A stretch of 64,000 nt of DNA. It comes from Salipaludibacillus sp. LMS25 (GTDB lineage Bacteria > Bacillota > Bacilli > Bacillales > Salisediminibacteriaceae). Numbering within the stretch: position 1 is the stretch's first letter; each line of letters opens with the position of its first letter. Below the pieces are notes generated by a model. That model did not search any database. It saw nothing but the letters and a program-made list of their open reading frames with translations, and was not told where the DNA came from. This document shows positions 1-64,000 of this stretch, one piece after another. The position numbers were made by a program, and so were the translations under genes. The stretch is from NCBI RefSeq assembly GCF_024362805.1, contig NZ_CP093299.1:3752001-3816000 (forward strand), written 5' to 3'.

Positions 1-627
1 TTGGATGAAATTGCCCCATTAGCCGAGGAAATTGGGGCGGTGAATACTGTCGTGAATGACGACGGCTGGCTTATCGGTTATAATACTGACGGAGAAGGGT
101 ATGTTCAAGGCTTACTCCCTGTCTTAACGAAAGATTTGGCTAAAATGAGGACTTTGATCATAGGGGCTGGTGGAGCTGCTAGAGGTGTCTCTCTCACTCT
201 TGCTAAGTACGGTGCAGGAGAAATGTGTATTACGAATCGAACCGAGAGTAGAGCTCGTCAATTAGCTGATGATTGCAACAGACTGACAAGAGCAACTGCT
301 TTGCCACTTGAACGCGCCCAAGCGGAGCTGACTGGATTTGATTTAATTATAAATACAACCTCGATTGGTATGGCACCTGACTCAAATCGGATGCCTTTAT
401 CATTGGAAACATTACCACGAGGCGCCATTGTTAGTGATCTTATTTATACGCCACTTAGAACTCGGTGGTTACAAGTAGCAGAAAATAAAGGGGCCATTAT
501 TCAAAACGGTTTGGATATGTTTGTTAATCAAGGGGCTCTTGCATTTGAAAAATGGACGGGACAATCTGCTCCAAAAGAGACTATGAAGAAAAAAGTGTTA
601 GAAAAATTAGGAGGGACTTCATGTTAA
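1..627 (+). CDS. aroE: Shikimate dehydrogenase, 5' end missing
   Basis: This is the C-terminal 208 residues of AroE, which reduces 3-dehydroshikimate to shikimate with NADPH in the aromatic amino-acid pathway. The reading frame is open to the window edge. Against a family length near 275-280 residues, roughly 70 N-terminal residues are missing, so the TTG at base 1 is internal. Visible marks are NTDGEG (about 28-33 of the fragment), the NADP-binding loop GAGGAARG (55-62), NRTESR (79-84) and the C-terminal NGLDMFVNQGALAFEKW block. It leads straight into yhbY, whose Shine-Dalgarno sequence lies inside the last aroE codons, so the two are probably cotranscribed. Confidence 0.96.
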   Translation: MDEIAPLAEEIGAVNTVVNDDGWLIGYNTDGEGYVQGLLPVLTKDLAKMRTLIIGAGGAARGVSLTLAKYGAGEMCITNRTESRARQLADDCNRLTRATALPLERAQAELTGFDLIINTTSIGMAPDSNRMPLSLETLPRGAIVSDLIYTPLRTRWLQVAENKGAIIQNGLDMFVNQGALAFEKWTGQSAPKETMKKKVLEKLGGTSC

Positions 628-911
628 CAGGTAAACAAAAGCGTTATCTCCGCAGTAAAGCTCATCATATTAAGCCGATCTTGCAAGTTGGAAAAGGCGG
701 TGTTAATGGGAATTTAATTAAACAGGTGGATGACGCCTTAGAAGCTAGGGAACTTATAAAAGTGAGCATTTTACAGAACTGTGTGGAAAGTAAAGAGGAA
801 GTAGCAGATTTTATATCCAAGAGGGCGCAAGCTGAAATTGTTCAAATTATTGGTAGTACACTCGTTTTTTATAAAGAATCTACTGAAAACAAAACCATTA
901 TTCTGCCATAA
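621..911 (+). CDS. yhbY: YhbY/YqeI CRM-domain RNA-binding protein
   Basis: A 96-residue single-domain CRM protein, YqeI in B. subtilis. It binds RNA and is linked in other bacteria to precursors of the large ribosomal subunit. The family signature GKGGVN is at about residues 24-29, after a basic N-terminus (LTGKQKRYLRSKAH). I chose the ATG at 621 because it follows TTAGGAGGGACTTC and gives the usual family length. The longer in-frame ORF from 552 only reads through the end of aroE. It overlaps aroE by 7 nt and precedes nadD by 16 nt, which fits an operon of NAD synthesis and ribosome-maturation genes. Confidence 0.93.
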   Translation: MLTGKQKRYLRSKAHHIKPILQVGKGGVNGNLIKQVDDALEARELIKVSILQNCVESKEEVADFISKRAQAEIVQIIGSTLVFYKESTENKTIILP

Positions 912-927
912 GTAACGGGGGATGACT

Positions 928-1503
928 GTGAAAAAAGTAGGCTTATTAGGCGGGACATTCGATCCGCCTCATATAGGGCACTTAGTGATGGCTGAAGAAG
1001 CGAGGCTAGAAAAATCTTTGGATGAAATCTGGTGGATGCCTAACCCTCTCCCCCCACACAAAGAGATCAGCTCAGCTACTTCAGAAGAAAATAGACGTGA
1101 TCTTGTTAAAAAAATGGTAGATTGTCATCCTGCATTTCGTTTATGTACATTTGAAATGGAGTGCTCTCGCCCATCTTATACAACAGAGACGGTGAGAGCT
1201 TTGATGAAAGAGATGCCAACTATTCAGTTTTCTTTTATAATGGGGGGCGACAGTTTAGAGAACTTTCATAAGTGGTATAAGTATGAGGAGCTAAGTCAGT
1301 TACTTCCATTCATTGTATTGACCCGACCTGGCTATGAGATCGCACAACCAACGTTGTTTCGTGAACTCACCGTGATAAAAAATATAAAATTGGACGTGTC
1401 CTCAACAGAGATTAGGAAAAAAATTAAAGATGGTTCGTTAAATCGCTTTTTATTAACAGATGCTGTTTACGAGTATATAAGGGAGTATCGTTTATATGAA
1501 TGA
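928..1503 (+). CDS. nadD: Nicotinate-nucleotide adenylyltransferase
   Basis: NadD adenylates nicotinate mononucleotide to deamido-NAD, the step shared by NAD de novo and salvage routes in the cytoplasm. The 191-residue protein shows the nucleotidyltransferase signature GGTFDPPHIGH (about 8-18) and the distal SSTEIR motif (about 158-163) that binds the nucleotide phosphates. I chose GTG at 928: it gives MKKVGLLGG and a proper spacing to the GGGGG Shine-Dalgarno. The ATG at 922 directly abuts that sequence. The 3' end overlaps yqeK by 8 nt, so the two are translationally coupled. Confidence 0.95.
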   Translation: MKKVGLLGGTFDPPHIGHLVMAEEARLEKSLDEIWWMPNPLPPHKEISSATSEENRRDLVKKMVDCHPAFRLCTFEMECSRPSYTTETVRALMKEMPTIQFSFIMGGDSLENFHKWYKYEELSQLLPFIVLTRPGYEIAQPTLFRELTVIKNIKLDVSSTEIRKKIKDGSLNRFLLTDAVYEYIREYRLYE

Positions 1504-2074
1504 AACTGAGGCTTTTACAGTAGTAAAGAGAGTGTTAAAGCCACAAAGGTTTTCACATACTGAAAGGGTTGTTGAAACGGCCACACGATTGGCAGATAAA
1601 TATGGTGGAGACAAGGACACCATTAGGTTAGCTGCTATTTTACATGATTACGCTAAGTATCGTCCAGTAGATGAGATGAGGAATAGCGTGCGAGCTATCG
1701 GCACTATTCCTGATGATGTGTTACTTTACGGAGATGTATTATTGCATGCTTTTGTTGGCGCTCATTACGTTAAAGAAGAATTAGGGGTAAAGGACGAGGC
1801 GGTATTGTCAGCTATATGTTGGCATACTACTGGAAGAGAGAACATGACAGTTGAGGATAAAATCGTCTTCCTAGCAGATTTTATTGAGCCAGGAAGAACA
1901 TTTGATGTAGCTGAAAAAGTCCGGGTAACAGCCGCTCAAGATTTGGATAAAGCGTGCTTAGAATGTTTAATCCATACAATCCGTCATTTAACAAAAAAAG
2001 GTTTGCCTGTATATCCAGACACATTCAAAGCGTACAATGACTTTGCGATAGAAATAAGTAAAAATGGAGGGTGA
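1496..2074 (+). CDS. yqeK: HD-domain Ap4A hydrolase YqeK
   Basis: A 192-residue HD-superfamily phosphohydrolase of the YqeK family, whose members hydrolyse diadenosine tetraphosphate symmetrically to two ADP with an Fe/metal centre. Visible metal ligands are His21 (FSHTERV), the HD pair at about 50-51 (AILHDYAKYRP) and a later His in CWHTTGREN. The position between nadD and rsfS is a strongly conserved Firmicutes arrangement. It overlaps nadD upstream. Its stop lies just before the rsfS start, with the rsfS Shine-Dalgarno GGAGGGTG spanning the yqeK stop. Assignment rests on motifs and synteny. Confidence 0.94.
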   Translation: MNETEAFTVVKRVLKPQRFSHTERVVETATRLADKYGGDKDTIRLAAILHDYAKYRPVDEMRNSVRAIGTIPDDVLLYGDVLLHAFVGAHYVKEELGVKDEAVLSAICWHTTGRENMTVEDKIVFLADFIEPGRTFDVAEKVRVTAAQDLDKACLECLIHTIRHLTKKGLPVYPDTFKAYNDFAIEISKNGG

Positions 2075-2082
2075 AAGATAAT

Positions 2083-2439
2083 ATGCAATCTAGAGATAAG
2101 CTGGACCTAGCGGTGAAAGCGGTAGATGATAAAAAAGCGCACGCCATTACAGCGCTTGATATGAGAGGGGTATCGCTTGTTGCTGACTATTTTGTTATTT
2201 GCCATGGTAATTCAGAAGTCCAAGTAGAAGCCATTTCAAGGGAAGTAAAGGATAGAGCTAATATAGCAGGCCTAGATGTGAAACGTTTAGAAGGATTAGA
2301 AGAAGCGAGATGGGTTCTAATTGATTTAAATGATGTGATCGTTCACGTATTCCATAAAGATGAACGTGCGTATTATAATTTAGAAAAGCTTTGGGGAGAT
2401 GCGCAAACAATCGAATTAGAGAGGATAATTCAAGCTTAG
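2083..2439 (+). CDS. rsfS: Ribosome silencing factor RsfS
   Basis: RsfS (YqeL) binds ribosomal protein L14 and blocks joining of the 50S and 30S subunits, slowing translation under starvation. The 118-residue length equals that of the B. subtilis protein. Characteristic segments are the ADYFVICHGNSEVQVEAI region and the C-terminal HVFHKDERAYYNLEKLWGDA region. I chose ATG 2083, which has GGAGGGTG upstream at workable spacing. The in-frame GTG at 2071 lies inside that Shine-Dalgarno. It sits between yqeK and yqeM in one transcription unit. Confidence 0.95.
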   Translation: MQSRDKLDLAVKAVDDKKAHAITALDMRGVSLVADYFVICHGNSEVQVEAISREVKDRANIAGLDVKRLEGLEEARWVLIDLNDVIVHVFHKDERAYYNLEKLWGDAQTIELERIIQA

Positions 2440-2466
2440 TACGCAGATAAGAAAGGGACTGTAATT

Positions 2467-3195
2467 ATGACATATGCTCATTTCGCTTCATTGTATGATT
2501 GCTTAATGGAAGATGCTCCGTATGCTAAATGGGTTTCATATGCGGAAAATCATTTACCTAGAGAAGGAACAATTCTTGATGTTGCCTGTGGAACTGGCAC
2601 ATTTACGCTCATGTTGGCACAAAAAGGATTCCAGGTCAGTGGAACAGATATTTCTGAAGAAATGCTAGCTGTAGCAGAAGAGAAATCTCGAAACATGCAC
2701 GTTGCTGCGCCATTCTTTTTACAAGATATGCGTTCTTTAGAAGGCTTTTCAGAAATGGATGGCGTGACTTTATTTTGTGATGGCATTAATTATCTTCATA
2801 ATGAAGAAGAAGTGAAACGAACATTTAGTACGATTTATAGTGTACTGAAATCCAATGGTACTTTATTGTTTGACGCCCATACTCCATTCAAATTTGAGCA
2901 CTACTTTAACAATCAGCTCTATGGGGTTGATAATGAACTTGTCTCATATATGTGGTTTTGTGATAGGGAAGAAGAGCTTCTCTCAGTAAGACACTCTCTC
3001 ACATTCTTTGTGAAAACTGATAATGGGCTGTATGAGAGAAAGGACGAGGAACACTTTCAGAGAACGTATCCTGTTGAATCATACGTATCTTGGTTAGAAG
3101 AAGCTGGCTATTCACATATAGAAGTAAGTGGGGACTTTGGTAAACGGCCACTAAGAACTAATGATGAGAGAGTATTTATTAAAGCGAAAAAATAA
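2467..3195 (+). CDS. yqeM: Class I SAM-dependent methyltransferase YqeM
   Basis: A 242-residue methyltransferase with the SAM-binding motif I LDVACGTGT at about 37-45, followed by GTDISEEML (motif II). The substrate is unknown. In B. subtilis the gene keeps this place after rsfS, which suggests a role in ribosome or tRNA metabolism, but that is inference. It is the last gene of the aroE-to-yqeM run and is followed by a perfect 14-bp hairpin shared with the convergent comER gene. Confidence 0.9.
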   Translation: MTYAHFASLYDCLMEDAPYAKWVSYAENHLPREGTILDVACGTGTFTLMLAQKGFQVSGTDISEEMLAVAEEKSRNMHVAAPFFLQDMRSLEGFSEMDGVTLFCDGINYLHNEEEVKRTFSTIYSVLKSNGTLLFDAHTPFKFEHYFNNQLYGVDNELVSYMWFCDREEELLSVRHSLTFFVKTDNGLYERKDEEHFQRTYPVESYVSWLEEAGYSHIEVSGDFGKRPLRTNDERVFIKAKK

Positions 3196-3222
3196 GTAGT
3201 CAAATAGTGTCATTACTTGTAT

Positions 3223-3256
3223 AATAAAGGAAGCTGAATGCAGCTTCCTTTATTTG
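3223..3256. terminator. Bidirectional terminator between yqeM and comER
   Basis: A perfect 14-bp inverted repeat (AATAAAGGAAGCTG / CAGCTTCCTTTATT) with a 4-nt loop lies between the two convergent genes. The comER stop codon (3250-3252) lies inside the right arm. The A/T flanks can serve as a U-tract on either strand. Confidence 0.85.
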
Positions 3257-4089
3257 TTTAGCAATGCTTTAATATGTTCACGATCATGAGCATACTTCTG
3301 ATGTGTCGCTTTAAACATGTCATGGAAAGTGTTTTTAGTGTCTTTTTCTAAAACATCTAACCCCACACCGGTCACGCCACCCGGAACGGTAACTCTTTTT
3401 TGTAATGTTGCTAAATCAAATTGTCTCCCTTTAAGTAGCTCCCCATAAGCAATCAGCATTGACTCTGTAATTTGGAGTGCTGTTCCCTCCTTGATACCAG
3501 TCTCTTCCACTGCTCCTTTTATCATTTGTCTCACTAAAAAACTTATAAAAGCAGGTCCGCAACTAGCCAAATCAGAAGCAGCTCTCGTGATGTCTGGTGT
3601 AATAGACACAGGTGATGATATAAGGTTAAATAGTTGTTTGAGCTCTTTTTTTAATTCATTAGAGCACCTGTCCCCGAAAGTGACCAGTGATGGTCCTTGT
3701 AATGATAAATTAACAATGCTTGGGATAAAGCGAACAACCGGTGTTTTAGTCTTATTTAATAATTCTTCAGCTTCTTCAACTTGAAGCGGGCTTGTGATGG
3801 TAATAATGACGTGATGCGGTTTTAAGTAAGTTGACAATTCTTTTAAAACCCCCACCATATCCGCTGGTTTAGTACAAATAAAAATCCAATCAGCACTATT
3901 AGCTAACACATGAGTACTACTATGATCAGATACGTGTTTAAATTGGGCCTTTATGTTTTTCACTTTGTCAACGCTTCGATTCGTTACATGGATCATTTCT
4001 TCAGGAATTCCCGCCTTAATAAAGGATTCAAGTAGAATACTCCCCATACTTCCCGTTCCGATAAAACCCAGTTGTTGCATGCTTAACAT
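3250..4089 (-). CDS. comER: ComER, pyrroline-5-carboxylate reductase-like protein
   Basis: A P5C-reductase-superfamily protein of 279 residues, transcribed divergently from comEA exactly as in B. subtilis. The N-terminal Rossmann motif GFIGTGSMG (about 8-16) binds NAD(P). The C-terminal half holds the P5CR helical dimer region with VTVPGGVTG. ComER is dispensable for competence in B. subtilis. Reports in Bacillus link it to sporulation and biofilm signalling. The start is ambiguous: ATG 4089 and ATG 4080 both lie behind GAGAGGTG, with short and long spacing respectively. I list 4089. Confidence 0.9.
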   Translation of the reverse strand: MLSMQQLGFIGTGSMGSILLESFIKAGIPEEMIHVTNRSVDKVKNIKAQFKHVSDHSSTHVLANSADWIFICTKPADMVGVLKELSTYLKPHHVIITITSPLQVEEAEELLNKTKTPVVRFIPSIVNLSLQGPSLVTFGDRCSNELKKELKQLFNLISSPVSITPDITRAASDLASCGPAFISFLVRQMIKGAVEETGIKEGTALQITESMLIAYGELLKGRQFDLATLQKRVTVPGGVTGVGLDVLEKDTKNTFHDMFKATHQKYAHDREHIKALLNK

Positions 4090-4163
4090 CACACCTCTCT
4101 AAATTACTCGTTCTTAACATCTTATGTACCGCTTTACAAATTCATGTCAAAAAGGAGAAGTTC

Positions 4164-4793
4164 ATGAAACGATTCATTCACAAGCGACTACTTAGTTACC
4201 CTATTTATCTAATTGGAGTAATAATAGCTCTCACAACTATCATTATCGTTCTTTTCTTAACCTCTGAACCTACTGAAAAGGAACATGTTAACGAGTTGAC
4301 TACTTTTTGGGAGGAGGAAAATGGAGAAAAGGGAAATGAGGAAGTGGAGGAGATCGCTCAAGAGATTATCGTGGACATTAAAGGAGAAGTGGCCAAACCG
4401 GGTATTTATAAAATGGAGCCTGAGGAGAGAGTGAATAACGTGATTATAAAGGCAGGGGGGTTCACTGAGGAAGCGAATAAAGAGGTCATTAACCTTGCTG
4501 AAAGGTGCTATGATGAGATGGTAATAGTTGTCCCATCGTATACAGAGGATCAAGGAGGGGAGTTCCCTGGCTTAACTGCAAAAAGTAGTGAGAATGAGGG
4601 AGGTGTCTTGCTCAATGAGGCAACACTGGACGATTTGATCTCCTTACCTGGTATTGGACCGGCAAAAGCAGAAGCTATTATCTCCTATCGAGAAGAACAT
4701 GGCCCATTTCAAACGAAGGAAGACATTGTAAATGTTCCTGGAATTGGAGAAAAAACATTTGAAACATTAGAAGACTACTTAATAATTAGATAA
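4164..4793 (+). CDS. comEA: Competence DNA receptor ComEA
   Basis: ComEA is the membrane-anchored receptor that binds double-stranded DNA on the outside of the membrane during transformation. The 209-residue protein has one transmembrane segment (about 14-34), an acidic linker, an SLBB-like domain (about 65-125) and a C-terminal pair of helix-hairpin-helix motifs (LPGIGPAKAEAI and VPGIGEKTFE). The start at 4164 follows AAAAAGGAGAAGTTC. It heads the late-competence cluster with comEB and comEC. Regulation by ComK cannot be seen directly; I did not identify a clear K-box. Confidence 0.95.
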   Translation: MKRFIHKRLLSYPIYLIGVIIALTTIIIVLFLTSEPTEKEHVNELTTFWEEENGEKGNEEVEEIAQEIIVDIKGEVAKPGIYKMEPEERVNNVIIKAGGFTEEANKEVINLAERCYDEMVIVVPSYTEDQGGEFPGLTAKSSENEGGVLLNEATLDDLISLPGIGPAKAEAIISYREEHGPFQTKEDIVNVPGIGEKTFETLEDYLIIR

Positions 4794-4933
4794 TGCCACT
4801 TAGCAACTAATTCATTATCCTAGAGCTATTTAATTCTTTGCAGCGCCACATTTCCCCATTGATTAAAGAGTGAATTTTGTCTAAACTTGATGAAGAATAG
4901 AAACAGACAAATTAAGAAAGGCTGGGGACTGAA

Positions 4934-5503
4934 ATGGAACGTATTTCATGGCACCAATACTTCATGGCACAAAGTCACTTGCTAGCTTTAAGAAGTACAT
5001 GTACAAGGTTGATGGTAGGAGCGACAATCGTTAGGGATAAACGAATCATTGCTGGAGGATACAACGGCTCAATATCTGGTGGTAAGCACTGTATAGATCA
5101 CGGCTGCTATTTAATTGATAATCATTGTGTAAGAACTGTTCACGCTGAAATAAACGCTCTTTTACAATGTGCTAAATTCGGCGTTCCTACCGAAGGGGCA
5201 GAAATTTATGTGACCCATTTTCCGTGTTTAAATTGCAGTAAAGCATTAATACAAGCAGGTATTAAAAAAGTGTATTATGCTCAAGATTATAAAAATCATG
5301 AATTTGCTATTGAAATGTTCGATCAAGCTGACGTAAATGTTGAGCAGGTGGAGCTTGAGGAAATGATCCTAGATACTAAAAACAAAGAAAAGCTAGTGTT
5401 TACAGCGGAACTTTTACGTCAATTAGAAGCCCAAGGGGCTGATAAAGAGAGGATTGAAAAGTTCAGAGACGAAGCAAACAAGCTTTATACATCTTCTAGT
5501 TAA
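4934..5503 (+). CDS. comEB: ComEB, dCMP deaminase family protein
   Basis: A 189-residue cytidine/deoxycytidylate deaminase-family protein. Zinc-binding motifs are HAE (70-72) and PCLNC (97-101), which match the deoxycytidylate deaminase pattern. In B. subtilis ComEB is not essential for DNA uptake but localises with the competence machinery. The ATG at 4934 follows AAGGCTGGGGACTGAA. A family A repeat begins 5 nt after the stop and separates it from comEC, so readthrough into comEC must cross two hairpins. Confidence 0.93.
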   Translation: MERISWHQYFMAQSHLLALRSTCTRLMVGATIVRDKRIIAGGYNGSISGGKHCIDHGCYLIDNHCVRTVHAEINALLQCAKFGVPTEGAEIYVTHFPCLNCSKALIQAGIKKVYYAQDYKNHEFAIEMFDQADVNVEQVELEEMILDTKNKEKLVFTAELLRQLEAQGADKERIEKFRDEANKLYTSSS

Positions 5504-5508
5504 CGGGG

Positions 5509-5665
5509 ATAAAGCTAAGCTTCAATCAGTGGAGTTTTCCTTCATCCCCCACTGATTGTTCGTTTAACTTATGGGACCTTTAGGGGCAGTTTATCCCCCA
5601 CCTAAACGTTTCGATCTTCTAAGTTTTGAGGTGAGGGTTTTACTGCCCCTTAAGAGTGGGATAAA
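5509..5665 (-). repeat. Family A interspersed repeat, copy 1
   Basis: A 157-nt copy in the reverse orientation relative to the other family A copies. It holds the AATCAGTGGG/CCCACTGATT hairpin and a long hairpin whose outer arms are GGGGCAG and CTGCCCC. It starts 5 nt after the comEB stop and fills nearly half of the 385-nt comEB-comEC gap. The rest of that gap (5666-5888) shows no gene, only AT-rich sequence and the comEC Shine-Dalgarno. A 66-codon ORF starting inside the repeat is not credible. Confidence 0.9.
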
Positions 5666-5888
5666 ATATAAAAAGCCTCTTATCTCATCCTCATTTTGTG
5701 AAGGGGAACGTTTCCCCTTTCTCCAATATATCGACTTCATAATGGACAACTCCTCTGTGAGAAAAATATAGTTTTTAGAATAAGTTCTTTTAGTGTGTTG
5801 AGTGATCGGTCGAACTGATTTGTCTCCTTTTTATTTAAATGATTGTTTTCTACTGTCAAAAGGTAAAAGTAACTAAAGGAGGGGAGCT

Positions 5889-8192
5889 ATGAAGCCAACA
5901 TTTTATGGCCTAGCTTTTGCAGTTATTAGTGGTCTATCTTTTAGTTTGTATGGATGGCAACTTTGGTCATTTACCTTTTTAATAGCTGCTTTATTGCCAC
6001 ATCTTAAATATCTAAACGATGTAAAGGCCTGGACAAGTCTTTTTCTGTATGTGATGTTAATGGTGATTTGCTATATATACGGTTATTACATCGTAGAGAA
6101 TAGCGTGTCTGATTTAAATGGAGAGGAAACTATATTTAATGCTCGGATATTAACAGAACCGCGAAAAACTACCTCAGGACGAACCTTGTCTTTCCAAGCA
6201 AAGCTCAAAGACGGTGAAAAAGTACACGTTTTTTTATCTGATGAAAAGAGCATGCCTAAACCAGTCTTGAATGATGAATGCAAATTTAAAGGTCAGTTAT
6301 CCCCTCCAAAACCGGCAAGAAATCCATATAGCTTTAATTATAATAACTTCTTACGTGAACAAAATATTTATTGGACAGTAATAGTTAATTCTAACAGTTT
6401 TATATGTAAACAAGGCGATACTAATTGGTTTCATTCGGTAAAGAAATGGCGTAATGACACTGTTTATCAACTTACGCACGAAAAAGATGAGGAAGCCTCA
6501 GCGTTGATTGCTGCTCTCGTGTTTGGGGACAGATCTTTATTCAGTGAACAGCGCTTAAGTCAATTTAGACAACTTGGTATTATGCATTTGCTAGCGGTAT
6601 CTGGTTTGCACATCGGTCTTGTCACAGCGGTGCTTTATTATTTATTGTACAGAATTGGTATGACGAGGGAAAAGGCTGCCTATTCTGTTATGGCTATTTT
6701 ACCTGTTTATGCTTTAATAGCAGGTGGAGCACCGTCCGTAGTTCGTGCCTCTCTAACCTGTCTAATTGTCATACTCGCTGTTAGATTTAAATGGAGGCTC
6801 AGCCTTTTAGATATACTCGCGATCGTATGTATCGTCCTCCTGTTAATTAACCCTTTTTACCTCTATCACCTCGGTTTTCAATTGTCCTTTTTAACAAGCT
6901 TTTCCCTCCTTTTATCAAAGCGTATTTTTCTCAAATCCTCACCATTTCTTAGCTTGCTTAAAGTAACTAGTGTAGCTCAGCTCTTTTCATTACCGTTAAT
7001 ACTTTATCATTTTTATGAAGTTTCATTATTGTCATTACTGATAAATATGTTTTTCATTCCTTTTATTTCTCTTTGGGTTTTACCGATTGCCTTTATCACC
7101 GTTTTCTTGCAGTTACTATGGCCAGCAGCTGCTAGCATCAGTTATGCATTGCTTAGTGAGTCACTAAAACCTGTCTATCTGCTAGTTGATAGTATAGCTA
7201 AATGGACATGGCCACAAATAGTAACAGGGCAGCCCTCTGACCCTTTGCTTTTAGCTATGGTTATTTCAATTATTTTTTGTTTAGTCTCATGGGAAGTGCA
7301 AAAAAAGAAGTGGTTGGTGGTTGCTGGATTATGTAGTTTATTGTTAGTTGCTTTGCCAATCATATTGCCTTATTTCAATGGTAAAACGATAGTGACGATG
7401 CTTGATGTTGGTCAAGGAGATGCAATTGTTATTGAATTACCTTATAGAAAAGGTGTTTACCTAATAGATACAGGAGGCGTCATTCGGTGGGGAGATGATG
7501 GCAATGAGAGAAGAGAGCGAACGATAACAGGACCAGGCAAAAATGTCATTGAACCTTTTTTAAAAGCAAAAGGGATCAGCCGTATAGATCGGCTTATCCT
7601 TACTCACGGTCATTTAGATCATCTCGGTGAAACATGTTATCTTACAGAGGTGTTAACGATTGGCGATACCTTTTACCCACTAGCTGAGTCAGTACCGCAA
7701 GAAGCAAAAAGTCAGTTAATGTGTTTGATCGAAAAAAATATCCCCATTATTCAAGCAAAAAAAGGGATGTCCTGGAATGTTGGTGACGATTCTTTTTTCA
7801 TCATGCATCCCCACGGTGATGACATTGAGGAAAATGACCGCTCCATCGTTTTGTTAGCTAATTTGAGTGGCATGTCCTTTTTGTTTACTGGTGATTTAGA
7901 AGAAGAGGGAGAAAAACGTTTATTAACTCATTATCCCAATTTGAAAGCGGATATTTTAAAAGTCGGTCATCACGGTAGTGGCACGTCCACACAGGAAGAG
8001 TTACTAGAACAGTTGAAGCCTAAAATAGGAATGATTTCTGTAGGGGAAAATAATACTTTTGGTCACCCTCATCCTGATGTATTAACGCGTCTTGAAAACC
8101 ATCAGGTCACCATTTTTCGTACAGATAGGCACGGAGCTATTACAGTGGAATTCGATGCTAACTCTTTTTCTATTGATCACTATCTAAAATGA
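5889..8192 (+). CDS. comEC: DNA internalization protein ComEC/Rec2
   Basis: ComEC forms the channel that carries single-stranded DNA across the cytoplasmic membrane in natural transformation. The 767-residue protein has N-terminal membrane segments with an OB-like extracellular domain (about 75-185) and the polytopic Competence domain (about 195-480). A C-terminal metallo-beta-lactamase domain carries the HxHxDH motif at about 573-578 (THGHLDHLGE), plus GHHGSGTS and FGHPHP further on. This fits the proposed nuclease that degrades the non-transported strand. RBS is AAAGGAGGGGAGCT before ATG 5889. The gene appears intact, so competence may be functional. Confidence 0.96.
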   Translation: MKPTFYGLAFAVISGLSFSLYGWQLWSFTFLIAALLPHLKYLNDVKAWTSLFLYVMLMVICYIYGYYIVENSVSDLNGEETIFNARILTEPRKTTSGRTLSFQAKLKDGEKVHVFLSDEKSMPKPVLNDECKFKGQLSPPKPARNPYSFNYNNFLREQNIYWTVIVNSNSFICKQGDTNWFHSVKKWRNDTVYQLTHEKDEEASALIAALVFGDRSLFSEQRLSQFRQLGIMHLLAVSGLHIGLVTAVLYYLLYRIGMTREKAAYSVMAILPVYALIAGGAPSVVRASLTCLIVILAVRFKWRLSLLDILAIVCIVLLLINPFYLYHLGFQLSFLTSFSLLLSKRIFLKSSPFLSLLKVTSVAQLFSLPLILYHFYEVSLLSLLINMFFIPFISLWVLPIAFITVFLQLLWPAAASISYALLSESLKPVYLLVDSIAKWTWPQIVTGQPSDPLLLAMVISIIFCLVSWEVQKKKWLVVAGLCSLLLVALPIILPYFNGKTIVTMLDVGQGDAIVIELPYRKGVYLIDTGGVIRWGDDGNERRERTITGPGKNVIEPFLKAKGISRIDRLILTHGHLDHLGETCYLTEVLTIGDTFYPLAESVPQEAKSQLMCLIEKNIPIIQAKKGMSWNVGDDSFFIMHPHGDDIEENDRSIVLLANLSGMSFLFTGDLEEEGEKRLLTHYPNLKADILKVGHHGSGTSTQEELLEQLKPKIGMISVGENNTFGHPHPDVLTRLENHQVTIFRTDRHGAITVEFDANSFSIDHYLK

Positions 8193-8196
8193 GTTG

Positions 8197-8226
8197 AAAA
8201 AACACGCACCTACTTGAGGGCGTGCT
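8197..8226 (-). terminator. Terminator of yqzM
   Basis: A short GC-rich hairpin (CACGC with GCGTG, plus inner CC/GG) is followed on the minus strand by a T run (TTTTTTCAAC). It therefore ends yqzM transcription. It lies just beyond the comEC stop. Confidence 0.7.
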
Positions 8227-8261
8227 CGTAAACGAGTATATTATGTAGCTGAACAATCACA

Positions 8262-8393
8262 TTAAAGTGCTAAATCAATCACTTGGGCAATAATGAAAAT
8301 CAAAGCGAAAAATCCAAATCCTACCACGAAACCAATGCCACTGTCTATTGCATCGTTTCGCTTTGATTGAACTTCCTTTTCAAATTCATTCAT
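8262..8393 (-). CDS. yqzM: Small membrane protein YqzM
   Basis: A 43-codon gene below usual ORF-length cutoffs. It encodes a protein beginning MNEFEKEVQSKRNDAIDSG and continuing into one hydrophobic segment (about 20-39, rich in F, G, I, V). Sequence and position between comEC and holA match YqzM of B. subtilis as I remember it. The RBS GACAGGAGGGATAGAG precedes ATG 8393. Function is unknown; the single-span topology suggests a membrane-bound small protein. It is transcribed opposite to comEC and ends at its own terminator. Confidence 0.88.
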   Translation of the reverse strand: MNEFEKEVQSKRNDAIDSGIGFVVGFGFFALIFIIAQVIDLAL

Positions 8394-8662
8394 TCTCTAT
8401 CCCTCCTGTCACTTTTATAGTATAGGCCAAATGCTAAAAAAAATCCACAGTTGAGTAACAATTTTAAAGTTAAAATGACTGTTGTGAAGCCACCTTTAAA
8501 AATTAGTAAACGAGTGCGAGCACTAGGTTTCCTAGCTAATCTTGAATTAATGAAGCAATTCGTGATGTCTAAGTTCTTACAAATTGCTGTTTCTAATAGT
8601 TGTCACCTATAGAATGCGCGAGCATAGGATAAGATATCAATACAATTCAATAAGGAGTAACG
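8394..8662. other. Intergenic stretch between yqzM and holA, upstream part
   Basis: This AT-rich stretch holds the yqzM promoter side and the possible promoter of the small transcript ending at 8755. A short inverted repeat (CTAGGTTTCCTAG) lies near 8522-8535. I see no convincing gene other than the micro-ORF that follows. Confidence 0.5.
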
Positions 8663-8728
8663 ATGATTATCGTCGCTAGGGGGTGTCCTAGGTGCTGTCT
8701 GGCGGCGTTTATCATAAATGGAGAATAG
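8663..8728 (+). CDS. Possible 21-residue cysteine-containing micro-ORF
   Basis: An ORF of 21 codons follows an excellent Shine-Dalgarno (AAGGAGTAACG, 5-8 nt before ATG). The peptide reads MIIVARGCPRCCLAAFIING plus a final E. Its stop codon lies in the left arm of a strong terminator hairpin (8720-8755). A TTGTCA hexamer at 8600 with TAGGAT at 8625 is a weak promoter candidate. The peptide has a CxxCC pattern and could be a leader peptide, a small protein, or chance within a small RNA. I do not recognise it. Confidence 0.35.
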   Translation: MIIVARGCPRCCLAAFIINGE

Positions 8729-8755
8729 TTATATTCATACTATTCTCCTTTTTCC
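8720..8755 (+). terminator. Terminator upstream of holA
   Basis: A perfect 10-bp stem (GGAGAATAGT / ACTATTCTCC) with a 9-nt loop is followed by TTTTT. No known gene ends just upstream, so it implies a separate short transcript, probably carrying the 8663-8728 micro-ORF. Confidence 0.85.
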
Positions 8756-8769
8756 TTTATAAGCCCTTA

Positions 8770-8778
8770 TGGTAAAAT
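8770..8778 (+). promoter_or_regulatory. Extended -10 promoter for holA
   Basis: TGG-TAAAAT forms a TGnTAAAAT extended -10 element 30 nt before the holA start codon. No good -35 is visible, as is common for extended -10 promoters. Confidence 0.5.
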
Positions 8779-8808
8779 ACACATGACAATAAGGGAAGGG
8801 GTTTGACT

Positions 8809-9843
8809 ATGTCATATGTGGATGTATTAAAAGAAATTAATAAAGGAAATCTTTCCCCGCTTTATTTATTATACGGTTCTGAAACCTATCTCATTGAAGA
8901 TATTTTGCAACGGATTATTTCTGCCACCCTCTCACGTGAGGAACAGGAATTTAATTTATCTAAATTTGATATGCAGGAACATGCGGTAGAAATAGCTATA
9001 GAAGAAGCCTATACTTACCCGTTTATGGGTGGAAAACGGGTTGTGATTGTCAAAAATGCTTACTTTTTGTCGGGACAGCAAACGAAAGAAAAAGTGGAAC
9101 ATGATATTAAAAAGTTACAATTATACATTGATAAACCTTCTCTGGAAACAATTTTTATTCTTATTGCTCCTTATGAAAAGTTAGACGAAAGAAAAAAACT
9201 CGTCAAATCGCTTAAGAAGCAAGGGGTGATCATGGAAGGGAAGCCTTTAGAAGAAAAGGACTTACGTCATTGGATTGGAAATAGGAGTGAAGAGTTTGGT
9301 GTGACATTCGATTCAGAGGCTCAAGGAGCACTTCTTGCTTTAACTGGTGCCAATTTAATGATTATGGCATCCGAAGTAAAAAAATTAGCGCTTCACGTGG
9401 GGGAAGGGGCAACTGTTCAACAACATCATGTGGAAAGTCTTGTGGCTAGATCTCTTGAACAAGACATTTTTGCACTCGTTGATAACGTCGTAAAGTCAAA
9501 TGTGCCACGCGCTCTTAAAATATATAAAGATTTATTAAAACAAAAGGAAGCCCCTTTAAAAATAGTAGCACTTATGGTGCGACAATTTCGTATTTTATAT
9601 CAAGTTAAACAGCTTGTTAGCCAAGGTTATGGAGAAAAAATGATTGCTTCCCAATTGAAATTACACCCGTATGTTGTTAAATTAGCTGGGAGACAAGTTA
9701 AGAAATTTGATGATAGCCAATTACTAATGCTCATTGATCAACTCGCTGAACTTGATTATCGGATTAAAACAGGGCAAGTGCACGATGAATTAGGGGTAGA
9801 ACTCTTTTTACTTAAAAGACAACCGAGTAATCTATCCGTATAA
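8809..9843 (+). CDS. holA: DNA polymerase III delta subunit
   Basis: HolA (YqeN) is the delta subunit of the clamp loader, which opens the beta sliding clamp at primer-template junctions. The 344-residue protein has the N-terminal LYLLYGSETYLIED region typical of delta, a non-consensus P-loop-like segment without an ATPase site, and a C-terminal helical collar domain. I chose ATG 8809, 7-8 nt after AAGGGAAGGGG. The in-frame TTG at 8803 abuts that sequence. It is monocistronic here, with a terminator shared with the convergent rpsT. Confidence 0.94.
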   Translation: MSYVDVLKEINKGNLSPLYLLYGSETYLIEDILQRIISATLSREEQEFNLSKFDMQEHAVEIAIEEAYTYPFMGGKRVVIVKNAYFLSGQQTKEKVEHDIKKLQLYIDKPSLETIFILIAPYEKLDERKKLVKSLKKQGVIMEGKPLEEKDLRHWIGNRSEEFGVTFDSEAQGALLALTGANLMIMASEVKKLALHVGEGATVQQHHVESLVARSLEQDIFALVDNVVKSNVPRALKIYKDLLKQKEAPLKIVALMVRQFRILYQVKQLVSQGYGEKMIASQLKLHPYVVKLAGRQVKKFDDSQLLMLIDQLAELDYRIKTGQVHDELGVELFLLKRQPSNLSV

Positions 9844-9964
9844 TTCATTTAAAAGTTGTCAAAAAGGAATTCATTTTTCACGGAGTATTAAGTGAGCTTT
9901 ATCTTCTACGGCGCATATCCTGACTATTAATAAGTTGGTATGCCCTACTTACAATTGACAAAAT

Positions 9965-10003
9965 AAAAAGGCATATCACTAAAATGAGTGAATGCCTTTT
10001 TTT
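9965..10003. terminator. Bidirectional terminator between holA and rpsT
   Basis: The hairpin AAAAGGCAT ... ATGCCTTTT, with an inner CACT/AGTG pair, is flanked by A and T runs. It lies between two convergent genes and ends 1 nt before the rpsT stop codon. Confidence 0.88.
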
Positions 10004-10004
10004 G

Positions 10005-10271
10005 TTATGCAGAAATTTCGTTTAAACGTTGTTGTAACCGTGATTTTTGACGGTTAGCTGCGTTTTTATGGAAAAGACCTCTATTTGCTGCTTTATCAAG
10101 CTTCTTTGTAGCAACAAGGAATGCTGCTTTAGCACCCTCAACGTCTTTTTCTTCAGCTTTTGCATTAAAGACTTTGATTGATCTGCGTAAGTCTGATTTA
10201 AATGCAGCATTCTGGGCACGGCGTTTTTCATTCGTCCGTCCGCGTTTGATAGCAGATTTAATGTTTGCCAT
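10005..10271 (-). CDS. rpsT: 30S ribosomal protein S20
   Basis: Ribosomal protein S20 is a basic helical protein that binds 16S rRNA early in 30S assembly. The 88-residue product begins [20 protein letters not shown] and has the usual lysine/arginine-rich composition. ATG 10271 has GGGAGGTG six bases upstream. The apparent longer start (GTG 10280) overlaps this Shine-Dalgarno and is not real. It is monocistronic, convergent with holA and divergent from gpr, as in B. subtilis. Confidence 0.97.
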
Positions 10272-10329
10272 CTGTTTCACCTCCCCAATGCAATCGTAAT
10301 AACCTTTCCTTTTGCGTGCAACACTAAGG

Positions 10330-10358
10330 ATTGTACCAAAACGCTATTTAAAATGCAA
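10330..10358 (-). promoter_or_regulatory. Sigma-A promoter of rpsT
   Basis: On the minus strand TTGCAT (10358-10353), a 17-bp spacer and TACAAT (10335-10330) preceded by TGG form a good sigma-A promoter with an extended -10. The predicted leader is about 50 nt. Confidence 0.75.
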
Positions 10359-10409
10359 TAACATTTTCCAAACAGATCATACTTTAATAATGAAAAGGGA
10401 GGCGATAGG

Positions 10410-11507
10410 ATGGATAAGATTGATTTATCAGACTATCAAGTAAGAACAGATTTGGCGGTTGAAGCACATTCGCTCGCCCGCGAACAGACGGAAACGACAG
10501 TTGAAGATGGTGTGAAGCTAGACGAGAGAGATCATGACGGGGTAGCGATTACACATGTGACCATCGACGACAGGGCAGCAGAAAGGTTAGGCAAAAAAGC
10601 TGGTCATTATTTAACGTTACAAATTGATGGAATTAGGCAAAAAGATACGGCATTACAAGCACAAGCAGAAAAAGTGTTCGCTAAAGAATTCGATCGTTTC
10701 CTTACGTCTGTTGGAATTGATCGCGAGGCCACTTGCTTGGTAGTCGGTTTAGGGAATTGGAATGTAACGCCAGATGCTTTAGGACCACTAGTGACGGAAA
10801 ACCTTCTTATCACAAAACATTTATTTGAGCTACAACCCGAAAATGTCCAAGATGGGTTCAGAGCTGTAAGTGCAATTTCACCTGGTGTGATGGGGCTTAC
10901 AGGAATTGAAACAAGTGACATCATTTTTGGGGTGGTAGAAAAAGTAAAACCTGATTTTATTATTGCAATAGATGCTTTGGCTGCCAGATCTATCGAACGC
11001 GTCAATACGACGATACAAATATCTGATACAGGTATCCACCCTGGTTCTGGTGTAGGAAACAAACGGAAAGAAATCTCAAGAGAGGTATTGGGGATACCTG
11101 TCATCGCTATTGGTGTTCCCACCGTTGTAGATGCTGTTTCAATTACGAGTGATACGATAGATTATCTTCTAAAACACTTTGGCAGAGAAAAAATAGAAGG
11201 GCAATCTCCAAAGCGAGCACTAGCACCAGCCGGCATGACGTTTGGTGAGAAAAAGAAGCTAACAGAAGAGGATATGCCAAGTGATAAAGAACGAAATATG
11301 TATTTAGGAATCGTCGGGGGACTTGATGAAGATGAAAAACGCCAACTAATTCACGAAGTACTGTCACCACTCGGTCACAACTTAATGGTTACTCCTAAAG
11401 AAGTGGATGAATTCATTGAAGATATGGCCAATCTTTTAGCCCAAGGAATTAATACAGCTTTGCACTCTGATGTGACGGATGAAAACTCAGGAGCATATAC
11501 ACATTAG
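10410..11507 (+). CDS. gpr: Germination protease GPR
   Basis: GPR is the spore endopeptidase that degrades small acid-soluble spore proteins at germination. The 365-residue zymogen begins with a short propeptide and the conserved [12 protein letters not shown] region (around residue 9-20), near where autoprocessing is known in Bacillus. The core with [14 protein letters not shown] and [12 protein letters not shown] is typical. RBS is AAAGGGAGGCGATAGG. Expression in the forespore by sigma-F/G is expected. A loose match to a sigma-G -10 (CATACTT, 10378-10384) is too weak to list separately. Confidence 0.96.
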
Positions 11508-11518
11508 ATTAGTTCTAA

Positions 11519-11569
11519 ACCCTCTTTTTCAGCATAAGAATAACGTATGGACAAGCTGAAAGAGAGGGT
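11519..11569 (+). promoter_or_regulatory. Hairpin covering the spoIIP ribosome binding site
   Basis: ACCCTCTTTTTCAGC (11519-11533) pairs with GCTGAAAGAGAGGGT (11555-11569) over 15 positions with one G-U pair and a 21-nt loop. The right arm contains the spoIIP Shine-Dalgarno AGAGAGGG, 6-8 nt before ATG 11576. It may terminate gpr transcripts or block spoIIP translation on readthrough RNA. There is no strong T run after it. Confidence 0.6.
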
Positions 11570-11575
11570 GATTTT

Positions 11576-12757
11576 ATGAAAAAACATACATATGTAAAAA
11601 GAGCTCGCCCTATTTATCGAAATAGGACAAGCTTAAGCATCAAAAAACTAATGCTAACCACTATAATTGGCATCATGGTTGTATTTTTTATGGCAGCGAC
11701 TTTAACATCATTCGGTCCTGGTTACCATTTGACTTCAGCGTCTGTTAATAATATAAGCAATAACTTATCAGTTGAAACACTTGTTTATGCTTTAGGAAAT
11801 GAAAATCGCTATTTTCAGCAAACATTACCAGAAGAGTACGAATCATTTTCCCTAACCCCACTTATGTTGCAAATAACTACAAATATTAATACGGAAGATC
11901 CACGAAGCTTGCTAGGAAGAGAGTTGCCTGGCTTCTCTTTATTTGATGGTCGAATTTTGACAGCGGGTGAGGGTGTAGATTACACATCAATGCCTATTGA
12001 ATCTGCACCTCCTATGGAAGTATTGCTAGCAGAGAGAGAGGCGTCTACTGAACGATTAGAAGAAATGGCTGATTTAAAAGAATCCGTAGCGGAAACTGAT
12101 AACATAGATGACTTACCAGTGACAGTTCATATTATTCATACTCATAACAGAGAATCTTATTTACCTGAATTACAAAATACATCGGATCCTTTTCACGAGA
12201 GTGTGAATATTACATTAGCGGGTGAACGGCTTGGAATCGAATTAGCCAAACATGGCATTAGAGCAGAGGTTGATACGACGGATATAGGTGCAGAGCTAAA
12301 TGAACGAAGTTGGAGGTTTAGCCAATCATATGAAATATCTAGAGAAATCATGGAAGAAGCGAAGCAGGAAAATGAACATATTAAATTTTATTTCGATCTC
12401 CACAGAGATTCCCAGTCAAGGGAACACACTACTGTGGAGCTAAATGGAGAAACGTATGCTCAAGCATTATTCGTCATAGGTGAAAATAATCCAGATTACG
12501 AAAAAAATAAGGCGCTTGCGAATAAATTACATGAAAGGCTTCAGGAAGATTATTATGGGTTAAGCCGCGGAATTTTTGCCCCTCCTGTAAGTGAAGGTAG
12601 TCGGAATGGTGTATACAATCAGGATTTATCTGAAAATGCGTTGCTTGTAGAGTTTGGCGGGGTAGAAAATTCTCTTGAGGAAGTTTATCGAACGGTTGAA
12701 GTGTTTGCGGAAGTGTTTAGTGATTTCTATTGGGAACAGGAAGATAGTCAGGAATGA
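11576..12757 (+). CDS. spoIIP: Stage II sporulation protein P
   Basis: SpoIIP is a membrane-anchored amidase/endopeptidase that works with SpoIID and SpoIIM to thin septal peptidoglycan and drive engulfment. The 393-residue protein has a basic N-terminus and one transmembrane segment (about 24-45). Its C-terminal catalytic domain carries HIIHTHNRESYLP and FYFDLHRDSQ, with the expected zinc-ligand histidines and a downstream LLVEFGGVEN glutamate. It follows gpr by 68 nt, as in B. subtilis, and yqxA follows closely. Confidence 0.95.
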   Translation: MKKHTYVKRARPIYRNRTSLSIKKLMLTTIIGIMVVFFMAATLTSFGPGYHLTSASVNNISNNLSVETLVYALGNENRYFQQTLPEEYESFSLTPLMLQITTNINTEDPRSLLGRELPGFSLFDGRILTAGEGVDYTSMPIESAPPMEVLLAEREASTERLEEMADLKESVAETDNIDDLPVTVHIIHTHNRESYLPELQNTSDPFHESVNITLAGERLGIELAKHGIRAEVDTTDIGAELNERSWRFSQSYEISREIMEEAKQENEHIKFYFDLHRDSQSREHTTVELNGETYAQALFVIGENNPDYEKNKALANKLHERLQEDYYGLSRGIFAPPVSEGSRNGVYNQDLSENALLVEFGGVENSLEEVYRTVEVFAEVFSDFYWEQEDSQE

Positions 12758-12778
12758 TTATAGGAGGTGAGGGGGACA

Positions 12779-13183
12779 ATGGCGCATTTAACTTTTAGAG
12801 CAGGATTATTAATTTCCATTCTGATGTTTGGATTTATATTAGGCATTTTGTATTCAGACAATAGTACGTCTGTATCAGATCTTCGTTTTAATACGAAGGA
12901 AGTAGAAGAGGAAGAGGCCAAAATGCGTTATCGACTTAAAGAAGCGGACAGTAATTTCATCGATATGGAAGATGATGATGGACTTGTCATTTATCATGGG
13001 GGTGATATAGCCTTACATGAGAATCATTCTGAGGAGATTGGGGCGTATAAAGTTAAAGAGTATGATGGGGGAGCATTCCGTGAAGATGAGCCACCCCCTT
13101 TATTTACAGAACTAGGCGTAAAAACAGCTAATGCTTTTGAACAGGCGTTTAGTCGTATGTTTTCTGTTTTTGATAGTCAATAA
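12779..13183 (+). CDS. yqxA: YqxA family protein
   Basis: A 134-residue protein with an N-terminal membrane segment (about 7-27) and a hydrophilic acidic remainder. Position between spoIIP and lepA matches YqxA of B. subtilis. Function is unknown. Linkage to spoIIP suggests it may be sporulation-related, which is inference. ATG 12779 is preferred; the in-frame GTG 12767 overlaps the AGGAGGTGAGGGGG Shine-Dalgarno region. Confidence 0.8.
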   Translation: MAHLTFRAGLLISILMFGFILGILYSDNSTSVSDLRFNTKEVEEEEAKMRYRLKEADSNFIDMEDDDGLVIYHGGDIALHENHSEEIGAYKVKEYDGGAFREDEPPPLFTELGVKTANAFEQAFSRMFSVFDSQ

Positions 13184-13326
13184 TAACAACATGATAAAAA
13201 CATCACTTTACCTGGATATTGTTTGAAGATATAGAGATATTGAAAGTTATATTTGAACGTAGCGTATCATTCTTGCTATAATATAAAATAGTGTATTTGA
13301 CGGAGTATTGTAGGAGTGATAGTGAC

Positions 13327-15153
13327 ATGAAGCCTGAAGAACGTATTAAAAGACGGGATAAGATCCGTAATTTTTCTATAATTGCACATATCGACCATGG
13401 AAAATCAACCTTGGCTGATCGGATTTTAGAGAAAACGAGTGCCCTAACACAGCGGGAAATGAAAGATCAAATGCTCGACGCGATGGACCTTGAACGTGAA
13501 CGAGGGATTACAATTAAATTAAACGCTGTGCAATTAACTTATAAAGCGAAAGATGGCGTAGACTATATTTTTCATTTGATTGATACACCAGGACATGTGG
13601 ATTTTGCGTATGAAGTATCCCGAAGTCTTGCAGCTTGTGAAGGTGCCCTGCTTATTGTGGATGCAGCTCAAGGGATTGAGGCTCAAACGTTAGCTAATGT
13701 GTATTTAGCTCTTGATAATGACTTGGAAATACTGCCTGTCATTAATAAAATTGATTTGCCAAGTGCTGAACCTGAGCGGGTTAAGCAAGAAGTAGAAGAT
13801 GTGATTGGTTTGCCGATGGATGACTGTTTGTTAGCCTCTGCTAAAAATGGAATTGGGATTGATGACATTTTAGAATCCATTGTTAAAAATGTGCCTGCAC
13901 CATCTGGCGATCCTGAAGCACCACTAAAGGCGATGATCTTTGACTCTCTTTATGATCCATATCGTGGTGTAATCGTATATATACGTGTTACGGAGGGAAC
14001 GGTTAAGCCGGGAGAAAAAGTGAAAATGATGGCTACAGGTAAGGAATTTGAAGTACAAGAAATTGGCGTCTTTACGCCTAAACCAGTGGCTCAAGAAGAA
14101 CTGACAGTGGGTGATGTTGGGTTTATGATTGCCTCGATTAAAAATGTCAGTGATAGCCGAGTGGGGGACACAGTAACACATGCAGAAAGACCAACTGCGG
14201 AAGCATTGCCAGGATATCGAAAGCTTAATCCGATGGTTTTTTGCGGTTTGTATCCAGTAGATACAACAGATTATAATGCTCTGCGAGAAGCTCTTGAAAA
14301 ATTAGAGTTAAACGATGCCTCATTGCAGTTTGAAGCTGAGACGTCCCAAGCATTAGGATTTGGCTTTCGATGCGGATTCTTAGGTCTTCTCCATATGGAA
14401 ATCATTCAGGAGCGTATCGAACGGGAATTTAATATTGACCTTATTACGACGGCCCCAAGTGTTGTCTATGAAGTGCTATTAACGGATGGGACGTCCTTGA
14501 GAATTGATAACCCTGCTGACATGCCTGAGGCGCAAAAAGTAGAACACGTTCAAGAGCCGTATGTAAAGGCTGAAGTAATGGTTCCAAACGATTACGTTGG
14601 ATCAGTAATGGAGCTTTGTCAGAAAAAACGAGGCGACTACGTGGATATGAAATATTTGGATGAAAATAGGGTGAACATTATTTATCAATTGCCACTTTCA
14701 GAAATCGTTTACGATTTCTTCGATACGTTAAAATCAAGTACAAAAGGTTATGCGTCTTTTGATTATGAGCTTATTGGTTATAAAGAAAGTAATCTCGTTA
14801 AAATGGATATTCTTCTTAATAGTGAAAAAATTGATGCCTTATCGGTTATCGTTCACCGCGATTCAGCTTATGAACGTGGAAAAAGTATCGTTGAAAAACT
14901 AAAGGAATTAATTCCTCGTCAGCAATTTGAAGTACCAGTTCAAGCGAGTATTGGTCAAAAAATCATTTCAAGATCGACCATTAAGGCAATGAGGAAAAAT
15001 GTTTTAGCAAAATGTTACGGCGGAGATATTTCGCGTAAACGAAAGCTTCTTGAGAAGCAAAAAGAAGGTAAAAAACGAATGAAAAACGTTGGAAACGTGG
15101 AAGTGCCACAAGAAGCCTTTATGTCCGTATTAAGTATGGACGACAATAAGTAA
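13327..15153 (+). CDS. lepA: Elongation factor 4 (LepA)
   Basis: LepA is a translational GTPase acting on the ribosome. The 608-residue protein has the G1 loop AHIDHGKST (20-28), the GITIK switch I region, DTPGHVDF (G3) and NKIDLP (G4), then EF-G-like domains and the LepA-specific C-terminal domain ending in lysine-rich [17 protein letters not shown] chose ATG 13327: the product then starts [19 protein letters not shown] as in the family, with TAGGAG upstream. The longer ORF from 13291 adds unrelated residues. Confidence 0.97.
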
Positions 15154-15164
15154 TTTATGGTGAC

Positions 15165-15190
15165 AGACCGCAGAAATGCTGCGGTCTTTT
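15165..15190 (+). terminator. Terminator after lepA
   Basis: GACCGCAG and CTGCGGTC form an 8-bp GC-rich stem followed by TTTT, 12 nt past the lepA stop. hemW lies 60 nt further on. Confidence 0.8.
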
Positions 15191-15253
15191 CCCATTAATC
15201 GTTACACGAGTGGGAAACGCATGAGGTTAAATTATCGAAGAGAGGTGTGGGAC

Positions 15254-16396
15254 ATGCCGCAATCACTTTATGTTCATGTTCCTTTTTGTGAACAAATCTG
15301 TCATTATTGTGACTTTAATAAGTTCTTTTTAAAGAATCAACCCATTGAAGAATACCTTGAGATGTGTGAGCGTGAAATATTGCAAACAGTTGAAGCTTTT
15401 CCTCCTGAAGAGGAGTTATCGACCATTTATATTGGTGGGGGAACCCCTACGGCTCTTACGACAACCCAATTACAACATTTACTCACGTCAATTAAAAGTT
15501 ACTTCCCCATTCATGATAAGGTTGAATGGACAGTGGAGGTCAATCCAGGAAGTGCCGATGAAGAAAAGCTGTCGATGATGCATGAGTTAGGGGTAAATAG
15601 ACTAAGTATTGGTGCTCAAACATTTGATCCTCATTTATTAAAAGCAATCAATCGAGATCATGAACCGGAAGATGTAGCTAAAACTGTGGCGTTAAGTAAA
15701 AAGGCAGGCATTAACAATTTATCCATCGATATGATGTTTGGCTTACCCGGTCAATCGTTCGATCAATGGCAGGAATCGTTAGAAGAGGTATGCCAGCTCC
15801 CTATTACGCATATTAGTGCGTATTCATTAAAGATTGAAGAAAAAACAGTGTTTTATCAGTTAATGAGAAAGGGTAAATTGTCTTTGCCTGGTGAAGAAAT
15901 AGAAGCAAACATGTACGAGTATATGCTGGACATGCTTGATCGAAACGGATTCAATCATTATGAGATAAGTAATTTTGCTAAGTCATCTTATTACAGTAAC
16001 CATAACCTGACTTATTGGAATAATAACGAATACTATGGTATTGGAGCAGGTGCTCATAGCTATGTGGAAGGGGTAAGACGAGCTAATCATGGCCCATTGC
16101 CGAAATATATGAAGGCGATTAAAGAAAAGAAATTACCCTACTTTGAAGAAAATCATGTGTCTCTGAAAGAACAAATGGAAGAACAGATGTTCATGGGTCT
16201 TCGTAAATTGATCGGTATTTCATTTGATACTTTTAAGGCGCGCTTTGGAAAAGATCTCTATGAGGTTTTTCCAGAAGCAGTGACAGACTTAATTAACAGA
16301 GGATTGCTAATAGAGACAAGGACACATTTAAAATTGTCAAAAAAAGGTCTGCTTCTCGGGAATGAAGTATTTGAACAATTTTTGTTAAATGATTAA
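15254..16396 (+). CDS. hemW: HemW, radical-SAM heme chaperone-like protein
   Basis: A 380-residue radical SAM protein of the HemN/HemW family. The cluster motif is C12-x3-C16-x2-C19 (CEQICHYCDF). HemW binds heme and is thought to deliver it to target proteins; it lacks the extra residues of true coproporphyrinogen dehydrogenase, but older annotation calls it HemN. The GGGTPT and SIDMMFGLPGQ motifs fit the family. I chose ATG 15254 because it puts MPQSLYVHVPFC at the N-terminus, behind AGAGAGGTGTGGGAC. Location between lepA and hrcA is conserved. Confidence 0.93.
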   Translation: MPQSLYVHVPFCEQICHYCDFNKFFLKNQPIEEYLEMCEREILQTVEAFPPEEELSTIYIGGGTPTALTTTQLQHLLTSIKSYFPIHDKVEWTVEVNPGSADEEKLSMMHELGVNRLSIGAQTFDPHLLKAINRDHEPEDVAKTVALSKKAGINNLSIDMMFGLPGQSFDQWQESLEEVCQLPITHISAYSLKIEEKTVFYQLMRKGKLSLPGEEIEANMYEYMLDMLDRNGFNHYEISNFAKSSYYSNHNLTYWNNNEYYGIGAGAHSYVEGVRRANHGPLPKYMKAIKEKKLPYFEENHVSLKEQMEEQMFMGLRKLIGISFDTFKARFGKDLYEVFPEAVTDLINRGLLIETRTHLKLSKKGLLLGNEVFEQFLLND

Positions 16397-16510
16397 GAGT
16401 TGACGCCCTTGAAGACGCCTAAATTTTACTGATTTCTTATAATTTTTTTCGTCAGATGAATAATGTCCGTTGACAACTGGAATCCTTCTTTGGTAACTTA
16501 TATTATAGAT

Positions 16511-16537
16511 TTAGCACTCGCACTTGGAGAGTGCTAA
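16511..16537 (+). promoter_or_regulatory. CIRCE operator of the dnaK operon
   Basis: TTAGCACTC (16511-16519), a 9-nt spacer and GAGTGCTAA (16529-16537) match the CIRCE consensus perfectly. It is the binding site of HrcA, 16 nt before the hrcA start codon. TTGACA at 16470 and AT-rich TATATTATAG at 16499 lie upstream, but their spacing does not make a clean promoter, so I do not define one. Confidence 0.97.
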
Positions 16538-16552
16538 CAGGGGGGATTTACT

Positions 16553-17587
16553 ATGTTGACAGAACGTCAGTTAATGATCCTTAAAGCGATTGTAAATGAC
16601 TACATTACAAATGCTGAACCTGTGGGATCGAGAAGTGTGTCAAAGCGGGATGATATAAACTATAGTCCTGCTACCATTAGGAATGAAATGTCAGACTTAG
16701 AAGATTTAGGTTTTCTGGAGAAACCACACAGTTCAGCGGGGAGAATCCCTTCACAAAAAGGCTATCGTTATTATGTTGATCATTTATTATCTCCCTCCAA
16801 ACTAAAGAAAAGTGATGTCACAAATATTCAAGCCATGTTGGCAAATAAATTTAGTGAATTTGAACAAGTTGTGGATCAAGCGGCGAAAGTGTTGTCTAAT
16901 TTGACGAGTTACACCTCTATTGTTCTTGGTCCTGAAGTGTTTGAATCCACACTAAAGCAAATTCAACTTATTCCTATTTCTGACAACCAAGCGGTGGCGA
17001 TTATTGTAACAGATACTGGTCATGTAGAAAATCAGACTGTCCATTTCCCAGGTAAGCTCGAAGGAAATGAGCTAGAGAAAGTGGTCAACATATTAAATGA
17101 GCGGCTTCGCGGAGTTCCGTTAGTGGAATTGAAAAGAAGGCTCAACAATGAAATAGCCAGCTTGCTTAAGCAATACGTTAAGCAATATGAAGAAATGGTT
17201 GTGATGCTACACAACGTGTTTAAAAATCATCAAAGTGAGAAAGTTTTCTATGGAGGGAAAACAAACATTTTAGCTCAGCCTGAATTTCATGATGTTGAGC
17301 GAGTGAGAGATATTCTTAATATCTTTGAAGAAGATGCCCTTGTTTCCAAATTGTTCCGATCAGAAGCCCATGGCCTTACCATCAAAATAGGTGAGGAAAA
17401 CCGATTTGCCCCGTTTGATGATTGTACAATTATTACAGCTACGTATTCACTTAATGGGAAATATATGGGAACTGTCGGTTTGCTAGGTCCGACGAGAATG
17501 GAATATTCACGTGTGGTCAGTATTATGGACTATTTATCTAAAGACATGTCGAAACTATTGACAGCGTGGTATAAAGACACAAGATAA
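16553..17587 (+). CDS. hrcA: Heat-inducible transcription repressor HrcA
   Basis: HrcA represses class I heat-shock genes by binding CIRCE; GroEL keeps it active. The 344-residue protein has an N-terminal winged-helix domain (ATIRNEMSDLEDLGFLEKPH, about 42-61, then SSAGRIPS) and a GAF-like core. It is first in its operon and has the CIRCE site just upstream, so it is autoregulated. A short hairpin (CTCCTGC / GCAGGAG, about 17601-17625) lies in the gap before grpE and may affect mRNA processing. Confidence 0.97.
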   Translation: MLTERQLMILKAIVNDYITNAEPVGSRSVSKRDDINYSPATIRNEMSDLEDLGFLEKPHSSAGRIPSQKGYRYYVDHLLSPSKLKKSDVTNIQAMLANKFSEFEQVVDQAAKVLSNLTSYTSIVLGPEVFESTLKQIQLIPISDNQAVAIIVTDTGHVENQTVHFPGKLEGNELEKVVNILNERLRGVPLVELKRRLNNEIASLLKQYVKQYEEMVVMLHNVFKNHQSEKVFYGGKTNILAQPEFHDVERVRDILNIFEEDALVSKLFRSEAHGLTIKIGEENRFAPFDDCTIITATYSLNGKYMGTVGLLGPTRMEYSRVVSIMDYLSKDMSKLLTAWYKDTR

Positions 17588-17659
17588 CTCCCATTTTTAT
17601 CTCCTGCTTGCAAAATCGGCAGGAGGTCATAATGGCGATTTTATAAGGAGGTGAAAGAC

Positions 17660-18262
17660 ATGGAAAACGATGCAAAAAGAAACCATGAAGAAGACATTAT
17701 ATCAGAAGAGACAGGAAATTCATCAGAACAACCATCACCCAAAGAAAAGGATATGGCTTTTACTGAATCAGATAACATTGATGAAGAGGTTCAGCCAGAT
17801 GAAGAAGACACGTCTGATGAAGTGAAAGAATTAGAACGCAAGCTAGCAGATGCCACAAATCGTATGCTGCGAATTCAAGCTGATTATGATAATTTCAGAC
17901 GTCGAACGAAACAAGAAAAAGAATCGGCGGCTAAATATAGATCACAAAATTTGGCTGAAAAGCTGTTGCCAGCACTTGATAATTTCGAACGCGGTATGAT
18001 GATAACGCCGCAGCAAGAGGAAACGAAAAGCTTGTTACAAGGTATGGAAATGGTTTATCGCCAGTTAAAAGACGCACTGGCTGAAGAAGGCATTGAGCCG
18101 ATTGAAACAGTAGGAAAACCATTTGATCCTCATTATCATCAGGCTGTGATGCAAGTTGAAACTGACGAATATGAATCGAATGTGGTGGTAGAAGAAATGC
18201 AAAAAGGCTACCAATTGAAAGATAAAGTGATTAGGCCGGCAATGGTTAAAGTTAACGCCTAA
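17660..18262 (+). CDS. grpE: Nucleotide exchange factor GrpE
   Basis: GrpE releases ADP from DnaK. The 200-residue protein has a long acidic N-terminal region (1-55), a coiled-coil dimerisation helix (about 57-115) with [14 protein letters not shown], and the C-terminal beta domain ending with [17 protein letters not shown] 17660 follows AAGGAGGTGAAAGAC; the in-frame GTG 17651 lies in the Shine-Dalgarno. Second gene of the hrcA operon. Confidence 0.96.
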
Positions 18263-18294
18263 CTACATAACGTAAAGAATAGGAGGAAATGAAT

Positions 18295-20139
18295 ATGAGT
18301 AAAGTAATTGGAATTGATTTAGGAACAACAAATTCTTGTGTAGCCGTCATGGAAGGTGGCGAATCTACCGTTATTGCTAATGCTGAAGGTGCTAGAACAA
18401 CGCCTTCTGTTGTCTCGTTTAAAGATGGAGAGCGACAAGTAGGGGAAGTAGCAAAACGTCAGATGATTACTAACCCTAATACGATCACGTCTATTAAACG
18501 TCATATGGGAACAGATTATAAGGTGGAAGCTGAAGGGAAAAACTACACACCTCAAGAAATTTCAGCAATTATTTTACAAAAATTAAAAGCTGACGCTGAA
18601 GCTTATTTAGGTGAAACAGTTACAAAAGCGGTTATTACAGTTCCGGCGTATTTCAATGATTCTCAACGCCAAGCAACTAAAGATGCTGGTAAAATTGCAG
18701 GACTAGAAGTTGAACGAATTGTTAACGAACCAACAGCTGCTGCTTTGGCTTATGGTTTAGATAAAGAAGAAGATCAAACGATTCTTGTTTATGATTTAGG
18801 TGGCGGTACATTTGACGTCTCCATCCTAGAACTTGGCGACGGGTTCTTTGAAGTTAAAGCAACATCAGGTGACAATAAACTCGGTGGCGATGACTTTGAC
18901 CAAGTTATTATTGATTATCTTGTCGAAGAATTTAAAAAGGACAATGGTATTGACTTAGCTCAAGATAAAATGGCGTTACAACGTTTAAAAGATGCTGCTG
19001 AAAAAGCTAAAAAAGACTTGTCAGGTGTGACACAAACACAAATTAGTTTGCCATTTATTACAGCGGATCAGTCAGGACCGAAACACCTGGAACTTTCTTT
19101 ATCACGAGCAAAGTTTGAAGATCTGTCATCTCATCTTGTTGAGAAAACAATGGAGCCGACACGCCGGGCATTAAAAGATGCTGGTCTTTCAGCTGGTGAA
19201 GTAGATAAAGTCGTTCTTGTTGGTGGATCTACTCGTATTCCTGCTGTTCAGGAAGCGATTAAAAAAGTAGCTGGAAAAGATCCACATAAAGGGGTTAACC
19301 CTGATGAGGTTGTGGCTCTTGGGGCGGCTATTCAAGCAGGTGTGTTAACGGGTGATGTGAAAGACGTGGTTTTACTTGACGTGACACCACTTTCATTAGG
19401 AATCGAAACAATGGGTGCTGTTATGACGAAGCTGATTGAACGGAACACGACGATTCCTACAAGTAAGTCACAAGTATTCTCAACGGCTGCTGACAATCAG
19501 CCATCTGTGGATATTCACGTTCTTCAAGGTGAGCGTGAAATGGCGGCTGATAACAAAACACTAGGACGATTCCAATTAACAGATATTCCACCAGCACCTC
19601 GAGGTGTTCCGCAAATCGAAGTATCTTTTGATATTGATGCTAACGGAATCGTCAATGTCCGTGCGAAAGATTTAGGGACAAATAAAGAACAATCTATTAC
19701 AATTACATCGTCCTCTGGTTTATCTGACGAAGAAGTTGAACAGATGGTTAAAGATGCAGAAGCAAATGCAGAAGCAGATAAAAAGCGTCGTGAAGAAGTA
19801 GATCTTCGTAACGAAGCTGACCAACTCGTCTTTACTACTGAAAAAACGTTAAAAGACCTTGGCGAAGAGAATGTTGATGCAGCAGATAAAGAAAAAGCTG
19901 AAGCAGCTAAAGAAAAAGTGAAAAAAGCGCTTGAAGGGGACGACATTGAAGCGATTCGCTCTACTAAAGACGAGCTTCAAGAAGTAGTCACACAGCTCAC
20001 TACTAAGCTTTACGAACAAGCAGCACAACAGGCACAACAGGCTCAAGGTGACCAAAGCGAAGGGCAAGAAGAAAAATCCGATGATGACGTTGTGGATGCA
20101 GAATTCGAAGAAGTAAATGATGAAGACAAGAAGCAATAA
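18295..20139 (+). CDS. dnaK: Chaperone DnaK (Hsp70)
   Basis: A 614-residue Hsp70. The nucleotide-binding domain begins [15 protein letters not shown] and carries [13 protein letters not shown] and [10 protein letters not shown]. The substrate-binding domain carries [13 protein letters not shown] and is followed by a helical lid and an acidic, Q-rich tail. I chose ATG 18295, since the first ATG (18289) is only 1-2 nt from the AGGAGG sequence. The gene is followed by a terminator before dnaJ, so dnaK may be made at higher levels than downstream genes. Confidence 0.98.
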
Positions 20140-20189
20140 ATGAATGAAAAAGCTGACCATTTAAGCTTAAAAATTGTAGCGAATTAGTG

Positions 20190-20228
20190 AAAAGTCAAAG
20201 TCAGGCACTCCTTGGCTTTGACTTTTTT
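20190..20228 (+). terminator. Terminator between dnaK and dnaJ
   Basis: AAAAGTCAAAG (20190-20200) pairs with CTTTGACTTTT (20216-20226), followed by T residues. It lies inside the heat-shock operon and would give partial termination after dnaK. A second inverted repeat (AGGTTTCAAC / GTTGAACCT, about 20241-20264) follows. Confidence 0.8.
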
Positions 20229-20324
20229 CACGACAACGTGAGGTTTCAACATAAGTTGAACCTTGCCTGTTTTAACAGTGGATGTTAAGATATTCGTTAT
20301 GGATTAAAATCGGGAGTGAGACGG

Positions 20325-21446
20325 ATGAGCAAGCGTGATTTTTACGATGTTTTAGGTGTAAACAAAGGGGCATCTGAAGCTGAAATTAAGAAAGCCTACC
20401 GAAAGCTAGCTCGACAATACCACCCGGACGTCAATAAAGAGGCGGATGCGGAGGATAAGTTTAAAGAAGTTAAGGAAGCTTATGATACGTTAAGCGATTC
20501 ACAAAAGCGAGCTCATTATGATCAATTCGGTCATACCGATCCAAATCAAGGATTTGGCGGAGGAGCCGGTGGTGACTTTGGTGGTTTCAGTGATATCTTT
20601 GATATGTTCTTTGGTGGGGGCGGTGGTAGACGAGACCCTAATGCGCCAAGACAAGGTGCAGACATGCAATATACAATGACCTTAGACTTTAAAGAAGCTG
20701 TATTTGGAAAAGAAACAGATATTGAGATACCGCGGGAAGAAGAATGTGACACATGTCTAGGTTCTGGGGCTAAGCCAGGAACAAGGCCAGAGACGTGTCA
20801 ACATTGCGGTGGCAGTGGTCAATTAAATGTCGAGCAAAATACGCCTTTTGGCCGTGTTGTTAATCGCCGTGTATGTCACCATTGTGAAGGTACAGGGAAA
20901 TTTGTTAAAAACAAATGTCGAACGTGTGGCGGCCAAGGGAAAGTTAAAAAGCGCAAGAAAATACATGTGAAAATTCCTGCGGGTGTGGATACTGGTCAGC
21001 AGATCCGCGTTTCAGGTCAAGGTGAATCAGGTGTAAATGGTGGTCCGCCAGGAGACCTATTTGTCGTTTTTAACGTGAAGGGTCATGAGTTTTTTAAACG
21101 AGATGGGGATGACATCTTTTGTGAAATGCCGATGACCTTCGTACAAGCAGCTTTAGGTGATGAGATTGAAGTTCCGACATTAAATGGGAAAGTTAAATTA
21201 AAAGTTCCTGCAGGTACGCAAACAGGCACTCATTTTCGACTGCGTGGTAAAGGGGTTCCAAACGTTCATGGAAGAGGGCAAGGAGACCAACATATTCAAA
21301 TGAAAGTCATTACGCCTAAAAAACTTACAGAACGACAAAAAGAGCTTCTCCGAGAGTTTTCAGACATAAGCGGAAATGAAATGCCGGATGAACAAAGTGA
21401 GAATTTTTTTGATAAAGTGAAAAGAGCTTTTAAGAATTTTGGATAA
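20325..21446 (+). CDS. dnaJ: Chaperone DnaJ (Hsp40)
   Basis: DnaJ stimulates DnaK ATPase and delivers substrates. The 373-residue type I Hsp40 has a J domain with HPD at 33-35, a Gly/Phe-rich linker (about 70-105) and four CxxCxGxG zinc-finger repeats ([32 protein letters not shown]). A C-terminal substrate domain follows. I chose ATG 20325 ([11 protein letters not shown]); the GTG at 20316 lies in the GGGAGTGAG Shine-Dalgarno region. Confidence 0.97.
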
Positions 21447-21473
21447 AAGGACCGTAGAGGGAGTTGGAAACAA

Positions 21474-22415
21474 ATGAAGTGGTCTGAAATATGTATTCAC
21501 ACTACTCAAGAGGCAGTTGAACCAGTCAGTAACATTTTGCATGAAGCCGGTGCAAGCGGAGTAGTTATTGAAGATCCCGATGAGCTTTTCAAAGAACGGG
21601 AGTCTATTTTTGGAGAAGTGTATGACCTTTCCGCAGATGATTATCCTGAAGAGGGGGTCATGTTAAAAGCCTATCTCCCTGTGAACAGTTTCTTAGCTGA
21701 AGCTGTTGAAGAAATTAAAGAAGCCATTAACCAACTCCTTCTCTATGATATTGATCTCGGCCATAATAAGGTCACATTAAGTGAGGTTAATGAAGAAGAA
21801 TGGTCCACAGCATGGAAAAAATATTATAAGCCGGTTAAAGTCTCGGACCATATCACAATAACCCCTACATGGGAAGACTATCAACCTGTCGGTGACGAGG
21901 AGATCGTGATTGAACTAGACCCGGGTATGGCATTTGGGACGGGGACACATCCAACCACCGTGCTCTGTATCCAGGCATTGGAGCGTCATCTGTATGATGG
22001 CGCTTCTGTAGTGGATGTAGGTACAGGAACTGGCGTTTTAAGCATTGCAGCAGCTAAGTTAGGTGCTGCTAAGGTTCATGCGTTAGATTTAGATGAAGTA
22101 GCAGTGAAATCAGCTAAATTAAATGTAAAGCTTAATAAAGTGCAAGAGACGGTGGATGTGACCCAGGACAATTTATTAGATAATCCAGCGATTATACCTG
22201 ATGTAATCGTAGCCAACATTCTAGCTGAAGTGATCGTTCAAATGACAGACGAGGCGTTTCAATCATTAAAAGCGAGTGGAACATTCATTATGTCAGGGAT
22301 CATTCAAACAAAACGAGATATGGTAAAAGACGCCTTACAATCTGCTGGTTTTGTCATTAAAGAAATTATTGAAATGGAAGACTGGCTAGCATTCGTGGCC
22401 AGTAAACCGGAGTAA
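21474..22415 (+). CDS. prmA: Ribosomal protein L11 methyltransferase
   Basis: PrmA trimethylates ribosomal protein L11. The 313-residue protein has an N-terminal L11-recognition domain and a C-terminal SAM fold with VVDVGTGTGVLSIAAAKLGA (about 176-195) and the catalytic-loop motif VANILAEV. In B. subtilis (yqeT) it follows dnaJ in the heptacistronic dnaK operon, as here. rsmE starts 5 nt after its stop. Confidence 0.96.
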   Translation: MKWSEICIHTTQEAVEPVSNILHEAGASGVVIEDPDELFKERESIFGEVYDLSADDYPEEGVMLKAYLPVNSFLAEAVEEIKEAINQLLLYDIDLGHNKVTLSEVNEEEWSTAWKKYYKPVKVSDHITITPTWEDYQPVGDEEIVIELDPGMAFGTGTHPTTVLCIQALERHLYDGASVVDVGTGTGVLSIAAAKLGAAKVHALDLDEVAVKSAKLNVKLNKVQETVDVTQDNLLDNPAIIPDVIVANILAEVIVQMTDEAFQSLKASGTFIMSGIIQTKRDMVKDALQSAGFVIKEIIEMEDWLAFVASKPE

Positions 22416-22420
22416 TAAGT

Positions 22421-23173
22421 ATGCAACGATATTTTTTAAGTAAGGAACAATTTCAAGAGAAGCACGTTTTAATCGATGGTGAAACAGCACGGCATATCAG
22501 CAAGGTGATGAGAATGGGCCCTGGTGATAATGTCATATGTTGTGATGGAGAAGGGGTTTGTCACTATTGTACATTAGATAACGTGTCAGTAGATGTTGTT
22601 AGGGCAACGATAACAGGAGAGCTCACAGATAATACGGAATTACCTGTGAAGGTGACGATCGCTCACGGTTTGCCTAAGGGGGATAAGCTGGAGCTTGTCA
22701 TTCAAAAAGCGACAGAGCTTGGATCGTCCGGATTTATCCCTTTTCAAGCAGAAAGATCTGTTGTGAAATGGGATAAAAAGAAAGAATTAAAAAAAATTGA
22801 ACGGTGGCGCAAAATAGCGAAAGAGGCAAGTGAACAATCACATCGTCAGCTTGTACCGTATATAGAGTCTGTTCACTCATTATCAGCGCTAATTAACAAG
22901 TTTACATCGTATTCAAGTGTCATCTTAGCTTATGAAGAAGATGCGAAACAACATAAAAATAACGCCTTTCATCAGTCACTTTCTGAATTAAGGCCAGGTG
23001 ATAATCTTCTTTTTATAGTAGGACCTGAAGGTGGTTTTTCGGAACAGGAAGTGAGCATGATGCAAACTGCTGGTGCTATATGCTGTTCTTTAGGGCCAAG
23101 AATTTTACGCACGGAGACGGCACCATTGTATGCTTTGTCAGCCATATCATATTATTTTGAATTATCGGGGTGA
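22421..23173 (+). CDS. rsmE: 16S rRNA m3U1498 methyltransferase
   Basis: RsmE is a SPOUT-class methyltransferase that methylates U1498 of 16S rRNA. The 250-residue protein has an N-terminal PUA-like domain, then the knotted SPOUT core with LFIVGPEGGFSEQEV (about 198-212) and LGPRILRTETAPLYA (about 224-238). Tight coupling to prmA and a near overlap with mtaB mark one operon (yqeU in B. subtilis). Confidence 0.95.
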   Translation: MQRYFLSKEQFQEKHVLIDGETARHISKVMRMGPGDNVICCDGEGVCHYCTLDNVSVDVVRATITGELTDNTELPVKVTIAHGLPKGDKLELVIQKATELGSSGFIPFQAERSVVKWDKKKELKKIERWRKIAKEASEQSHRQLVPYIESVHSLSALINKFTSYSSVILAYEEDAKQHKNNAFHQSLSELRPGDNLLFIVGPEGGFSEQEVSMMQTAGAICCSLGPRILRTETAPLYALSAISYYFELSG

Positions 23174-23178
23174 TTACA

Positions 23179-24519
23179 ATGCCAACTGTCGCTTTTCATA
23201 CGTTGGGATGTAAAGTGAATCATTACGAAACAGAAGCAATTTGGCAACTGTTTCAAAAAGCAGGCTATGATAAAACAGATTACGAACGTAAATCGGACGT
23301 TTATGTGATTAATACATGTACCGTCACGAACACAGGTGATAAAAAAAGTCGTCAAGTCATTCGACGGGCGATCAGAAAGAATCCCGATGCGGTTGTATGT
23401 GTTACAGGCTGCTATGCACAAACATCACCTGCAGAGGTTATGGCTATTCCAGGTGTAGATATTGTCGTCGGTACACAAGATCGTCATAAACTTATTGACT
23501 ATATTGATGAGTTTAGGGGGAGTCGTGAACCGATTAATGGTGTAGGAAATATTATGAAAGCTCGTGAGTACGAAGAACTTGAGGTACCTTCATTTACTGA
23601 TCGGACAAGGGCATCACTAAAAATACAGGAAGGGTGCAATAACTTCTGTACATTCTGTATTATCCCATGGGCAAGAGGTTTATTGCGCTCACGGAAACTA
23701 GAGGATGTCTTACAACAAGCGAAGCAGCTCGTGAAAGCTGGCTATAAAGAAATTGTACTTACTGGTATTCATACAGGTGGTTACGGTGAGGATATGAAGG
23801 ATTGCAGCCTTGCAGATTTATTAATGGAGCTTGAAAAAGTTTCAGGGCTCAAAAGAATTAGAATTTCATCGATTGAAGCAAGCCAAATAACTGACGACGT
23901 GATAGCTGTCATAAATGACTCTGAGAAGATTGTCCGTCATTTACATGTTCCTCTTCAAGCTGGGTCTGATTCTGTTCTAAAACGGATGCGCAGAAAGTAT
24001 TCAACTAGCTTTTATAAAGAAAGAGTTAATCGCCTTAAAAAAGCGTTGCCTGGTTTGGCTGTTACGTCCGATGTCATCGTGGGATTTCCTGGTGAATCTG
24101 AAGAGGAATTTAAAGCTACTTATGATTTTATAAGGGAGATTGGCTTTTCTGAACTTCACGTTTTTCCTTACTCGAAACGGACAGGTACACCAGCAGCACG
24201 TATGGACAATCAGGTTGATGATGAGGTTAAAAATGAACGTGTCCACCTGTTGATTGAATTATCTAATCAACAGGCAAAAGAGTACGCCTCTATGTACGAA
24301 GGAGACGTCTTAGAAATGATCCCGGAGGAGCCGGATAAAGATAATCCAGATTTCCTGACGGGATACACCGATAATTACATGAAAGTAAAAGTCCCTCTTG
24401 ATCAGAGCATGATAGGAGAGATTGTGGAAGTTAAAATTGAACAAGCTGGTTATCCATACAATATAGGGTCCTTTGTCAACGTAGTGAAAGATGAAAAACG
24501 GGAAGTTGCCCATAGATAA
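23179..24519 (+). CDS. mtaB: tRNA t6A37 methylthiotransferase MtaB
   Basis: MtaB converts t6A to ms2t6A at position 37 of ANN-reading tRNAs. The 446-residue protein has an N-terminal UPF0004 domain with three cluster cysteines (C11 in GCKVNHYE, then NTCTVTN and CVTGCY). A radical-SAM domain follows with C153-x3-C157-x2-C160 (CNNFCTFC), then a TRAM domain at the C-terminus. I chose ATG 23179 over the in-frame GTG 23170. It is the last gene of the hrcA operon and ends at a strong terminator. Confidence 0.95.
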   Translation: MPTVAFHTLGCKVNHYETEAIWQLFQKAGYDKTDYERKSDVYVINTCTVTNTGDKKSRQVIRRAIRKNPDAVVCVTGCYAQTSPAEVMAIPGVDIVVGTQDRHKLIDYIDEFRGSREPINGVGNIMKAREYEELEVPSFTDRTRASLKIQEGCNNFCTFCIIPWARGLLRSRKLEDVLQQAKQLVKAGYKEIVLTGIHTGGYGEDMKDCSLADLLMELEKVSGLKRIRISSIEASQITDDVIAVINDSEKIVRHLHVPLQAGSDSVLKRMRRKYSTSFYKERVNRLKKALPGLAVTSDVIVGFPGESEEEFKATYDFIREIGFSELHVFPYSKRTGTPAARMDNQVDDEVKNERVHLLIELSNQQAKEYASMYEGDVLEMIPEEPDKDNPDFLTGYTDNYMKVKVPLDQSMIGEIVEVKIEQAGYPYNIGSFVNVVKDEKREVAHR

Positions 24520-24526
24520 TTAAGTT

Positions 24527-24566
24527 AGGCTGAACCTCAGAATTTATAAAAGGTTCAGCCTTTTTG
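24527..24566 (+). terminator. Terminator of the hrcA-mtaB operon
   Basis: A perfect 11-bp stem AGGCTGAACCT / AGGTTCAGCCT, with loop 24538-24550, is followed by TTTTTG. Confidence 0.9.
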
Positions 24567-24653
24567 CTGTAAGAGAGGATAAAAAAGAAAGTGGCGATTT
24601 CTGATAAGGTAATTAAATCCATCTGTGGCCAATGATCAAGCTTTTGTGGGTAC

Positions 24654-25574
24654 TTATTTGTGCATCCATTTAAGAAGTCGCGCAATTTGATCAGAAAAAG
24701 GCAAAAATATAAGCGAACTCACCACATTAAAAAGAAAGGCCGCATGAGCCAATTGACGCTCTGGTGACGAACTTAGCAAAGAAATGAAACCTGAAAAACT
24801 TTCTAAAAATGGCAAACAAATAATCACTCCTAATATGTTTACCCAAATATGAGCATAAGCTGTCATTTTTGCTTCTTTAGATGCTCCTAAACTAGCAAAC
24901 CATGCGGTAATACACGTTCCGATATTTGCACCGAGCATGATGGCAATAGCAGACGATAAGCCTAGGAGTTGCTCATTCATAAAGCTCATGGCTATAGCCG
25001 TAACAGCTGAGCTAGATTGAACAATGCTACTCATTATTAAACCTGTCACAACACCTAGCTGAACACGCTGGCTTGTTTCCACAAACCAATAGTGTATAGA
25101 GGGGATGGATGTAAGAGGATAGGCTAGTGTTTCAAAACCATGCATGGAAATAAACATCATGGCCATGCCGAATAAGACGCACCCTGTGGCGAAACCCTTC
25201 TCATTGGTTGAAAACAAACATAGACCGCCGATTAGTAATAGGGGGACTGATATAGAAGATAAATCGTAGGCAAGAATTTCTAACGTGGCGACAGTTCCAA
25301 TATTTGCACCGAGCATAATTCCGATAGAATAATGAAACGGAATCGCTCTAACTGCTACGAGTCCCACGGTCATAACCATAACAGCTGAGCTGCTTTGTGT
25401 GATTGCTGAAGCTAGTACCCCTGTTAAAAGACCTTTCCAAGGTTTATCAGCAAAACGATGCAAAAAAAGCGGCATTTTTTTCCTGAAACCAAGCGTTAAA
25501 CCGTGCCTCATAACGATCATACCACATAAAAAAAGTGCTAGATAAATTGTAAAAAAAGTGACTGATTCATTCAT
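24654..25574 (-). CDS. yqeW: YqeW, Na/Pi-cotransporter II-related membrane protein
   Basis: A 306-residue polytopic protein with two inverted copies of the Na/Pi-cotransporter repeat. Each copy carries the QSSSAV signature (ITQSSSAVMVM and IVQSSSAVTAI) plus a GANIGT motif. It probably carries phosphate or another anion with sodium; the substrate is not proven. No PhoU-like C-terminal domain is present. ATG 25574 (MNESVTFFTIY) follows GGGGGAAGG on the minus strand; the 29 extra upstream residues of the longer ORF look non-coding. Place between mtaB and rpsU matches B. subtilis. Confidence 0.88.
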   Translation of the reverse strand: MNESVTFFTIYLALFLCGMIVMRHGLTLGFRKKMPLFLHRFADKPWKGLLTGVLASAITQSSSAVMVMTVGLVAVRAIPFHYSIGIMLGANIGTVATLEILAYDLSSISVPLLLIGGLCLFSTNEKGFATGCVLFGMAMMFISMHGFETLAYPLTSIPSIHYWFVETSQRVQLGVVTGLIMSSIVQSSSAVTAIAMSFMNEQLLGLSSAIAIMLGANIGTCITAWFASLGASKEAKMTAYAHIWVNILGVIICLPFLESFSGFISLLSSSPERQLAHAAFLFNVVSSLIFLPFSDQIARLLKWMHK

Positions 25575-25693
25575 CACTACCTTCCCCCTCACCACACTAT
25601 ATGGACAAGGTAAGATAAGGATGACAAAAAAACATTTTTTAACGTGTCTTTTACGCAACAAGGATTTTTTCTAGGTATTTTATTAATCAAAAG

Positions 25694-25722
25694 TTGACCA
25701 TAACTTCCCATTCGTATATAAT
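25694..25722 (+). promoter_or_regulatory. Sigma-A promoter of rpsU
   Basis: TTGACC (25694-25699), a 17-bp spacer and a perfect TATAAT (25717-25722) make one of the clearest promoters in the window. The leader to the rpsU start codon is about 135-140 nt. Confidence 0.88.
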
Positions 25723-25739
25723 CAACTAAGACATGCTTT

Positions 25740-25783
25740 TTTATATTTTAAGTATTCTCTTTATAGTCGGCTTAAAGTATAAA
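25740..25783 (+). promoter_or_regulatory. Stem-loop in the rpsU leader
   Basis: TTTATATTTTAAG (25740-25752) pairs with CTTAAAGTATAAA (25771-25783) in a 13-bp stem with one G-U pair. It lies within the first 60 nt of the predicted rpsU transcript. No T run follows, so it is not a standard terminator. It may be an mRNA-stabilising 5' hairpin or an autoregulatory site. Confidence 0.5.
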
Positions 25784-25866
25784 ATAAGGCTAACTTCATT
25801 AGATATACTAGTAGGCCTATATTTTCAGCGCATGTTCGATTGGTTGTTCGGAGGGAGGGATACAGA

Positions 25867-26040
25867 ATGGCAGAAACTCGTGTACGTAAGAATGAATCTA
25901 TCGACGCTGCTCTTCGCCGCTTTAAAAGAACGATGTCTAAAGAAGGTACATTAGCAGAAGTTCGTAAGCGGAAGCATTATGAAAAACCGAGCATTAAGCG
26001 TAAGAAAAAGTCTGAAGCAGCTCGTAAGCGTAAGTTCTAA
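25867..26040 (+). CDS. rpsU: 30S ribosomal protein S21
   Basis: S21 is a very basic 57-residue 30S protein located near the anti-Shine-Dalgarno region. The product begins [20 protein letters not shown] and ends in a Lys/Arg-rich tail. ATG 25867 follows GGAGGGAGGGATACAG. It is cotranscribed with yqeY, 19 nt downstream, as in many Firmicutes. Confidence 0.97.
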
Positions 26041-26059
26041 GTGAGAGGGTGTTAGTCCT

Positions 26060-26503
26060 TTGAATATTCTTGATAAATTGAATCAAGATATGAAAGACGC
26101 GATGAGGAATAAAGAAAAGCAACGTTTGATGGTTATTCGATCTGTTAAATCAGCTTTGCAAAATGAGGCAATTAACAAAGGTGAAGACTTATCAGAAGAC
26201 GAGGTTTTAACTGTTCTGAGTCGAGAAATGAAACAACGTAAGGAATCCCTCCATGAATTTGAACAAGCAGCGCGCACTGACTTAGTTGAAAAAACGAATG
26301 CTGACATTCAGATATTAACGGAATATATGCCATCACCACTGTCTGACAGTGAACTCCGCCAAATTGTAGAAGAAACGGTTAATGAAACAGGTGCTTCTTC
26401 AAAGGCTGATATGGGGAAAGTGATGGGAGCTATCATGCCCAAAGTAAAAGGTCGAGCAGACGGCTCTAAAGTGAAAGAGTATGTGCAACAATCACTCATA
26501 TAA
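26060..26503 (+). CDS. yqeY: YqeY, GatB/YqeY domain protein
   Basis: A 147-residue protein resembling the C-terminal tail domain of GatB, the glutamyl-tRNA amidotransferase subunit. It has the family pattern [14 protein letters not shown] at the N-terminus and [19 protein letters not shown] near the C-terminus. Free-standing YqeY is found beside rpsU in many Bacillus; its exact role is unknown. The start is a TTG (26060) behind GAGAGGGTG. No in-frame ATG fits the N-terminus. Confidence 0.92.
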
Positions 26504-26512
26504 AATGATACT

Positions 26513-26541
26513 AAACGCCCTGTCGATGACAGGGCGTTTTT
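26513..26541 (+). terminator. Terminator of rpsU-yqeY
   Basis: A perfect 12-bp stem AAACGCCCTGTC / GACAGGGCGTTT with a 3-nt loop is followed by T residues. Confidence 0.9.
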
Positions 26542-26694
26542 AACGTCATTTTAAGCTCATGTTGCTGAAAATTAATGAATTCTGGCTGATTTTTTAGAAG
26601 GAGTTGCTGAAAGTAAGCTGGTTATTAACTGGATGCATAATTTTTTGAGGAGACGGGTATGGGACCCTTAACAACAAATTATAAGGGGGCTATC

Positions 26695-27003
26695 ATGTCT
26701 AAGCATTTATACTATGTTACATGGCATACAGGAAGCTACATTGAACTTCTTCCCGTTAAGGTGGATCAAAGAACTGTTCAATATGAAGTGGAAGCTGATG
26801 TAGAAGAATTAGCGTATTTGGAAAAGCGAATTGCTGCTGTTAACACTAAAGATGTGATGGAGGAACATATCTTTGTTAGGCCTTTTAATGAAGATGCAGA
26901 TGAGGAGGATAAATTAGCCTTAAAAAAAGACGTGAGTGAACTTTTCAATTTCATTTATAAACTCGGTACGGAAAAAACGAAAAAATATTTGGATGAGCTA
27001 TAA
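26695..27003 (+). CDS. Small soluble protein of unknown function
   Basis: A 102-residue acidic, soluble-looking protein beginning MSKHLYYVTWHTGSYIEL. I do not recognise the family. It has no membrane segment, signal peptide or cysteine, and a charged C-terminal half with predicted helices. ATG 26695 follows AAGGGGG at good spacing. The upstream ATG at 26659 would add 12 residues with a poorer ribosome site. It stands alone, with terminators on both sides, between yqeY and the sigma-W-type nfeD-floA operon. Confidence 0.75.
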   Translation: MSKHLYYVTWHTGSYIELLPVKVDQRTVQYEVEADVEELAYLEKRIAAVNTKDVMEEHIFVRPFNEDADEEDKLALKKDVSELFNFIYKLGTEKTKKYLDEL

Positions 27004-27007
27004 TTCG

Positions 27008-27040
27008 AAAAACAGGCTGCTCGTGAGTGGCCTGTTTTTT
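27008..27040 (+). terminator. Terminator after the small unknown gene
   Basis: AAAACAGGC and GCCTGTTTT form a stem followed directly by a T run, a few nt past the stop codon. Confidence 0.85.
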
Positions 27041-27248
27041 ACTAAGGTTTGTTGTTTAGATATAAAACCATATTTAAAGCCGGTTAATTAGGGAGGCCAT
27101 CCTAGTATGTTAGCTGTGGATAAAGACTGCATGATTAAAAATAGCCCACTTAAAATATAAAAGAAACGCGGTTCATGGAAATCACCACTCATATTATTTT
27201 TATTTTACTACTAAAATAGGTAAAATAATTTAATGAGAAGGTTAATCA
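27041..27248. other. Intergenic stretch upstream of nfeD
   Basis: This is AT-rich sequence with no supported gene. A 17-codon ORF starting at about 27107 with AGGGAGG upstream is too short to call. The sigma-W-type promoter lies at its downstream edge. Confidence 0.5.
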
Positions 27249-27275
27249 TGAAACTTTTATAACGTATGATTCGTA
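27249..27275 (+). promoter_or_regulatory. Sigma-W-type promoter of nfeD-floA-yqfB
   Basis: TGAAAC (27249-27254) and CGTA (27272-27275) are separated by 17 nt. They match the sigma-W -35 and -10 consensus elements. In B. subtilis the homologous yqeZ-yqfA-yqfB operon is a known sigma-W target, so a cell-envelope-stress response is likely conserved. Confidence 0.75.
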
Positions 27276-27319
27276 ACTATAAGAATTGGCTGTTATGGAA
27301 GGAAGGGGGGATATAAAAA

Positions 27320-28672
27320 ATGATGAGGTCATTTAAGCTATTGTTTTATTCATTGTTCCTATTAGTAGCTATCGCATTAATGATTTTTGCCCCACCGAAA
27401 GTGGAAAGTGGAGGGGAAGGCGATTTAGTATATGTGATCCCGGTTGAAAAGGAAGTTGAACGGGGATTAGAAGCCTTTTTAAATCGTTCTATTCAAACAG
27501 CTGAAGAAGCAGGTGCTGATCACATCGTCTTTGAGGTTCATACGCCTGGAGGATTTGTGGATGCAGCGGGTAACATTGCGTCTTTAGTTAGAAACACTGA
27601 GATACCCACAACTGCTTTTATTGTAGGTGATGCTTTATCTGCAGGCGCTTATATCTCTTTAAACGCCAATGAAATTGTGATGGCACCTGGTACACGAATG
27701 GGCTCGGCAGCGGTGATTGATGGCGCTGGAAATGCAGCTGAAGATAAAGCTCAGTCAGCATGGCTTGCAAGTATGAGGGAAGCGGCGGAGTTAAACGGGA
27801 GAGATCCTGTCTATGCCTTGGCAATGGCAGATGAAACGATCGATGTGAGTGAATATGGAGCTGGGGAAGGAAGTTTACTTACGCTAACACCTAGTCAGGC
27901 TTTGGAAGTAGGGTATGCAGAAGCCACTGCTGAAAACCGAGAGGAACTTTTAGAATACCTTAGCATGGAGAAAGCCGAAGTAAAAGAGGCAGAAATAACA
28001 TTTGCTGAGCAAATTGCCCGCTTTGTTACACATCCGATTATTATCCCAATTCTCCTATCGATTGGTAGTCTTGGGCTTGTGTTGGAGCTGTATTCACCAG
28101 GCTTTGGCGTACCTGGGATTATGGGAGCTTCTGCATTATTCCTTTATTTCTATGGACACCTTGTGGCAGGTTTCGCAGGGTGGGAAGCGATCATTTTATT
28201 TGGTATCGGAGTTGTTTTAATTGTTCTAGAAGTTTTGTCGCCAAGCTTCGGCATTTTAGGTATACTGGGGATTGGCGCTATTTTGGCAAGTCTCGTCATT
28301 AGTTCGTTTTCACTAATGAACCTCCTTTTATCCGTCGTCATCGCCGTTATCGTGACCATTATTGCTTCGGTGATTTTCTTTAAGTATGCTAGCTATAAGG
28401 GGCCATTTAGACGGGTTATTTTAACGGATCAAACAAAAACAGAGCAAGGTTACGTATCAAATGAAAATCGTCATGACATTATAGGTGAAGTTGGAGAGGC
28501 ATTAACGATCCTTCGACCATCAGGAACAGCGTTATTAAATGATGAACGACTTGACGTTGTCTCTGAGGGAGGATATATTGAACAAGGAAGAAAAGTTAAG
28601 GTGATATCTGCAACCGGCTCCCGAATTGTCGTACGGGAAATAACTGGTGAAGATTCAGAGAAAAAAGACTGA
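27320..28672 (+). CDS. yqeZ: NfeD-family membrane serine protease (YqeZ)
   Basis: A long-form NfeD protein of 450 residues. It has an N-terminal signal anchor (about 5-24), then a ClpP-like serine protease domain with TPGGFVDAA, the nucleophile region GDALSAGAYIS and the GSAAVIDG loop. Several transmembrane helices follow (about 230-350), then a C-terminal OB-fold (NfeD) domain. Such proteins partner with flotillin-like proteins, encoded next here. GGAAGGAAGGGGGG precedes tandem ATG codons at 27320 and 27323; either could start. Confidence 0.93.
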   Translation: MMRSFKLLFYSLFLLVAIALMIFAPPKVESGGEGDLVYVIPVEKEVERGLEAFLNRSIQTAEEAGADHIVFEVHTPGGFVDAAGNIASLVRNTEIPTTAFIVGDALSAGAYISLNANEIVMAPGTRMGSAAVIDGAGNAAEDKAQSAWLASMREAAELNGRDPVYALAMADETIDVSEYGAGEGSLLTLTPSQALEVGYAEATAENREELLEYLSMEKAEVKEAEITFAEQIARFVTHPIIIPILLSIGSLGLVLELYSPGFGVPGIMGASALFLYFYGHLVAGFAGWEAIILFGIGVVLIVLEVLSPSFGILGILGIGAILASLVISSFSLMNLLLSVVIAVIVTIIASVIFFKYASYKGPFRRVILTDQTKTEQGYVSNENRHDIIGEVGEALTILRPSGTALLNDERLDVVSEGGYIEQGRKVKVISATGSRIVVREITGEDSEKKD

Positions 28673-28684
28673 GGAGGAAGACAT

Positions 28685-29698
28685 ATGATCACACAAGAAA
28701 TTGGAATTTGGATAGGGTTTGCCTTTATCGTCGTTGTATTTGCAGTTCTATTTACATTTGTACCAGTAGCCCTCTGGATTTCAGCATGGGCCGCAGGCGT
28801 AAAAGTAGGTATTTTCCAGCTAGTAGGGATGAGACTCCGTCGAGTTATTCCGCACAGAGTTGTAAATCCACTCATTAAAGCCGTTAAAGCAGGTCTTGAT
28901 ATTAGTACAAATAAACTTGAGGGTCACTACCTTGCAGGAGGAAACGTTGACCGTGTTGTCAATGCGCTAATTGCTGCACAACGAGCCAATATTGATTTAA
29001 GCTTTGAAAGATGTGCTGCTATCGATTTAGCTGGTCGTGACGTCCTTGAAGCTGTACAAATGAGTGTAAATCCTAAAGTAATTGAAACACCTTTCATCGC
29101 AGGTGTGGCAATGGATGGTATTGAAGTTAAAGCGAAAGCTAGAATTACAGTACGTGCGAACATTGATCGTCTCGTCGGGGGGGCTGGTGAAGATACGGTA
29201 ATCGCCCGAGTAGGTGAAGGGATTGTTTCAACAATTGGTTCTGCTAAAAACCATAAAGAAGTATTAGAAAACCCTGATATGATTTCTCAAACAGTGCTTA
29301 AAAAAGGCTTAGATGCAGGAACAGCATTTGAGATTTTATCCATCGATATTGCTGACATTGATATCGGCAAAAACATCGGGGCAGGTCTTCAAACAGACCA
29401 AGCTGAAGCAGATAAGAAAATTGCTCAAGCGAAAGCGGAAGAACGTCGTGCAATGGCGGTAGCACAAGAACAAGAGATGAAGGCTCGTGTTGAAGAGATG
29501 CGTGCAAAAGTTGTAGAAGCTGAAGCTGAAGTGCCAATGGCAATGTCTGAAGCCCTGCGTTCAGGAAATCTTGGTGTCATGGATTATATGAACTTTAATA
29601 ATGTAAAAGCAGATACAGATATGAGAGACTCCATTGGTAAAGCAACGAGTGATGGGGAAGATGAAGAGGGAACAACGCCACCAGGAGCACGTCGCTAA
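28685..29698 (+). CDS. floA: Flotillin-like protein FloA
   Basis: FloA (YqfA) organises membrane microdomains. The 337-residue protein has an N-terminal hydrophobic region (about 5-45) that inserts in the membrane, an SPFH-like core, and a C-terminal coiled coil rich in Ala/Glu repeats ([19 protein letters not shown], about 240-258). It sits between nfeD and yqfB under the sigma-W-type promoter. In B. subtilis FloA supports membrane fluidity, signalling and antibiotic tolerance. Confidence 0.96.
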
Positions 29699-29732
29699 GC
29701 GTGACCCTCTTTTAAGAAAGGAGTGTGCTTAA

Positions 29733-30281
29733 ATGGAAGGCTTATTTAATCTCCTTCTTGAATCACCGATCCTTCCCTTCATCATTATTGCTGTGATAAT
29801 GAGTTTCCTTCGTGGGAATAAACAAGAAGAAAAACAAACGAGACGGCAAAGACCACAGGGACATCAACAACAAAGAAGGACCCCTTCACAGTCAGAAGAA
29901 GAGCAGGAAGTGGACTGGCGTGATATTTTCCGTCAGGAAGAACGGCCGACTGAACCACAATCAACAGTCAGCCGGACAAACAGTGAGAATAAACGATCTG
30001 CGGAACCGACAGTTTCTTCTTTACCTCAGGAGGCTGAGAAGGAACTAAGTAAAACGAGTAGAGAACTTCATGAACGTTATGAGAAAGTTAAAAAGCGACA
30101 AGAGCGGGCTAAGAAAGAAGCTGGAGAAATCGGTGACTCTCCTATTATGCAGGGGGATTTAACTCGTTCGGCTGCAAAACCTAAAGTCCAACTTAACTTT
30201 AGTCATATTTCACGTGAAGAAGCGATTAAAGGGGTCGTTTGGTCTGAAATACTAGGAAAACCGAAAGCTCGCCGTAGGTAA
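29733..30281 (+). CDS. yqfB: YqfB-like protein
   Basis: A 182-residue protein with one N-terminal hydrophobic segment (about 8-24) and a long, hydrophilic, charged and glutamine-rich remainder with low complexity (QEEKQTRRQRPQGHQQQRR). A conserved-looking C-terminal segment ends EAIKGVVWSEILGKPKARRR. Place after nfeD and floA corresponds to yqfB of B. subtilis. Function is unknown; it may be a membrane-tethered accessory to the FloA microdomain. Confidence 0.8.
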   Translation: MEGLFNLLLESPILPFIIIAVIMSFLRGNKQEEKQTRRQRPQGHQQQRRTPSQSEEEQEVDWRDIFRQEERPTEPQSTVSRTNSENKRSAEPTVSSLPQEAEKELSKTSRELHERYEKVKKRQERAKKEAGEIGDSPIMQGDLTRSAAKPKVQLNFSHISREEAIKGVVWSEILGKPKARRR

Positions 30282-30339
30282 GAATGAGATTGGATCCTTT
30301 ATTCGAGAAGAAATAAATGAAGTGGGTTTACTGAACCTT

Positions 30340-30385
30340 AAACGCACCTCCAACTTTAGCACAGGCTAAAATTGGGGGTGTTTCT
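30340..30385 (+). terminator. Terminator of nfeD-floA-yqfB
   Basis: The 3' arms ACACCCCCAATTTTAGC-like and its partner (AACGCACCTCCAACTTTAGC, 30341-30360, with GCTAAAATTGGGGGTGTTT, 30365-30383) form a long stem with few mismatches, followed by TTTC-TT. Confidence 0.8.
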
Positions 30386-30558
30386 TATGGGCAAAATATT
30401 AAGGATAAAAGTCATTTACACAATATCTTGTTTACAAAGTTGTTCATTAATAATTTTCTAGGGACTCATGTTTTAGTTATTTATAAGCTTTATATAGATC
30501 AATTTAGGTGATAGCCTTCAGCAATCTTTCATACATATGAATGAAAGGGAGGTTCGCC

Positions 30559-30840
30559 ATGAAACGATTCCAACACTGGTTAAAGAAATGGATGGTTAAT
30601 TATATGGACCTGCCCGCAGATGTGATCATGGATTTACCGCGGTTGACAATGATCGGTCAGCTTCATGTGTATATAGAAAATCATCGCGGGGTTGTACGTT
30701 TTACAGATAAAGAGCTAAGACTCGCTTTAAAAGAAGGCGAACTTGTTATTAGTGGCAATCACTTTATAATAAAAACCATCTTGCCTGAAGAAATACTTCT
30801 TGAAGGTACCATTGAGCACGTCTATTATGAAATACCATAA
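30559..30840 (+). CDS. yqfC: Sporulation protein YqfC
   Basis: A 93-residue YabP/YqfC-family protein, the same length as in B. subtilis. The DLPADVIMDLPRLTMIGQL stretch is typical. In B. subtilis yqfC is made in the mother cell under sigma-E and precedes yqfD, as here. ATG 30559 follows GAAAGGGAGGTTCGCC. I could not define a sigma-E promoter with confidence upstream. Confidence 0.9.
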   Translation: MKRFQHWLKKWMVNYMDLPADVIMDLPRLTMIGQLHVYIENHRGVVRFTDKELRLALKEGELVISGNHFIIKTILPEEILLEGTIEHVYYEIP

Positions 30841-30881
30841 ATGTTTTCGTTACGTTATGTTTAAAATAAGGGGGAAGTTAC

Positions 30882-32069
30882 GTGAGAAATGACTGGTTGC
30901 ACAAATCAACTGGATACATGAAAATTCAGGTGACATATGCATCTCCGGAGACATTCATTAAGGAGTGCCAAAGGCAAGATGTATTAATATGGAAAGTGAC
31001 GTTCCAAGAAGAAGAAAGGTTTACAGCTTATGTGCTGTTGACCGATCTTTATAAACTTAAAAAAATGGCCAAGCATTTGTCTTGTAAAATTAAATTTGAA
31101 GAAAAAAAAGGCTTGCCCTTTTTATTAAAGAAATTAACTGGTAGAAAAGGGCTAATAGCAGGTGTTTTAGGCTTTATTGTCGTACTGATCCTTTTATCAA
31201 ATATGGTTTGGGCCATTGAGATTGAAGGAACAGATCCTGCAATGGAACATGAACTACGTCATACGTTAGAGCAGATGGGGGTAAAAAAAGGAGCCCTTCA
31301 ATATTTTTTGCCTGCACCAGAAAAAATCCAGGAGAACATCATGAATGAGTTGGACGGTGTCACGTGGATCGGTGTCACAAAACACGGGTCTTCTTATCAT
31401 TTTCAAGTAGTGGAAAAAGAAATAGTCGAAGAACGTTCATCTCCTGGTACAGGTCATCTTGTTGCATCAAGAAAAGCCGTCATTCATGATCTTTTTGTAG
31501 AAAAAGGGAACCCCCTCATTAAGCCGAATCAAGTGGTTAAAAAAGGCGATATTCTCGTATCTGGTGAGTTGGGAAAAGAAGGAAAAACCACGTATATAGC
31601 TGCAGAAGGAGAGGTTATTGGAGAATTTTGGTACAAGGTTCGTGTGAAGGTACCGTTAAGTCAGACCATTGAAACAATTACGGGACGAACAGCAAAAAAA
31701 CACGGCCTTAAAATAGGGGATATTACTGTTCCAATCTGGGGGTTCTCAGGATTGGACACGGAAGACATATACAAAGAACAGATAGCAAGAAAATGGGAAT
31801 TGTTTGGTTATAAAACCCCTTTTTCACATGTGGTGACACATGAATATGAATTGCAATCAGTAGACAGAGATCGAGCCCATAAGAAAGCTGTAGCTATTGC
31901 AAAAGAAGAAGCCACTAAAAAACTCCTGCAAATGTTTTCAGAAGATGCCGAAATCACTGGCGAAAAAGTTTTGCACGAGACAGTAGACGGTGGTAAAGTA
32001 AAAGTATCGCTGCACTATAAGATTCAGGACAACATTGCAGTGAAACAGCCCATAATTCAAGGAGACTGA
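30882..32069 (+). CDS. yqfD: Sporulation protein YqfD
   Basis: A 395-residue membrane protein of the YqfD stage IV sporulation family. It has an N-terminal domain, one transmembrane helix (about 92-111, ending LLSNMVWAIEIEG) and a long C-terminal domain outside the membrane. Length is close to B. subtilis YqfD (398). The start is GTG 30882 after AAGGGGGAAGTTAC. Expected expression is in the mother cell with yqfC. The specific step is not established. Confidence 0.92.
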   Translation: MRNDWLHKSTGYMKIQVTYASPETFIKECQRQDVLIWKVTFQEEERFTAYVLLTDLYKLKKMAKHLSCKIKFEEKKGLPFLLKKLTGRKGLIAGVLGFIVVLILLSNMVWAIEIEGTDPAMEHELRHTLEQMGVKKGALQYFLPAPEKIQENIMNELDGVTWIGVTKHGSSYHFQVVEKEIVEERSSPGTGHLVASRKAVIHDLFVEKGNPLIKPNQVVKKGDILVSGELGKEGKTTYIAAEGEVIGEFWYKVRVKVPLSQTIETITGRTAKKHGLKIGDITVPIWGFSGLDTEDIYKEQIARKWELFGYKTPFSHVVTHEYELQSVDRDRAHKKAVAIAKEEATKKLLQMFSEDAEITGEKVLHETVDGGKVKVSLHYKIQDNIAVKQPIIQGD

Positions 32070-32074
32070 GACGA

Positions 32075-33058
32075 TTGACAGAAAATACAAGCACACTTGT
32101 TTTACCAATTCAAGGAGCAAATGAAGCTCAAGCACTGTTTGGTCCGAATGATAATCATTTGAAACGTCTAGAAGAATTTTTTTCGACGACTATTATGACA
32201 CGAGGCGAAGAATTAACAATACATGGAGACAGTGCCTCGGCAGAAAAGATTATTGATATTTTGCACATGTTATTAAAACTCATTAGAAATGGCCTATCTG
32301 TTCAAGAACGAGATGTGGTATATGCTTCACAATTAGCTGAAAAAGGTATGCTCGATGAAATGGCTGATTTGTATGAGGATAAAATAACTCTTACAGCTAA
32401 GGGGAAACCAATTCTTGCGAAAACATTAGGTCAGAGACATTATGTATCAGCCATTCGAAAAAATGACATTGTCTTTGGGATTGGCCCAGCGGGTACTGGG
32501 AAAACCTATTTAGCTGTTGTCATGGCAGTCCACGCGTTAAAAGAAGGGCGAGTCAAGAAAATCGTTTTAACTCGTCCGGCAGTTGAGGCAGGTGAAAGTC
32601 TCGGCTTTTTACCTGGTGATTTAAAGGAGAAAGTAGACCCTTATTTAAGACCATTGTACGATGCGCTTCATGACGTATTTGGGGTGGAACATACCGAAAG
32701 ACTAATGGAAAGAGGCACGATTGAAATCGCGCCGCTAGCATATATGAGGGGCCGCACACTGGATGATTCTTTTGTCATATTAGATGAGGCACAAAACACA
32801 ACGTCTGAACAAATAAAAATGTTTTTAACAAGACTTGGATTTGGTTCAAAAATGGTTGTTACAGGAGACTTAACACAAATTGATTTGCCGCGAGGTAAAA
32901 TGTCCGGGTTAAAATCAGTTTTAAAAATACTTAAGAATGTAGAAGGCTTATCATTCATACATTTAGAGCCCACAGACGTTGTCCGTCATACACTCGTCCA
33001 GAAAATCATTAATGCCTATGAAAAAGAAAGTGAAACGTCTTCTGGACGCGATTCGTAA
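32075..33058 (+). CDS. phoH: PhoH-family P-loop ATPase
   Basis: A 327-residue PhoH/YbeZ ATPase. The Walker A motif GPAGTGKT is at about 137-144 and the Walker B region is FVILDEAQNTT, followed by the VTGDLTQIDLP sensor. PhoH and YbeY are neighbours throughout bacteria and are thought to act together in rRNA maturation or RNA quality control; here they are separated only by pgpH. The start is a TTG (32075) with AAGGAG upstream. Confidence 0.94.
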   Translation: MTENTSTLVLPIQGANEAQALFGPNDNHLKRLEEFFSTTIMTRGEELTIHGDSASAEKIIDILHMLLKLIRNGLSVQERDVVYASQLAEKGMLDEMADLYEDKITLTAKGKPILAKTLGQRHYVSAIRKNDIVFGIGPAGTGKTYLAVVMAVHALKEGRVKKIVLTRPAVEAGESLGFLPGDLKEKVDPYLRPLYDALHDVFGVEHTERLMERGTIEIAPLAYMRGRTLDDSFVILDEAQNTTSEQIKMFLTRLGFGSKMVVTGDLTQIDLPRGKMSGLKSVLKILKNVEGLSFIHLEPTDVVRHTLVQKIINAYEKESETSSGRDS

Positions 33059-33211
33059 ACTTAGTTAAACGAAGGGCAGGCGAAATGGTGAGAACATTTT
33101 AAAAGGAATATCTCTCGTATGTCTGATAGTAAGGCTTTAATCAGGAGAGGAAGCTCTTAAAATAATCGTTGAAAACGGTGCAAAGCTCTGTTTTTAAAAT
33201 GGGGGAGCCAA

Positions 33212-35410
33212 ATGGCAAAACGATCATCTATTGATCACCAAACATGGTGGAAAAATTTAAAAAACCATCGTTATTTACGTATCTTTATCTTTGTGTTTTT
33301 AGGAATCTTTACGTATGGGATGCTCGTCTCAAATGTGATACCAGAGACGTTAGAAGTTGACCAAGGAACGGTGTCTGACCAAGATATACGCTCGCCATTA
33401 ACGATTGAAAATAAGCTAGAAACTGAACGGTTACAACAGGAAGCATCTGAAGCTGTGGAACCCGTTTATTCAAAAAAAACGAGATATGCTCAAAATCAAC
33501 TTGAAAGAATTCAAGACATTTTTCATTCGGTGGAACAGGTACAGAATCAGATTGATGAAAAAATGACTGAAATTGAAGAAAAAACGACTAATTCTAATGA
33601 AGATGACATGGCGCTTGAAGAGATTTCTGACTCAGAACAGCTTGATTTACTTGAGGAGCTTCTTCCAGCTGAAACAATCGAGCAAGTATCGGATGATGCC
33701 TTTTTAACTTTGTTGGAAACGACAGATGAAAATTTAGAGACTGCTCAAGAAACCACTACTAGTGCAGTGTATGATGTCATGGAAGAAGAAATTCCAATGG
33801 ATGAAGTAGATGATGCAAAAGAAAGGGTTGAAAGTAAGGTTGCAATTGCAACTGTTAGTCCAGATTTGCTTGAAGCCATGATTGAAATTTCTCGCTTCGG
33901 TATTACGGCAAACTACATGATGGACGAAGATGCTACACAAGAAGCACGAGAGTCAGCCATAGAAGCAGTAGAACCTGTTATGATACGAGAAGGTCAGTTG
34001 CTAGTAGAAGAAGGTCAGGTTATTACAGGAGAAATTTATCAGCAATTATCTCTTGTAGGATTAACTGAAGAGGTCCCTTTATACTATCCTTATGTAGGCC
34101 TTGCTATTATTATTAGTCTATTAATAGCAATGCTCGCCTATTACTTAAATGACGCAAAAACCTCTTTACAAACAAATAATACGCATTTGTTAATGTATAG
34201 TACGATTTATATGCTGTCGCTTATACTGTTGAAGCTTGTTAGTTTGACGTATGTCATCGATCTTAACGGTATAACCTTCTTAGCACCAGTCGCTATGGGA
34301 ACAATGCTTCTTACGACGTTGCTCCAATCGAGAGTTGCTATTTTTACAAGTATGACATTCGCTATTATTGCTAGCATTATGTTTAATGGTGAGAGCTCAG
34401 GTATCGTTAATTACACTCACGGTATCTACATCTTTTTTAGCGGTCTGGCAGGAGTCTTTTTCTTAAGTAAGTCACAACGGATGATGCGGATGTTACAAAC
34501 AGGAATCTTCGTTTCGTTTATTAATATTTTAGTGGTAATTGCTATCCTTCTCTTAAAGAACGCCCAATATGGATGGTTTGACATTGGTACAAACGTCGGT
34601 TTTGCCTTCTTATCCGGCTTTATCTCTGTCGTGTTGGCGATTGGATTATTACCATTTTTTGAAGCAGGGTTCGGAGTTTTGTCTCCAACTAAACTCATTG
34701 AATTGTCTAATCCTAACCACCCTCTTTTAAGGAAAATATTACTAGAAGCTCCAGGTACGTATCATCATAGTGTTGTCGTCGCGAACCTAGCCGAGGCTGC
34801 TTGTGAATCTGTAGGAGCTAACGGGTTATTAGCACGAGTCGGTTCTTATTACCATGATATTGGGAAAACAAGACGGCCACACTTCTTTATAGAAAATCAG
34901 ATGAAGATTGAAAATCCACATGATAACATGTCACCACATTTAAGTAAAACCATTATTATTTCTCACCCTTATGATGGGGCTGACATGCTTAAATCTCATA
35001 AGCTTCCAAAAGCAATTGTGGATATTGCAGAACAGCATCATGGGACCTCTCTGCTAAAATATTTTTATCATAAAGCGAAACAAACGGATGCTAAGGAAGA
35101 AATAGAAGAAGAAGAATTTAGGTATCCAGGCCCTAAAGCGCAATCAAAAGAAGCGGCACTCGTTGGATTTGCTGACTGTGTAGAAGCAGCTGTTAGATCA
35201 ATGCAACACCCTACAACAGAAAAAATTGAAAGTCTTGTTCGTAAAATATTATTAGATCGGTTAACAGACGGTCAATTTGATGATTGTGATCTTACGTTAA
35301 AAGAGTTAAATAAAGCGGCTATCTCAATGTGTGAGACGTTGCAAGGAACGTTCCATTCAAGAATTGAATATCCAGAAGACGATTTGAGTAAAAAGGAGGA
35401 TAATGTGTGA
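33212..35410 (+). CDS. pgpH: Cyclic-di-AMP phosphodiesterase PgpH
   Basis: PgpH (YqfF) hydrolyses c-di-AMP and so controls potassium and osmotic balance. The 732-residue protein has an N-terminal TM helix, an extracellular 7TMR-HDED domain (about 45-285), seven membrane helices (about 290-490) and a cytoplasmic HD domain. Ligand-region motifs are YHHSVVVANLAE and YYHDIGKTRRP (HD pair at about 548-549). It overlaps ybeY by 4 nt, so the two are coupled. Confidence 0.95.
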   Translation: MAKRSSIDHQTWWKNLKNHRYLRIFIFVFLGIFTYGMLVSNVIPETLEVDQGTVSDQDIRSPLTIENKLETERLQQEASEAVEPVYSKKTRYAQNQLERIQDIFHSVEQVQNQIDEKMTEIEEKTTNSNEDDMALEEISDSEQLDLLEELLPAETIEQVSDDAFLTLLETTDENLETAQETTTSAVYDVMEEEIPMDEVDDAKERVESKVAIATVSPDLLEAMIEISRFGITANYMMDEDATQEARESAIEAVEPVMIREGQLLVEEGQVITGEIYQQLSLVGLTEEVPLYYPYVGLAIIISLLIAMLAYYLNDAKTSLQTNNTHLLMYSTIYMLSLILLKLVSLTYVIDLNGITFLAPVAMGTMLLTTLLQSRVAIFTSMTFAIIASIMFNGESSGIVNYTHGIYIFFSGLAGVFFLSKSQRMMRMLQTGIFVSFINILVVIAILLLKNAQYGWFDIGTNVGFAFLSGFISVVLAIGLLPFFEAGFGVLSPTKLIELSNPNHPLLRKILLEAPGTYHHSVVVANLAEAACESVGANGLLARVGSYYHDIGKTRRPHFFIENQMKIENPHDNMSPHLSKTIIISHPYDGADMLKSHKLPKAIVDIAEQHHGTSLLKYFYHKAKQTDAKEEIEEEEFRYPGPKAQSKEAALVGFADCVEAAVRSMQHPTTEKIESLVRKILLDRLTDGQFDDCDLTLKELNKAAISMCETLQGTFHSRIEYPEDDLSKKEDNV

Positions 35411-35871
35411 ATCGATACACGATTGATCTATTAGATGAGACAGAGCAATTAACAGATGTGGAAAAGAGTCTTGTCGTTGACGTGCTTAATACGGCGCTAA
35501 CTGAAGAGAAAATGAAAGAAGAAGCTGAAGTATCAGTAACGTTTGTTACGGATGAACGTATACACGAATTAAACCGAGACTACCGTGATAAAGACCAGCC
35601 AACAGATGTGTTGTCTTTTGCGTTAAATGAGGGGGATGATAATATTAGTGGAGGGCCTGCTTCTCATTTATTAGGGGATATCATTATCTCAGTGCCACGG
35701 GCAAAAGTCCAGTCTGACGAATACGGCCATGATATAAAACGAGAACTGTGTTTTTTAGCAGTTCATGGATTTCTTCATCTCATTGGCTATGACCACGAAA
35801 CTGACCATGATGAAAAAGAGATGTTTACTAAACAAGAGGACATTTTGCAAAAACATGGGCTCAAGAAATAA
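35407..35871 (+). CDS. ybeY: Endoribonuclease YbeY
   Basis: YbeY is a metal-dependent RNase for 16S rRNA 3'-end maturation and ribosome quality control. The 154-residue protein carries the zinc motif HGFLHLIGYDH (H-x3-H-x5-H). It also has the conserved DQPTDVLSF segment. The start is GTG 35407, overlapping the pgpH stop in GTGTGA. Its 3' end overlaps the likely dgkA start. Confidence 0.95.
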   Translation: MNRYTIDLLDETEQLTDVEKSLVVDVLNTALTEEKMKEEAEVSVTFVTDERIHELNRDYRDKDQPTDVLSFALNEGDDNISGGPASHLLGDIIISVPRAKVQSDEYGHDIKRELCFLAVHGFLHLIGYDHETDHDEKEMFTKQEDILQKHGLKK

Positions 35872-36247
35872 TGTCCCATTTGTTTCGTGGCGTCGATTGA
35901 AGAAAAGTTTTTATTATGCAGCAAAAGGTATTGAGCATACGTGGAAACATGAACAAAACTTTCGTATACATGTCCTGACCGCGATTGGTGTATTTATGTT
36001 AGCGCAGTTACTTAATGTAACGTTAAGTGAACAAGTGGTGTTAGCTATTGTGATCGGGGCAGTTATAGGAATGGAGCTTATTAATACCGCTATTGAGCAT
36101 GTAGTGGATCTCGTCGTACAGCGATATGATGAACGTGCAAAAGTCATTAAAGACGCTGCAGCTGGAGCAGTATTTGTCTTTGCATTGACAGCGGTGATCG
36201 TGGGCGCTATGATTTTCATACCCCATATTCTTCAATTGTTGTTTTAA
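35855..36247 (+). CDS. dgkA: Undecaprenol kinase / diacylglycerol kinase family
   Basis: A 130-residue membrane kinase of the prokaryotic DgkA family. In Bacillus this protein acts mainly on undecaprenol, recycling the cell-wall lipid carrier. It has three transmembrane helices and the conserved signature GMELINTAIEHVVDLV with the catalytic glutamates. I chose ATG 35855, which lies within the last codons of ybeY, giving MGSRNNVPFVSWRRLKKSFY as expected. The longer ORF start at 35765 is an artefact of overlap. A family B repeat starts 10 nt after the stop. Confidence 0.9.
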   Translation: MGSRNNVPFVSWRRLKKSFYYAAKGIEHTWKHEQNFRIHVLTAIGVFMLAQLLNVTLSEQVVLAIVIGAVIGMELINTAIEHVVDLVVQRYDERAKVIKDAAAGAVFVFALTAVIVGAMIFIPHILQLLF

Positions 36248-36257
36248 GGTGTTTTAT

Positions 36258-36382
36258 ACAGCTAACCGTCCGAAAAACGCCGGCCTGAAAATAGAGAGGA
36301 GAGCTAGCTCTATATAGGCGGGAGATACCGGAGGCTAATGTCCTGATTCACTCAACTCCCACTGATTGAAGGGGTGTTTTAT
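36258..36382 (+). repeat. Family B interspersed repeat, copy 1
   Basis: A 125-nt copy between dgkA and cdd. It starts ACAGCTAACCGTCCG, holds GAGAGGAGAGC and GGCGGGAGATA blocks, and ends CCCACTGATTGAAGG...TTTTAT. It lacks the AATCAGTGGG arm of the terminal hairpin that longer copies have, so this copy has lost part of the switch region. Oriented with dgkA transcription. Confidence 0.88.
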
Positions 36383-36412
36383 TTTCATGGCAATAATCAC
36401 GTTAAGGTCTAA

Positions 36413-37760
<1,348 letters not shown>

Positions 37761-37789
37761 AGGTTAAAGCCGAGTTACTTATATCTATG

Positions 37790-37925
37790 ACAGATAACCG
37801 TCCAAAAAACGCCACTCTCAAAATAGAGAGGGGCGGGAGACAACGGAGGCTAATGCCCTGATTCACTCAACTACCAATCAGTGGGAGAAGAACGAAAACG
37901 CCAACTGATTGAAAGTTCGTTTTAT
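37790..37925 (+). repeat. Family B interspersed repeat, copy 2
   Basis: A 136-nt copy starting 29 nt after the era stop and oriented with it. It keeps all three CTGATT/AATCAG segments: CTGATT at 37858-37863, AATCAG starting 37876, and CTGATT starting 37905. Competing hairpins are therefore possible in this copy. Confidence 0.9.
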
Positions 37926-38024
37926 ACTGTTAATATTTCCTTGACATGAAAAGGGCGCAGAAGGTCACTATAACAGATACAGAAGCACAATAAAGCTTGC
38001 AATTAAGAAAGGTGGAGTAGCCTA

Positions 38025-38165
38025 ATGCGTCAGTTATCCTGGCACGTATTCTCCATGACAGGCGATGTGGAATCTTATTTGTTATTTAAAGAAATCGATC
38101 GAGATCACCAGGACACCATTGAGTATGAAGAGAACGAGGGGAATTCTGAGGAAAAGGTCCCTTAA
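38025..38165 (+). CDS. yqzL: Small protein YqzL
   Basis: A 46-codon gene too short for common ORF cutoffs. The product starts MRQLSWHVFSMTGDVESYLL and ends in a strongly acidic tail. The W-x-VFS-x-TG-x-x-x-xYLL pattern and position between era and recO match YqzL of B. subtilis. It follows AAAGGTGGAGTAGCCTA. Function is unknown. Cotranscription with recO, 35 nt downstream, is likely. Confidence 0.88.
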   Translation: MRQLSWHVFSMTGDVESYLLFKEIDRDHQDTIEYEENEGNSEEKVP

Positions 38166-38200
38166 ATGACCTGATGCTCACCTAAAATTGGCAGGTGGCG

Positions 38201-38965
38201 ATGTTGTTACACAAAACAGAAGGAATTGTTATTCGTACGACTGATTATGGTGAGACAAACAAAATAATCACCATACTGTCTCGTGAAAACGGTAAAATAG
38301 CCGTAATGGCTCGAGGAGCAAAACGGCCAAAGAGCCGCTTTGCTTCATCTACTCAACTATTTATTTACGGGACATTTATTTATCAAAAATCTCAAAAAAT
38401 GGGTTCGCTTAGTCAATCTGACATTATTGATTCATTCAAAGAGGTACGAAATGACTTAATGCTCACTGCTTACGGCGCTTACATAGTGGAATTAATTGAC
38501 AAATTTACCGATGATAATGAGAAAAACCCGTATTTATTTGAATTGCTCTATCAATTGCTACATCATTTAAATGAGAGGGCTGATGGCGAAATCCTTATTC
38601 GTATTCTTGAAATAAAAATGTTGGCTTTTTCTGGTTCATCTCCAACATTACACGAATGTGCTCATTGTGGTAGAACGGATTTACCTTTCGTTTTTTCTTT
38701 GAGATTTGGGGGGGCACTTTGTAAAGCCTGCTCTCACGAAGACAGGTATCATTTGCCAACATCACCTTCTGTTATGAAATTATTAAAGTTATTTCAACAA
38801 ATTAATCCTTCTAGAATTGGCAAAATTTCTGTGAAAACGGATAATAAAAAGCAACTAAAAGAAATCTTAGAATTGTATTATAAAGAATATGTGGGGGTTC
38901 ATTTAAAATCAAAGCGATTTTTAGACCAGATGGAAAAGTTTTCACAACAAGATGTTGACAGTTAA
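38201..38965 (+). CDS. recO: DNA repair protein RecO
   Basis: RecO, with RecR, loads RecA onto SSB-coated DNA in gap repair. The 254-residue protein has an N-terminal OB fold (TEGIVIRTTDYGETNKI), then a helical domain with a zinc site: C153-x2-C156 (CAHC) and C174-x2-C177 (CKAC). ATG 38201 is preferred to the in-frame GTG 38195, which falls within the GGCAGGTGG Shine-Dalgarno. Confidence 0.95.
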   Translation: MLLHKTEGIVIRTTDYGETNKIITILSRENGKIAVMARGAKRPKSRFASSTQLFIYGTFIYQKSQKMGSLSQSDIIDSFKEVRNDLMLTAYGAYIVELIDKFTDDNEKNPYLFELLYQLLHHLNERADGEILIRILEIKMLAFSGSSPTLHECAHCGRTDLPFVFSLRFGGALCKACSHEDRYHLPTSPSVMKLLKLFQQINPSRIGKISVKTDNKKQLKEILELYYKEYVGVHLKSKRFLDQMEKFSQQDVDS

Positions 38966-38999
38966 CTTATTTTTAAGTAAGATTTGTAATGAATAAGAG

Positions 39000-39216
39000 A
39001 TTATCTATAGTTACCGTGCGGTGAAGGAGAATAGTATTTGTCCTCTCAATATAATAGCGAGCTCAGGATGGTGTAAGCTGAGTATAACGATGACAAGGAA
39101 GGCGTTCCAGAGCACGTATCATTAAAGTGGCGCAGTTTTTCTGCGCAAGTAGGGTGGAACCGCGGGTTACTCTCGTCCCTGTATCCTTATACGGATATAG
39201 AGACGAGAGTTTTTTA
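39000..39216 (+). ncRNA. Glycine T-box riboswitch upstream of glyQS
   Basis: The leader contains the T-box sequence AGGGTGGAACCGCG (39151-39164), a Stem I region with GGATGGTGTAAGC apical sequence, and a candidate glycine specifier GGC at 39101-39103. Uncharged tRNA-Gly binding would favour the antiterminator. Otherwise the terminator at 39169-39216 forms. The 5' limit is approximate. The 343-nt recO-glyQ gap holds only this RNA and the glyQ ribosome site. Confidence 0.95.
39169..39216 (+). terminator. T-box terminator of glyQS
   Basis: ACTCTCGTC (39169 onward) pairs with GACGAGAGT (39202-39210) over an internally paired loop (GTATCC / GGATAT), then TTTTTT. It is the regulated terminator of the glycine T-box. 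Confidence 0.92.
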
Positions 39217-39307
39217 ATTGTAAAAACTTTTAAGAAAAGACCTTATATCACTCCTTGTCTCATGTGACACATCTTGTTTAAATCTTAGTAAAATGGAGGG
39301 CTTAACA

Positions 39308-40198
39308 ATGAATTTACAAAACATGATTCTCACGCTACAAGAATTTTGGGGGAAACAAAATTGCCTTCTTCTGCAGCCATATGATGTGGAAAAAGGGGCG
39401 GGTACAATGAACCCAATGACATTTTTACGTAGTATCGGACCAGAACCGTGGAATGTGGCTTATGTTGAACCATCGCGCCGACCTACTGATGGAAGATATG
39501 GCGAAAATCCAAACCGATTATATCAACATCATCAATTTCAAGTGGTCATGAAACCGTCTCCCGACAATATTCAGGAGTTATATTTAGAGAGTTTACAAAA
39601 ATTAGGGATCAATCCTAAAGAACATGACATACGTTTTGTTGAAGATAACTGGGAAGCACCTACTCTTGCGGCATGGGGATTAGGATGGGAAGTTTGGCTT
39701 GACGGGATGGAAATTACTCAATTTACGTATTTTCAACAAGTAGGGGGACTTGATGCGTCACCTGTATCCGTTGAAATTACATACGGTCTGGAACGGTTAG
39801 CGTCTTATATACAGGATAAAGAGAATGTTTATGATTTAGAATGGGTGAACGGTTTTACTTACGGAGATGTCTTCTTACAAAACGAGTATGAGCAATCTAA
39901 GTACTCCTTTGAGGTGGCGGATGCAGAAATGCTTTTCCAACTGTTTTCAACTTTTGAAAAAGAAGCGCAGCGTGCATTAAATGAAAGACTCGTTATTCCT
40001 TCTTATGATTATGTGTTAAAGTGTTCTCACGTTTTTAATTTATTAGATGCCCAAGGTGCCATTTCTGTTACAGAAAGAACAGGGTATATCGGCCGTGTAA
40101 GACATCTTGCCCGTAATTGTGCGAAAGCTTATTATGAGTCCAGAGAAAACTTAGGTTTTCCGATGCTAAAAGAGAAGGGGGAATCTGCTAATGACTAA
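39308..40198 (+). CDS. glyQ: Glycyl-tRNA synthetase alpha subunit
   Basis: The catalytic alpha subunit of the alpha2-beta2 glycyl-tRNA synthetase. The 296-residue protein shows typical segments [19 protein letters not shown] and QYHQF-like [19 protein letters not shown] 39308 ([15 protein letters not shown]) follows AATGGAGGGCTTAAC. It overlaps glyS by 8 nt. The pair is regulated by the T-box just upstream. Confidence 0.97.
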
Positions 40199-42281
40199 CA
40201 GGACCTTATTACTAGAAATCGGTTTGGAAGAAATGCCAGCAAGATTTGTAACAAATGCCATGAATGAATTGCAACAAAGAACTGAAGCATGGATGAAAGA
40301 GCATCGACTAACTTATACTAAAACCAAAGCTTTTTCAACCCCGCGTCGCTTAGCTGTCATCGTACATGATCTTGATGAAAAGCAAGATGATGTTGAAGAG
40401 GAAGCAAAAGGACCATCTAAAAAGATTGCTCAAGATGCTGAAGGGAACTGGTCAAAAGCAGCTAAAGGCTTTGCCCGTGGACAAGGGGTAAACATAGATG
40501 ACCTTTACGTAAAATCTATTAACGGGGAAGATTACGTCTTTGCAAAAAAATTCACAGCAGGTGAACCTGTTACATCTCTTCTACCAGAATTGAAACAAGT
40601 GATCCTGAGTATTCCTTTTCCAAAAAACATGAAGTGGGGAACAAATGATCAGAAATTTGTTCGACCAGTAAAATGGTTAGTGGCCCTATATGGGACTGAG
40701 GTGATCTCATTTAACATAACGAATGTATCAACCGATCGTTATTCCTTTGGCCACCGCTTTTTAGGGAGCCAATTAGTCCTTGAGGACGCAAAAGACTACG
40801 TTTCCTCCTTGTTAAAAGAGCACGTGATTGTTGATCCAATTGAACGAAAAACTGCGATTAGAAAACAACTTGAACAAATGGCAGAAAGTGAAGGTTGGAT
40901 CGTTCCAGTAGATGAAAATTTACTCGAAGAAGTCACAAATCTTGTGGAATACCCTACGGCGCTATATGGGACATTCGATGAGCGGTTTTTAAAAGTGCCT
41001 GAGGAAGTCCTCATTACATCAATGAGAGAACATCAACGTTATTTCCCTGTTAAAAATAAAGACGGAGACCTAAAGCCCAACTTTATTACCGTCCGAAATG
41101 GGGACCATCGGCACTTAGAAAACGTTCAAAAAGGCAATGAAAAAGTACTGCGGGCACGATTGGCTGATGCTGAATTTTTCTATCACGAGGATTTAAATAA
41201 AAACTTTGAATCCCTCTTTTCCCGCCTTGAATCAATTGTTTATCATGAGGAATTAGGCTCGGTTGCTGATAAAGTTAGACGTTTCACTACTTTAGCTGTA
41301 AAAATTGCAGAAAAAGCAGGTGCCACACATGAAATCATTAGTCTAACGGAAAGGGCAGCTCACTTATCAAAAAATGATCTAGTGACACATATGGTAAATG
41401 AGTTTCCGGAACTTGAAGGACGTATGGGAGAAGAATATGCCTTAAAATCAGGGGAAGATACCCGAGTGGCTCGTGCGATTAAAGACCATTACTTGCCTAA
41501 ACAATCAGGGGATCTACCACCGTCTGACTCAATTGGTGCTTTTATAAGCGCTGCTGACAAAATTGATACACTTGTCACAAGCTTTGGAATTGGTGCCATT
41601 CCTACTGGCTCCCAAGATCCACATGGTCTTCGACGCCAAACAGCAGCAATATTACACATTTTCTTAAAAGAATCCTGGCACTTTGATTTGTTTGAAGTGA
41701 TGAAACAGGCTCTAGTAGAAGCTAATAGCCATGGGTTAGTCAGTCGATCTCTTGATGATGTTATGACAGATTTAAAAGAATTTGTTAAGTTGAGATATAA
41801 GCATTTACTTCAAGAGAAGAATGTCCGCTATGATGTGGCCGAGGCTATTCTTGCTTCAGCACCGGGAAGAGTGGATTTAACAGTTAATAAAAGCTTATTT
41901 TTAATGGGAATTCTCAATGATGCTTCCTTTAAGAAAGATGTCGAGGCATTTAACCGCGTAATAAATATTGCTAAAAAAGCGACATCTCATTCGCTACCAG
42001 ATCCATCGTTGTTCACAGAAGAGGATGAAAAAAATCTTTTCGCTGTTACAAATGATCAGATGGAAAATGTGCCAAGTTTACTTAATAAAGGTGAGATTGG
42101 TGAAGCTTATGCTAAGTTAAAGCAACTCGTGCCAGTTATCCATCACTATTTTGATAATATCATGGTAATGGCTGAAAACGAGACTATTAAGGCGAATCGT
42201 CTTGCCCAAATGAGACGGACCTCTGAAATGATTATCTCTTTTGCTGACTTTAAGTCGATTGTCTTTCATGCTGAAAGCTGA
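40191..42281 (+). CDS. glyS: Glycyl-tRNA synthetase beta subunit
   Basis: The 696-residue beta subunit, which recognises tRNA-Gly. It starts [19 protein letters not shown], has EHQRYFPV and the HD-like middle domain, and a C-terminal DALR-type anticodon-binding region ([16 protein letters not shown]: [19 protein letters not shown]). The RBS lies inside the glyQ end (AGAAGGGGG). No obvious strong terminator follows before ccpN. Confidence 0.96.
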
Positions 42282-42310
42282 GCGTGTTTTCTGATAGCTT
42301 TTAGTTAGGT

Positions 42311-42316
42311 TATAAT
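42311..42316 (+). promoter_or_regulatory. Likely -10 element for ccpN
   Basis: A perfect TATAAT lies 53 nt before the ccpN start in the glyS-ccpN gap. The -35 (TTTCTG, 17 bp upstream) is poor, so only the -10 is called. Confidence 0.4.
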
Positions 42317-42368
42317 GGATATAAGTGAGAATTTTAAGTTTGCCTGAGTGTAGAGGACGGTGAAGGCA

Positions 42369-43013
42369 ATGGAGCTGAATGAAAGACAACAACGAATTTT
42401 ACAAATAGTGAAAGAGGAAGGTCCGATCACGGGTGAACAGATTGCTGAGAAGCTGTCATTAACGCGGGCAACGTTGAGGCCAGACTTGGCCATTTTAACA
42501 ATGGCGGGCTTTCTCGACGCCCGCCCCCGTGTTGGTTATTATTATAGCGGTAAAAATGGTGGACAACTGTTTAATGAACAAATGCAAAAATTAACGGTTA
42601 AACAATTTCAATCGGTCCCTGTAGTGGTGAACGAATCTGCTTCTGTTTATGATGCTATTTGTATTATGTTTTTAGAAGATGTGGGGACCCTTTTTGTTGT
42701 GAATAAAAAAAGCCGTCTAGCAGGCATTCTTTCTAGAAAAGACTTATTACGTGCTAGTATGGGGAAACAAGACCTTGAAAGTATTCCTGTAAGTATCATT
42801 ATGACAAGAATGCCAAATGTTACGACGTGTAAACCTGAAGATACGATCGTAGAAGTAGCAAATAAACTAATTAATAAACAAATAGACGGTGTCCCAGTAG
42901 TGCGTGAAGTAGAGGAAGAGGGTATCATTGTTCACGAAGTAATCGGACGTTTAACGAAAACGAATATTGCGAAGGCGTTTGTTTATATGGCAAGTGATGA
43001 TCTTCATACGTAA
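42369..43013 (+). CDS. ccpN: Catabolite control repressor CcpN
   Basis: CcpN represses gluconeogenic genes (gapB, pckA) when glucose is present. The 214-residue protein has an N-terminal winged-helix domain (ERQQRILQIVKEEGPITGEQ, a DeoR/HTH_11-like fold) and two CBS domains that bind adenine nucleotides. ATG 42369 follows GAGGACGGTGAAGGC; the GTG at 42360 overlaps that signal. ppsR lies 32 nt downstream, the same pair as ccpN-yqfL in B. subtilis. Confidence 0.94.
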   Translation: MELNERQQRILQIVKEEGPITGEQIAEKLSLTRATLRPDLAILTMAGFLDARPRVGYYYSGKNGGQLFNEQMQKLTVKQFQSVPVVVNESASVYDAICIMFLEDVGTLFVVNKKSRLAGILSRKDLLRASMGKQDLESIPVSIIMTRMPNVTTCKPEDTIVEVANKLINKQIDGVPVVREVEEEGIIVHEVIGRLTKTNIAKAFVYMASDDLHT

Positions 43014-43045
43014 GCTGTATTAACTGAGAAAAAAGGAGAATGCCA

Positions 43046-43864
43046 ATGAGTTCAACTGATCAATCGATGGTATATGTCATTTCTGATTCTGTAGGAGAAA
43101 CTGCTGAATTAGTTGTAAAGGCCGCTTTAAGTCAATTTAACCAAGGGAAAACCGCTATTACGAGAGTCCCTTACGTTGAAGATACTGCTACAGTAGATGA
43201 CGTTATTACCCAGGCTGCTGAAAACAATGGTGTCATTGCATTTACCGTGGTAGTACCAGAAGTTAAAAATTACTTATTACAGCAGGCGGCTAGTCATAAT
43301 GTGCCTACTTATGATATTTTAACACCAATGATTACATTGATGGAAAATCGGTTAAACATGTCACCAAAAAATAAATCAGGCCTTATTCATACGCTAGATG
43401 AAGATTACTTTAGAAAAGTCGAGGCGATCGAGTTCGCTGTTAAATATGATGACGGTCGAGACCCTCGTGGGGTTTTAAGAGCTGATGTGGTTCTAATTGG
43501 GGTATCACGAACGTCCAAAACCCCTTTATCGCAATATTTGGCGCACAAGCGCTTAAAAGTCGCTAATGTTCCCCTTGTGCCAGAAGTAGAGCCTCCCCAG
43601 GAACTTTTTAATATTCCGTGCGAGAAAATAGTTGGCCTAACGATTAGTCCGAAAAAACTGAACACGATCAGAACGGAAAGACTAAAAGCTTTAGGTTTAA
43701 AAGAAGAAGCTAATTATGCAGCACTAGAGCGTATTGAAGAGGAGCTTTTGTACTCTGCTCAAATTATGAACAAGCTCGGTTGTCGTATTATTGACGTCTC
43801 TACGAAAGCAGTGGAAGAGACAGCAAATTTAATTTATCAACTCGTTCAACGTCATTCTTCATAG
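43046..43864 (+). CDS. yqfL: Pyruvate phosphate dikinase regulator family (YqfL/PpsR)
   Basis: A 272-residue bifunctional kinase/phosphorylase of the DUF299 family, which controls pyruvate,phosphate dikinase or PEP synthase by ADP-dependent phosphorylation. Family marks are [11 protein letters not shown] near the N-terminus and the P-loop-like [19 protein letters not shown] chose ATG 43046, 7 nt after AAAGGAG; ATG 43040 is too close. Partnership with ccpN links it to the choice between glycolysis and gluconeogenesis. Confidence 0.92.
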
Positions 43865-43873
43865 GTTTACTGG

Positions 43874-43911
43874 AACTTTGAAGTTCTTTTCTAAGAACTT
43901 CAAAGTTTTTT
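43874..43911 (+). terminator. Terminator after ppsR
   Basis: A perfect 15-bp stem AACTTTGAAGTTCTT / AAGAACTTCAAAGTT with a 4-nt loop is followed by TTTTT. Confidence 0.92.
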
Positions 43912-44424
43912 ATGTTGGTCTTTAAAACGGCTTATGTTCACTAGAAAACATACATAGTCATATACAATGTCGATTTGAAAGGTGGACATGCATTCATCTA
44001 GTGGCTTAATAACCTTGATAGACAACAATGACAGTCAGTGTCTTTGAAAATAAGTGTAAAGAAATCCAACTATCTAGTCACAACCGTGCCCATCATAAGC
44101 GTTGGAAGATTAATAAAAATGACCGATGGAATAGAGGCTCATGCAGAAAAGAAAGTAAGGCACGACAAAGCAATCTTGAGGTGACACGGCCCCTTCTCCA
44201 CAGACTCGTAAATCTCGGCAAAGTAATGTTGTGCTCACATGGAAGTAATCCCCTTTTGTGGAAGTGATACTATACAAATAGCACCTCTAGTGTCGAAGGT
44301 GATGTTATTCAGCAGCCCCTAGTTAACATGCTATTATGATGTTTATTATAAAAAACAATTAAAACCATAGCGTGATTTACTATTATCCTATATAATGAAA
44401 TATTGTGACTTGATAAAATTTAGT
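43912..44424. other. Long intergenic stretch with no supported gene
   Basis: About 510 nt between the ppsR terminator and family B copy 3. A 79-codon ORF (44028-44267) has odd composition, no good ribosome site and no recognised similarity. A small inverted repeat CACCT/AGGTG lies near 44281-44301. I see no tRNA or known riboswitch. It may be decayed sequence. Confidence 0.4.
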
Positions 44425-44577
44425 ACAGATAACCGTTCGAAAAACTCTCACCGAAAAATTGAGAGCAGAGATAAATCTATATAGGCGGGAGATAACGAAC
44501 GATAATGTCCTGATTCACTCAACTACCAATCAGCGGGAGAAGAATGAAAACGCCCACTTATTGAAGGTTTGTTTTAT
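44425..44577 (+). repeat. Family B interspersed repeat, copy 3
   Basis: A 153-nt copy, the longest of the family, between the ppsR terminator region and yqxD. It starts ACAGATAACCGTTCG and ends with CCCACTTATTGAAGG and TTTTAT. The terminal hairpin has point changes on both arms (AATCAGCGGG / CCCACTTATT), so it looks older. Confidence 0.9.
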
Positions 44578-44730
44578 AAAAAATAGGCATAATCACAGCG
44601 AGAACAAATAAATTGAAAATGTCAAGACTTTTTTTAAATTATTTGGTAAAGATAGTAAGAGGACATAAGGGATTGAAAAAGACCAAAATAAAAAAAGGAT
44701 TTACGGAAAAGGGTGTAGAATTCACTATTG

Positions 44731-45195
44731 ATGCAAAAAAATAAGAGGATTTTTGTCGATGGAGACGGGTGCCCAGTTTTAGAAGAAATTATTAATTGTG
44801 CCTGTGAATTTAAATGTCCGGTCATTTTCGTTTATTCTTACGCTCATGCTAGAACCGATTTGTTGCCTTCTTTTGTGCAAGAAGTTGTCACAGACCCGGA
44901 TAGAGAAGCAGTGGACATGGAAATATGCAATCGAGCATCGATTGGTGATATAACAGTTACCCAGGATCTGGGTTTGGCGGGACTGCTATTAGCGAAGGGC
45001 GTTGTTGTTTTATCACCTAGAGGGAACGTGATTGAGAATGAGCAGATCGATTTTTTACTAGACAGAAGGCATGAAGAAGCCAAAAAAAGAAAAGCAGGAA
45101 AAAAAACACGCGGGCCTAAAAAGCTTCGTGAGGAAGACCGACACTTTTTTGAGCAACAATTAAAAAAGATTTTGTCAAAAAAGAAGGAATTTTGA
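44731..45195 (+). CDS. yqxD: YaiI/YqxD family (DUF188) protein
   Basis: A 154-residue protein of the YaiI/YqxD family, with the PIN-like N-terminal motif IFVDGDGCPV and conserved DREAVDMEICN and GDITVTQDLGLA segments. Function is unknown; a nuclease-like activity is suggested by the fold. In B. subtilis yqxD also precedes dnaG-sigA. The start is uncertain because no strong Shine-Dalgarno precedes ATG 44731; TTG 44728 is the alternative. Confidence 0.88.
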   Translation: MQKNKRIFVDGDGCPVLEEIINCACEFKCPVIFVYSYAHARTDLLPSFVQEVVTDPDREAVDMEICNRASIGDITVTQDLGLAGLLLAKGVVVLSPRGNVIENEQIDFLLDRRHEEAKKRKAGKKTRGPKKLREEDRHFFEQQLKKILSKKKEF

Positions 45196-45376
45196 TGAAT
45201 GAGGCGAATTTATTTAGGACACTCCTTAAAAATATAGTCGTTAAGGCTTACGTTATACGATATATTTAAGTGACGTCTAGAACTTTTCTTAAATAAAAAA
45301 GAAAGAATTCTTCTACAATCTTAATTTTTTAGAAAAAGTTTGCTTCCTGTAAAAGGGGAGAAGGTTGGTGGCGCAA

Positions 45377-47191
45377 ATGACGCAACGGATTCCCGAAGAA
45401 AAAATTGAAGAGGTTCGCAAAGCATTAGATATAGTGGATGTTATAAGTGAATATGTTCAATTGAAAAAACAAGGGAGAAACTTCGTCGGTCTGTGTCCCT
45501 TTCACGGTGAGAAAACCCCCTCTTTTTCTGTATCGCCCGAAAAGCAACTTTATCATTGCTTCGGTTGCGGTGCAGGAGGAAATGCTTTCTCATTCGTTAT
45601 GGAAACAGAAGGGATTAGCTTTATTGAAGCTGTGGAAAAATTAGCTGCAAAAGCGAATATTCTTTTACCGGAATTGGAAGGACATGAAGAAAGTAAACCT
45701 GAGATTTCCCATAAGATGGTTACTTGGGTTAAGGCCCATGAGTTGGCTGCCAAGCTTTATCATCATATATTAACTGCTTCAGACGAGGGGAAGGAAGCGC
45801 GCGAATATTTAAGAAAAAGAGGCTTTACGAAAGAAATGATTGACCACTTTCAAGTAGGGTATGCGCCGAATTCATGGGATTTCCTCACAGGTTTTTTAGA
45901 AAAACGCTTAGGTGAATCACCTGAGAGCTTGGCAGAATGTGGACTCCTCGCGTTACGTGAAAAGGATAAAAAGCCGTATGACCGATTTCGTGATCGTATT
46001 ATGTTTCCAATATGGGACCGACGGGGGAAATTAATCGCATTTGGCGGGCGCATCCTGTCTGATGGCCAGCCAAAATACTTAAATAGCCAAGAATCTAAGG
46101 TTTTCAATAAAAGTGAGGTATTATATTTTTTCCATCAGGCAAGACCGATGATAAGAAAAAAGAACGAATCCGTCCTATTCGAGGGCTACATGGATGTTAT
46201 ATCCGCTTGGCGTGCGGGTATAGACAACGGTATAGCTGCCATGGGAACTGCGCTGACAGACGTTCAGGCAAAAATGATACGCCGTAATGCTGATAGGGTC
46301 ATTCTTTGTTACGATTCGGATGATGCAGGAGTAAATGCCACGTATAAAAACGCTCAAATCCTACAAAGAGCAGGGATGGAAGTCGTTATTGCAGCTTTAC
46401 CTGAAGGTTATGACCCAGACGATTATATTCGTGAGAAAGGTCCAGACCGATTTGTACAAGATATTATTAATCGCCATATAACGTTTACTGCTTTTAAATT
46501 TCATTATTTTCGTAGAGGCAAAAATCTTCAGCTTGAAGGGGACCGTCTCAATTATATTGAACAGATAATAGAAGAAATTAGTCTTCTCCCTAGAGCTGTA
46601 GAAAGAGATTATTATTTAAGACAACTTGCTGAAGAGTTTTCATTATCATTGGAAGCTCTAAAGCAGGAGCAAATAGATATTATAAAAAAGCACCAGAAAA
46701 AAGAAAAACGCCAAATTTATAAAGCTGTTCAAGCCAAAAGCGTTAGTAGTGTTAAAAAAATGATCTCTGCCCACGAGGCGGCAGAACGAGAATTGATTGC
46801 TCTCATGCTCCAATCACGTTCGATTGCCGACCAAGTGCAAAAAGAAATCGGTGGGGAGTTCCATTATGATGATTATCAAGCGATTGCCGCCCATATATAT
46901 AGCTATTATGGCGAAGGGTACGAGCCTGATCCTTCTCATTTTATTGAGCGGGTTGAAGACCCTAAATTACGGAAAATAACGACGAGTCTTGCAATGAAGA
47001 AGGTTAATATTGACCTGTCTGAGCAAGAAATGGACGATTATTTAAAACACATTCGTCAATTTCCGAAAAAAAAGGAGATTGAACAATTGAAAATAAAGCA
47101 AAAACAAGCTGAAGAATCCTTACAGTTTAAAGAAGCGGCGCTTATAGCTATGGAAATCGTTAAGATCAATCAAGAACTGAAGCAAGAATAG
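45377..47191 (+). CDS. dnaG: DNA primase
   Basis: DnaG makes RNA primers at the replication fork. The 604-residue protein has the N-terminal zinc ribbon C41-x2-H44...C61-x2-C64, the primase core, a TOPRIM domain (VLFEGYMDVI then YDSDDAG) and a C-terminal helicase-binding domain. ATG 45377 gives MTQRIPEEKIEEV, matching the family N-terminus. It is the first gene of the macromolecular-synthesis operon with sigA; rpsU is elsewhere, as usual in Bacillus. Confidence 0.96.
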   Translation: MTQRIPEEKIEEVRKALDIVDVISEYVQLKKQGRNFVGLCPFHGEKTPSFSVSPEKQLYHCFGCGAGGNAFSFVMETEGISFIEAVEKLAAKANILLPELEGHEESKPEISHKMVTWVKAHELAAKLYHHILTASDEGKEAREYLRKRGFTKEMIDHFQVGYAPNSWDFLTGFLEKRLGESPESLAECGLLALREKDKKPYDRFRDRIMFPIWDRRGKLIAFGGRILSDGQPKYLNSQESKVFNKSEVLYFFHQARPMIRKKNESVLFEGYMDVISAWRAGIDNGIAAMGTALTDVQAKMIRRNADRVILCYDSDDAGVNATYKNAQILQRAGMEVVIAALPEGYDPDDYIREKGPDRFVQDIINRHITFTAFKFHYFRRGKNLQLEGDRLNYIEQIIEEISLLPRAVERDYYLRQLAEEFSLSLEALKQEQIDIIKKHQKKEKRQIYKAVQAKSVSSVKKMISAHEAAERELIALMLQSRSIADQVQKEIGGEFHYDDYQAIAAHIYSYYGEGYEPDPSHFIERVEDPKLRKITTSLAMKKVNIDLSEQEMDDYLKHIRQFPKKKEIEQLKIKQKQAEESLQFKEAALIAMEIVKINQELKQE

Positions 47192-47239
47192 GAGCAATTG
47201 ACTCGGACAATGTAGTGACAATTAGGAAGGAGGGATCGT

Positions 47240-48355
47240 ATGGCAGACAAACCAATTCGTCCTATGGCGGAAGGTGATTTAACCATCGATCAAGTTAAGG
47301 AACAACTATTAGAAACAGGTAAAAAACGGGGGACATTAACCTACGCAGAAATTACTGAAAGACTAGGTGCATTTGATCAAGATTCAGATCAAATGGATGA
47401 ATTTTTTGAATATCTGGGAGAACAAGGTGTTGAAATATTAAATGATAATGAGAATGTCCCGAGTCTCCAGCAAGTTGAAAAAGAAGAAGAATTTGATTTA
47501 AACGACTTGAGTGTGCCTCCGGGAATTAAAATAAATGATCCGGTAAGGATGTATTTAAAAGAGATTGGCCGAGTACCACTGTTATCAGCAGCAGAAGAGA
47601 TTGATTTAGCAAAACGGATTGAAAATGGAGATGAAGAAGCAAAGCGCCGATTAGCGGAAGCGAACTTGCGTCTTGTTGTTAGCATTGCTAAACGCTATGT
47701 GGGGCGTGGTATGCTCTTCCTTGATTTAATTCAAGAAGGGAATATGGGTCTGATTAAAGCAGTAGAAAAGTTTGATTACGATAAAGGCTTTAAGTTTAGT
47801 ACTTATGCCACCTGGTGGATTCGCCAAGCCATTACACGTGCTATTGCTGACCAAGCAAGAACGATCCGTATTCCAGTTCATATGGTGGAAACGATCAATA
47901 AGCTCATTCGTGTGCAACGGCAGCTTTTACAAGATCTCGGACGTGAACCAACACCAGAAGAAGTCTCTAAAGAAATGGAATTGACACCGGAAAAAGTGCG
48001 AGAAATTTTGAAAATTGCTCAAGAGCCTGTTTCATTGGAAACACCAATCGGAGAAGAAGACGACTCTCATTTAGGGGACTTTATAGAGGATCAAGAAGCT
48101 TTAGCGCCATCTGATGCTGCAGCATACGAATTGCTTAAAGAACAGCTTGAAGATGTGCTTGATACGTTAACTGATAGAGAAGAAAATGTGCTGCGACTTC
48201 GTTTTGGGCTTGATGATGGTCGAACAAGAACATTGGAGGAAGTAGGTAAAGTGTTCGGAGTGACACGTGAGCGTATTAGACAAATAGAAGCAAAAGCGTT
48301 AAGAAAGCTTCGTCACCCAAGTCGTAGTAAGCGACTTAAAGATTTTCTTGAATAA
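47240..48355 (+). CDS. sigA: Primary sigma factor SigA (RpoD)
   Basis: The vegetative sigma factor, 371 residues, the same size as in B. subtilis. It has the N-terminal region 1.1, then region 2 ([32 protein letters not shown]), region 3, and region 4 with [20 protein letters not shown] (about 330-349) for -35 recognition. AGGAAGGGAGGATCGT precedes ATG 47240. It ends with a strong terminator, then family A copy 2. Confidence 0.98.
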
Positions 48356-48373
48356 ACCGAAATTTGTGTTAAG

Positions 48374-48422
48374 AAGTCATAAAAGGAAATGTGATAACAT
48401 TTACCCTTTTATGACTTTTCTT
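48374..48422 (+). terminator. Terminator of dnaG-sigA
   Basis: AAGTCATAAAAGG (48374-48386) pairs with CCTTTTATGACTT (48405-48417), then TTTC. A perfect 13-bp stem. Confidence 0.9.
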
Positions 48423-48579
48423 TATCCCACTCTTAAGGGGCAGTAAAACCCCCACCTCAAAACTTAAGAAGATCGAAACGTTTAGGTGGGGGTTTTACTG
48501 CCCCTAAAGGTCCGATGAGTTAAACTAACAATCAGTTGGGGATGAAGGAAAACTCCCACTGATTGAAGCTTAGCTTTAT
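48421..48579 (+). repeat. Family A interspersed repeat, copy 2
   Basis: A 159-nt copy, the best-preserved of its family. Hairpin 1 is a perfect 21-bp inverted repeat: 48437-48457 with 48484-48504, arms starting GGGGCAG and ending CTGCCCC, with a 26-nt loop. Hairpin 2 pairs AATCAG at about 48530 with CTGATT at 48559-48564. Ends carry TTTAT on both sides. The rest of the sigA gap (48580-48866) holds AT-rich sequence and no gene. Confidence 0.93.
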
Positions 48580-48866
48580 GAGAACCCTCGAAAAAAACTA
48601 GTGCATTTTTACATACTCTCATTTGCCTTAAACATAGGCTTCTTATCTATAACAGAATGCAGGAAAAAGGAATGGACGACATTTTCTAACCTGCCGTCAT
48701 TAATCCCACTTTTAAAAAACTAACTTCTTTTGAAGCTAAAGACTATATATTGCAATGTATTAATACGATATAATAAATGAGGTAAGTGGATGCTTCTTGT
48801 CCACATTACGAAACAGAGAACAGCAAATGCCCAAAATAGCAGTGCTTTAAGAGGGATGAAGGTGAT

Positions 48867-49430
48867 ATGATGGAGGAACGAAATAAAATAATTATAAGCG
48901 AAATAAAAAAATGGCAGGAAAATAAGCTGTTACCACATACATATTGTCAGTTTTTATTACAGTTGTATACTGAAGGTGAAGCCCCTACATTAGATGAAGG
49001 AAAGCCTGCTAAGAGTAGCTTTATATTCCGTTACCTAACAAAAGCCTTCCTTAGTTTATTGGTGATGATAGGCATTTTTGTGTTAGTTTTATTTATGATT
49101 TATTTCACACAGGTTTCATTAAGTGTGCAAGCGATTTTCCTCTTTATGTGTTTAGTCATTAGTTTAGTAGGGGCCATTTATTATAATAAAAGAAATATGT
49201 TAGTCTCACATTTGTATGTTATTCTTGCTGCTTTTATTTCGTTTGTATTTATAATCGCCACGGCAAATTTATTGGCACCTGAAAATACCTTTTACTTGGC
49301 TGCTGGTATTATAACGTTATGCTGCATATGGATTTTAACAGGCTGGCGCTTTTCGTATCATTATTTATACATCGCAGGTGGAACTGGTATTCTATTATTT
49401 ATCGCTTTAATCGTACTAGGCCGTATATAA
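48867..49430 (+). CDS. Polytopic membrane protein of unknown function
   Basis: A 187-residue protein with a hydrophilic N-terminal 50 residues (IKKWQENKLLPHTYCQFLLQ) followed by about five transmembrane helices. The N-terminal pattern weakly resembles DUF2157-type membrane proteins. I do not assign a function. Two ATG codons (48867, 48870) follow GATGAAGGTG. It lies between sigA and a GDPD gene, spaced 25 nt from the latter, so cotranscription is possible. Confidence 0.8.
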   Translation: MMEERNKIIISEIKKWQENKLLPHTYCQFLLQLYTEGEAPTLDEGKPAKSSFIFRYLTKAFLSLLVMIGIFVLVLFMIYFTQVSLSVQAIFLFMCLVISLVGAIYYNKRNMLVSHLYVILAAFISFVFIIATANLLAPENTFYLAAGIITLCCIWILTGWRFSYHYLYIAGGTGILLFIALIVLGRI

Positions 49431-49455
49431 TTTCGTAAGGGTGTTGAGGTTAGTT

Positions 49456-50184
49456 ATGAAAATTATCGCCCATAGAGGTAATAAACGACATGCACCAGAA
49501 AATACGATGGCAGCATTTAGATCGGCAACTAGGTATCCGGTGGATGGGATTGAATTTGATTTACAATGGACAAAAGATAAGATACCAGTCGTCATTCATG
49601 ATCCGACGATTGATAGGACGACGAATGGGTGCGGTGCTGTATCATCATATACGTTAGCCGAATTAAAACAGTTCGATGCAGGTATCCTATTTGATGAAGC
49701 TTTTCTTGGTGAGAGAATTCCTACATTTTCTCAAGTATTAATGTGGGCTAGTAACAGGACTTTTCAATTGCATGTTGAGTTAAAAAAGCAGACTATTCAA
49801 ACAGAAGGGTTTGTGGAAAGGTGTATAGAGGACATAAAAAAACATGATATGATTAAAAGGGTTATTATTTCTAGCTTTTATCACCCTTATTTAGCAGAAG
49901 TTAAAAACCGATGTCCCGATCTCCAAACGGCTTTTTTAACAAAAGTTCCGGTTTTACGAGCTGTTAAATATGCTAAAAAGATTCAAGCAGACGCCATCCA
50001 TATACGACATAGCTATCATGCCATGAGTTATTACCGTAGATGGTCGCGAAAAGGTTTAACAGTGAGAGTCTATAATGTCCATACGATTAAAGAGGCATTG
50101 CGTTGTGCGGCTAGACATGTGGATGCGATTATAACAAATGATCCGAAGACGATGACAGAAACGTTTAAAAAGAAGCGGGGATAA
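49456..50184 (+). CDS. Glycerophosphodiester phosphodiesterase
   Basis: A 242-residue GDPD-family enzyme that splits glycerophosphodiesters to glycerol-3-phosphate and an alcohol. The N-terminal catalytic motif is HRGNKRHAPENTMAAF, followed by GIEFDLQWTKD (metal-binding E and D) and VIHDPTIDRTTNG. No signal peptide is present, so it acts in the cytoplasm, unlike secreted GlpQ. I chose ATG 49456 (MKIIAHRG) after GTTGAGG. Confidence 0.9.
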   Translation: MKIIAHRGNKRHAPENTMAAFRSATRYPVDGIEFDLQWTKDKIPVVIHDPTIDRTTNGCGAVSSYTLAELKQFDAGILFDEAFLGERIPTFSQVLMWASNRTFQLHVELKKQTIQTEGFVERCIEDIKKHDMIKRVIISSFYHPYLAEVKNRCPDLQTAFLTKVPVLRAVKYAKKIQADAIHIRHSYHAMSYYRRWSRKGLTVRVYNVHTIKEALRCAARHVDAIITNDPKTMTETFKKKRG

Positions 50185-50312
50185 CCATCAAAAAAGGAAA
50201 CGCTTTTTTACTTTTCTATTGAATCATTTTCAGATACAATATAATAGAGCTTGGCATAAATGTTTTATACGTTGGGGAAATGTGAGACACTAAAAAGGGA
50301 GGTACATACAAG

Positions 50313-50675
50313 ATGAAAGGAAAACCCCTTTACCCTTTTGCAGTAACAGCTGTACTAGGAATAGGCTTAATTATCATCTTATCATTTGTTGGCATCAATA
50401 TGGGTGATCAGGCTTCTGAAAATGGGGAAAATAATGAAGCGCAAGAATTTGATGACCCAATTGAATTAGGTGAGAGCCTCTATCAGAATAGCTGTGTTTC
50501 CTGTCATGGCGGTGACTTGGAAGGGGCATCTGGACCAGCTCTTGATGGCGGGAATCTATCCCATGAGGATATTTTGAATGCTATCTCTGAAGGTCCTGGT
50601 ACAATGCCACCAGATTTAGTCACAGGAGAAGACGCTGAAGCGGTTGCTGAATATATTTTGGCAGAAAACGAATAA
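50313..50675 (+). CDS. cccA: Cytochrome c-550
   Basis: CccA is a membrane-anchored class I c-type cytochrome on the outer face of the membrane. The 120-residue protein has an N-terminal TM anchor (about 8-28), an acidic linker (about 31-50) and a heme domain with C61-x2-C64-H65 (CVSCH) and axial Met98 (GTMPP). Position near sigA and trmK is as in B. subtilis. RBS is AAAGGGAGGTACATACAAG. It is monocistronic with a terminator downstream. Confidence 0.95.
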   Translation: MKGKPLYPFAVTAVLGIGLIIILSFVGINMGDQASENGENNEAQEFDDPIELGESLYQNSCVSCHGGDLEGASGPALDGGNLSHEDILNAISEGPGTMPPDLVTGEDAEAVAEYILAENE

Positions 50676-50712
50676 GTTTAAAGGGCGGTACGATGAGAAT
50701 CTACTGCGAGGG

Positions 50713-50742
50713 AGAGAAGGATCTTTTATGTCCTTCTTTTTC
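50713..50742 (+). terminator. Terminator after cccA
   Basis: AGAAGGA (50715-50721) pairs with TCCTTCT (50731-50737) and is followed by TTTTTCT. Confidence 0.8.
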
Positions 50743-50857
50743 TAATACATTTTAATTTAGAGTTTGAATAGTTAGCTCTATGTTGTAAGTCGTATGAACG
50801 TATAGCGACGAGAGAAAGTATATGCCTAACTTACATAAAGGAAAATTGGTGAATAAG

Positions 50858-51565
50858 ATGAATCATGAGAAATTGTCTAAAAGATTAAAAAGAGTAAGTG
50901 ACCATGTCCCTTTTGGTGCCAGAGTGGGGGACATTGGATCTGACCATGCCTACTTAGCAGTTTATTTAGTTCAAAGCGGTAAATGTCCGTTCGTTGTAGC
51001 TGGAGAAGTGAATAAAGGACCGTTATCATCTGCCAAAGCCCACATTTGCTCAAACGGCTTAACTGATAAAATAAATGCTAAGCTAGGTAATGGTTTAGAA
51101 GTTTTAGAAAATGAAGATATTAATACAGTTGTTATTGCAGGAATGGGAGGGCCTTTAATTACGACTATTTTAGAAGAAGGGAAAGAGCGATTGGACTTAG
51201 TTGAACGTCTCGTTTTGCAACCAAATGTAGCGGCAGATCATATTAGAAGATGGTTGATGGGGAATAACTGGGATCTTATCGATGAAGAGATTTTAGAAGA
51301 AGATGGTCATGTGTATGAAATCTTAGTTGCTGAAAAGGGGAGTGGTTTATCCCCGTATGAAAAAAAAGATTTAGAGAAACAACTGTGGCTTGGGCCATAT
51401 TTGCTAAAAAACAAAAATACTGCTTTTGAGAAGAAGTGGAAAAGGGAACGTCAACAAATAGAGAAAATTAATCAACAACTCGCTTTTAGCGGAAAGAATG
51501 AGTTACTTAAAGAAAAAAAACAGCAATTAAGTCTTAAAATGACTTGGTTGGAGGAGGAGTTATGA
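50858..51565 (+). CDS. trmK: tRNA (adenine22-N1)-methyltransferase TrmK
   Basis: TrmK (YqfN) methylates A22 in tRNAs such as tRNA-Ser and tRNA-Tyr. The 235-residue protein has the SAM motif RVGDIGSDHAYLAVYLV (about 18-34), the catalytic-site AGMGGPLI segment and a C-terminal coiled coil. ATG 50858 is the likely start (MNHEKLSKRLKRVSDHVP). The upstream in-frame ATG at 50822 adds 12 residues with no better signal. The stop overlaps the yqfO start. Confidence 0.93.
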   Translation: MNHEKLSKRLKRVSDHVPFGARVGDIGSDHAYLAVYLVQSGKCPFVVAGEVNKGPLSSAKAHICSNGLTDKINAKLGNGLEVLENEDINTVVIAGMGGPLITTILEEGKERLDLVERLVLQPNVAADHIRRWLMGNNWDLIDEEILEEDGHVYEILVAEKGSGLSPYEKKDLEKQLWLGPYLLKNKNTAFEKKWKRERQQIEKINQQLAFSGKNELLKEKKQQLSLKMTWLEEEL

Positions 51566-52683
51566 TGAAACATGCAAACGGTCAAACGATTATTCAGGCG
51601 TTTGAACAATTTTCTCCAAAAACCTATGCAGTTGAAGGGGATAAAATTGGTCTGCAAATAGGGACGTTAAACAAGCCTATAAAAAAAGTCATGATTGCAT
51701 TAGATGTTCTGGAGTCCGTCGTCGATGAAGCTATTAATGAAGGGGTCGATTTAATTATCTCTCATCATCCCCTCATTTTTAAGCCTATTAACGTATTGAG
51801 GACTGATACATCTTATGGAAGGGCAATTGAAAAATTAATCAAGCATGATATTGCCGTTTATACTGCCCATACGAATCTAGATGTGGCAACAGGTGGAGTC
51901 AATGACATGATGGCGGAAGCATTAGGGCTTACAGATACCCGTGTCCTTGCAGAAACTGGCGCTGAACTCCTAAAAAAACTCGTGGTATTTGTCCCTGAGG
52001 ACCAGGCGACACAAGTAAGAGAAGCAATTGGTCAAGCAGGAGCAGGACATCTAGGTCATTATAGTCATTGTAGCTTTACCTCTAGGGGAATGGGAGCTTT
52101 TAAGCCTGGAGACAATGCTGACCCCTATATCGGCAAACAAGGAGAAATGGCATATGTAGATGAAGTTAAAATAGAAAGTGTATTCCCCGCAAGTATACAA
52201 AATAAGGTTTTACGTGCTATGGAAAAAGCCCATCCTTACGAAGAAGTGGCCTATGATTTATATGATATGGCATCAAGCGCTGCAAGTTATGGTTTAGGGC
52301 GTATAGGGTACTTAAATGAAACTGTCACGTTAGATGAATTTGCTGAGAATGTTAAAAGCGCGTTCGGCGTTAAGACTGTTAGGGTCGTTGGAGACGCAAC
52401 TAAAAAGGTAAAAAAAGTGGCTGTATTAGGTGGAGATGGTAACAAGTATATGTGGGCTGCCTTACACCAAGGGGCAGATGTCTATGTGACAGGGGATGTT
52501 TATTATCATGTTGCCCACGATGCCATGATGGAAGGACTCGCCATGATTGATCCAGGACATAATGTAGAAAAAATAATGAAAGAAGGCGTACGTAAAAAAA
52601 TTCAGTCATTTATAGAAGAAAAAAAATATAACACAGACGTTATTATTTCTAAGTTAAATACTGATCCCTTTCGATTTATCTAA
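51562..52683 (+). CDS. yqfO: NIF3/DUF34 family metal-binding protein YqfO
   Basis: A 373-residue NIF3-family protein, annotated in some databases as GTP cyclohydrolase 1 type 2. It has the dinuclear metal motif SHHPLIF (about 72-78), a PII/CutA-like insertion domain in the middle, and a C-terminal half with VTGDVYYHVAHDA. Function in vivo is uncertain; proposed roles include metal handling. The start is ATG 51562 or 51565 behind GGAGGAGG. It is coupled to trmK. Confidence 0.92.
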   Translation: MMKHANGQTIIQAFEQFSPKTYAVEGDKIGLQIGTLNKPIKKVMIALDVLESVVDEAINEGVDLIISHHPLIFKPINVLRTDTSYGRAIEKLIKHDIAVYTAHTNLDVATGGVNDMMAEALGLTDTRVLAETGAELLKKLVVFVPEDQATQVREAIGQAGAGHLGHYSHCSFTSRGMGAFKPGDNADPYIGKQGEMAYVDEVKIESVFPASIQNKVLRAMEKAHPYEEVAYDLYDMASSAASYGLGRIGYLNETVTLDEFAENVKSAFGVKTVRVVGDATKKVKKVAVLGGDGNKYMWAALHQGADVYVTGDVYYHVAHDAMMEGLAMIDPGHNVEKIMKEGVRKKIQSFIEEKKYNTDVIISKLNTDPFRFI

Positions 52684-52757
52684 TAAATGACACCTTCTAA
52701 CAGAAGATAACACCGATTAGAAGACAAAGGATGGTGGATGTCAAAATATCTACGTAA

Positions 52758-52787
52758 ATAATCCGGGAGAACCATCTCCCGGATTAA
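52758..52787 (-). terminator. Terminator of ispH
   Basis: ATCCGGGAGA (52761-52770) and TCTCCCGGAT (52775-52784) form a perfect 10-bp stem 10 nt beyond the ispH stop on the minus strand, with a short T-rich end. It may also stop yqfO transcripts from the other side. Confidence 0.75.
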
Positions 52788-52794
52788 AGTTATT

Positions 52795-53751
52795 TTAGGC
52801 ACGTTCAGCTTTTTTCTTTCTTACTTTAGGAAGAATCTTCGTTAATTTAACAGTACTGGTCGTATCCCATGTGTGGGGGTCTTCTTCGTTAAATTTTTCG
52901 ATGAAAGCAATCACTTCTTTTGTCACAGGAGTTGGCGTACTAGCCCCAGCAGTAACTGCGACTTTGTTGATCCCTTTAAGCCATTCAAGGTTGAGTTCAT
53001 TGACATTTGCTATCCGGTAGGCAGGTGTTCCGGTAATATCCATCGATACTTGTGCAAGACGATTAGAATTATTACTTTTCGGATCACCAACAACAATCAG
53101 CAGATCAGCTTCTCCAGCTTGTTCGGCTACAGCCTCTTGTCGAACTTGCGTAGCCATGCAAATTTCGTTATGGACCTCCGCTTCCGGGTATTTATTTTTC
53201 GCAGCTTTAATGATGTGGGCTACATCCCATTGACTCATTGTCGTCTGATTTGTTATAAGAATTTTAGTGCTATTTAGCTGAAGTTTTTCTACATCTTCAA
53301 CATTTTCTACTAAATTAACAAGGTCTGGTGCAACACCAATAGCGCCTTCTGGTTCAGGATGGCCTTTTTTACCAATATAGATAAATACGTAGCCCTCCTT
53401 CATTTTATTTCGAATTAAGTCGTGAGTAACCGTGACATCTGGACATGTTGCATCGATCGTCGTTAATCCTTTTTCTTTAGCGATAGCTCGCACTTCTGGA
53501 GAAACTCCGTGAGCCGTAAAAATAACGGTTCCTTTCTCAACTTGTTTAATAATCTCTAACCTGTTTGGACCATCAAGTGTGATGATGCCCTCTTCATCAA
53601 AAGCATCTGTCACATGTTTATTATGAACGATCATTCCTAATATATAAATAGGCCGGGGTAAATCTGGATTTTCAGCAGCTTGCTTAGCCATAACCATAGC
53701 ATCTACCACGCCGTAACAATAACCCCGAGGCGAAATTTTCAAAACCTCCAT
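52795..53751 (-). CDS. ispH: 4-hydroxy-3-methylbut-2-enyl diphosphate reductase
   Basis: IspH makes IPP and DMAPP in the last step of the MEP isoprenoid pathway with a [4Fe-4S] cluster. The 318-residue protein shows three cluster cysteines, in [10 protein letters not shown] (about 12), IDATCPDV (about 100) and NEICMATQ (about 195), and the catalytic E in the family region VHNEICMAT. It is on the opposite strand to yqfO. The region 53752-54068 upstream holds family B copy 4 and the CarD terminator and no gene. Confidence 0.95.
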
Positions 53752-53861
53752 TAGTATCCTCCTCTAACTTGCCGATGATGATGTGACTATATATGTTGAA
53801 ATCTTTATCACATCTATTATAAAGGCTTGTGTAGTTGTTGACAAACATATGAAGCTATTTC

Positions 53862-53994
53862 ATAAAACGAACCTTTAATCAGTGGGCGTTTTCGAACTTC
53901 TCTCCTTGATTGGTAGGTGAGTGAATCAAGACATTAGCGTCCGTTATCTCCCCTTTCTTTTTTCAGGCCGGAGTTTTTCGGGACGGTTATCTGT
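53862..53994 (-). repeat. Family B interspersed repeat, copy 4 (reverse orientation)
   Basis: A 133-nt reversed copy, so it is oriented with the minus-strand genes on both sides. Read on the minus strand it starts ACAGATAACCGTCCC and ends CCCACTGATTAAAGG with TTTTAT. It lies just past the carD terminator and upstream of ispH. Confidence 0.9.
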
Positions 53995-54007
53995 GATAAT
54001 AAGCACA

Positions 54008-54041
54008 TAAAAAAGCGGATGTTTAACTTAACATCCGCTTT
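54008..54041 (-). terminator. Terminator of the CarD-like gene
   Basis: AAAGCGGATGTT pairs with AACATCCGCTTT. On the minus strand a T run follows. It lies 28 nt beyond the stop. Confidence 0.88.
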
Positions 54042-54068
54042 CTACTCTTCCTATACGTCTTCAAGGGC

Positions 54069-54563
54069 TTAAGTGGCTTCTTGACAATGCTCATCAATAA
54101 AAGTCATCGCTTCATCTTCACTCATTTTCTTTACTAGCATCAGCTCACTTACTATAAATTGCTTAGCTCTGTCTAGATTTTTACGATCCTCCATATGAAG
54201 GCCGTTGTTTCGTGCACATTTTTTAGAAGTGAGATTGGCTATGACGCTGGCGGCATCGAGAATATTACCAGATTTTAATAATGTTTCATTTTCTTTAGAG
54301 TAAGGGCGTGCCGTATCTTTAATGACTGAGGGAGCAGACGAACTAAGGGCATTGGCTACTTCTTCAAGTTGATCCGCATCGATAATCTTTCTTAGCCCAG
54401 ATTCTTCAATGTTCTTTTCTGGAAGCATTAATGTCACATGATTTAGAGGAAAAAACACTACAAAGTAGGACATTTTTTGTCCGAGTATATCTTTCTCTTC
54501 CATATCTTTTATCTTACCAGCACCGTGATAAGGGTACACAACGCTATCTCCCACTTTAAACAT
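54069..54563 (-). CDS. CarD/CdnL-family transcriptional regulator
   Basis: A 164-residue protein with the CarD N-terminal RNA-polymerase-interacting Tudor-like domain (FKVGDSVVYPYHGAGKI, then a beta-rich core to about 65) and a C-terminal helical domain. CarD proteins bind the RNAP beta subunit and stabilise open complexes, notably at rRNA promoters. It is similar in size to B. subtilis YdeB. Monocistronic, ended by its own terminator. Confidence 0.9.
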   Translation of the reverse strand: MFKVGDSVVYPYHGAGKIKDMEEKDILGQKMSYFVVFFPLNHVTLMLPEKNIEESGLRKIIDADQLEEVANALSSSAPSVIKDTARPYSKENETLLKSGNILDAASVIANLTSKKCARNNGLHMEDRKNLDRAKQFIVSELMLVKKMSEDEAMTFIDEHCQEAT

Positions 54564-54726
54564 GGCGATCCCTCCAATTGATTAATGTTATTATTATAAC
54601 ACAAATGATAGCAAAATATAAAATTTTACTATGATATGTGAAATTAGTCAATGGGTAACATCAATAATTTTTAAATCTATTGGAATATAAAGAGTGTCAT
54701 TAGTAAAACACTGCTCGAACTAAAAT

Positions 54727-55362
54727 TTAGATATATAATTTTGGCTTGGGTATATTATCCGTTTGCGATGTTTTTTTTATGCTCTTTTTAGATTGGCTAG
54801 CATTTTTTCGAGAGAGATGCCGTCGTTTTTTCTTTTCCTTTTCTTTCGTTGATGTCTTATCTCTCGGTTTCTTTTTCTCTGTTTTAGAGGTGTCGTCTTC
54901 TTCTGTCGGTTTTGTTTCGCTTTCTTGAATTATTTGTTCAGTTTTTCCCTCCTTCTTCGGTGTATTTTCACTTTCTTCCTCAGTCGTTTCATCTGTCGAA
55001 TCGTCGTTTGTTTCTGTTGGGTCATTAGCACCACCAGAATTTGAATTCATAATTTGTAAAAATTGAGGAATAGCTTTAACTAATGGCCCATACTGTTGCA
55101 CAATAGGGCCAACTGTTTGCACCGTTTGAATGACTTTTTGTGCATTCTGTACCATTCCCATCATTTGTCCAAGATTAAATCCTTGACTTCCAGTAGACAA
55201 ACCACTGGCAACATTTCCAGCGGCGGACGCACCACTTCCGAAAAGACGGGACAATAAGCCAGCTCCCTGTCCGACAGAAGCTGGTGCAGACATGGCGCCT
55301 CCAGGAAGGAAAGGAGGCGTTGCAGGTGGCATTGGTGGTGGTGAAAAAGGTGGGCCGAACAT
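54727..55362 (-). CDS. yqfQ: YqfQ-like (VrrA-type) protein
   Basis: A 211-residue low-complexity protein with a proline-rich N-terminus, a Gly/Ser/Gln-rich middle with hydrophobic patches (GFNLGQMMGMVQNAQKVIQT) and an acidic then Lys-rich C-terminal tail. Position between ispH and cshB corresponds to yqfQ in B. subtilis, described as VrrA-like and spore-associated. The ATG 55362 lies behind GGATGATC-type sequence (AAAGGATGATCATAA). Function is unknown; the tail varies freely in such proteins. Confidence 0.8.
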   Translation of the reverse strand: MFGPPFSPPPMPPATPPFLPGGAMSAPASVGQGAGLLSRLFGSGASAAGNVASGLSTGSQGFNLGQMMGMVQNAQKVIQTVQTVGPIVQQYGPLVKAIPQFLQIMNSNSGGANDPTETNDDSTDETTEEESENTPKKEGKTEQIIQESETKPTEEDDTSKTEKKKPRDKTSTKEKEKKKRRHLSRKNASQSKKSIKKTSQTDNIPKPKLYI

Positions 55363-55625
55363 TTATGATCATCCTTTCAAACATGACCTCCTATGTATAG
55401 TCATATGCCAATTGATCAAAAATGTATAGGCGATTGAAGGTGTGGAAGTGTGTTAATGAACTTTGTTAGCCGTTAACAGCAAAAAAATAATAATAAAGTC
55501 ACTAAATATGCCATTACATGTTGATTAAAGTAGCGGCAGATAATCTTTTCGTGGTAAAATATATAATTAGCGTAATCGCATTATCTTGGTATGCGAAGGC
55601 ACAAGACAGAAAGTAGGAAAAAAGA

Positions 55626-56924
55626 GTGACACATAATTTTGAACGATTTAACTTGAAACCATTTCTAATTGAAGCATTAAAAGACAATAACATTACCTTA
55701 CCCACTGAAATACAGGAAAGACTTATTCCTTCTATCAAAAACGGTCATGATGTCATCGGCCGATCGCAAACGGGGACCGGAAAAACCTTGGCGTTTTTAC
55801 TGCCGTTATTAGATAAGATAGAAGAGGAGAAAAAGGCAACACAATTAGTTATTACGGCACCTACGAGGGAATTAGCGATTCAATTGTATGAAGTAGCTAA
55901 GCACTATATTGAAGCCAGTCCGGAAGTGATTACTTCTCAATTAGTTGTGGGTGGAACTGACAGACTTCGGATGATTGAGAAGGCTCAACAGCAGCCACAT
56001 CTAGTTATTGGTACACCTGGTCGAATATTAGATATGCTAAAGGAACGTGCTATTAAAACAGATAGCGTTAAAAGCTTTGTCGTTGATGAAGCTGATCAGA
56101 TGCTTGATATGGGTTTCTTAGAAGATGTGGATGAGATTGCTACAAGGATGAATGAAGATTTACAGCTCCTTGTATTTTCTGCAACCATTCCAGAGAAGCT
56201 AAAGCCGTTTCTTAAAAAGTATATGAAAAACCCGAAGCAAGTAGAAGTAGAAATTAAGGTTGCTTCACCGAAAAAAATAAGGCATTGGCTCCTAAATGAT
56301 CGCGACAGAGACAGACTTGAACTTATTAAAAAAGTGACAGCATCCCTTCAACCTTATTTAGCCATCATTTTTACAAATACGAAAGAGTCCGCTGATGACG
56401 TATTTGAAAGTCTGAGGAACGAAGGATTAAATGTTGATTGCCTGCATGGCGGTATGCCTCCGCGTCATCGGAAAAAAGTCTTAAAAAAACTTCAAGAAGC
56501 GGAGATTCAATATTTAGTGGCTACCGATTTAATTGCCCGAGGAATCGACATAAAAGGGATTACCCATATCATTAACTATGAACTACCTAGAGAACTAGAG
56601 TATTACGTACACAGGGCAGGTAGAACAGCTCGTGCTGGCTGGGAAGGTATTACAATTACATTATACGGTCGAAACGATCAAATAAGTCTCGAAAAATTAG
56701 AGAAACAAGGTATTCACTTTGAGTATAAAGACATCAAGCAAGGCGAATGGGTATCCATTGAAAAACGACAGTACTCACCTCGCCAACCAAAGTCGCATGG
56801 ACCTGGCGTGTTAAAAGGTATAAAGAAATCAAAAAAAGTAAAGCCAGGTTATAAGAAAAAAATAAAAAAACAAATAGAGAGTAAGATGAAACGGGAGAAG
56901 AGAATAAACCGACGTAAAGGATAG
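55626..56924 (+). CDS. cshB: DEAD-box RNA helicase CshB
   Basis: A 432-residue DEAD-box helicase. It shows [10 protein letters not shown] (motif I, about 46-55), APTRELA (Ia), VVDEADQML (II, DEAD), SAT (III), ARGIDIKGI (V) and [10 protein letters not shown] (VI), then a lysine/arginine-rich tail. CshB (YqfR) works in cold adaptation and ribosome biogenesis, and sits beside yqfQ and nfo in B. subtilis. The start is GTG 55626 after TAGGAAAAAAGA. Confidence 0.93.
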
Positions 56925-56953
56925 AGTGCCTTCCGTTGAAAGGGGAAAGAGTT

Positions 56954-57853
56954 ATGTTATTAGGTTCACATGTATCCATGAGTGGTAAAAAAATGCTTTT
57001 GGGAGCTAGTGAAGAGGCTTTATCTTATGGCGCAACGACGTTTATGGTATACACGGGTGCACCGCAAAATACCCGACGTAAAGCAATTGAAGAGTTAAAT
57101 ATTGAAGCTGGACAGGCTCATATGAAAGAGTATGGTATTTCTAATATCGTTGTTCATGCACCATATATCATTAATATTGCCAACACTGTTAAACCAGAAA
57201 CGTTTCAGCTAGGCGTTGACTTCTTGAAAAGTGAAATAGACCGAACAGAAGCAATTGGAGCAAAACAGATTGTTCTTCATCCTGGAGCTCATGTAGGTGA
57301 AGGGGCAGAAAAAGGAATTGAGAAAATTATTGAAGGGTTAAATGAAGTATTAGACCCTAATCAAGATGTCCAAATTGCTCTTGAAACGATGGCAGGTAAA
57401 GGCTCAGAATGTGGACGCACATTTGAAGAGTTGGCAAAAATCATTAGCGGAGTGACCCACAATCATAAACTGTCTGTTTGCTTCGATACATGTCACGTTC
57501 ACGATTCAGGTTATGATATTGTTAACGATCTTGATGGTGTATTACATCAGTTTGATAAAATTGTGGGTCTTGACAGAATAAAAGTTCTCCATGTTAATGA
57601 CAGTAAAAACGAACGTGGTGCAGCAAAGGATCGTCATGAGAATATTGGATTTGGTCATATTGGATTTGCTACAATCGACGAAATTCTAAATCATGAGGTA
57701 TTTAGTCACATCCCAAAAATTCTTGAGACCCCTTATGTAGGGACTGATAAAACTAACAAGAAAGCACCTTATAAAAAAGAAATAACGATGTTAAAAGAAC
57801 GGAAATTTCACTCCACTCTTAAGGATGAATTACTACAAGAAGCTGTGAAATAG
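56954..57853 (+). CDS. nfo: Endonuclease IV
   Basis: Nfo cuts 5' of abasic sites in base excision repair using three zinc ions. The 299-residue protein has [10 protein letters not shown] at the N-terminus, then [62 protein letters not shown] and LETP near the C-terminus, the AP endonuclease family 2 signatures. I chose ATG 56954 ([10 protein letters not shown]). It is important for spore DNA repair in B. subtilis (yqfS). Confidence 0.97.
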
Positions 57854-57858
57854 TGTTT

Positions 57859-57895
57859 AAAAAGCATTCAGAGGGAAGTCTCTGAATGCTTTTTA
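57859..57895 (+). terminator. Terminator after nfo
   Basis: A perfect 15-bp stem AAAAAGCATTCAGAG / CTCTGAATGCTTTTT with a 6-nt loop and T tail. Confidence 0.92.
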
Positions 57896-57987
57896 ACGAT
57901 ATGCTTGTTTTTTGTATCACGGTTAGGTGGTGGAATGAGAAGTGGACGTATAGGTACTTTCTATTACCTCATTTAGAAAAGATAATA

Positions 57988-58251
57988 CTAATTTAAATAG
58001 TGCTCGTATGGTTTTAATAATGTCATCGCTGCATCGTAGTGATGTGGGAATTCTTCACGGAGTTTCTCTTTTAATAGTCTAACTCTTTTTTTATCCGCTA
58101 TGTCTAATGGCGGTTGCTGAAGCAATGACAGTATCCGTCTTGCTTCTTGCACAGTAAGCGATATTCCTTCTTGTCTCGCTTTCGTAATTAACTCTTTTAG
58201 CGTTAGTTGACGTATTTGCTGATTAACAAGTTCCCTAATGACAGGATTCAA
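57988..58251 (-). CDS. yqfT: YqfT (DUF2624 family) protein
   Basis: An 87-residue helical protein starting MNPVIRELVNQQIRQLTLKE, matching the DUF2624 family (B. subtilis YqfT) in length and position after nfo. No catalytic residues are evident. Function is unknown. It is on the minus strand behind TAGGAGGGAAAACTTTTG. Beyond it the B. subtilis gene order stops matching. Confidence 0.87.
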   Translation of the reverse strand: MNPVIRELVNQQIRQLTLKELITKARQEGISLTVQEARRILSLLQQPPLDIADKKRVRLLKEKLREEFPHHYDAAMTLLKPYEHYLN

Positions 58252-58413
58252 AAGTTTTCCCTCCTACAAGACACTTAATTTAAACATACATTCTCTTTCT
58301 TTAATTTATGATAACGCCACCGTATGTGTGCTAGATCATGTATAATAATGGATAAGTTGTGTAAAAAGTTAAAAAGTAAATGAGATATCTTGATGATAAG
58401 GAGAGCTTTCATT

Positions 58414-59778
58414 ATGAAGAAAGTAAATGAAGTGCCACAAAGAGAATTATTTCAGGAACTGATTCACCTGTCATCAGAGTTTTGTATTATCCTAGATGGA
58501 GAGTTACAAGTAATAGATGTCATTACGAAAGAGCCCCGATTATCAAGACTACTTTATCACCCTTTTCACCATTTGACCCCTTGTAAAGAAGTTAAATCCT
58601 TTATTCATGCTATCGCTAACGGGACTGTTATTGGACTAAAACGCTTTTCTATCACCGTAGATGGGGAAGATATTCTTTTTGACTGCAAAGGTAAAAAAGT
58701 GGATGATAATATTTATGTATTGGGAAATAGAGTGAAAGAGTCAGATACTCTAAGATTTTTTGACCTAAACAAATTCCCTATTCCTGCGATGATGCTAAAT
58801 AAGCAAGGCAGGATACTTAAAAGCAACACGCATTTAAAAAATTTACATAAACAAATGGTAATCAATGAGAATACATCAGCCTATATTAGCACAGGAGAAA
58901 ATACGCACCCTATTTATAGTAAATATTGTGTCGTCTTCAGCCAACTAAGTTTAACTAATCGAGATGCTTATGCAGAGTATCGTACAAATGATGTGAGACT
59001 TGTTATAAAAGGGCTAACAGATGGTGACCATATTTTAATTATGGTTAAAGATGAAAGCTTTCAGGAACGATATGAAGAACTTCTTTCTTATCAACAGCAG
59101 ATGCAGGCTGTTTCGCAAATTGCTGCAGGTGTAGCTCATGAATTAAGAAATCCATTATCCGTCATTAAAGGGTTTATTCAGTTATCAAAATTGTCCAATA
59201 ATCTTGATAAATACTACGATACGATTTATTCAGAGATGGACAGAATGAATAAGATTATTGAAGACTTTCTCTCGATATCTAGAAAGAAAATGGACAAGCG
59301 ATATCTTCAACCAGGAGAATTAGTGGAATCGATGCTAATGATTTTTCATTCAGAATGTACACTTCATGATGTTGAATTTGTTCACGATATTCAGGAGACA
59401 GAAGCGTATTTGTATGTAAATGATCAGATGATTAAGCAAGTACTCATTAATATTATGAGAAACGCAATTGAGGCATACGAAGGTCAGGAAACGAATAGAA
59501 TGTTTTATGTTTCTGCATTGATTAAACATGACTATTATGTGATTAGCTTGAAAGATTGTGGGCCAGGCATTCCGCCTCATCTTCTTGAAAAAATAGATGA
59601 GCCATTTTTTACCACAAAAAATTCGGGAACGGGTATTGGTATCCCTTTAGGAAGACAAATTATAGAAGAGCATAATGGTCTATTCGAAATTGCTAGTGTG
59701 TGTGGAGAGGGCACAGTCGTAACGATTAAGCTACCTATTTATACAGAAACCGCCCGTAAACCTCCCGGCTTAAACTAG
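58414..59778 (+). CDS. Orphan sporulation-type sensor histidine kinase
   Basis: A 454-residue histidine kinase without membrane segments. An N-terminal sensory region with PAS-like segments (about 15-215) precedes the phosphoacceptor H242 in GVAHELRNPLSVIKGFIQLS, the H-box type seen in KinA-KinE of the sporulation phosphorelay. The catalytic domain has NIMRNAIEAY (N-box), DCGPGIPP (G1) and GTGIGIPLGRQIIEEHNG (G2). No response regulator is adjacent. The last 11-12 codons and the TAG stop fall inside family B copy 5. ATG 58414 follows AAGGAG; ATG 58390 is an alternative. Confidence 0.9.
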   Translation: MKKVNEVPQRELFQELIHLSSEFCIILDGELQVIDVITKEPRLSRLLYHPFHHLTPCKEVKSFIHAIANGTVIGLKRFSITVDGEDILFDCKGKKVDDNIYVLGNRVKESDTLRFFDLNKFPIPAMMLNKQGRILKSNTHLKNLHKQMVINENTSAYISTGENTHPIYSKYCVVFSQLSLTNRDAYAEYRTNDVRLVIKGLTDGDHILIMVKDESFQERYEELLSYQQQMQAVSQIAAGVAHELRNPLSVIKGFIQLSKLSNNLDKYYDTIYSEMDRMNKIIEDFLSISRKKMDKRYLQPGELVESMLMIFHSECTLHDVEFVHDIQETEAYLYVNDQMIKQVLINIMRNAIEAYEGQETNRMFYVSALIKHDYYVISLKDCGPGIPPHLLEKIDEPFFTTKNSGTGIGIPLGRQIIEEHNGLFEIASVCGEGTVVTIKLPIYTETARKPPGLN

Positions 59779-59892
59779 AGAGGAGAGCTAACTCTATTTA
59801 GGCGTGAGGTAACGCCGCTAATGTTTTGATCCACTCACCTACAAATCAGTGGGAGAAAAACGAAAACGCCACTGATTGAAGGTTCGTTTTGT
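59743..59892 (+). repeat. Family B interspersed repeat, copy 5, overlapping the kinase gene end
   Basis: A 150-nt copy beginning ACAGAAACCGCCCG at 59743, inside the kinase reading frame, and ending ACTGATTGAAGG...TTTTGT. Its first 36 nt encode the kinase tail TARKPPGLN region and its stop TAG (59776-59778). Orientation is the same as the kinase. Confidence 0.9.
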
Positions 59893-60498
59893 AGCGAGGT
59901 TTCTGTCGTGGAGAATTTAATATATGATCAGCTAAAAAATAATTATTAAAGACTCTGAACATCAAAATTAAAAATTGGAAAGAAGATATCATTTACAATA
60001 CTGAGTTAGATATGAGCATCATAGTAGTACCAATTCCAAACATAAGTAGACGATGTTTAAGGCAGGTTGCATCAGGCTATAAAGAGTCTTATATTGCCTT
60101 TTATAACGAAACATTTTTAATGTACATCATTACGGGTGTTATCGATAATTATCGTTATTGTTGCAAAAGAAGAAAAGGCTATTCATGAAGTTAGAGCTCA
60201 TGCCCTATATAAGCAGTTTGGAATATCGGTGGGCACCTAGATCCTCGCTTGAAAGTAAACTTTTCTACGAAATGAGTGTAAACTGTGTAAGTAAGGAACA
60301 GAAGGCTTTCCTTACTTACACAGTTTATTTTCCATTCATTACTCACAATCACCTCTCATACAAATTTACATAAAAACAAGAACGGGTTGTTTTTTTAGTT
60401 TACGGCTTTCTTTCATTTAAATCATAGTGTTTAACCTTTTTCGCTATTTTTGTATGTTTTGTCGTTGATAGCTTTACTGAATGTTAATCCATTCTTGC
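59893..60498. other. Intergenic stretch with hairpin and possible gene remnant
   Basis: About 600 nt without a supported gene. A 34-codon open frame (60136-60240), reading LSIIIVIVAKEEKAIHEVRA and on, looks like the end of a membrane protein but has no good ribosome site. It is followed by a strong hairpin at 60280-60326. A 71-codon ORF at 60158-60373 runs through both arms of that hairpin and is unlikely to be real. Confidence 0.4.
60280..60326. terminator. Strong hairpin, probable terminator of a lost or small gene
   Basis: A perfect 19-bp stem: AAACTGTGTAAGTAAGGAA (60280-60298) with TTCCTTACTTACACAGTTT (60308-60326), 9-nt loop. Only a weak T tail follows. No intact gene lies on either side, so it may be a remnant. 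Confidence 0.6.
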
Positions 60499-60657
60499 TT
60501 TATCCCTCTCTTAAGGGGCAGTAAAACCCCCACCTCAAAACTTAAGAAGGCCGAAAAGTTTATGTGAGGGATAAACTGCTCCTAAAGGTCCCATAAGTTA
60601 AACGAACAATCAGTGGGGGATGAAGGAAAACTCCCACTGATTGAAGCTTAGCTTCAT
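60499..60657 (+). repeat. Family A interspersed repeat, copy 3
   Basis: A 159-nt copy with hairpin 1 imperfect (GGGGCAG ... CTGCTCC outer arms) and hairpin 2 intact (AATCAGTGGG / CCCACTGATT). TTTAT on the left and TTCAT on the right. Confidence 0.92.
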
Positions 60658-60762
60658 AGAGTGTAACTAAAAAGAAAAAAAGGATAATAAGCAAAAAGGA
60701 AAGTCACTCTCAAAAATAAAAGCACCGCGGAATTGATGGCGTAATTTTAGTATGAAGTTATC

Positions 60763-60809
60763 GCAGATAATCGTCCGTAAAATTTCTACTAATTGAAAGG
60801 GTATTTTAT
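60763..60809 (+). repeat. Family B repeat, internally deleted copy 6
   Basis: A 47-nt relic holding only the left end (GCAGATAATCGTCCG) joined to the right end (ACTAATTGAAAGG ... TTTTAT). The internal part is gone. It lies 105 nt after family A copy 3. Confidence 0.7.
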
Positions 60810-60874
60810 AGATCGATGTGAGAGATGGGCATAAGCTTAACAAACGTTACTTTTAAATGACGTGTGCTTAGTCA

Positions 60875-60903
60875 TTGCATGTTAGAAATAAGTGGTTTAT
60901 AAT
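60875..60903 (+). promoter_or_regulatory. Sigma-A promoter of the metal ABC operon
   Basis: TTGCAT (60875-60880), 17 bp, then a perfect TATAAT (60898-60903). Transcription would start near 60910, just where the MntR-like box lies, and leave a leader of about 200 nt before the first gene. Confidence 0.65.
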
Positions 60904-60918
60904 AGATTTATCATAAAA

Positions 60919-60936
60919 AGTTTCCTTAGGGAAAGT
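60919..60936 (+). promoter_or_regulatory. MntR-like operator
   Basis: AGTTTCCTTAGGGAAAGT closely resembles the reverse complement of the known B. subtilis MntR sites at mntH and mntA (AGTTTCCTTAAGGCAAA-type), and is a near palindrome inside A and T runs. Its position just downstream of a -10 fits repression by manganese-bound MntR. This agrees with the MntB-like ATPase downstream. The rest of the leader to 61125 shows no recognised riboswitch. Confidence 0.6.
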
Positions 60937-61125
60937 TTTTAACTCAAGCACAACTTTTTGAAGGTTAGCGTACATAGGGAATGGTGCGTATAGTAGCAAC
61001 ACGATTTAGTCACTTCAATCATATAGAAGTATAAAATTTGCTACATTAACCATAACATGATTCAACTTAAGTTTAATTTTGACATGTTTTTAGCCTGATT
61101 ATTGTAAAAGAAGGAGGAGGTTATT

Positions 61126-61884
61126 ATGGCTTCCACACAAGTGATTAGTGTCAATAAGTTATCTGTTCATTATCATGGTCATACAGCTATTGAAGATATT
61201 TCATTTAAAGTAGGCTCGGGTAAGATAATAGGTGTAATAGGACCTAATGGAGCTGGCAAATCGACATTGATGAAAGCGATGCTTGGTTTAGAAAAAAGTA
61301 AAGGGACAGTATCCTTTTTCGGTAAAAAAATCGCGTCTATGCGAAGAAAAATTGCTTATGTGCCACAACGTACAATGATTGATTGGGATTTTCCTGTACG
61401 TGTAGAAGATGTGGTGCTTATGGGAAGGTATATGCATGTCCCGTGGTATGAATTAATTAGCCGAAAAGATAAAACGAAAGCGAGAGAAGCGCTTATAAAG
61501 TTAGATATGGAAAAATTGTCTAAAAGACAAATTGGTGAGTTGTCTGGTGGACAACAGCAACGAGTCTTCCTAGCTCGCGCATTAGCTCAAGATGCTGATC
61601 TCTTTTTTCTTGATGAGCCATTTGTCGGAATTGATATGAAGTCAGAAGAAATAATCATCAACCTATTGCATCAATTACGTGATGCAGGTAAAACAATCTT
61701 TGTTATACATCATGATTTAAGTAAGGTGGAGAAGTATTTTGACCACCTCATCTTGTTAAATAAGCGACTCGTTCAGTCGGGAGAGGTCGCGAATGTTTAC
61801 ACGCCCGACTTGTTGCAAGAAGCCTATGAAGGCAATGCAGCTATCTTAAATAATGGAAATAATATGATGGTGGTGGGACCTTAA
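61126..61884 (+). CDS. mntB: Manganese-type ABC transporter ATP-binding protein
   Basis: A 252-residue ATPase of the metal (cluster 9) ABC family. It has Walker A GPNGAGKST (39-47), signature LSGGQQQR (about 138-145), Walker B LFFLDEP and the switch H in IHHD. The segment VPQR..DWDFP..V.DVVLMGRY is very like MntB of B. subtilis. Zinc or iron homologues are also similar, so manganese is favoured mainly by the MntR-like box. AAGGAGGAGG precedes ATG 61126. It overlaps the permease by 1 nt (TAATG). Confidence 0.88.
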   Translation: MASTQVISVNKLSVHYHGHTAIEDISFKVGSGKIIGVIGPNGAGKSTLMKAMLGLEKSKGTVSFFGKKIASMRRKIAYVPQRTMIDWDFPVRVEDVVLMGRYMHVPWYELISRKDKTKAREALIKLDMEKLSKRQIGELSGGQQQRVFLARALAQDADLFFLDEPFVGIDMKSEEIIINLLHQLRDAGKTIFVIHHDLSKVEKYFDHLILLNKRLVQSGEVANVYTPDLLQEAYEGNAAILNNGNNMMVVGP

Positions 61885-62759
61885 TGGAAAACATAGAATC
61901 TTTTCTCTATCAATTAGCTAACTATCCTTATTTACAAACCGCCTTGTATACGTCTATATTAGTGGGAATCATTTGTGGCGTTATCGGCTGTTTTATCATT
62001 ATGCGAGGAATGGCTTTAATGGGAGACGCTATTTCACACGCTGTTCTTCCCGGTGTAGTTCTCGCATATATGCTCGGCATTAATTTTTTCATTGGTGCTG
62101 TCATTGCGGGGGTTTTAACGGCTCTCGCTATCGGTTTTATTTCACAAAATAGTCGAATTAAAGAGGACTCTGCTATCGGCATTATGTTTACAGCTATGTT
62201 TGCTATTGGTGTTATTATGATTAGTTCGCTTAAGGGCTCTGAAGTAGATCTTCAACATATTTTATTTGGTAACGTATTAGCCGTTTCTCGTACAAATCTT
62301 TATTTTACATTAGGTATAGGCATTTTTGTCATTATGGCCGTTTTAATATTTTACAGACCTCTTTTGCTCAGTACGTTCGATGAAACAATGGCGAAGGCTT
62401 CAGGACTTCCTGTAAAGTGGATACATTATTTACTTATGCTTTTGTTGTCATTTGTAACAGTGGCATCGTTACAAACAGTGGGGATAATTCTAGTTGTCGC
62501 TATGTTAATTACACCAGGAGCCACTGCCTACTTGTTAACAGAACGATTTTCTATCATGTTGATCTTAGCAGCACTAATTGGTGTCATTTCTGGGATAGTA
62601 GGTTTGTACTTATCTGTTATTTACAATGTCTCATCCGGAGGATCAATTGTTGTGACAGCCTCAGGTATCTTTGCGGCAGCCTTTCTATTCTCCCCGAAAC
62701 AAGGTCTTGTGTTTAAGCTTTTACGTAAACCTAAAAAAGAAGAGCAGCGAGCGGCATAA
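61884..62759 (+). CDS. Metal ABC transporter permease
   Basis: A 291-residue membrane protein of the ABC-3 family (MntC/MntD, ZnuB) with about eight helices. It carries GDAISHAVLPGVVLAYMLG near the N-terminus, typical of this permease class. It is cotranscribed with the ATPase. No solute-binding lipoprotein and no second permease follow before ppk, so the partner protein must lie elsewhere or an existing one is shared. A terminator follows. Confidence 0.9.
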   Translation: MENIESFLYQLANYPYLQTALYTSILVGIICGVIGCFIIMRGMALMGDAISHAVLPGVVLAYMLGINFFIGAVIAGVLTALAIGFISQNSRIKEDSAIGIMFTAMFAIGVIMISSLKGSEVDLQHILFGNVLAVSRTNLYFTLGIGIFVIMAVLIFYRPLLLSTFDETMAKASGLPVKWIHYLLMLLLSFVTVASLQTVGIILVVAMLITPGATAYLLTERFSIMLILAALIGVISGIVGLYLSVIYNVSSGGSIVVTASGIFAAAFLFSPKQGLVFKLLRKPKKEEQRAA

Positions 62760-62787
62760 CGTGACGACAGGTTATGTCAATACAGCG

Positions 62788-62813
62788 AAAAGCTAGGAGA
62801 TCTCCTAGCTTTT
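62788..62813 (+). terminator. Terminator of the metal ABC operon
   Basis: A self-complementary AAAAGCTAGGAGA-TCTCCTAGCTTTT hairpin, 28 nt past the permease stop, with T-rich end. Confidence 0.85.
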
Positions 62814-63032
62814 ATTGCTTTTTAAGGCTAAATCACCATAGAAAAATGACTTATTTAAAGTGGGGTAATGAAATACTAAAATGAGACGGTTATTAATTGT
62901 TGGGCATGAGTTCCACCCTATATTGGCCCCATGCCCTTTAGCTTTGTCAGGAAAGTGGGCAACCTTAAGTGAAAGCTACTAGTGTATATATTGTTTAAAA
63001 ATGTAAATGGAAAGGAGGACTTATACACGAAT
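62814..63032. other. Intergenic stretch between permease and family A copy 4
   Basis: About 220 nt of AT-rich sequence. A GGGCATG / CATGCCC inverted repeat (62902-62908, 62930-62936) is present. No gene is seen. Confidence 0.4.
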
Positions 63033-63112
63033 TGCCCCTAAAGGTCCCATAAGTTAAACGAACAATCAGTGGGGATGAAGGAAAACTCCCACTGATTGAA
63101 GCTTAGCTTTAT
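63033..63112 (+). repeat. Family A interspersed repeat, 3' half copy 4
   Basis: An 80-nt copy holding only the right half (from the CTGCCCC-side TGCCCCTAAAGG onward) with hairpin 2 and the GAAGCTTAGCTTTAT end. It lies 31 nt beyond the ppk stop in the gap between two convergent genes. The missing left half marks a truncated insertion or deletion. Confidence 0.9.
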
Positions 63113-63143
63113 CGAAGGTAAGGAGATTTTCACTCGCCCCCAC

Positions 63144-64000
63144 CTAGTCGTCTTCAAAAAACATGGCGGCTTTTTCATAAAAGAGTCGCTGACTTTGAAT
63201 AATAGGCTCGTTTTCATGACGTGTTACATAGTGATAAGTACCATCAGCATGTTGTAAACGTGCTTTCACATTATCTTTTAAGGCAAGTGTTAAGACATTT
63301 TTTATTCGATCTTTTATATTTTTAGAATAAACAGGAAATAGAATCTCGATTCGTTTATCCATATTTCGAGTCATCCAATCTGCTGAGGATAAGAAAAGAG
63401 CCTCTTCACCATTATGGTGGAAGTAAAAGATCCGGCTATGTTCAAGGAATCGGTCAATAATACTTCGAACAGTGATAGTTTCACTCACATTTGGAATGCC
63501 TGGTTTTAGGCAGCAAATGCCTCTAACAATTAGGTCGATCTTTACACCTGCTCGACTTGCCTCGTATAATTTAACTATTATCGGCTTATCTGTGAGAGAG
63601 TTCATCTTAGCGATAATTCGACCGTTACCATACTGTGAATGGAAAGTCATTTCTTGTTCAATTAACATTAGGAACTTTTCTCGCATGTCTACCGGAGAAA
63701 TGACAATATCATGCCACTTCGGCCTAAGCGTATAGCCGCTAAGGTGGTTGAAAAAATTTGTTGCATCTTCTCCAATACTTGGTCTGGACGTCAATATGCC
63801 CATATCGGTGTATAACTTTGCTGTGCTGTCATTATAATTACCAGTCCCGAGGTGAACGAATCGTTGAATGGAATCATTATTATTCCGAATAATCAAGGTG
63901 ATTTTACTGTGAGTTTTAAGTCCGGTAATACCATAAATAACATGGACTCCCGACTTTTCTAGACGCTTGGCCCATTGAATATTTTTTTCCTCATCAAACC
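63144..64000 (-). CDS. ppk: Polyphosphate kinase, 3' part
   Basis: The C-terminal 285 residues of Ppk1, which reversibly makes polyphosphate from ATP. The frame is open to the window edge on the minus strand. The first phospholipase-D-like active-site segment VIYGITGLKTHSK is visible near the edge, with the phosphohistidine candidate in THSK. The second PLD-like domain (SADWMTRNMDKRIEILFPV) follows. A TTG inside the frame at 63896 is not the start. The 5' part lies beyond 64000. Confidence 0.95.
   Translation of the reverse strand, partial: FDEEKNIQWAKRLEKSGVHVIYGITGLKTHSKITLIIRNNNDSIQRFVHLGTGNYNDSTAKLYTDMGILTSRPSIGEDATNFFNHLSGYTLRPKWHDIVISPVDMREKFLMLIEQEMTFHSQYGNGRIIAKMNSLTDKPIIVKLYEASRAGVKIDLIVRGICCLKPGIPNVSETITVRSIIDRFLEHSRIFYFHHNGEEALFLSSADWMTRNMDKRIEILFPVYSKNIKDRIKNVLTLALKDNVKARLQHADGTYHYVTRHENEPIIQSQRLFYEKAAMFFEDD

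Follow-up and report, generated by a model that had tools for sequence, protein, structure and literature searches.

Repeat families A and B of Salipaludibacillus sp. LMS25 are two branches of one folded, non-autonomous mobile element

The repeat families A and B of Salipaludibacillus sp. LMS25 were analyzed and compared in this study and were found to represent two branches of a single non-autonomous mobile element (~155–160 nt). The window referred to below is the whole stretch of 64,000 nt of the LMS25 genome that was analyzed (NZ_CP093299.1, 4,525,667 bases; here G000), and two sister genomes of the same genus (G001 and G005) were used for comparison. What seemed to be a local short repeat turned out to be a family of order-wide extent, the conserved fold of which is recognised by one covariance model of the whole element (R1, model positions 1 to 159). 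Such repeats have hitherto been described with only a possible recombination-like mechanism, and the replication-linked orientation reported here offers a concrete, testable one, i.e., single-stranded DNA at the lagging-strand template.

The initial annotation had proposed that A and B share a terminal hairpin, which is confirmed in both window and genome. With at most one mismatch allowed, the hairpin arm AATCAGTGGG has 19 matches in the window, where 3.31 would be expected (19 reached in 0/100 shuffles), and CCCACTGATTGAAG matches 674 times in the genome against 0 for the reversed-pattern control. Ten R1 matches were identified in the window, nine of which are copies of the element (Table 1), while the tenth lies antisense to the palindromic part of the 48421 copy. 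In the copy at 37784, the 3′ hairpin module is decayed, with the right arm CCAACTGATT and the tail GAAAG. This copy is old because orthologous copies are present in G005 and G001, so that all three genomes are filled at this site; the flanking genes were read by eye and are presumably era and recO.

Table 1. Copies and parts of the element in the window (positions of the 64,000-nt stretch).
Feature	Positions	Strand	R1 score or other basis
Family B copy	5509..5665	-	155.8 bits
Family A copy without 5′ arm of 3′ hairpin	36252..36382	+	80 bits
Family A copy of the initial finding, decayed	37784..37925	+	109.9 bits
3′ hairpin module of the 37784 copy, tail ending TTTTAT	37876..37925	+	motif matches
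Family A copy	44419..44577	+	137 bits; exact single-TTTAT empty site in G005 and G001
Family B copy, TTTAT at both ends	48421..48579	+	167.3 bits
Family A copy	53862..54000	-	89.1 bits; G001 empty: TTTATATAAA
Family A copy	59738..59892	+	109.6 bits
Family B copy	60499..60657	+	146.9 bits
Family B copy, left part missing or decayed; right part ~63030-63113	62966..63112	+	84.1 bits

An Rfam scan of the window returned a T-box leader only (RF00230, 39012-39183), located between genes that were read by eye and that we take to be recO and a glycyl-tRNA synthetase subunit. No Rfam model reached its cut-off on the element, and the below-cut-off matches around the 48421 copy are mostly to eukaryotic microRNA hairpin models. 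Two direct-repeat pairs with equal 378-base spacing at 24916-25391 are probably an internal gene duplication.

The left parts of A and B had been considered unrelated, as two different bodies joined to one end. This does not hold, since both families, together with bridging copies from a Pseudalkalibacillus hwajinpoensis plasmid (two) and from G019, a genome of another genus of the family (three), align over their whole length (24 sequences, 78% mean column identity), and their left parts fold alike. In both families the left hairpin consists of an outer stem, an A-rich internal loop, and an inner stem, while the stem letters differ. The element thus has two hairpins, one subterminal at each end, with compensatory changes, including the exchanges C-G/G-C (13:11), C-G/A-U (13:10), and C-G/U-A (11:10) at paired columns. 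RNAalifold returned 24 pairs common to both families, eight of them changed on both sides. Paired cells make up 96.0% compared with 87.6% after shuffling (0/500 shuffles) and 33–54% in slid versions, and 50 double-change cells were observed vs 21.4 in shuffled alignments. G.T exceeds A.C at paired columns by 42 to 8 (counted in A1 and the first 30 rows of A2, with one mostly T-G column omitted), which indicates that the named strand is the folding strand, either as RNA or as single-stranded DNA.

The full form of family A reads TTTAT-CACAGATAACCGTCCG...GGTTCGTTTTAT and that of family B TTTAT-CCCACTCTTAAGGGGCAG...GCTTAGCTTTAT, where GGTTCGTTTTAT and GCTTAGCTTTAT are the tails, both closed by TTTAT. 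The ends are direct (left TTTATC(C/A)CA, right (C/T)TTTAT), and inverted terminal repeats are absent. TTTAT stands exactly at both ends in 58 of 80 distinct full copies of the own-genome set, and intact left ends are TTTAT in 66/81. When four modules were scored in the 80 own-genome full copies, 41 were B throughout, 12 were A throughout, and 21 had at least one unclear module. Chimeras that are A on the left and B on the right account for six of the 80 and the reverse type for none, while a B left part with an A tail was found in one of 26 full copies of the sister genomes.

Orthologous flanks in G001 and G005 are mostly ~83–92% identical, and 17 filled/empty comparisons were made. The filled 44419 site has two TTTAT, the left one mutated, and G001 and G005 both read AAAATTTATAAAAAATAGG, which contains one TTTAT. 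Empty sites with a single TTTAT were also identified for 48421 (in G001), for 53862 (in G001), for a G000 copy at ~3,749,679 (in both sisters), and for one G001 copy (in G005); the remaining sites are decayed, unlike TTTAT, or not alignable to the base. At 36252, G005 and G001 lack the copy. The single TTTAT of these orthologous empty sites indicates that the element moves. B occupies the TTTAT site at 48421 in G000, A occupies it in G005, and G001 has the site empty; A and B therefore use one TTTAT target. At 53862, G005 carries an A copy in the other orientation. The common target, the chimeras, and the lagging-strand-template bias described below agree with the earlier proposal of one recognition system for A and B, which probably acts on single-stranded hairpins in the manner of HUH enzymes.

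Family B makes up 31/60 of the pieces in matching stretches of G000, 4/40 in G005, and 3/21 in G001, and its expansion is a burst in one lineage. In the G000 samples, the median nearest-neighbour identity is 94.6% for B and 85.2% for A; for A in the samples of the sister genomes it is 89.2% (G005) and 86.2% (G001). Dispersed pairs at least 97% identical are absent from the samples, one G001 pair being the same site in overlapping loci, and very recent activity was rejected on this ground. The age of the sampled copies, which are not very young any more, is in keeping with bursts in the past, and identities of 85.2–94.6% suggest that copies may outlive their enzyme. Insertion behind transcription terminators was also considered and rejected: a hairpin lies at most 10 nt 5′ of 17/72 copies vs 143/713 control sites (intergenic TTTAT), which is not significant, while the mean folding energy is slightly lower at the copies (p 0.03).

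According to GC skew, the replication origin of G000 is located near 1.9–2.0 Mb and the terminus near 4.2 Mb. Origin placement rests on the skew because TTATCCACA, tried as an aid, was almost equally frequent in the reversed control (79 vs 70) and was dropped. In 96 of 106 G000 copies (124 BLAST pieces merged, from 464 kb), the folding strand runs with the fork, i.e., it is the lagging-strand template. Sorted by neighbour genes (open frames of at least 80 aa), the counts are 39/42 where both genes run with the fork, 44/50 where they are mixed, and 13/14 where both run against it. Without three off-grid, hand-picked regions, two of which were chosen from a forward-strand list, 77/86 copies run with the fork, including 7/8 between genes that both run against it. 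The contiguous 264 kb around the window contain 49/60 pieces oriented with the fork; intergenic TTTAT, as a control, occurs 327 times with and 393 times against it. The corresponding count in G001 is 69/81. Local skew gives 56/62, 46/48, and 40/42 for full copies in G000, G005, and G001, respectively, and 114 to 10, 126 to 17, and 97 to 16 for all pieces, with at least one G001 copy counted twice owing to overlapping loci. The bias is weak for named copies in other genera (45/69, p 0.015; 3-kb loci, 8 vs 6) and is not seen in G019, with 31 plus vs 29 minus overall and 2 to 6 at 3.0–3.5 Mb, though the skew is positive at 3.41 Mb. All four intact IS200 copies of G000 are oriented to the fork like the element. 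That orientation follows replication in the three congeneric genomes suggests movement as single-stranded DNA.

R1 matches were identified in 86 of 299 genomes of the order Bacillales, representing 50 of 116 genera, and every listed match spans model positions 1 to 159. As nine candidates were scored per genome, R1 copy numbers are lower bounds. A named scan with one right-end variant yielded at least 120 stretches, and the 80 loci analyzed belong to Niallia, Sporosarcina, Oceanobacillus, Lysinibacillus, Cytobacillus, Neobacillus, Peribacillus, Psychrobacillus, Metabacillus, and others. The distribution is patchy within the genus, with exact end-motif counts of 480 in G000, 94 in G001, 131 in G005, and 0 in five other congeners. 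Among the forward-strand matches listed for G000, no exact right-end match falls at 2,405,602-3,000,485 (~2.41–3.00 Mb), and the adjoining regions are dense. No copy was found in the phage records searched, and three scans of viral contigs gave 0, 2, and 0 stretches, the two being copies of 226 nt and 55 nt. Short copies occur under other-phylum names at L172 3980-4071 (Klebsiella grimontii plasmid pNY3A) and L215 (Modestobacter contig), for which transfer or contamination is possible.

Head-to-tail A arrays with a period of ~152–155 nt are present at L101 6545-7431, L102 7979-9514 (G001), and L109 10461-11079 (G005). Tandem and dimer copies have one common TTTAT or TATAT junction, and the internal junctions of the G001 A arrays read TATAT instead of TTTAT. 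Mini copies of ~55 nt, in which a left stub is joined to the right hairpin arm and tail, were observed at L200, L205, L212, L213, L215, L244, L101 8238-8291, and L104 12391-12445. Among 87 right ends in the 80 named loci, no apparent gene-bearing long version was observed. Sixty-six of these ends lie within R1 matches; the other 21, judged by eye in 330 nt upstream, comprise nine longer variants with extra hairpins, seven minis, two tandem neighbours, two short decayed copies, and one cut by the locus end.

The extra hairpins of longer copies are Rfam Bacillaceae-1 (observed at L232, L221, L253, L096, L111, L295, L300-L302, L304, and L306-L309). Bacillaceae-1 is a high-copy repeat in its own right. 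It was detected in 33 of the 44 genomes chosen, more than 80 times in four of them, and also occurs in genomes without R1 matches. When the best copy from each of 16 genomes was considered, it lay within an R1 match in ten of the 16 loci, in the same orientation in four and the opposite in six. Its opposite strand carries ACAGGATGT in hairpin loops, which we take to resemble CsrA sites. Because Bacillaceae-1 is a high-copy repeat that is often nested in the element either way round, the reading of this listed candidate non-coding RNA as a stand-alone RNA gene is called into question. It is entered as RNA in the table of Weinberg et al. (PMC2864571).

Taken together, the element is probably a PATE-type non-autonomous single-strand-DNA element that is moved in trans by an IS200/IS605-like Y1 HUH enzyme. 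Such a transposase would bind both hairpins on single-stranded DNA exposed in replication, cut after TTTAT on each side, and release a single-stranded circle that would be inserted 3′ of a new TTTAT. The B-A and A-B dimers and the tandem arrays would then result from occasional insertion at the TTTAT that closes another copy. The enzyme may since have been lost from some carriers, or may have been missed. Against this reading stand the lack of a Y1 enzyme with matching ends in the loci examined and the weak bias outside the genus.

Of the six Y1 matches found in G000, four are equally scoring TnpA genes of the IS200 type and two are broken remnants; none falls in the window, as the initial annotation had stated for RAYT transposases. 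It had also suggested a genome-wide search for a Y1 gene flanked by the same hairpin, and in G000 this search spoke against the idea, since the end hairpins of the resident IS200 differ from those of A and B. The resident IS200 is thus not supported as the mover, and its left flank is TTTAT in three of four copies. The four intact IS200 copies (L001-L004) each directly follow what appears, by eye, to be a terminator hairpin and its T run; in two cases, a B copy lies within ~10 nt of the right end. Two TnpB Pfam domains had no match in G000. Element ends bound none of the 62 Y1 loci within a reach of 1.5 kb on either side, and R1 matches among these loci are restricted to the four own-genome loci (nearby copies) and, weakly, L162. 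Y1 matches are absent from 16 of 80 element-bearing genomes (nine weaker R1 positives are outside this count). The initial annotation had named two observations that would count against its own proposal: G001 and G005 do carry the repeats without any Y1 match, which concerns HUH enzymes of the Y1 type only, while independently conserved ends of A and B were not seen.

The analogy that it drew with RAYTs, in which the hairpin would be a REP moved by a domesticated TnpAREP, appears highly improbable. RAYTs likewise act on single-stranded hairpins (PMC8266576), and some Y1 match occurs in 64 of the 80 element-bearing genomes, many in open frames of 180–290 aa. However, an intact RAYT-length Y1 gene is lacking in G000, as is any Y1 match in the two sisters, and among 20 RAYT-length Y1 loci of element-bearing genomes, mostly with ~4 kb of flanking sequence on either side, a single, weak R1 match was identified (L399, 35.9 bits, ~450 nt from the gene). 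Fourteen earlier RAYT-length loci, only four of them from motif-bearing genomes, had no R1 match. Moreover, the element is ~157 nt long, and in consensus copies its palindrome is preceded by TACC or GAAC, not GTAG. Strand-specific folding would also suit a retro-element, a kind of bacterial SINE whose folded transcript is copied into the lagging-strand template by a reverse transcriptase of the group II intron type. Lagging-strand template DNA is the retrohoming target of some group II introns. This origin is nevertheless quite unlikely: RVT_1 was detected in 8 of the 18 genomes searched, the 16 genomes without Y1 include 10 that lack RVT_1 as well (G001 and G005 belong to these), Bacillaceae-1 modules are nested in both orientations, and the T-box was the only result of the Rfam scan of the window.

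A tyrosine recombinase acting on a folded single strand, as at integron attC sites, with TTTAT as the crossover, would account for an asymmetric folded element with a same-strand bias and for head-to-tail arrays with a common junction, but dispersal over many sites whose common feature in these data is TTTAT makes this unlikely. TTTAT flanks filled sites on both sides, as a 5-bp target duplication would also leave it, and the element might accordingly be a MITE of a DDE transposon that duplicates TTTAT. The step from one TTTAT in the empty site to two in the filled site, an A copy of G005 (240772) with TTAAT at its left and right ends alike, and the description of bcr1-bcr3 as MITE-like (PMC3446304) are in line with this. 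We consider it very doubtful given the lack of inverted terminal repeats and a replication-linked orientation that would not be expected of such an element. Deviations at left and right are, in addition, mostly independent; the left pentamer is altered in nine own-genome copies, eight of which still have TTTAT on the right, a pattern that later mutation could also produce. Somewhat less unlikely than these alternatives is a so far undescribed single-strand DNA recombination system that is not of the Y1 type. If true, one folded substrate would have stayed recognisable in 50 or more genera of a single order and would persist in genomes without a detected Y1 transposase or reverse transcriptase, and such a system would account for bcr1-like repeats.

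By size, TTTAT ends, and abundance, the closest described repeat is bcr1, the length of which we take to be ~155 nt. In the title of a 2004 paper by Okstad, bcr1 is reported as specific to the B. cereus group; plasmid searches for the element gave no match in this group. A length of 167 nt in a stem-loop-family model and of 147 nt in the literature (PMC2267715), a TTTAT motif (PMC6542083), and a high-copy, MITE-like nature (PMC3446304) have been given for bcr1. As compared by description, the element and bcr1 share a size of ~155 nt, TTTAT ends, and high copy number. A literature search, with subscription literature mostly outside its scope, found no description of the order-wide family or its strand bias. 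REPs, which are 20–50 nt long and most often preceded by GTAG (PMC8266576), resemble the element as high-copy palindromes, and the HUH enzymes of the REP/TnpAREP system act on single-stranded hairpins. The element differs from them in its size, the missing GTAG, its two-hairpin body, and, as far as the examined loci show, the lack of a RAYT gene linked to it.

IS608 and ISDra2 insert into the lagging-strand template via a single-stranded circle (PMC6006769), 3′ of a tetra- or pentanucleotide (PMC7290912). Such a bias is not obligatory, as 10 of 22 tnpA genes of IS605 in Halanaerobium are on the leading strand (PMC7290912). The element resembles IS608 and ISDra2 in that its hairpins are subterminal, it is inserted 3′ of a fixed short sequence, and it prefers the lagging-strand template, but it contains no tnpA or tnpB, and the TnpB domains had no match in G000. 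Like PATEs, the element has near-terminal palindromes, no inverted terminal repeats, and no coding capacity, is inserted 3′ of a fixed pentanucleotide, and often occurs in genomes without an intact transposase; size and ends also agree. The lagging-strand-template orientation of PATEs was found in G000, G001, and G005, weakly in other genera, and not in G019. Unlike PATEs, the element has TTTAT on both sides. PATE palindromes match IS605-type transposons, whereas ends related to a TnpA transposon were not found for the element among 62 plus 20 Y1 loci, and we therefore call it PATE-like instead of filing it as a PATE. The two also agree in nesting: PATEs of Haloquadratum harbor SMR-A elements (PMC3119063), as the element harbors Bacillaceae-1.
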